Of a DNA stretch of 23,135 bases, positions 1-23,135 are shown one piece after another. Every line of letters begins with the position of its first letter. Positions within the stretch are counted from its first letter, which is position 1. The stretch is from positions 1,407-24,541 of IMG/VR virus record IMGVR_UViG_3300030117_001083, one strand, 5' to 3'. The notes beneath the pieces were generated by a model. That model was not told the DNA's origin and searched no databases. It was given only the letters and a program-made list of their open reading frames with translations. Made by a program: the position numbers and the translations under genes. The stretch comes from a virus.

Positions 1-103
1 TCATACTCTGAATATCTTTACCAACTTGAAACGCCCTTTTAATTCCGTTGAAAGCTGTATTTGCTGTAGCAACAGCAGCCGAAATTGTTAAAGGGTCTAA
101 CAT
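1..103 (-). CDS. Small conserved-type phage protein, partial at left edge
   Basis: An open frame starts at an ATG at 101-103 and runs off the left edge of the window without a stop. The 34 visible residues begin MLDPLTISAAVATANTAFNG and go on with a basic stretch (IKRAFQVGKDIQSM). The N-terminus is Ala/Thr-rich and helix-forming, but not hydrophobic enough to call a signal or membrane anchor. I have the impression of similar starts (M-I/L-DP, small residues, then GKDIQ) in small proteins near the lysis genes of marine podoviruses, but cannot assign a function. It follows the holin-like gene by 9 bases and lacks a strong Shine-Dalgarno sequence, so translation may depend on its neighbour. The gene call is fairly safe; its role is unknown. 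Confidence 0.65.
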   Translation of the reverse strand, partial: MLDPLTISAAVATANTAFNGIKRAFQVGKDIQSM

Positions 104-112
104 GTAACTAAG

Positions 113-274
113 CTAATAAACTTTTAGCAAAACATTAATGAGCAAACCTATGACCGCAGAAATTCCACCAAGACCAACAAGCTCAATTCTCTTTAAGCGA
201 AAGAAAATCTCCTTATACTGAATGTGATTCTCAGTTTCTAGTTTAACCACTCTTGTTTCTAATGCTTTGGTCAT
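113..274 (-). CDS. Holin-like one-TM small protein (XhlA-like layout), 53 aa
   Basis: This short frame runs from an ATG at 272-274 to a TAG at 113-115. Residues 1-31 (MTKALETRVVKLETENHIQY then KEIFFRLKRIE) form a charged amphipathic helix with heptad-like spacing. Residues 32-50 (LVGLGGISAVIGLLINVLL) form one hydrophobic segment, followed by a short basic tail, KVY. A charged coiled coil before a single C-terminal membrane helix is the layout of the small haemolysin XhlA/holin-type family, which acts in the inner membrane during lysis. Its ATG overlaps the stop of the preceding gene (ATGA, 271-274), a typical coupled start, and this supports it as real despite its size. A function in lysis is inferred from layout and from its place at the end of the late genes; a structural membrane peptide is also possible. 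Confidence 0.68.
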   Translation of the reverse strand: MTKALETRVVKLETENHIQYKEIFFRLKRIELVGLGGISAVIGLLINVLLKVY

Positions 275-546
275 AGCTTATTAGCTGCATCTCTTTGAAC
301 TCTGGTCTTGTAATCACTCCTTGCTACCACCAACTTTACAAAGTCAGCTTGGTTGCTTGGGATTGGGTCAGTAAAAGAACTATCGTTCATTAACTTAATT
401 GTCCACTCAGATTGCATCCTTTTCCAACAGTTATTAATTTTACCTGTCATTGCTTCTTGAACCCATGTGTTAATATCCAACAAATCATTCTTTAGAATAG
501 TCTGTTGAGTATCATCTACTTCTATTGTTAGTGTAAGTTTTGCCAT
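271..546 (-). CDS. Conserved hypothetical phage protein, 91 aa
   Basis: A small soluble protein of mixed charge with no membrane segment or signal peptide. The N-terminus (MAKLTLTIEVDD) looks like a beta strand, followed by helical parts, including a Trp-containing stretch (NINTWVQEAMTGKINNCWKR) and a conserved-looking tail (SFTDPIPSNQADFVKLVVAR). I believe similar proteins occur at this place, after the fibers and before the holin, in marine podoviruses, but I know no function. The start is well supported: AAAGGAG at 553-559 lies 6 bases before the ATG. Its TGA overlaps the ATG of the holin-like gene, so the two are probably translated together. A tail-linked or lysis-linked role is only a guess from position. 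Confidence 0.8.
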   Translation of the reverse strand: MAKLTLTIEVDDTQQTILKNDLLDINTWVQEAMTGKINNCWKRMQSEWTIKLMNDSSFTDPIPSNQADFVKLVVARSDYKTRVQRDAANKL

Positions 547-585
547 TTTAATCTCCTTTAAGATATGTTATTTCGCATTGGCATA

Positions 586-1215
586 TTAACCTAATAGGTA
601 TCCAGAAAAAAGTGTTCTACCACTACTAGCGGCAATGTCAGTTTGAGAAGTTCCACCACTCTGATTTATTTGTACTGTAGCTGTATCACTAGCATCCATA
701 TCTGCAATAGCAGTTACTTGAGCAGTAAAATAGTTATAGTCTCCACCATCTGTATTAAAATTTTCAATCCATTCATGTGTATGATTTGATGTTACTATTG
801 CCATATTGTAGTAACTTGCTGCGGTGTCTACATTATCCAATCTTAAAGATGCGTATAAAAAATACTTTCCTGTTACAGGTGCTGTAAATGTGTTAGATGC
901 AAAATTACTACCTACATCAAATCTTTCAGTATCAAATGTAACTAAATCCTGACTTCCGTCAGTATCAATATTATCTTGACCTGAACTTTTATTTACAAAA
1001 AAAGCACATTGAAGTGGCTTAGTAACTTGTCCATTCTCGTCAAATGCCATGTGTGTTGTCGTGCCAAGTGCAGAACCTAACCCTATAACCAAGTCATCAG
1101 AACTATCGTCTAGTCCTATGTGAAAGTCTTGAGCATTGCCATCAAACAATATTTTACTATCTGATGCAGCACCCTCGCCCATCTCTATGTTTCTTACTTT
1201 TAATGTTGAGGTCAT
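586..1215 (-). CDS. C1q-like tail appendage / putative receptor-binding protein, 209 aa
   Basis: Residues 1-65 are a short N-terminal module (MTSTLKVRNIEM, then DFHIGLDDSSDDLVIGLG) of the kind seen in marine phage fibers. From about residue 66 to the end lies a C1q/TNF-like beta-sandwich: QCAFFVNKSSGQ, VTFDTERFDVGSNFASNTFT, then APVTGKYFLYASLRLDN and a closing strand ending SGYLLG. The pattern 'F..G..F....FTAPVTGKY' is the family's hallmark. Such domains usually trimerise and sit at the tips of fibers or appendages, where they bind host surface structures. A Shine-Dalgarno sequence (AGGAG) overlaps the stop codon of the upstream fiber-like gene. This is one of two C1q-like proteins here. Receptor binding is inferred from the fold. 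Confidence 0.82.
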   Translation of the reverse strand: MTSTLKVRNIEMGEGAASDSKILFDGNAQDFHIGLDDSSDDLVIGLGSALGTTTHMAFDENGQVTKPLQCAFFVNKSSGQDNIDTDGSQDLVTFDTERFDVGSNFASNTFTAPVTGKYFLYASLRLDNVDTAASYYNMAIVTSNHTHEWIENFNTDGGDYNYFTAQVTAIADMDASDTATVQINQSGGTSQTDIAASSGRTLFSGYLLG

Positions 1216-1226
1216 TATTTACTCTC

Positions 1227-2183
1227 CTATCCACAATATAGAACACAAGACACTAGCTTAACGTCTGTGCTACTATTACCTATTGTTACTTTACCTATTG
1301 TCTTACTCCTTACAATATCATCTGACTGCACTTTTGCTGTACCATCTCCGTTGCTCTCTAGTAAGTCACCCTTTGCACACGCACCTGTTACACGCACAGA
1401 GCCTGTACCAACTGATGCAATCATTGCTTTTACATCTTCATTTTCTTCTATTGTCCTCCACCTTGAGAAAACACCATATACAGCTTTATCTCCTACACTA
1501 CTAGATACCTCTATCTTTGGGTGGTCTGCTCTATCTTGCTGTGATTTAGAACCATCTTTAGCAATAATTGTTTTAGTATCAACTGTGTCTATTGTACTTA
1601 CAACAGTTCCTATAGGTGTGTCGGATGGTATGCCAGAACTTTCGTGTGAACCCTGAAAACCAGATAAAGATACTGTACTACCAGAAACAGTTATTTCTCC
1701 TTCTTCAGAACTTGCTTGATAAAATCGTATAAGGCTACCATCATTTGTTTGTCTGTTTACATCTAATGGATTAACACCCGCTCCAATATCAATGTTACCA
1801 TCTTGTGTCATACTGATGCCACTAACTTGTATGCCAGTATTAGTGCTTCCAATGTTTACATTACCACTAGCATCAATCCTCATGCTTTCTGTATCCATGC
1901 CGTCTGAACCACCTCTGCTAATTACGATAGTTCTACCTGAACTTCCACCATCATCATGTACACCAATATGAAACTGTCCTGAACCATCACCAGAAGGTGT
2001 TATAAGTTCTAATCCCTCATATGAACTTGCTTTGGATTTAATAGAAACTGTGTTTGCATTTATTTGCATGCGTTCTGTATTAGCTGTCTTTACTGCAACT
2101 ACATCATTCGTAGATAAATCTAATCCGCTATCTTGGTCGCCACTCTGATTGACTACTGTATCGACTTCAATTTTGCTAACCAT
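1227..2183 (-). CDS. Phage fiber-like / appendage protein, 318 aa
   Basis: The N-terminus (MVSKIEVDTVVNQSGDQDSG) resembles that of the two C1q-like neighbours, suggesting a shared attachment mode. Residues 60-140 hold fiber-type repeats (QFHIGVHDDGG, SMRIDASGNVNIGST, DGNIDIGAG). The C-terminal third, about residues 168-318, is a separate beta-rich domain with VSLSGFQGSHESSG, then VYGVFSRWRT, then GSVRVTGACAKGDLLESNGD and GTAKVQSDDIVRSKTIGKV, ending CVLYCG. That pattern is familiar from structural proteins of marine phages and faintly recalls the C-terminal maturation domains of phage appendage proteins (Peptidase_G2 type); I cannot show catalysis. AGGAG overlaps the TAG of the upstream gene and sets the start. 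Most likely a virion appendage protein, exact role unknown. Confidence 0.72.
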   Translation of the reverse strand: MVSKIEVDTVVNQSGDQDSGLDLSTNDVVAVKTANTERMQINANTVSIKSKASSYEGLELITPSGDGSGQFHIGVHDDGGSSGRTIVISRGGSDGMDTESMRIDASGNVNIGSTNTGIQVSGISMTQDGNIDIGAGVNPLDVNRQTNDGSLIRFYQASSEEGEITVSGSTVSLSGFQGSHESSGIPSDTPIGTVVSTIDTVDTKTIIAKDGSKSQQDRADHPKIEVSSSVGDKAVYGVFSRWRTIEENEDVKAMIASVGTGSVRVTGACAKGDLLESNGDGTAKVQSDDIVRSKTIGKVTIGNSSTDVKLVSCVLYCG

Positions 2184-2192
2184 GTCTTACTC

Positions 2193-2414
2193 CTATGATG
2201 GCTTTGTTGGAAAGGTTACAGAAGATGGGTCAACACTATGTGGTGGCACATCAATTAGTTTTGGACTTGCATTTTTTGTCATATCTCTTAATGCTTGCCT
2301 GTATGTTTTCCATTCAGCTTTTTTAGTATCAGACAATGGGCTATCGTTAGCCTGTGTCCAGTCACTTTGTTCTAAAAGTTTATTTCTTTCTTGTCTTAAT
2401 TTTTCCATGCTCAT
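2193..2414 (-). CDS. Phage tail assembly chaperone-like protein (Phage_tail_APC type), 73 aa
   Basis: The sequence matches the pattern of small phage tail assembly chaperone-like proteins (pfam Phage_tail_APC): a basic helix with 'LRQERNKLLEQSDWTQANDS', then a second helix 'AEWKTYRQALRDMTKN', and a proline-rich tail ending 'VTFPTKPS'. The order R..RN.LL..SDWTQ ... YRQALRD ... P is diagnostic to my eye. These proteins are thought to help fold or attach fiber or tail components. Here it lies between two appendage genes, which fits a fiber-assembly helper. AGGA lies 7 bases before the ATG at 2412-2414; Met3 is an alternative start. The gene begins 4 bases after the upstream stop. The family call is fairly sure; the actual client protein is inference. 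Confidence 0.78.
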   Translation of the reverse strand: MSMEKLRQERNKLLEQSDWTQANDSPLSDTKKAEWKTYRQALRDMTKNASPKLIDVPPHSVDPSSVTFPTKPS

Positions 2415-2418
2415 ATTA

Positions 2419-2949
2419 TTATCCTACTAAAAAGCCACTAAAGATTGGAGGGTAATTACTGCCTGATGTATTAGAATATATGTACCCTGTTGCTATATTA
2501 ACTCTTACATATTCATTAGCTGAAAGTGATGCTAAACCACTCATTGAAACATTAAAATACCCTGCTGTTCCATTAAGGTAAGTGTAAGTTTGCCCAAATA
2601 CGTTTGGAGAGCCAAAACTTGAGTCAGTATCTTGTTCTAAGTACCCTTTAAAGTCACCCCCATCAGGCATCTGACCCGCTGAAGCACCATTGCAAAATGC
2701 ATTAAGAGAAAAAGAGTAAATTCCTGCTATTGGAGCTTGAAATTTATTTGTACCATCCCAACAGCTTCCCACATTAAATGTAACTGTATCAAATGTAATA
2801 TGTCCATTCAGAGAAACGCCACCTCCTGAATTTACTTTTTTAGCAGAAAACGCAGGTCTAGCAGGAGTTGTAATACGCCCACTACTATCAATAGTCTGAG
2901 CCGTAGTGTTATTGGTATGAGATATTGTTTCTACTTGTAGCTTACTCAT
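2419..2949 (-). CDS. C1q-like tail appendage / putative receptor-binding protein, about 176 aa
   Basis: The chosen start gives MSKLQVETISHTNNTTAQTI, an N-terminus like those of the two other appendage proteins (MTSTLKV..., MVSKIEV...). A short linker (DSSGRITTPARPAFSA) leads to a C1q-like beta-sandwich: HITFDTVTFNVGSCWDGTNK, then FQAPIAGIYSFSLNAFCNGA, and the final strand PPIFSGFLVG. The ATG at 2947-2949 overlaps the stop of the preceding gene (ATGA), and GGTGA lies just upstream. An in-frame ATG at 2959-2961 would add four residues (MGDS) and overlap the upstream gene by 16 bases, which I find less likely. Probably a trimeric tip or appendage that contacts the host. It shares fold but little sequence with the other C1q-like protein, so the two may recognise different targets. 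Confidence 0.82.
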   Translation of the reverse strand: MSKLQVETISHTNNTTAQTIDSSGRITTPARPAFSAKKVNSGGGVSLNGHITFDTVTFNVGSCWDGTNKFQAPIAGIYSFSLNAFCNGASAGQMPDGGDFKGYLEQDTDSSFGSPNVFGQTYTYLNGTAGYFNVSMSGLASLSANEYVRVNIATGYIYSNTSGSNYPPIFSGFLVG

Positions 2950-3131
2950 ACTATCACCCATATCCCAGATACAGTTACAGTAGCACTAGCTCCAATCGTA
3001 ATTGGTCCAGCTGATACAGCATTGTTACTTGCATCTATTGTGAGTGAAGTAGCTACTGTGTTTTCTCCTTGCTTTATAACAGGCTCATACGAAGTAGCAG
3101 TTGCATCTTTACCTAAGTTATGTTCACCCAT
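2946..3131 (-). CDS. Small phage protein in fiber cluster, 61 aa
   Basis: A short protein with a polar N-terminus (MGEHNLGKDATATSYEPVIK) and a beta-rich second half (SAGPITIGASATVTVSGIWV). The 'GPITI..GATVTVSG.W.IV' ending is common in small proteins next to marine phage fiber genes; I know no tested function. Its ATG shares one base with the stop of the preceding gene (TAATG at 3129-3133), and its own TGA overlaps the next gene's start. This tightly coupled chain argues that it is real in spite of its length. It may be a fiber-tip or adaptor peptide, but that is only inferred from position. Confidence 0.7.
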   Translation of the reverse strand: MGEHNLGKDATATSYEPVIKQGENTVATSLTIDASNNAVSAGPITIGASATVTVSGIWVIV

Positions 3132-3490
3132 TATGTAATCTCCATAATACTCATCGTAACGGAAACCTTGTCAGCTACAGAACAATCAATCTGTATTTTA
3201 TCTGTAGTCTCCAAAACAATCTTTGCTCCCATTAGGACAGATGTGCTTTGTCCTACTGCTAGTGGAATATCATTTGCAAGAAATGTTGTTGTATTGGTAG
3301 CTGCTCGACCACCTCCACTTGTATCTGAAACTAACTTTACATCTGCTGTGACTTGAGCAGTATGTACGTTACACAATACTAATCCTAACACTACTGTCGT
3401 CGTACTACCTGGAGTTGTATACAAGTCTTCTGGAGTACCAGCACTTGCTGGCATTACATCATGACTTACAACTTTAAATGTATTTGCCAT
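3131..3490 (-). CDS. Tail fiber-associated beta-sandwich protein, 119 aa, function unknown
   Basis: A beta-rich protein without signal peptide or membrane segment: MANTFKVVSHDVMPASAGTP, then LYTTPGSTTTVVLGLVLCNV (strands around a turn), GGRAATNTTTFLANDIPLAVG and a closing strand pair DKIQIDCSVADKVSVTMSIM. The layout, a strand-rich domain with 'TVVLGLxLCNV' and 'LxxTDKIQ', is one I associate with small virion or fiber-related proteins of marine phages (an impression, not a search). AAAGGAG with good spacing stands before the ATG at 3488-3490. It follows the main fiber gene by 15 bases and leads into the appendage chain. It could be an adaptor between the fiber and the C1q-like tips, or a decoration protein. 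Confidence 0.75.
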   Translation of the reverse strand: MANTFKVVSHDVMPASAGTPEDLYTTPGSTTTVVLGLVLCNVHTAQVTADVKLVSDTSGGGRAATNTTTFLANDIPLAVGQSTSVLMGAKIVLETTDKIQIDCSVADKVSVTMSIMEIT

Positions 3491-3505
3491 ATTAAATCTC
3501 CTTTA

Positions 3506-5047
3506 TCATCCTAAGGCAATTGCAAGTGCAACACTATTGGCTTCTGCTGTTGCTTCAGTAGTGCCTCCAATGTCACTTAATAGTTCTGAAGCAGAACGAC
3601 CCTCAATAGATGTGCCATCTACTCTTAAAAAATCATTATCAACAACACTAGCATTTGCTACCAGAACATTCCCATTTGATATACCAGTTGATAGTGTTGC
3701 TGTTGTTGTAATAGAAGTACCATTTAATGTCATAGCATCAGCTTCTAATGTTCCATCAACATCTACATCACCAGAGATATCTAAATCTGCAAATACAGAA
3801 GTTCCAGTACCAGTTACTGTTCCTCCTACTCCTAAGTTTCCAGCAATAGTAACATTTGTTGTGCCAGTAGGAATCTCAATAACATCACTATCAGCATCAT
3901 TCTTTATCGTTACATCATTAGTAGAACCTTGACCAGTTAGTATTAATCCTTCTGCACTTGTATAACCTATTGCAGCATTATCTCCAGCAGACGTATCGCC
4001 AGTAGCTTCAAGAGTTGCACCAGTTATTACACCAGAAGCAGTAAGAGCAGTTATGTTTGGACTTCCTCCTGACCCAGCAAGTGAAGCCATGTCAGCAATA
4101 ACAGAGCTAGTAGCAAGTAAATTCAAATCCTCAACTATAGCACTTGTTGCCAATAAATTTAGGTCAGTAACAATATCAGATGTTGCCAATGTATTTAAGT
4201 CATTAACGATATCTGTTGTTGCTAGTGTGTTAAGGTCGCTAACTATATCATCTGTTGCTAGTTTATTTAAGTCAGCAACAATATCACTTGTAGCAAGAGT
4301 ATTCAAATCGCTAACAATGTCACTTGTAGCTAGGATATTTAGGTCTTCAACGATTGCACTTGTTGCTAGTGTATTTAAATCAGATACAAAGTCTGATGTT
4401 ATTAATGAAGCAACTCCAGCAACACTAGAAACTGCTGATGATATTCCGGCAACTGTTGTTACGTGAGCTTGTATGTTAGCTACAGTAGTTACGTTAGCTT
4501 GTATTCCAGCAACAGTATTAATATTTGCAGTTATTGCACTTAATGAATTTACGTTAGCAATAGTTGGTCCAGCTTCGGCAGCACCAGTAGTAGCATTAAA
4601 CCCAAGAACTGTTCCTAATCTAGCCGCTTTAAGAGGAAGCTCCATAGACACAGCAGAATCAGAATCTTGTAATCGTATTGACCTTCCGATTGTATCATCA
4701 ACGTCAGCATCAATCGCAATAAGTTTATCTAGCTCTGTGTTGAGAGAAGATATATTAAATGCACCCTGACTAGGGAAGTCAGTAGTTCTCTCGAGTGCTA
4801 TGTCTCTTGTTATCACTACAGTCGAACCACCAGTAGCACCAGTAACAGACATTGAAACTGTACCAGTAGAACCACTCCCACCTGATACTGTGTAGTGAGT
4901 TGTTAATGTTTTAAGCGTGTCATCTACATAAACATTTAAATCAGCAGCAGCAAAAAACTCAAAATTTACTGTAAAAGAAGTCGTTGTCGCTCCTTGAGAA
5001 ACACTATATGACACTCTAGGTGTATTATTTGAAACGGATATAGTCAT
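3506..5047 (-). CDS. Tail fiber protein with T7 gp17-type N-terminal domain, 513 aa
   Basis: Residues 1-130 match the T7 gp17 N-terminal tail-attachment domain (Phage_T7_tail): SYSVSQGATTTSFTVNFEFF, LNVYVDDTL, HYTVSGG, STVVITRDIALERTTDF and FNISSLNTELDKL. This part anchors the fiber to the tail nozzle. A shaft follows: four 10-residue units (about 174-213, ANVTTVANIQ type) and eight exact-length 12-residue units (223-318, DLNTLATSDIVA type). Residues 330-445 are fiber-type beta modules (SAEGLILTGQGSTNDVTI, NLGVGGTVTGTGTSVFADLD). The end (DFLRVDGTSIEGRSASELLS) resembles the C-termini of marine phage fibers that carry separate tip proteins. I see no autoprotease or chaperone domain. It lies 31 bases after the giant internal protein and has only a weak Shine-Dalgarno sequence, so it may be expressed at low level. 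Confidence 0.9.
   Translation of the reverse strand: MTISVSNNTPRVSYSVSQGATTTSFTVNFEFFAAADLNVYVDDTLKTLTTHYTVSGGSGSTGTVSMSVTGATGGSTVVITRDIALERTTDFPSQGAFNISSLNTELDKLIAIDADVDDTIGRSIRLQDSDSAVSMELPLKAARLGTVLGFNATTGAAEAGPTIANVNSLSAITANINTVAGIQANVTTVANIQAHVTTVAGISSAVSSVAGVASLITSDFVSDLNTLATSAIVEDLNILATSDIVSDLNTLATSDIVADLNKLATDDIVSDLNTLATTDIVNDLNTLATSDIVTDLNLLATSAIVEDLNLLATSSVIADMASLAGSGGSPNITALTASGVITGATLEATGDTSAGDNAAIGYTSAEGLILTGQGSTNDVTIKNDADSDVIEIPTGTTNVTIAGNLGVGGTVTGTGTSVFADLDISGDVDVDGTLEADAMTLNGTSITTTATLSTGISNGNVLVANASVVDNDFLRVDGTSIEGRSASELLSDIGGTTEATAEANSVALAIALG
4094..4381 (-). repeat. Eight tandem 36-bp units encoding 12-residue fiber-shaft repeats
   Basis: The stretch encodes eight back-to-back units of 12 residues with consensus DLNxLATSxIVx (fiber residues 223-318), with no gain or loss of a residue. 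At DNA level the units differ at many silent positions; for example Leu and Ser are spelled differently from unit to unit. The repeat is thus much clearer in protein than in DNA. A degenerate half unit precedes it (SDFVS) and a decayed one follows (DMASLAG). It probably forms a repetitive trimeric shaft. Confidence 0.9.
4409..4528 (-). repeat. Four tandem 30-bp units encoding 10-residue fiber-shaft repeats
   Basis: Fiber residues 174-213 read as four 10-residue units: ANINTVAGIQ, ANVTTVANIQ, AHVTTVAGIS, SAVSSVAGVA. They lie directly before the 12-residue array and have a different period. Units of this kind are common in fiber shafts of marine phages. Confidence 0.8.
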
Positions 5048-5078
5048 ATCGAAACTCTACTTTCTTTTTTAATTTTAA

Positions 5079-8000
5079 TCAATCAAATCTTCTATCAAGA
5101 GCATAAGCCCAATCATTTACTAAACCTTTTACATAAAATATTTGGAAATAAGGAATGTTTTTTAAAGTCAACCCAGCACCTCTGCCAAAATCTCCTTGAT
5201 ACATTTCATAAATTCCATCTACTACATCATAACCATAACTCGGTCCAGCTCCACCAAGACCAATAGCTGTTTCTAAAGTATCTTCTGTAAATTTAGGCTG
5301 AAGAAACCCTCCAGTAATATTTTTACCAGACAAAGATAATATGGTATGCATACTTTCATAAAACAAATCAGAGTGAATAGCAGCTAACCCAGAATACTCA
5401 AAAGACCTAGCCATTCTATCTTGCCATTCCATCTCCTCCCATCTCCAAGAAGGAGTTCTTAACCAGATTGAAAAGTAAGCTAAACCCAATCCAATCATAG
5501 GAGGCAAAACTCTACTCTTTAAAGCACCTTGACTAAATGCTCCAGTAATAGAAGTTAACGCACCCATAGAATAAGCATAGAATTGAAAAGGCAAAGCCAT
5601 AAAAGCTAAATGTTTTTCTAACTTAACATAACCTGGATAATCTTTATGCTCTTTTAATATGCCACCAAGACCAGCTCTTTGAACAGTAGATGTTTTGATT
5701 AAAACAACACCATCAACAATCTTAGGCTTATCTGCTGGAGTACCCATAATAATAGTATTTAAAATACCTGATGACATGCTTTTAGAAAATGTATCTCGTA
5801 ACTCAATATCATCCCAAGCTTTAGTATTCGCTAACCATAAACCTCTATCAGATTGTTGAATAACTTTATCATCAATAAGTTTGCTTATTCTTAAAGCATG
5901 GTCTTTAGTAATGTTATATCTAAGAAGATAAGCCCTGTCGAAATCACTTTCGTTGCCTGTAGCCCATCTTCTTGAAGCAGAAATATAATGGTCTGCTCTT
6001 ATTAGAGCATCAAGTCTTTTCCATATAGTAGTTAAAATACCAAGACCATTAGCTTTATAAAAATTATTTTTAGCACTATCCCAAAATGAATCGCCAAATG
6101 TACTAAACCTCATGTCATCAACCATTTTTTGTTGAGCAGTACCAAGAGTCATATCAATGGCTTCACCCCATTTCCCAACTTCTTTAATTGTTGCTCTCAT
6201 CTTAGGGTCAAAAATAGCATCTAATAAACCATGCATAGTTTTACCAACCCCATGATTCATCATAACAATAGAAGGTTCAGCTATTGCAGCCATCATAGCA
6301 CTACCTAAAAATTTTGTTTGAGCGCCAAATCTTAATCCGTAAGCAATACGTTTATCATAAGTAGCTGGATGTTCATGGATTCTTTCTGTAACAACTCGGT
6401 CATACCCAAAGCGAATATTCATATAAATATCTTCGGCATTAGCTTTTACTTCGCTAGGTGATTGTTTATTAATTATCCCTTGCTCATAAGCAGACTCAAA
6501 CACTTCATCTTTAATGTCATCAATAGTTTTAAAATTTCCAAAAGCTTTTTTAAACTCAACCATACCAGCAGTTCTTGAAACATATTGCTTATAAATATCA
6601 TAAGGATTTCTATGGATAAATTTTAAGATAACACTATTAGGTATATCTAAATTTCTATGCTTAAAATGCTTTGACAAACCTTTGCCTACATAGATATCTT
6701 CAACAGCAGTATACTGTTCTCCTAAAATTTTTTGAGTAGTATCTCTAGCTCTTTCAGCAGCTTCTTCACGAGAAGGTTTTGCAGCAAGAACAATAATCTT
6801 TTTTAACTTAGGGTCGAACACTTCTTTATACGGATTAGCCATATAATAATTAGTAAGAATGCCTTCAAATTCATCTCTATACTTTTCTATTATCTTGTGA
6901 TTCCAGTATCTAGGGAAAAAAGACTCAATCATTTCTCTAGCTTTTGCAAACTTACCACCCTCTTGAGTTGACCTCTTTAAAGCCAATCTATTAATTCTAT
7001 TTTCATTAGCTACCCTAGACTCTCCATCTAGCCTTCTTCTTTTCCCATGCATCATTTCATGGAAAAATACAAAATCTACTAAGTCACCCTCTTTTCTAAA
7101 TCGAGAAAAGTTTTCTGCTATAAAAAGCCTATGATTCCTTGTAACGATTACTTGCTCTAAGTTGTTGAGAAGGAGGTCACTTTGTTTTTTTGAAAACTTT
7201 CCTTCTTGGACAAGCTCATTTACTTTCTTTTGTATCTCAGGAATCTCGATATCTTCAATAACTCTATCAGGAAATATCTTTTGGTCGTTTACATATTTTC
7301 TCCACTTTTCATTTATAGAGCTAATGTAAGATTCTCGATTCTCTACTGTCTGCATTTCCAACCAAAGCTTATTAATCCTTCTTCTGTCTATATAAACAGT
7401 ACCTTGACCTTGAAATAATTCCTCTATTTGTTTGTCGCTTAGTTTAGAAGTGTTAATAATTTCTTGCTTTTCTTTCTTTGTCCAAGTTCTTCCTCTTCTT
7501 AAAGGAGTAAATCTACCAAACCAATTTTGAGCTTTATCCCATTCAGAAAAAATCATATCTTTATTTACTCTGCCTTTAGGTAATATTTCTTTATTAAGCT
7601 TGTCCCAAATGAACATATCTTTTTTATCTAATGAAATAATCTTTTGTACTCCAAACTCTTTCCCCCAAAGAGCCTGTATTTCATCATCAGAAAGTTCACT
7701 AATATTTGTTACATTTAATTTTGCAGTATAAGACTTAGGAGTAATTGTACTTGTTCTAAATCTTTCTAAATCATCAACAAGATTTTCTAATTTCTCATGC
7801 AAAAAATTAACTCTATCTTCTTTGTTCGCAATCCATTCGTCAAACTTCTGAAGATTGTCATACTCAAAATCCCTTAAACCTTTTCTTTTAATTTGGAGGT
7901 CTAAGGAAGCAAGATACTTTTTTTGCTTTTGAGTTAATCCCCTAGATTTACCTTGCTCTAAAATATTATCTCTAGTCTTTATTAGATTAGTCTTAACTCC

Positions 8001-10238
8001 ACCGAAATCATCTACAAAACTTTTCTGCTTTTCAATCAAAGATTCTTTTTTGCTTTTTAATTTTGTTAAAGACTCACTTGCTTCTCTTACTTTTTCTCTT
8101 GTTCGAGGGATTTCTCCTCTAATAAAATCTTCCCCACCAAGCAAACCAACATCTCTTTTCTCTATTTCTTCTCTTTTTAATGCTCCTTTAATATAATCAA
8201 TAGCAGCATCTTCTATAGGGGTATCTCCTTTTTCTCCTAAGATAAGTTTATCTACTATCTTTACCCCAAACTCTTCTCTTGTTAATTGGTCTTGCCCTCC
8301 ACCCAAAATATTTTTATTAAACTTTAACCATAGATTAGATGTGCTTAATTGCTCTGAAGGGAATAAAGAAGTAGCTTCTTTTTTACCAGCTCCACCTCTG
8401 CTTTGAATCCAATAACCATCTAACTCCGTAAAGAAATCATAAATTTTTCCTTTGTGCTGGGCTTTCCCTACTTCAACACTATGACCAATACTTAACCCTC
8501 TTTGCACAGACTCCATTTCCATACTGTTATCAGATAACATTTTTAACTGAACCCATTTAGCATATCCAGTAGCATTATCATTCATGATTACTGCTTTAAG
8601 AGGAGTAGGCATAAACTTGAATAAAGCACTTTTTACAAAACTATTACTCTTGTAATTAAACAAAGCAGCTTGTTTATCAATAGCTCTTCTTCTTTTAGCA
8701 ATTTGGTCTGTTGTTAAATCTAATTTTTCTTGGGTGCTTTCTATATCTTTTTCAGCTCTTTGAATCCTAGAGTTTAAGTTTTCAGATTCTTTATAGGTCT
8801 CAGTTCTTTTTAATCTTTCCAATAATTGAAGCTTATGCTCTTCATTTTTAGGATTAAACTTCTCGTCAAAGTTTCTGCCAAAGAAAAACCAATCCCCAGT
8901 ATCAGGATTCCTACTACCTTCTTTTAATTTTTTTTCAACATCAGCTAATTGATTTACTTTTCTTTTTAATTGAGTGACTAACTCTGGAAGATTTCTATTT
9001 ATATTCTTAATAGTTGAATCGTAGTATTGCTTATTAGAAATTAATTGGTCTTCATCTGATAAAGCTTTTAAAGTTCCTTTTGTAAATTCTTTATTGCCAA
9101 CCTTAAAAGATTTAAGCCTTCCATCTAAAAGCTTTTTAGAATTTAAAAATAATGTTGACTTCATATCAACTTCTAAATCTTTTAACTCTGGCTTCCAGAC
9201 ATCATCAATCATTTCTTGAATTTGTTTTTTTGCTTCTGAAGGACTTTGACCAGCTTCTTTAGCCCATTTAGTAAGAGAAGATTTAGACTTCCCATGTATC
9301 ATCTTTTCGTTTTTCTTAATCAATTCTTTTAGTTGTTTTAATCTTGTCTCCATATAAACAATATCTTCTTTGTTATAGGGGACAGAAACTTCTTCAACAG
9401 TTCTAGGAGCTTTGTTTACTTTTGGATTAATACCAGCTTGTTCATAAGCATAAACAGTAGCATCAACATCTTCGTTATTTTTCTGTACATTTCTTAAGAA
9501 TTGTTGGTGAGCTTTATGTGCAGCTCTTGCTTTAGTTGTCATGGGAATGCTAATAGCACCTCCCATTAAAGCTCCGAATACTGCTGCTGTACCAATATTC
9601 ATAGCAACTTCACTTGGAGTTGCAAGAGGGTCGAAAGGATATCGAGTTGCTTCTTGACCAGCAACTATAGCACCAGTTCCAGCAGCTACACGAACCATAG
9701 AACGACCTATTCCAATAGTCGGACCTCCAAATGGCAAAGCAATAAAATTAATAGGGTCTAAGAATGCAGCTCCTAAGTTCTGCCAAAATCCAGAAGCACC
9801 AATTATTTCTCTTCTTTTTATATTTTCATCTAGGACTCTTTTTTTAAACTCCATGTGTTCAGCATTTTTAACATCTGCAAAATACATAGCATGTTCTTCA
9901 TATCCTGAAATATTATCAGGAGAAAAAGGGTCGAATTCAGGGTCAAGGATATTTCGTTCATCTTGTATAGCTTTTGTAAACTGCTCTCTAACAAAAGGCA
10001 CAACATCTATCCCAAGCATTCTTGCTGTTATTGCAGCAACTGGTCTAGTTAATCCTCTGTTATCATAATGCCAATCTTCTTTTATTCCTTCCCATTGAGA
10101 GTCATAAGAATACCCTAACTGAGCGCCTAAAGTTTCCCCAAAAGAGGGGTCAATATCTTCTAAAGGAACTGGCTTAGTTGAACTAAATCCACCTCTAGCT
10201 TTAGGGTGGTAGAAAGGATTAATTAATATACTGCTCAT
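5079..10238 (-). CDS. Giant internal virion / DNA-ejection protein (T7 gp16 position) with HExxH motif, 1719 aa
   Basis: This very large protein occupies the place of T7 gp16, directly after the gp15-like gene and before the fiber. Residues 110-235 hold a conserved-looking block (HAMYFADVKNAEHMEFKKRV, GFWQNLGAAFLDPINFIALP) and two hydrophobic stretches (about 155-195 and 211-233). Residues 290-560 and about 690-830 are long charged coiled coils. At 1060-1064 lies HEMMH, preceded by hydrophobic residues (DFVFF) and followed by ESRVANENRINRLA, the layout of a zinc metallopeptidase site; SFFPRYW follows at 1106-1112. Hydrophobic helices recur near 1316 and 1581-1593. T7 gp16 (about 1318 residues) begins with a lytic transglycosylase; I see no such domain here. 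The start overlaps the upstream stop by 4 bases (ATGA). Known relatives are ejected into the cell envelope with the DNA. The role is inferred from position, size and architecture; the protease idea is tentative. Confidence 0.82.
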   Translation of the reverse strand: MSSILINPFYHPKARGGFSSTKPVPLEDIDPSFGETLGAQLGYSYDSQWEGIKEDWHYDNRGLTRPVAAITARMLGIDVVPFVREQFTKAIQDERNILDPEFDPFSPDNISGYEEHAMYFADVKNAEHMEFKKRVLDENIKRREIIGASGFWQNLGAAFLDPINFIALPFGGPTIGIGRSMVRVAAGTGAIVAGQEATRYPFDPLATPSEVAMNIGTAAVFGALMGGAISIPMTTKARAAHKAHQQFLRNVQKNNEDVDATVYAYEQAGINPKVNKAPRTVEEVSVPYNKEDIVYMETRLKQLKELIKKNEKMIHGKSKSSLTKWAKEAGQSPSEAKKQIQEMIDDVWKPELKDLEVDMKSTLFLNSKKLLDGRLKSFKVGNKEFTKGTLKALSDEDQLISNKQYYDSTIKNINRNLPELVTQLKRKVNQLADVEKKLKEGSRNPDTGDWFFFGRNFDEKFNPKNEEHKLQLLERLKRTETYKESENLNSRIQRAEKDIESTQEKLDLTTDQIAKRRRAIDKQAALFNYKSNSFVKSALFKFMPTPLKAVIMNDNATGYAKWVQLKMLSDNSMEMESVQRGLSIGHSVEVGKAQHKGKIYDFFTELDGYWIQSRGGAGKKEATSLFPSEQLSTSNLWLKFNKNILGGGQDQLTREEFGVKIVDKLILGEKGDTPIEDAAIDYIKGALKREEIEKRDVGLLGGEDFIRGEIPRTREKVREASESLTKLKSKKESLIEKQKSFVDDFGGVKTNLIKTRDNILEQGKSRGLTQKQKKYLASLDLQIKRKGLRDFEYDNLQKFDEWIANKEDRVNFLHEKLENLVDDLERFRTSTITPKSYTAKLNVTNISELSDDEIQALWGKEFGVQKIISLDKKDMFIWDKLNKEILPKGRVNKDMIFSEWDKAQNWFGRFTPLRRGRTWTKKEKQEIINTSKLSDKQIEELFQGQGTVYIDRRRINKLWLEMQTVENRESYISSINEKWRKYVNDQKIFPDRVIEDIEIPEIQKKVNELVQEGKFSKKQSDLLLNNLEQVIVTRNHRLFIAENFSRFRKEGDLVDFVFFHEMMHGKRRRLDGESRVANENRINRLALKRSTQEGGKFAKAREMIESFFPRYWNHKIIEKYRDEFEGILTNYYMANPYKEVFDPKLKKIIVLAAKPSREEAAERARDTTQKILGEQYTAVEDIYVGKGLSKHFKHRNLDIPNSVILKFIHRNPYDIYKQYVSRTAGMVEFKKAFGNFKTIDDIKDEVFESAYEQGIINKQSPSEVKANAEDIYMNIRFGYDRVVTERIHEHPATYDKRIAYGLRFGAQTKFLGSAMMAAIAEPSIVMMNHGVGKTMHGLLDAIFDPKMRATIKEVGKWGEAIDMTLGTAQQKMVDDMRFSTFGDSFWDSAKNNFYKANGLGILTTIWKRLDALIRADHYISASRRWATGNESDFDRAYLLRYNITKDHALRISKLIDDKVIQQSDRGLWLANTKAWDDIELRDTFSKSMSSGILNTIIMGTPADKPKIVDGVVLIKTSTVQRAGLGGILKEHKDYPGYVKLEKHLAFMALPFQFYAYSMGALTSITGAFSQGALKSRVLPPMIGLGLAYFSIWLRTPSWRWEEMEWQDRMARSFEYSGLAAIHSDLFYESMHTILSLSGKNITGGFLQPKFTEDTLETAIGLGGAGPSYGYDVVDGIYEMYQGDFGRGAGLTLKNIPYFQIFYVKGLVNDWAYALDRRFD

Positions 10239-13200
10239 TGTAATTCAATTCCGTATCTTTCCTTAAACAAAGCTTTTCTTTTTTCTAAAGCTGGAGCTAT
10301 ATTTTCTTGGAATAATTTTTCTTGTATTCCTTTTGATTTTAAATGTTGTCTAATAGTATTAGCAGTAAAAACAACAGGAACGTATTCATCCCCTACAAGT
10401 GTTAATACATTCCTAAATGTATTGCTATCATCCAAATAATAAGCCATATACCTTACATCACCATCAGCTAGACTTGTTGCAACAAGTTTAACTCTTTTTA
10501 ATTCTTCTATATCTGGACCTAATGGCTCTGGTTTTTCCCCACTTGCTTCAGCTATATCTCTAGGAGAAACAGGATAAATAGCAGATGTTGTATAATTTTC
10601 CTGTTGTTTCTTTAAGTTTATCGCTTCAGCAACTTCATCTCCATGTATTAAGTTAGAATCTGTTCCTATTAATTCGTAAAACTTTTCGTCAGCAACGCTC
10701 TCAGGGTCAAAAATATATCCATCAGGCAAAACATTTTGGATTTCATTAAGAGCATAATAATATAAATCTCCAAAAAATTGTTTGTTAAGTCCATTTTTAA
10801 CTAAAGTTATTCCAGTTTTATTAATGTTATTAAAATCAATAATGTTCCCATTATAATTTGAATACTCTCTATTCTTATATCCTTTAATATTATCCATTGC
10901 AGATGAAATAAAAGCTTTTGGATTTTCCTCAAGTTGTCTGGATTGGATTCCTCCAATAATACTATATTTTAAAATAGATATAAACTCTTCAGGAGCATTC
11001 CCATTTTCAGGAATAACATCATATTTAGCTAGTAGTTTATTTAAAACAGTTCTTTCTTTAGCATTTTCTCCTACGTCAATATCTGATTGATTAGCTATAC
11101 CTACCCATGCTGACCTGTAACTGTCAGCATCTATAGAATTAAATTGGTTTATATAATTTGCAACAGGGCTATCATATCTTTTTTCTTCAGGATAATTAAT
11201 AATAATCTCAGGGTCAGAGCCAAGATATTTTTCTGAGTCAGTTTGGTTTGCTCTACTTATCCAGCCTTCAGATTCTCCAACATGTATTAAAGCATTCATA
11301 GCTCTTAGATTGTCTTGTATTCTTTCGTAACCATAAGGACTACTGCCTTTATGACTCCCCATATAAAGACTTAACATATTTGTAATTCTTCCAGTATTAG
11401 GGTCTGGGAATCTTTGCATTCTATCTATAGTAGTTAAAAGAATCCTAAGCTCTTCATCATTTAATCGACTCCAGTTTTCTATAGTTTCAATCATAAAACT
11501 AGGCATATAGCCTTTCATTACACTATGATAAAGATGTCGAGTTGCGTCTTTGCTAAGGTCTAAAGCATCATTGCTTAATAAAAATGCCATCCCATCTTGG
11601 TCAGCAGTATTTTTTTCAGTAACTAATCCGTCTTTTATCAAAAGGTTTTGCAAAATTTCTGTAGAAATATCTGAAGTTTTTTTGCTAGAACCAGCAATCC
11701 CGCTACCCATATTTTCGGTTAATTCTTGTTTTTCTACTTCTGCTTTTTTACCAGTTAAACGAGATGCAAACTCTTGCATTCGAGAATCAATATGAGCTTT
11801 TCTTCTACGAACTTGCTCGCCCAACTCAGGGTCATCTTTTGTCCAGTCAACAAGTAAATCTAATACATCTTCTAAACCTGAATCTTTTAAAGCTTCTGCT
11901 GTTTTTTCAACTCCAGGATTGACAATATAATCGACTACATCTTTATACAAGTTTAGTGTGGCATCATTTATTTGCAAGTTACCAAATTGATTTTTTGAAA
12001 AAGCTTTTTTTTCTAATTTATTATCGACAGTATTCATAATGTGCTGGGTCAACTGAAAAGAAGCTTCGTTTTTTAGCCTCATTACTTGGTTATTAATTTC
12101 CGTCATACTTAAATTAGACCAATCTTTTAATTGCTCAGTCCTCCATTTTTTTTCATAAGCATCTATATTTTTTTTGATTGAACCCCACTCTCCTTCTTTA
12201 GAGAGGGCAATAATATTTTCTAATTCATTATCCCCATCATCATCAAGTTCAGTTCTTTGTCGTTTTCTATTCTCAACAGTTTTTTCAGATTCATCTTCTT
12301 TTCTTTTTTGTTCTTCGTCTAATTCAATTTTTTCTAATTCTCTTTCTTTTGTGTTTATTTTTTCATTAAGACTAGTCATTAAGGCTGGAGCATAATTACC
12401 AATAGGATTCTCTTTAAGCATTTGATGATACTTATCTAAAGTTCTTATTAAATAAGTAGGGATGCCTTTTTTAGCTTCTGCATTTAAATCATCATTTAAA
12501 TAATCTCTAACATTTCTTAAAGTTTTTGCATTTAATTCATCAACAGCTCTTAATTGCCTTTTTATTTCTTTAGACAATTTTTCAGGAATCTGTTGGCTAA
12601 TAAACCTTCCCCATTGAGAATTGGCATCCTCTGAATTAAAAACTTTAGGGAAAGCCTTAGCTATATCATGATAACCTTTATTTAATTCACCAACAGTTTC
12701 CATTAATTCAATTACATTTTTGTCGCTTTTATCTTCATTTTTAAGAAACTTATTTCTCAAATCTGTAATAGCATCACCAGAAGCAGTTTTAATAGCAGTA
12801 GCATCAGATGAACCAGAGAATTCATTAAGAAGAGAAACTCTGTTAGAAACAAGTTTGTCTAAATAAGAAGAAGCAAACTCAGCATTATCTGAATTAAGAG
12901 TTTCTTTGTAATCATCTATAATTGATTTAAGGTTAGAATCTATTTTTCCATTTTCATCTTTTGGAAGCCAGTCTTCATTGCCATAAGCAATATAAACTTT
13001 TATTCCTTTTAATTCATCTTGAGATAAATCTTTTGATTTAAATATATTTCTTATCGAAGAAGCAACTTTTACCTTTTCAATTTGCTTATTAATTTTGAGA
13101 CCAAACCCAGCCGCCCTATGACTACCAGAAGCCACTTCTAATAAATTAGCTTCTTCGCCAGTCTCTAACATTTTACCATACCAATAATCAGCAAGCAAAG

Positions 13201-13816
13201 GGTCATCATTCTTCTCAGCTTTGTCCATTTGGAAAGCGTATTCATTCATACTATTGGTAATCATTATTTCACTTCTTGAATTCTGACGTTCTTTAGAAAG
13301 AATAAACAAATCAGAATACCCCATTTGGGCGTAATCTTTTGTTATATCTATAATCTGTTGCTTGAATTTATTAGGAGCATTTGCAGATAAATTAAACCCA
13401 TAGTCATTAAAGGCTTGATTGAATGCTTCAGCTCCACCAGAGCCAATAGAAAACTTATCTTTGTATTCTTTATATTTAATTTTTAAATCATTGTTTACAT
13501 CTTCAAAGTATCTTTTTTCTGCTAATACTTTAAAAGCTTCTCTCGCATTAGACCCCATATTCTGAAATACTTCTGAGGAGTATGCTTTGAAATCTCCATC
13601 ATCTCCTAGCGTGTAAAACATTTTCATAGGCATAGACATAGCTTGTTCTTCACCATATCTAATAGCTTCTTTTCTACCTTCTTCTACAGCAATCTTAGTC
13701 AATCTATCTACATCTTCAGCCATAGATAAAGCAGACGTAACATTAGCTCTATTTTCTGTCGTAAGCCCTATCGGACCAATAGTATATCTTCCTCTTTTTC
13801 TTTTAATAACTGCCAT
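10235..13816 (-). CDS. Large internal virion protein (T7 gp15 position), 1193 aa
   Basis: A long, highly charged, largely helical protein with no signal peptide or clear membrane helix. The N-terminus is basic (MAVIKRKRGRYTIGPIGLTT), followed by helices such as AMSMPMKMFYTLGDDGDFKA. A strongly charged coil (ELEKIELDEEQKRKEDESEK) lies around residues 490-560, and the C-terminal third is mixed alpha/beta. I recognise no enzyme motif. Position between the gp14-like and gp16-like genes and the helical make-up point to an internal core protein forming part of the DNA-ejection channel, like T7 gp15. It is much longer than T7 gp15 (about 747 residues). The start shares one base with the upstream stop (TAATG), and the end overlaps the next start (ATGA), so the core proteins are probably made in a coupled way. 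Function is inferred mainly from order. Confidence 0.8.
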   Translation of the reverse strand: MAVIKRKRGRYTIGPIGLTTENRANVTSALSMAEDVDRLTKIAVEEGRKEAIRYGEEQAMSMPMKMFYTLGDDGDFKAYSSEVFQNMGSNAREAFKVLAEKRYFEDVNNDLKIKYKEYKDKFSIGSGGAEAFNQAFNDYGFNLSANAPNKFKQQIIDITKDYAQMGYSDLFILSKERQNSRSEIMITNSMNEYAFQMDKAEKNDDPLLADYWYGKMLETGEEANLLEVASGSHRAAGFGLKINKQIEKVKVASSIRNIFKSKDLSQDELKGIKVYIAYGNEDWLPKDENGKIDSNLKSIIDDYKETLNSDNAEFASSYLDKLVSNRVSLLNEFSGSSDATAIKTASGDAITDLRNKFLKNEDKSDKNVIELMETVGELNKGYHDIAKAFPKVFNSEDANSQWGRFISQQIPEKLSKEIKRQLRAVDELNAKTLRNVRDYLNDDLNAEAKKGIPTYLIRTLDKYHQMLKENPIGNYAPALMTSLNEKINTKERELEKIELDEEQKRKEDESEKTVENRKRQRTELDDDGDNELENIIALSKEGEWGSIKKNIDAYEKKWRTEQLKDWSNLSMTEINNQVMRLKNEASFQLTQHIMNTVDNKLEKKAFSKNQFGNLQINDATLNLYKDVVDYIVNPGVEKTAEALKDSGLEDVLDLLVDWTKDDPELGEQVRRRKAHIDSRMQEFASRLTGKKAEVEKQELTENMGSGIAGSSKKTSDISTEILQNLLIKDGLVTEKNTADQDGMAFLLSNDALDLSKDATRHLYHSVMKGYMPSFMIETIENWSRLNDEELRILLTTIDRMQRFPDPNTGRITNMLSLYMGSHKGSSPYGYERIQDNLRAMNALIHVGESEGWISRANQTDSEKYLGSDPEIIINYPEEKRYDSPVANYINQFNSIDADSYRSAWVGIANQSDIDVGENAKERTVLNKLLAKYDVIPENGNAPEEFISILKYSIIGGIQSRQLEENPKAFISSAMDNIKGYKNREYSNYNGNIIDFNNINKTGITLVKNGLNKQFFGDLYYYALNEIQNVLPDGYIFDPESVADEKFYELIGTDSNLIHGDEVAEAINLKKQQENYTTSAIYPVSPRDIAEASGEKPEPLGPDIEELKRVKLVATSLADGDVRYMAYYLDDSNTFRNVLTLVGDEYVPVVFTANTIRQHLKSKGIQEKLFQENIAPALEKRKALFKERYGIELQ

Positions 13817-14268
13817 TATTCACCAGTCCAATTTTTTCTAAAATCATATAATCCTTGAATACCTTTAGTAACAGCTCTAAATCGCAAAGCTTCTGCTCGA
13901 GCTTCACCAGCTCTTTTAACACCTATAGCTTCTCTTCTATATTTATCATCAGTCATTAAAGCCATCCTATCTAAACGAACCACTTCTTCACCTACCTTCT
14001 CTTCTTCTTTCTTAAAGAATCTATCTAAACTGATATCGGAGGTATCACGAGTAACATACAACATAGAGTCATTAATATTCACATCTTCATCATAACTAGC
14101 TAAAGTATCATTATGATTTTGTGCTGCTTGAATAGCATTTCTTTTTCTTTCTTCCTCAAGTTCTCTTGCTCTTCTATCAGCTTCATCTTGTTCAGCTTGG
14201 GCTGCTTTCATAGTTCCCATTACGCTGACTAAAGTTCCGATTCCTTGAAAAATTTGTAACCAGGGCAT
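13816..14268 (-). CDS. Small internal virion protein (T7 gp14-like), 150 aa
   Basis: The N-terminus is a hydrophobic, glycine-containing helix (MPWLQIFQGIGTLVSVMGTM) that runs into an Ala/Gln/Glu/Arg-rich helix (KAAQAEQDEADRRARELEEE). The rest is charged and helical, with RREAIGVKRAGEARAEALRF near the end. This is the composition of T7 gp14, the small core protein that inserts in the outer membrane on ejection and starts the trans-envelope channel. Order confirms it: it lies directly between tubular protein B and the two large core proteins, with TAATG overlaps at both ends (14266-14270 and 13814-13818). The hydrophobic start could allow membrane insertion. Sequence similarity to T7 itself is not obvious by eye, so the call rests on layout and synteny. 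Confidence 0.78.
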   Translation of the reverse strand: MPWLQIFQGIGTLVSVMGTMKAAQAEQDEADRRARELEEERKRNAIQAAQNHNDTLASYDEDVNINDSMLYVTRDTSDISLDRFFKKEEEKVGEEVVRLDRMALMTDDKYRREAIGVKRAGEARAEALRFRAVTKGIQGLYDFRKNWTGE

Positions 14269-16874
14269 TAGAAAGCCACCTCCGCAACTATTGAATTAAT
14301 TTGTAATGATAACGGTGCATTTTGACTAATGCTAACTTGAGGGTCTTTCCCAAATCCTAGCAGTCTAAATTCTTTTTTCCCTGTTACTGGAGTTCTTTCT
14401 TGGCTCATGTCATCTGTAACCTGTCTAATAATTAAATTCTTATTATTAACAGACACAGCCAAAGTATTATTTAAATCAAGAAGAACTCTTTGTATTGTTC
14501 TTGGTTCTCCTGTAAGTGGACCTTCTTGCACCTGAGCATCAACTGGATTTGTCTTTAAATTAACATCAAACTTTAATCCTATCTCAGCTTTTGTTAATGA
14601 ATTATCTATCGCTGAAACATCACAATTACCCCCAGCAACAGTAAACTGACCGAGATAGTAACTCCCAGCGACCACATCCACGACTGCTCCGTTAGCGAAA
14701 TCAGAGCTGACGTTGAAAACTCCACTAGCTCCATAGTAAGTTTTAGCCAAGTCAGTATTAAAACTATTGCTAAACTCAGAAAGAAAAAATTTATTAGTCC
14801 CATCTCCTTGGTCACATTTTAGTACAGTATAAACATGAGTATCTATAACGCATGCAGAATGAAATGCTCCTTGACTTGTAAACTGTGTCCACCCAGCTCT
14901 TTGTTCTATTCGATTAGAATTAAACACAGATATTGTACCATCAGCATCAACAATAAATAAATAGTTTTCTGCTCTTCCAATAGCACCAGACAACATAGCC
15001 ATTTGAATAGGAGTATTAATTAAATGACTTGAAAGTGTAGAGATAGATTGTCCAGTATAACCTTGAACTTGGTCAGCAAATATAAATTCCCTAACCATTG
15101 AGCCAGAGGAATCAACAAATACAGTAGCACCATCATAGATATAAGGTCGAAGAAAAGAAGAACCAAAAGAAGTTTGCCTTTCAATAGAGGCATTAACTGG
15201 AGTTGTAGGCTGACCTTCTAAAGCTGGAACTATGAATTCATCTGTTGATGTAAATACATGGAGGTCTTTGTTAGAAATAATATGACGTATGGTATTAATA
15301 TCTCCTGTACTTGCAGTTAAATCAAGAGCATCATTATCCTCTGCATCTCCTACATCAAAATTAAAATATGTAGCAGTTTTACTTCCCCACAATCCATCAG
15401 GTTGTCCTGAAGTTCCTCCAAACCACAATCTATTTTGATGAAAAGCAACTGCTGAAGGATAACCTCTCAAAGCAGAAAAGGATTGCTCAGACCATTCTAA
15501 ATTTGCGGCATGAGTTTCTACCATAGGAGTTCCACCCCCAGCCGAAGCAGATGTAGCACTAGCAGCAGCAGAAAAAGTAAATTTATTTTCATTAATAACT
15601 TCAGCAACAGTTCTAGCACCATTAAGATTGCTGTTTGCTATTCCTCCTACAGCAGAGCAATTAGATAAAGTAAAAGCATCACTAGCAGCAAAACCATGAG
15701 CAACCATTGAAACTTCAACTGTTGCCGAACCTTCAGTAGTTCTAAAAGCATCAACAGATAATCTTTTTTTCAGAGTTCCGTAAATAGTTCCAGTAGCTTG
15801 AGTCGCAGATTGAACAGAAGTAATTTTTATTTCAGCATCATTATATCTTAATGTAATGCCAATATGTTTTGAATCAGGATAATTACCACTATCTATATCT
15901 CCAGTAGTATCAAAATAAGCTGAACTTGTTGTTAAAGTTTTGCCAGAACCAGAAGTAGCCTGAGGGTCAAGAGTAACACCAGCTGTTTGAAAAGAAAAGT
16001 AAGGTTGAAAGATTACTGTATTAGCTGAGTTCTGGTCAAAATTAAAAGTAGATACAGTAAAAGAAGTTAATCCAGTTCTTAGCAATTGCCTTACCATAAA
16101 ATCTGAATGAGCAATAAACATTGTGTCGCCAGATTGAGTATAAGTAACTTGATGAATATTAGAGCTAGTAAAAGGTAAAGCAGCAGAAGAAGTGTCTTGA
16201 GTAATAGTAGTAGCTAAAGTAACATTATAATCAGTATCAACTCTAAATACTCTAATCTTTAAATTCTCAAGAGAAATAATATATCGTTCATCATCTGAAA
16301 ATATAAAAGGAACAATTCTATGTTGCTGGACACTACTTGTAGTAAAATTAGTTACAGCTAACCTAGTGGAATCAGAAGAAGAAACATCAGTATATCTTCC
16401 ATTAAAAGCATCATCTCTAACAACTGTGACTACAGCAGCCGAAGGATTTGCTACAGTAAATCCAGATATAGCATTAATAGCAGTATATAAATTATCAGCA
16501 GTTACATTGTTAGATGTGTTCCCCCTTACATAGTGAGTGTTCCCAACAGATGCACTTGGACTACTGCTACCAGCAGTTTCAAATTCTACAGTAATTAACG
16601 TACCATCACTTTTATAAAAATTAATAGTAGAGCCAACAGGTATATTGGCATAGTCAGAAACAGTTATAGTAAAGGAAGCGTTATCTGCTGTAGTATCAAA
16701 CTCATAAAGATTAGACAATCCCGGTCTCTTAATTACACCACCTTCAGCTCTTAAAAAAAAATTCTCTACCTTTTGAGCAGAGTTTGCATATACCTGAGTA
16801 TCAGTTCTTGATATTAAAGAAGGACTTACTTCACCAAATTGCAAGTTTGTAATAGGAACTCTAAGCTTTCTCAT
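14268..16874 (-). CDS. Tail tubular protein B (T7 gp12-like nozzle), 868 aa
   Basis: The N-terminal signature is typical of this family: VPITNLQFGEVSPSLISRTD, then AQKVENFFLRAEGGVIKRPG. It belongs to the T7 gp12 nozzle proteins, which form a hexameric tail tip, close the channel until adsorption and carry the fibers. The remainder is beta-rich, with long repeats of strands and no membrane segment. Residues 455-500 (LRGYPSAVAFHQNRLWFGGT) fit the propeller-like part seen in nozzle proteins. At 868 residues it is slightly longer than T7 gp12 (about 794). It overlaps both neighbours by one base (TAATG at 16872-16876 and 14266-14270). The neighbouring tubular protein A and gp14-like gene give the same order as T7. 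A very safe assignment. Confidence 0.93.
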   Translation of the reverse strand: MRKLRVPITNLQFGEVSPSLISRTDTQVYANSAQKVENFFLRAEGGVIKRPGLSNLYEFDTTADNASFTITVSDYANIPVGSTINFYKSDGTLITVEFETAGSSSPSASVGNTHYVRGNTSNNVTADNLYTAINAISGFTVANPSAAVVTVVRDDAFNGRYTDVSSSDSTRLAVTNFTTSSVQQHRIVPFIFSDDERYIISLENLKIRVFRVDTDYNVTLATTITQDTSSAALPFTSSNIHQVTYTQSGDTMFIAHSDFMVRQLLRTGLTSFTVSTFNFDQNSANTVIFQPYFSFQTAGVTLDPQATSGSGKTLTTSSAYFDTTGDIDSGNYPDSKHIGITLRYNDAEIKITSVQSATQATGTIYGTLKKRLSVDAFRTTEGSATVEVSMVAHGFAASDAFTLSNCSAVGGIANSNLNGARTVAEVINENKFTFSAAASATSASAGGGTPMVETHAANLEWSEQSFSALRGYPSAVAFHQNRLWFGGTSGQPDGLWGSKTATYFNFDVGDAEDNDALDLTASTGDINTIRHIISNKDLHVFTSTDEFIVPALEGQPTTPVNASIERQTSFGSSFLRPYIYDGATVFVDSSGSMVREFIFADQVQGYTGQSISTLSSHLINTPIQMAMLSGAIGRAENYLFIVDADGTISVFNSNRIEQRAGWTQFTSQGAFHSACVIDTHVYTVLKCDQGDGTNKFFLSEFSNSFNTDLAKTYYGASGVFNVSSDFANGAVVDVVAGSYYLGQFTVAGGNCDVSAIDNSLTKAEIGLKFDVNLKTNPVDAQVQEGPLTGEPRTIQRVLLDLNNTLAVSVNNKNLIIRQVTDDMSQERTPVTGKKEFRLLGFGKDPQVSISQNAPLSLQINSIVAEVAF

Positions 16875-17467
16875 TAACTTCTCCTATTAGAAATGAATCT
16901 ACTTGTTATAAGCTTTCTTGATGTTTGTTGTTGTGAATCAACACTTCTAGCTTTAAGCATTGATTGGTCTGCCATTTGAGCCATAAGAGTAGACAAAGAA
17001 GAATCTCTGGCAATAGAAGTTGCAAATATCTGAGCTAAAGAATAAGAAACAGCCAACACGAAATAGCTGGGAAAGTTTTCTTCTGTTTGTCTAAATGTAT
17101 AATCAGCGACAACAGTATCAGTCGTTGCTGTGTCTGCATAAACCATATCTCCATACATTTGATATTCAATAGGATTGTCATTAACAGTTAATGCATGAAC
17201 TATTAAAGTATCAGAAGGGAGCTGATAAGCTAAGTCATATCGAGCAGTTGGAGCATCAGTAAGCCTATTTAACTCAGCTTGATTTGTTGCGAATCTCCAC
17301 CGAGCATTGCATAAAGACGTTCTAACAACATCTTCATAAACATTAGAAGATACTAATGCTTCTGTAGTTCCGTCATCAAAAGAAGTCATTGGTTCTGCAC
17401 CAATAAGGATTAAACCTCTGTTGCATATATCAACTGCCGAATCTGCTTTGGTGCTTGTTACTGCCAT
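16874..17467 (-). CDS. Tail tubular protein A (T7 gp11-like gatekeeper), 197 aa
   Basis: This matches the T7 gp11 family in length (T7: 196 residues) and pattern: ADSAVDICNRGLILIGAEPM, then FDDGTTEALVSSNVYEDVVR, LCNARWRFATNQAELNRLTD, YDLAYQLPSDTLIVHAL and NFPSYFVLAVSYSLAQIFAT. The protein forms a dodecameric ring that joins the portal to the nozzle. Its ATG at 17465-17467 lies 7 bases after the foot of a perfect GNRA-loop hairpin, and there is no free Shine-Dalgarno sequence: the only purine-rich stretch, GGGGAGG, is inside the hairpin's 5' arm. Translation may therefore be restrained or depend on RNA folding, which would suit a 12-copy protein placed after capsid genes needed in hundreds. 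That regulatory reading is inference; the protein identity is sure. Confidence 0.93.
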   Translation of the reverse strand: MAVTSTKADSAVDICNRGLILIGAEPMTSFDDGTTEALVSSNVYEDVVRTSLCNARWRFATNQAELNRLTDAPTARYDLAYQLPSDTLIVHALTVNDNPIEYQMYGDMVYADTATTDTVVADYTFRQTEENFPSYFVLAVSYSLAQIFATSIARDSSLSTLMAQMADQSMLKARSVDSQQQTSRKLITSRFISNRRS

Positions 17468-17474
17468 AGTAAGT

Positions 17475-17494
17475 GAGGGGAGTTTCCTCCCCTC
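17475..17494 (-). terminator. GNRA-loop hairpin between capsid and tail genes (T-phi-like position)
   Basis: On the transcribed strand GAGGGGAG and CTCCCCTC form a perfect 8-bp GC-rich stem around a GAAA tetraloop. It lies between the decoration gene stop (17507-17509) and the tubular protein A start. T7 has its T-phi terminator at the matching place, after gene 10. No U-run follows here (ACTTACTATGG), so simple intrinsic termination is doubtful. Alternatives are an RNase III/processing site, an RNA-stabilising end for the capsid message, or masking of the Shine-Dalgarno-like GGGGAGG. Confidence 0.7.
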
Positions 17495-17506
17495 TCCCTA
17501 ATTAAT

Positions 17507-17770
17507 TTAGTCGCCATCTGTTTCAGCAATAGCTGTACCATCAGATACATCTACTACAGAACCAGTATTTGACAAAACGGTCACAAAGTTAGTCGTAGGA
17601 ACATTTGTGTCAGCAACAATAATAACATCTCGAACAGCTAACATATTTGCTGCATCATTAAAATAACCAGCAGAGTTTACAGCCGCAATAGCATCTGTAG
17701 TTACATAACTCCACAAGTTAAAATTAGATGAACCAGCTAATCGAGATAATCCACTAGCACTATAAGCCAT
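17507..17770 (-). CDS. Candidate capsid decoration / head protein, 87 aa
   Basis: A small, acidic, beta-leaning protein: MAYSASGLSRLAGSSNFNLW, SYVTTDAIAAVNSAGYFNDA, then VRDVIIVADTNVP and VTVLSNTGSVVDVSDG. The pattern W.Y.TTD..A.V...GYF......L...D.I.V is familiar from small proteins beside capsid genes in many phages, often detected in virions. It begins 11 bases after the capsid gene with the best Shine-Dalgarno sequence in the window (AGGAGGT, 17777-17783), so it is probably made in large amount, as expected for a protein that coats the capsid. No known fold can be assigned. A head-fiber or decoration role is inferred from position, size and expression signal; it might instead be a minor head-completion protein. 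Confidence 0.75.
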   Translation of the reverse strand: MAYSASGLSRLAGSSNFNLWSYVTTDAIAAVNSAGYFNDAANMLAVRDVIIVADTNVPTTNFVTVLSNTGSVVDVSDGTAIAETDGD

Positions 17771-17776
17771 GTCAAT

Positions 17777-17783
17777 ACCTCCT
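17777..17783 (-). promoter_or_regulatory. Very strong Shine-Dalgarno site of the decoration gene
   Basis: AGGAGGT on the minus strand, 6 bases before the ATG at 17768-17770, overlaps the TAG stop of the capsid gene (17782-17784). It is the closest match to the anti-Shine-Dalgarno in the window and predicts high, coupled expression with the capsid protein. Confidence 0.85.
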
Positions 17784-18597
17784 AAGAATTGTTATCTAAG
17801 ACTTCATAGAGACCATTGTCATCAATGACACATGCTCCCATAGACATCATAGAAGTTGCAAGATGAGATGCTTTTTCTGGAACATAATTTATTTCCGTAG
17901 AAACATCAGCGTTAATTCCTAACCCAATAGCAGAGGTGTGATAAGCCATGCTCTTACCAGCAGTTACAGCAGAACTAGAGAAAATGTTGAAGCCCAAGAA
18001 GTTCTTCATTGTCATTCCTCCAGCATAAGGTAAGTTCTGGTCGCCAACATAGTCAGAGCTTGCAAACTCAGTAATTAAGAATAAGTCTGCAAATCCTTTT
18101 GGATGCATAGCAAGAAATCTACCACCATCTTCTGGAACGTCGGCAGCACCCATAGTTTCAAACAATGAAAGCAAGTCGGCTTTTGCGAGAGCAGAACCTG
18201 TGTCATGTATTTGAGTTGAGTTAGCACCAGCATCCATAGCTGTGATTAGAAGTTCGTCAGTCTTTCGACCTAAAGCAGCAGCAGCCGAAGTTGCCACAGC
18301 TTGTCTTTCGTCAATGTTAGTTTTGAGTTCATCTAACTTGTCGATATATTCAGCAGCATAGTAGTCAGCCATTGTTGCTTCCACAGTTGTGTGTGCAAGT
18401 TCCATTGGTGTAACCATACCATTTCTCGATTTTGTAGATGCACTACCAGTTCCAATCTTTTGGAAACGCACAACGCTTCCAGCCACATTGCCAACAGTTC
18501 GTACAGTATTTCTTAGTTTAGAACCCATACGCTGATAAGCAAGATGAACATCAGACTCGAACTGTTTAATAAAGGCTGTATCTATTGAATTTGCCAT
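17782..18597 (-). CDS. Major capsid protein (Phage_capsid_2-like, HK97-fold presumed), 271 aa
   Basis: The sequence matches a broad family of phage capsid proteins: MANSIDTAFIKQFESDVHLA, YQRMGSKLRNTVRT, then VVRFQKIGTGSASTKSRNG, DYYAAEYIDKLDELKTNIDE and ALGRKTDELLITAMD. It is the shell subunit of the icosahedral head. At 271 residues it is shorter than T7 gp10A (about 345) and not of that sequence family, although its tail proteins are T7-like. AAAGGAG (18606-18612) stands 8 bases before the ATG at 18595-18597, after the longest gap in the window. It follows a gp13-like gene and precedes the decoration gene, with which translation is coupled. The identity is strong; the exact Pfam name and the HK97 fold are from family memory. 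Confidence 0.9.
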   Translation of the reverse strand: MANSIDTAFIKQFESDVHLAYQRMGSKLRNTVRTVGNVAGSVVRFQKIGTGSASTKSRNGMVTPMELAHTTVEATMADYYAAEYIDKLDELKTNIDERQAVATSAAAALGRKTDELLITAMDAGANSTQIHDTGSALAKADLLSLFETMGAADVPEDGGRFLAMHPKGFADLFLITEFASSDYVGDQNLPYAGGMTMKNFLGFNIFSSSAVTAGKSMAYHTSAIGLGINADVSTEINYVPEKASHLATSMMSMGACVIDDNGLYEVLDNNS

Positions 18598-18684
18598 TTA
18601 TTCAGCTCCTTTAAAGTTAAGTTTAAGTTTCCGCTTCTGATTATCCTTTGCATTTTTCAACGAAGTTGTCCGTAAGGGCTTCTC
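18598..18684 (-). promoter_or_regulatory. 87-bp leader before the capsid gene, with strong ribosome site
   Basis: This is the longest gene-free stretch here. It ends with AAAGGAG at 18606-18612, 8 bases from the capsid ATG. In T7 the main late promoter sits directly before the capsid gene, and this gap is the natural place for one. I see no T7-like promoter and no well-spaced -35/-10 pair, and only weak short inverted repeats. The ribosome site is certain; a promoter is only suspected. Confidence 0.5.
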
Positions 18685-19209
18685 TTAATGCAGTACGGGT
18701 CTTTCACTTATACTATTATTACACTCAAATTTATTTAAATTGCAATAGAAAACTCGTACAAACTCATGTTCATGCACAAAATACTGTTGATTTTCTACTT
18801 CAAACCCAATCCATTTAAGCCATCTAATCGTTTTGTCGTGGTCAATAGGCACATAATTTTCCACGACATCATAGTCTATACAAAGAAAACTAAGAATTAA
18901 TTTGCTATGTTTGTAAAAAGATTTCCACATTGCATCTACATCTTTAGTACCTAAGAACCAAATTTTCCCAGTATGCATATACTTATCCATAGGAGTAATT
19001 CCACACATAGCAATAGGTTTTCTTTTGTGAGTGATAGTAAATCCTTTAGAACCTTCTTCCATAAAAGGAACATTAAGAGCCATAGAAGGAGTTACCCCAA
19101 CCAACGCACACTCTCTGATATCAGGTAAACGCATATTATCGAGAACAATATCAACATCAGAAAGCACACATGGTCGAAACTCAAGGTTGCCTCTTTTGAT
19201 ATAAGTCAT
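18685..19209 (-). CDS. T7 gp13-like protein with acetyltransferase-type fold (DUF2833-like), 174 aa
   Basis: The core recalls the T7 gp13 family: KGFTITHKRKPIAMCGITP (about 55-73), then TGKIWFLGTKD (80-90), HSKLILSFLC and TIRWLKWIGFEVE (127-139). This is a GNAT-like pattern: a strand with 'PIAMCGI' for the central sheet and a C-terminal 'RWLKWIGF' as in N-acetyltransferases. T7 gp13 is needed for assembly of the internal core but is not clearly enzymatic. I see no classic acetyl-CoA loop (Q/RxxGxG/A), so enzyme activity is doubtful. Its ATG overlaps the scaffold stop (ATGA, 19206-19209). In T7 gp13 follows tubular protein B; here it precedes the capsid gene, next to the scaffold. The family call is fairly safe; the role (core or capsid assembly) is inferred. 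Confidence 0.78.
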   Translation of the reverse strand: MTYIKRGNLEFRPCVLSDVDIVLDNMRLPDIRECALVGVTPSMALNVPFMEEGSKGFTITHKRKPIAMCGITPMDKYMHTGKIWFLGTKDVDAMWKSFYKHSKLILSFLCIDYDVVENYVPIDHDKTIRWLKWIGFEVENQQYFVHEHEFVRVFYCNLNKFECNNSISERPVLH

Positions 19210-19943
19210 CTGTTGTAAAGTTTTTGAAAACCTTGGTCAACTTGTTTAACAAAGTGTGGGTCTCTTTTTGCAGCATTCCAATAACGAGGGTCATTCATCA
19301 TTTCCCTTAAAGAGCCTTCATCTGTCTGAGCTGTAGCAGTAGCTTCACCCAAAACTGGTGCTTGCTTTAATGCTTGCATAACAGTTTCCATAGCTTTAAC
19401 TCCTTCAGCAGTAGCACACAACTCAGCAATTTCTGTTTGTTGCGATTCATTAAAGAATTTTTTGCTCCATAATTCTACTGCTTGGACTCTTTCAACAGCA
19501 TTATCCCCAAGATTTTTCATTTCTTCTTCAGGGTTTGTCATGCCATTAGAGATAGCATTAGAATACATTTCTATACCTTTTGCAAATTGGTCTTGACTAT
19601 AACCATTCTCATAAGATTCTTTAGCCCACCATTGAAGCAATTCATTGTTTTTAGCCAACTCCTCATCTATTCCTTCTGGCAAAAGATACTCGCCTTCCTT
19701 TGCTGGTCTGTTTTTAAGGCGTTCAGATTCGTATTCAGCTTTAGCTTTTGAAAGTATTTCTTCTTCTTTCTCACCAATTTTTGATTCTAATTGAGAATAA
19801 GAGGAAGCTAAATCTTCTGGAGTTTTAAATTTCTCTGGCAACCATGCTGGTCTTTCCCCTAAAGATTCAACTGGTTGCTCTTCTTGGTTATTCTGCTCGA
19901 TAGTTTCTCCGATTGTTGTCGCTTTTACTTCTTCTTCAGCCAT
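19206..19943 (-). CDS. Capsid assembly scaffolding protein (T7 gp9-like), 245 aa
   Basis: An acidic, helical protein typical of podovirus scaffolds. It opens with a disordered Glu/Gln/Thr-rich part (1-30), then RPAWLPEKFKTPEDLASSYS (31-50), leading into a charged coil (QLESKIGEKEEEILSKAKAE). The C-terminal end is SLREMMNDPRYWNAAKRDPH then FVKQVDQGFQKLYNR (211-245), a basic helix-turn-helix-like tail that in this family binds the capsid protein. It drives procapsid formation and leaves the head before or during packaging. Its start lies inside the end of the Bbp19-type gene (8-base overlap), and its end is coupled to the gp13-like gene. Length is close to T7 gp9 (about 307) but shorter. No protease gene is visible, so it probably exits intact. 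A safe assignment. Confidence 0.9.
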   Translation of the reverse strand: MAEEEVKATTIGETIEQNNQEEQPVESLGERPAWLPEKFKTPEDLASSYSQLESKIGEKEEEILSKAKAEYESERLKNRPAKEGEYLLPEGIDEELAKNNELLQWWAKESYENGYSQDQFAKGIEMYSNAISNGMTNPEEEMKNLGDNAVERVQAVELWSKKFFNESQQTEIAELCATAEGVKAMETVMQALKQAPVLGEATATAQTDEGSLREMMNDPRYWNAAKRDPHFVKQVDQGFQKLYNR

Positions 19944-20214
19944 TTGATTTTATCCTTATACCATGTTGCACTCTACGTTCAATTAATCCTACAATAAACC
20001 TTTGCCCTTCAGCGTGTCTAAGAACTTCATCTGTAACTCCTGAACCATGCACAGCTTCTATTGTTATACTTCTTAAATATTTTAATACTTCTTTTCCGCT
20101 AGGAGTGGAGAAGAGGGATGTGAAATTCATACTTATTTGCTCTTCTAATTCTTTGCTTCTAGGGAATCCGTCAAGATTACTAATATTAGTTACATTACTG
20201 GACTGCTTGTTCAT
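19936..20214 (-). CDS. Bbp19-like small phage protein, 92 aa
   Basis: The C-terminal two thirds match the small Bbp19-type family next to portal genes: FSTPSGKEVLKYLRSITIEA, then DEVLRHAEGQRFIVGLIERR. The pattern F.S..GK.VL..L ... LR..EGQR..V..I is diagnostic to my eye. No function is established for the family; its constant place beside the portal suggests a head or packaging accessory. The N-terminus (MNKQSSNVTNISNLDGFPRS) is polar and lies within the last codons of the portal gene, since the two overlap by 20 bases in different frames. It overlaps the scaffold start by 8 bases. The long overlap could be avoided by a later start, but no better Met exists before residue 29, inside the domain. 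Confidence 0.8.
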   Translation of the reverse strand: MNKQSSNVTNISNLDGFPRSKELEEQISMNFTSLFSTPSGKEVLKYLRSITIEAVHGSGVTDEVLRHAEGQRFIVGLIERRVQHGIRIKSNG

Positions 20215-21772
20215 CTAATGGTTGCTCTTGTTGTTGCATTTGTTGTTGTTGCATAGCCATTTGTTGTGCCATAGCTACTAATTGTTTTCGTTCTTCTACA
20301 TCTCTAATTAATAAATCTGGAACACCAAATTTTTTGGCTAAGTGGGCGGCAGTCTCCTCTGAATTAATTAATAAATTAACTATCTCAGGACCGAATCGTG
20401 TTTGAATTAATTCCAACCATCTTGCTATAGCTGTTATATCTGCGTTTGCTTGAGACTGAGCCAACGGAGAAACAGAACGCACTTTAATTTGACGACCATT
20501 TAAAGTTGGTAATTCTATTCTTCCTTGCTTTTTTAAAATATAAACAACTCTTTGCAATACTGGTTGAACCATTTCAGCTTGCAGTCTGCCAAAAGCAGAA
20601 CCTATTCTTCTACTTAAATCTGCCATTCTTTCAGCTACCTCAGTAGCACTTGCTGGTGTTCGGTCTGGATTGCCTAGCATATCATTATACAAAGCTCTTT
20701 TAATATTATTCCTCATATCTTGAAGAATAAAATTTCCAAAGTCCATAGACCCAGCTTGTCTTATAGGCTGTAAACCTTGAGAGTTAGGAGCTTTAGGAAT
20801 AACAGTTCCAGGCACTAAGTTAATAGTATCTGGATTAATAACTCCATCATCATCCATTTGATAGATGCCAGAGATAGACATAGCAGCATTCTCAAGAATA
20901 TATTGTATTGTTAGGTTGGTAGTCTTAATAGCACTTAAAGCATTCATAAGCGGACCTCGACCATATACCTCACCACTACACTTACCCCAACGAAAACAAA
21001 TATAAGGATTACTTCCGCTACCAGTTAAATCTTCTGCTTTTAAAATAGCTTTGTGAGCCACTTCTATAATCACAGAATAAAAAGCATCTTCGTTTGGTTT
21101 TAAATAATTTTTACAAACAACCTCTAAGACTTTTGTCTTTTGGTCTGGATTCCCTTGCATTGCATTAGCAAGTTCTTGAGGGAATACAGCATCAGGAAAA
21201 AGAATAGAAAGTTCTGAATACCTAATATTTCTTTCTCTAAATACATGGTCTATTTTATCATCAGGTCCGACATCTAATACAGTATGAGGTAAAGGAATAG
21301 CAGAAAAGCTAATAGGATTAATAGCATCACCTTCAGCAACATGAATAACGCCAGTACCAATAGCCAAATCCATAAATGATTCGTGAATCTCTTGGGAAAA
21401 GTTTGAGTTCTGTAATATCTCAAAAACATAATCCGTAACAATATCAAGCTCATTATTGATTTCATCTTTTTCTTCTTTAGGAACTTCTGACCCAGCAGTA
21501 AAGTCAGCCCACCTAGCAAAGTTAGGAACTAATCCTTGCTGAAGCCTTGAAGCAAATTCTTGTACCCCAACAACAGCAGTTTCATCAAATATCTTTTCAT
21601 CTCTTCTTTCGCCTACAGTTTTTGATTTAAAAGTTTCACGCATAGGCATAGCGTATTCATAGCATTCATCAAAGATATCTTCAAAAGATTGGCGTATAGT
21701 TTTAGCTTTTTCAAACTTTTTAATATAAAACTCAGCTAGTTTTTCAGGTGTGTCAGGTATATTTGGTAACAT
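20195..21772 (-). CDS. Portal / head-to-tail connector protein (T7 gp8-like), 525 aa
   Basis: The sequence fits the T7 gp8 portal family (Head-tail_con): KKFEKAKTIRQSFEDIFDEC, YEYAMPMRETF, then DEKIFDETAVVGVQEFASRL, QQGLVPNFARWADFTAG and GVIHVAEGDAINPISFSAIP. Later come GPLMNALSAIKTTNLTIQYI and the clip/stem-like helix around 375-415 (EVAERMADLSRRIGSAFGRL). Length is nearly that of T7 gp8 (536). It forms the twelve-subunit ring through which DNA enters and leaves the head. The tail is Gln/Met-rich and low-complexity (MAMQQQQMQQQEQPLDEQAV), common in marine podovirus portals. It follows the MCFGGGG gene by two bases with a weak Shine-Dalgarno sequence, so it probably depends on coupling. A very safe call. 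Confidence 0.94.
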   Translation of the reverse strand: MLPNIPDTPEKLAEFYIKKFEKAKTIRQSFEDIFDECYEYAMPMRETFKSKTVGERRDEKIFDETAVVGVQEFASRLQQGLVPNFARWADFTAGSEVPKEEKDEINNELDIVTDYVFEILQNSNFSQEIHESFMDLAIGTGVIHVAEGDAINPISFSAIPLPHTVLDVGPDDKIDHVFRERNIRYSELSILFPDAVFPQELANAMQGNPDQKTKVLEVVCKNYLKPNEDAFYSVIIEVAHKAILKAEDLTGSGSNPYICFRWGKCSGEVYGRGPLMNALSAIKTTNLTIQYILENAAMSISGIYQMDDDGVINPDTINLVPGTVIPKAPNSQGLQPIRQAGSMDFGNFILQDMRNNIKRALYNDMLGNPDRTPASATEVAERMADLSRRIGSAFGRLQAEMVQPVLQRVVYILKKQGRIELPTLNGRQIKVRSVSPLAQSQANADITAIARWLELIQTRFGPEIVNLLINSEETAAHLAKKFGVPDLLIRDVEERKQLVAMAQQMAMQQQQMQQQEQPLDEQAVQ

Positions 21773-21774
21773 AA

Positions 21775-22071
21775 TTAAACATTTCTCTTAGCAAGACCAG
21801 TTTGCGTTAATTCTTTTCCTCTGCTTAAATAACCAACTCTACCACTTCCACTCATCAAGCTTCCACGACCTCGAACTTTTCTATAAACAATTCCACCAGT
21901 AGGATATAAAGAAGATGTCTCAACAACGCTTTTTTGTTGAGCTTCTTTTTCAAGGGCTTCTTGCTGTCTTTTTATTTTCTTTTCTTCTTCTTCTTTTTTT
22001 GCAGCTTCCGTTTCTTCTTTAACATCCTGTCTAGGTTCAGGAGTAGGGCTGCCACCACCACCAAAGCACAT
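21775..22071 (-). CDS. Small MCFGGGG-type phage protein (possible T7 gp6.7/gp7.3 analogue), 98 aa
   Basis: A small protein in three parts: a glycine/proline start (MCFGGGGSPTPEPRQDVKEE), a highly charged helix (EAAKKEEEEKKIKRQQEALE), and a Gly/Ser/Arg-rich end (YRKVRGRGSLMSGSGRVGYL). It lies between the terminase and the portal. T7 has two small virion proteins near the portal, gp6.7 and gp7.3, the former also beginning MCF and the latter ending with a Gly/Ser-rich tail; both take part in assembly and infection. The likeness here is in layout and the first residues only. Cys2 follows the start Met without any hydrophobic segment, so a lipoprotein is unlikely. AAGGAGATTAAAT precedes the ATG, a good ribosome site. 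A minor head or ejected protein is my best guess. Confidence 0.72.
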   Translation of the reverse strand: MCFGGGGSPTPEPRQDVKEETEAAKKEEEEKKIKRQQEALEKEAQQKSVVETSSLYPTGGIVYRKVRGRGSLMSGSGRVGYLSRGKELTQTGLAKRNV

Positions 22072-22082
22072 ATTTAATCTCC

Positions 22083-23135
22083 TTATAATCTATTCCAAAA
22101 ACTACCACTACTTCTACTAATACTAGGTCTTTTAAATAAATCAAAGCCTTTTCTTGCGTTGAACGCTTTAACTGGCTTTTGACCAGCCATTAAACTTCTA
22201 CCTTCTCCAGCTCCTAACATTAAGTATTGAAGAGCATCATGCACATGAGAATACATATTTTTCTCAGGTTTGTTATCATATCTTTCTCCTGACACTTGCA
22301 TTCTTCTATAGCAGTAGCCTCCTTGAAATCCTTTAATAAGTTGAGGGCATCTTCTGTCAATCATAAAAGCTGGTTTACCATCTGACATCTTCGTTAGTTG
22401 AGAAGAAACAGATTCAAGTCTTAGGTCTACGCTGTTACTTGGAGCTGGCACAGCTTTTAATCCAGCACCTCTCATAATTTGAAACGGAGTTGATTCATCT
22501 GTTTGCGCTCGGAAATCTCCAGCAGGGTCGCCATATATATAGACATCAAGACCACCAAACCTAGTGGCTATCTCTTGTCGAAGGAGTTCAGCAAACCTAA
22601 CAATCCCCATATCAACTGCAACAATCTCAGATTGAATTAACCACCGACCTCTAACCTTTTGACCAAACACAGCAGAAGGAGTAAGACCAAAGTCAACACC
22701 AATGTAAAGAGGAACGCCAACAGCAATAGGTATTTCTTCTTCAGCTAGGTGAGTCTCCCCAACAAAATCAGGATAGACTGGTTTGCCTTCTTGAATAGTT
22801 CCAAGCCTATTCATTACATACACATCTATCCAGCTTTTGGTTTTACCATTAATAATATTAGGATAATAGCTATCAAGGATGTTCTTTTTGTTTTCTGCTT
22901 TGGGGTTGAGAAGGTAGCCAGTAATGTCTCCTTTTTCATCTCTTTGCTCCTCCATAGCTGATGGTTGCTTAAAAAATTTCCAGTTATCAGGCTTTACTAA
23001 CATAGTCGCTTGCTCTCTTGGGATATGGTCTGGTATCGGAACTTCCCCAGCCATAATAGCCCACCAATGGTCTTCCTCTGGTGCGTTAGTATCACAGATA
23101 ACACCTGACCAACTAGCACCACCCTCTCTCATGCT
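22083..23135 (-). CDS. Terminase large subunit, C-terminal nuclease half (partial at right edge)
   Basis: The frame is open to the right edge. The Met at 23130-23132 is internal (Ser precedes it), so the true start and the ATPase domain with Walker motifs lie outside. Counting from that Met, the RNase H-like nuclease has its three acidic elements: Asp147 in YIGVDFGLTPSAVFG, Asp202 and Asp206 in YIYGDPAGDFRAQ, and Asp299 in HVHDALQYLML. Before it, EEDHWWAIMAGE and SWIDVYVMNRLG are the link between ATPase and nuclease seen in podovirus terminases. The motor packs DNA through the portal and cuts it. The C-terminus (FKRPSISRSSGSFWNRL) is basic and may bind the portal. In T7 the large terminase (gp19) lies near the end of the late region; here it opens the head genes. 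Confidence 0.93.
   Translation of the reverse strand, partial: SMREGGASWSGVICDTNAPEEDHWWAIMAGEVPIPDHIPREQATMLVKPDNWKFFKQPSAMEEQRDEKGDITGYLLNPKAENKKNILDSYYPNIINGKTKSWIDVYVMNRLGTIQEGKPVYPDFVGETHLAEEEIPIAVGVPLYIGVDFGLTPSAVFGQKVRGRWLIQSEIVAVDMGIVRFAELLRQEIATRFGGLDVYIYGDPAGDFRAQTDESTPFQIMRGAGLKAVPAPSNSVDLRLESVSSQLTKMSDGKPAFMIDRRCPQLIKGFQGGYCYRRMQVSGERYDNKPEKNMYSHVHDALQYLMLGAGEGRSLMAGQKPVKAFNARKGFDLFKRPSISRSSGSFWNRL

Follow-up and report, generated by a model that had tools for sequence, protein, structure and literature searches.

In short-tailed phages, three ejected proteins make up the DNA channel, to which usually no enzyme other than a cell-wall cutter is assigned. In the T7 gp16 model (PMC8954989), the stretch from TMH I to TMH II is a cytoplasmic hub and the transglycosylase, at the N-terminus, is in the periplasm; the SLT transglycosylase can also swap to gp15 (PMC8954989). 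Ejected zincins are already an established idea (PMC5512222), also for N4 (PMC12633501), and alphaKG-HExxH enzymes have been mentioned for the C1 domain of the N4 virion RNA polymerase, vRNAP (PMC12633501). An Asp three residues past HExxH marks a widespread phage clade of polyvalent zincins (PMC5512222). In the phage group described here, which is nearly all uncultured, no SLT-type wall cutter was detected in the proteins tested, but a conserved protease-like site was found.

The window analysed is a stretch of 23,135 nucleotides, taken from a virus record of 33,932 bases (positions 1407-24541), and its features are listed in Table 1. The 1719-aa protein matched PHROG 342, 'internal virion protein with endolysin domain' (E=5.8e-27), as did 31 of 32 scaffold relatives, and its gene stands in the order gp14-like/gp15-like/gp16-like behind the tail, capsid, portal and terminase genes. 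This protein is probably injected into the host by a short-tailed, uncultured phage. The gp15-like protein of 1193 aa matched 0 Pfam families and no transglycosylase was seen in it, and the PHROG matches of the 150-aa gp14-like protein were not significant. A 174-aa protein encoded between capsid and scaffold-like genes (18685-19209, minus strand) gave a weak match to T7 Gp13 (PF11090, E=0.00048), and in a putative tail-fibre protein of 513 aa (3506-5047, minus strand) a 13-residue unit like ATSDIVSDLNTLA was repeated approximately nine times in tandem. In the part G000:C1:24000-33932 (L216) of the record, the terminase and other ORFs are broken by short stretches of unknown bases (read XXXX), so that some genes of the record are incomplete.

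Table 1. Features of the ejection-protein genes and of the zincin-like domain, in window coordinates.
Feature	Position	Strand	Residues, basis or remark
T7 gp16-like ejection (internal virion) protein, 1719 aa, domain carrier	5079..10238	-	ORF; PHROG 342 match; gene order
Scaffold block C	5139..5846	-	residues 1465-1700; hydrophobic cluster 1544-1595 (T7 TMH II equivalent)
Scaffold block M	6249..6926	-	residues 1105-1330 (FFPRYWN ... DIPN ...)
Zincin-like domain	6963..7406	-	approximately residues 945-1092; alignment to the HEMMH subtype by eye for residues 945-1045
Recognised catalytic half of the zincin-like domain	6963-7103	-	residues 1046-1092; profile match
Asn1080-Arg-Ile-Asn1083 of the ENRIN helix	6990..7001	-	family consensus YENRIN
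Glu1079	7002..7004	-	predicted third metal ligand; Glu kept here in domain alignments
HEMMH	7047..7061	-	residues 1060-1064; predicted ligands His1060 and His1064; predicted general base Glu1061
TVYID, predicted domain-opening strand	7386..7400	-	residues 947-951; matches GTVYVD / GIVYID / TIxID of relatives
Scaffold block N	9543..9947	-	residues 98-232; hydrophobic cluster 154-237 (T7 TMH I equivalent)
gp15-like ejection protein, 1193 aa	10235..13816	-	position and size
gp14-like small protein, 150 aa	13816..14268	-	position alone

The initial annotation had reported a zincin-type HEMMH motif in the T7 gp16-like ejected core protein. Its place was confirmed by translation of the minus strand, as were the DFVFF ahead of it and the downstream Glu in ANENRINR, which is residue 1079, 15 residues past His1064. 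HEMMH is the sole HExxH in the 1719-aa protein. The number of HExxH expected by chance in a protein of this length was 0.034, and the motif was present in 3.3% of shuffles, so that evidence from outside the protein was required for HEMMH. The pattern F[VI]xxHExxH-x14-ENxxNxxA was found in 0 of 20,000 shuffles; as it was written after the sequence had been seen, the profile match and the unbiased scans serve as independent tests. Residues 1046-1092 of the query matched a profile of 65 phage domains built without the query at E=3.3e-11, or at 1.3e-10 when L084 was left out, compared to 0.2 for the best of 3000 shuffles. When the query was compared with the domain family by hhalign, the result was 98.1% with E=7e-14. 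The profile match refutes a chance HExxH in a long protein, which the initial annotation had allowed for and which the approximately 3% of shuffled copies carrying one would favour; against the match, the exact spacing and the conservation described below, its probability is negligible. The motif is genuine, as judged from the profile match and from residues that are near-invariant in relatives.

A first DNA pattern scan of viral contigs was made for HExxH followed by ENxxNxxA. The exact 42-nt gap of the query was present in 89 among the 119 matches listed, with approximately 5 expected per gap length. Approximately 75 of these 89 were large phage proteins that belong to a single domain family, with the consensus KVxGVxPLPExxFKTxEEWxxFVxxHExxH...GExxAxYENRINxxAL, and approximately 14 were small stand-alone SprT-like proteins. 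In a second scan, FV and YENRIN were forced, and thus also the downstream Glu, and HExxH was left free. HE..H was present in 88 of 93 unique cores; of the five exceptions, two were chance matches and three were genuine members whose sites had decayed. A third scan used the PRYWN motif of the neighbouring scaffold, which lies outside the domain, so that neither the zincin motif nor the downstream Glu was forced. All domain-bearing scaffold relatives found in this way (20/20) kept HE..H and the downstream Glu. The PRYWN-scan relatives were the best full-length matches so far, most being approximately 33-35% identical over approximately 690 residues. Residues of the ENRIN helix were partly swapped in scaffold relatives (EMRVN, ENATD), and no domain was seen in the incomplete records L235 and L240. 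The zincin-like domain is uncatalogued and is shared by dozens of related phages.

From the alignments, Glu1079 is the most probable third ligand, and Glu at this position was kept also in subtypes without Glu1073. Glu1073 had been considered as the third ligand; Glu was found there in 91/93 cores, yet it was absent from the HEMMH relatives L219-L227, and Glu1073 was rejected for this reason.

Two giant proteins, L209:3357-13358 (3334 aa) and L125:1744-9591 (2616 aa), carried the same zincin domain without a gp16-like scaffold, so that the domain also occurs outside gp16-like proteins; both gave a weak DUF4326 match. The same or similar motif spacing was seen in small phage proteins of 116-129 aa (L048, L053, L065, L099 and similar; HELFH...EENIVNAYA), which weakly matched SprT-like metallopeptidases.

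Searches with the domain against Pfam, NCBIfam, PHROG and PDB sequences gave chance-level matches only. In a tblastn search of 50,697 phage records with one typical domain, by which divergent copies can be missed, only an inactivated copy was found, in Pelagibacter phage Hodr. No domain copy was found in 84,980 genomes of bacteria and archaea, which were scanned twice in ways that can also miss divergent copies, and therefore no host was inferred. A whole-protein search of the viral contigs matched nothing, and 31 viral contigs were recovered only via an alignment with Hodr-type proteins. Neither the family nor its gp16 setting nor the decayed sister group appears to have been described in the libraries and literature that could be searched. 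Since Pfam, NCBIfam and PHROG, in the copies used, do not include the domain, it would go unannotated in metagenomes.

The AlphaFold model of a typical member (L062) had a pLDDT of 93.9 and contained strands, a helix with HExxH (86-102) and a helix with the Glu (111-142), so that the predicted order of secondary structure is zincin-like. The model of the query region, cut at residue 905 (pLDDT 82.9), contained confident HExxH and Glu helices and no sheet; Glu1079 was located in helix 171-203, and TVYID was non-helical with no strand partner. By eye, the GTVYID of the query and the stretch ahead of HEMMH correspond to GTVYVD...RFMFNN of the HEMMH subtype, which points to a domain of approximately residues 945-1092 with an insert. 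Foldseek searches of the PDB with the L062 and query models gave no match at E<=0.001 for this small domain, which Foldseek may miss, and the only good matches among viral models were four large phage proteins without known function. The profile link to the SprT-like small phage proteins was weak and partly circular (prob 38%, E=3e-4). As there was no Foldseek match to a zincin and no curated family, the zincin assignment is based on the motif, the spacing, the order of secondary structure and this weak SprT-like link. A further Glu in the second helix is the gluzincin arrangement. Given the motif, the spacing, the near-invariant residues and the order of the helices, a zincin-type metal site is very likely, and peptidase activity of the predicted domain is likely.

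The early full-length relatives, Pelagibacter phage Hodr and Vibrio phages, were approximately 25% identical to the query, and HExxH was not found in these Hodr and alignment-derived full-length relatives. The closest alignment-derived relatives (L016-L018 and L020) were without the domain, as were L044 and L250. In Hodr and its relatives, a look-alike stretch, ...FIKFAMKKEVYRG...DFENRIN..., was present at residues 278-365, and most full-length members of the Hodr group scored 44-60 bits with the profile built without the query. The group (L002:3612-7355; relatives among L005-L041, L045) kept the first Glu and the ENR-N helix, and both His were replaced (MKKE...YENRLN). Because of the profile match and the loss of both His, the Hodr group is classified on its sequences as a pseudo-zincin lineage, a natural pseudo-enzyme set. 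Decayed sites were also found in L167, L175, L180 and L182. The invariance of the two His, the Glu and the downstream Glu, which had been put forward for homologues, therefore held nearly without exception in domain-bearing relatives outside the decayed groups, but it did not extend to the Hodr-type group, in which both His are lost, or to other relatives, which are without the domain. The loss of both His with the domain retained suggests that the domain can serve without catalysis, and the sister lineages without the domain or its His indicate that it is not essential to the scaffold.

These findings bear on whether the domain is a non-catalytic module, binding a structural metal or a partner, or else an HExxH enzyme of other chemistry (e.g., alphaKG-HExxH). 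Such a module would agree with the Hodr group, which keeps the first Glu and YENRLN after replacement of both His, and with the lack of a structural match to known zincins. However, H, E, H and the downstream Glu are near-invariant elsewhere, a structural site needs no general-base Glu, and the further Glu in the second helix fits gluzincins. The paper on the N4 structure allows for either option (PMC12633501). We consider a non-catalytic module or other chemistry quite unlikely for this domain.

Profiles of blocks N, M and C placed the domain in three slots of the scaffold, namely N-M (21 with HExxH and 35 decayed), M-C (29 with HExxH) and inside M (18 loci); the query domain was 53-55% identical to the M-C-slot copies. 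The domain was located between N and C in 74/74 proteins having both blocks and ahead of C in 45/45 others, and it was never N-terminal of block N. The room outside N-C is small, with a median of 79 residues before N and 20 after C (7 proteins had at least 200 before N), so that the position rule is less surprising than 74/74 sounds. The hydrophobic regions in N and C, which are putative membrane-crossing regions, matched T7 TMH I and TMH II in order and spacing by hydropathy; in T7 gp16, block M was weakly detectable and block C was undetected. By analogy with T7, at low identity, a domain between membrane-active regions would act in the cytoplasm, and the zincin-like domain probably reaches the cytoplasmic side, at the inner face of the host membrane.

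This placement also bears on cell-wall cutting. The SLT domain was detected by Pfam at residues 15-127 of T7 gp16, the positive control, at 1.7e-31, compared to 0 of 32 scaffold proteins and 0 of 36 upstream gp15-like proteins (alignment A5), and no lysin was found in ten further proteins of the record. This bears out the earlier statement that no transglycosylase is visible in the giant protein. A regular-expression search for transglycosylase motifs returned zero even in annotated transglycosylases, and Pfam was used instead. Two Vibrio proteins annotated as lytic transglycosylases were not confirmed by Pfam, so that a divergent wall-cutter may be present. A VanY/Peptidase_M15 domain, which may be a wall-cutter of another type, was found in 1 of the 36 upstream gp15-like ejection proteins.

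The SLT counts would be expected if the zincin replaced the transglycosylase and cut envelope proteins or peptidoglycan cross-links during penetration, a role that the initial annotation had suggested. However, the domain was never at the place of the T7 transglycosylase before N and was always between the putative membrane-active regions, which are joined by a cytoplasmic stretch in the T7 model, and not in the N-terminal periplasmic arm. Moreover, lineages without an active zincin were also without a detectable SLT. We consider this role very improbable; by the T7 analogy, peptidoglycan cutting is probably not replaced by the zincin domain.

The reading that we favor, with moderate confidence, is that the domain is an interchangeable gluzincin-type metallopeptidase module of the gp16-like protein that would cut a protein cytoplasmically. 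The gp16-like protein would be packaged in the internal core and ejected with the genome, its N and C hydrophobic regions would thread the inner membrane, and the zincin on the stretch between them would meet the cytoplasmic side, as in the T7 model. His1060, His1064 and Glu1079 would hold zinc and Glu1061 would activate water, and the zincin may cut a host protein or the ejectosome itself in an accessory early-infection step other than wall cutting. Because of the patchy presence, the changing slot and the loss of the site in sister groups, an accessory function, e.g., host-protein cutting or ejectosome trimming, is likely. In a bolder form, which is doubtful, the domain would be a fast-evolving protease effector that enters the host cytoplasm along with the ejectosome at the very start of infection and there destroys a host protein, e.g., a factor of defence or regulation. 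It would move among three loops of one injected protein and would have been disarmed, leaving pseudo-enzymes, wherever its host target is gone.

Self-processing, which supplies one of the two substrates in the favored reading, is possible but still rather unlikely as an explanation by itself. The zincin would cut the giant protein that carries it, or the partner proteins gp15/gp14, at packaging or after ejection and, for example, free the cytoplasmic part from the membrane channel. It has been proposed for polyvalent-protein zincins, as in the processing of P1 DdrB (PMC5512222), and a cis-acting cutter is readily compatible with a domain whose position in the same chain varies. In contrast, the N4 vRNAP with its HExxH domain is packaged uncut (PMC5512222), and the lineages that have lost the His or the domain keep the same scaffold, so that cleavage is not obligatory.

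As the protease-like site is on a stretch expected to face the cytoplasm, the role of the cytoplasmic part of gp16 becomes testable with defined residues and natural pseudo-enzyme controls. Among known systems, the polyvalent-protein zincin-like MPTases (Iyer et al. 2017, PMC5512222; PF18818) likewise combine HExxH with a downstream Glu and occur in giant phage proteins for which packaging and injection are presumed. In contrast, the MPTase-PolyVal Pfam model (PF18818) matched 1 of 29 domain members (E=0.026), and position +3, the conserved Asp of the widespread polyvalent clade, one of 12 clades, is mostly F/Y/I/N/S here. The N4 virion RNA polymerase C1 domain is alike by description, as it is likewise an HExxH domain carried by a giant, ejected protein of a podovirus (PMC12633501, PMC5512222), but its carrier is an RNA polymerase with a different scaffold. 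Hodr gp57 (Pelagibacter phage EXVC031P, OQ414635, L002) shares the scaffold and a homologous domain (47.8 bits, E=1.9e-13), but both His are lost (KKEVYR) and the domain is much further upstream of block M. Finally, T7 gp16 and PHROG 342 share the scaffold family, the place after gp14-/gp15-like genes and the order of the hydrophobic regions; T7 gp16 differs in its N-terminal SLT and in not matching the zincin profile, whereas in the query SLT is undetected and a zincin-like domain is located between the hydrophobic regions.
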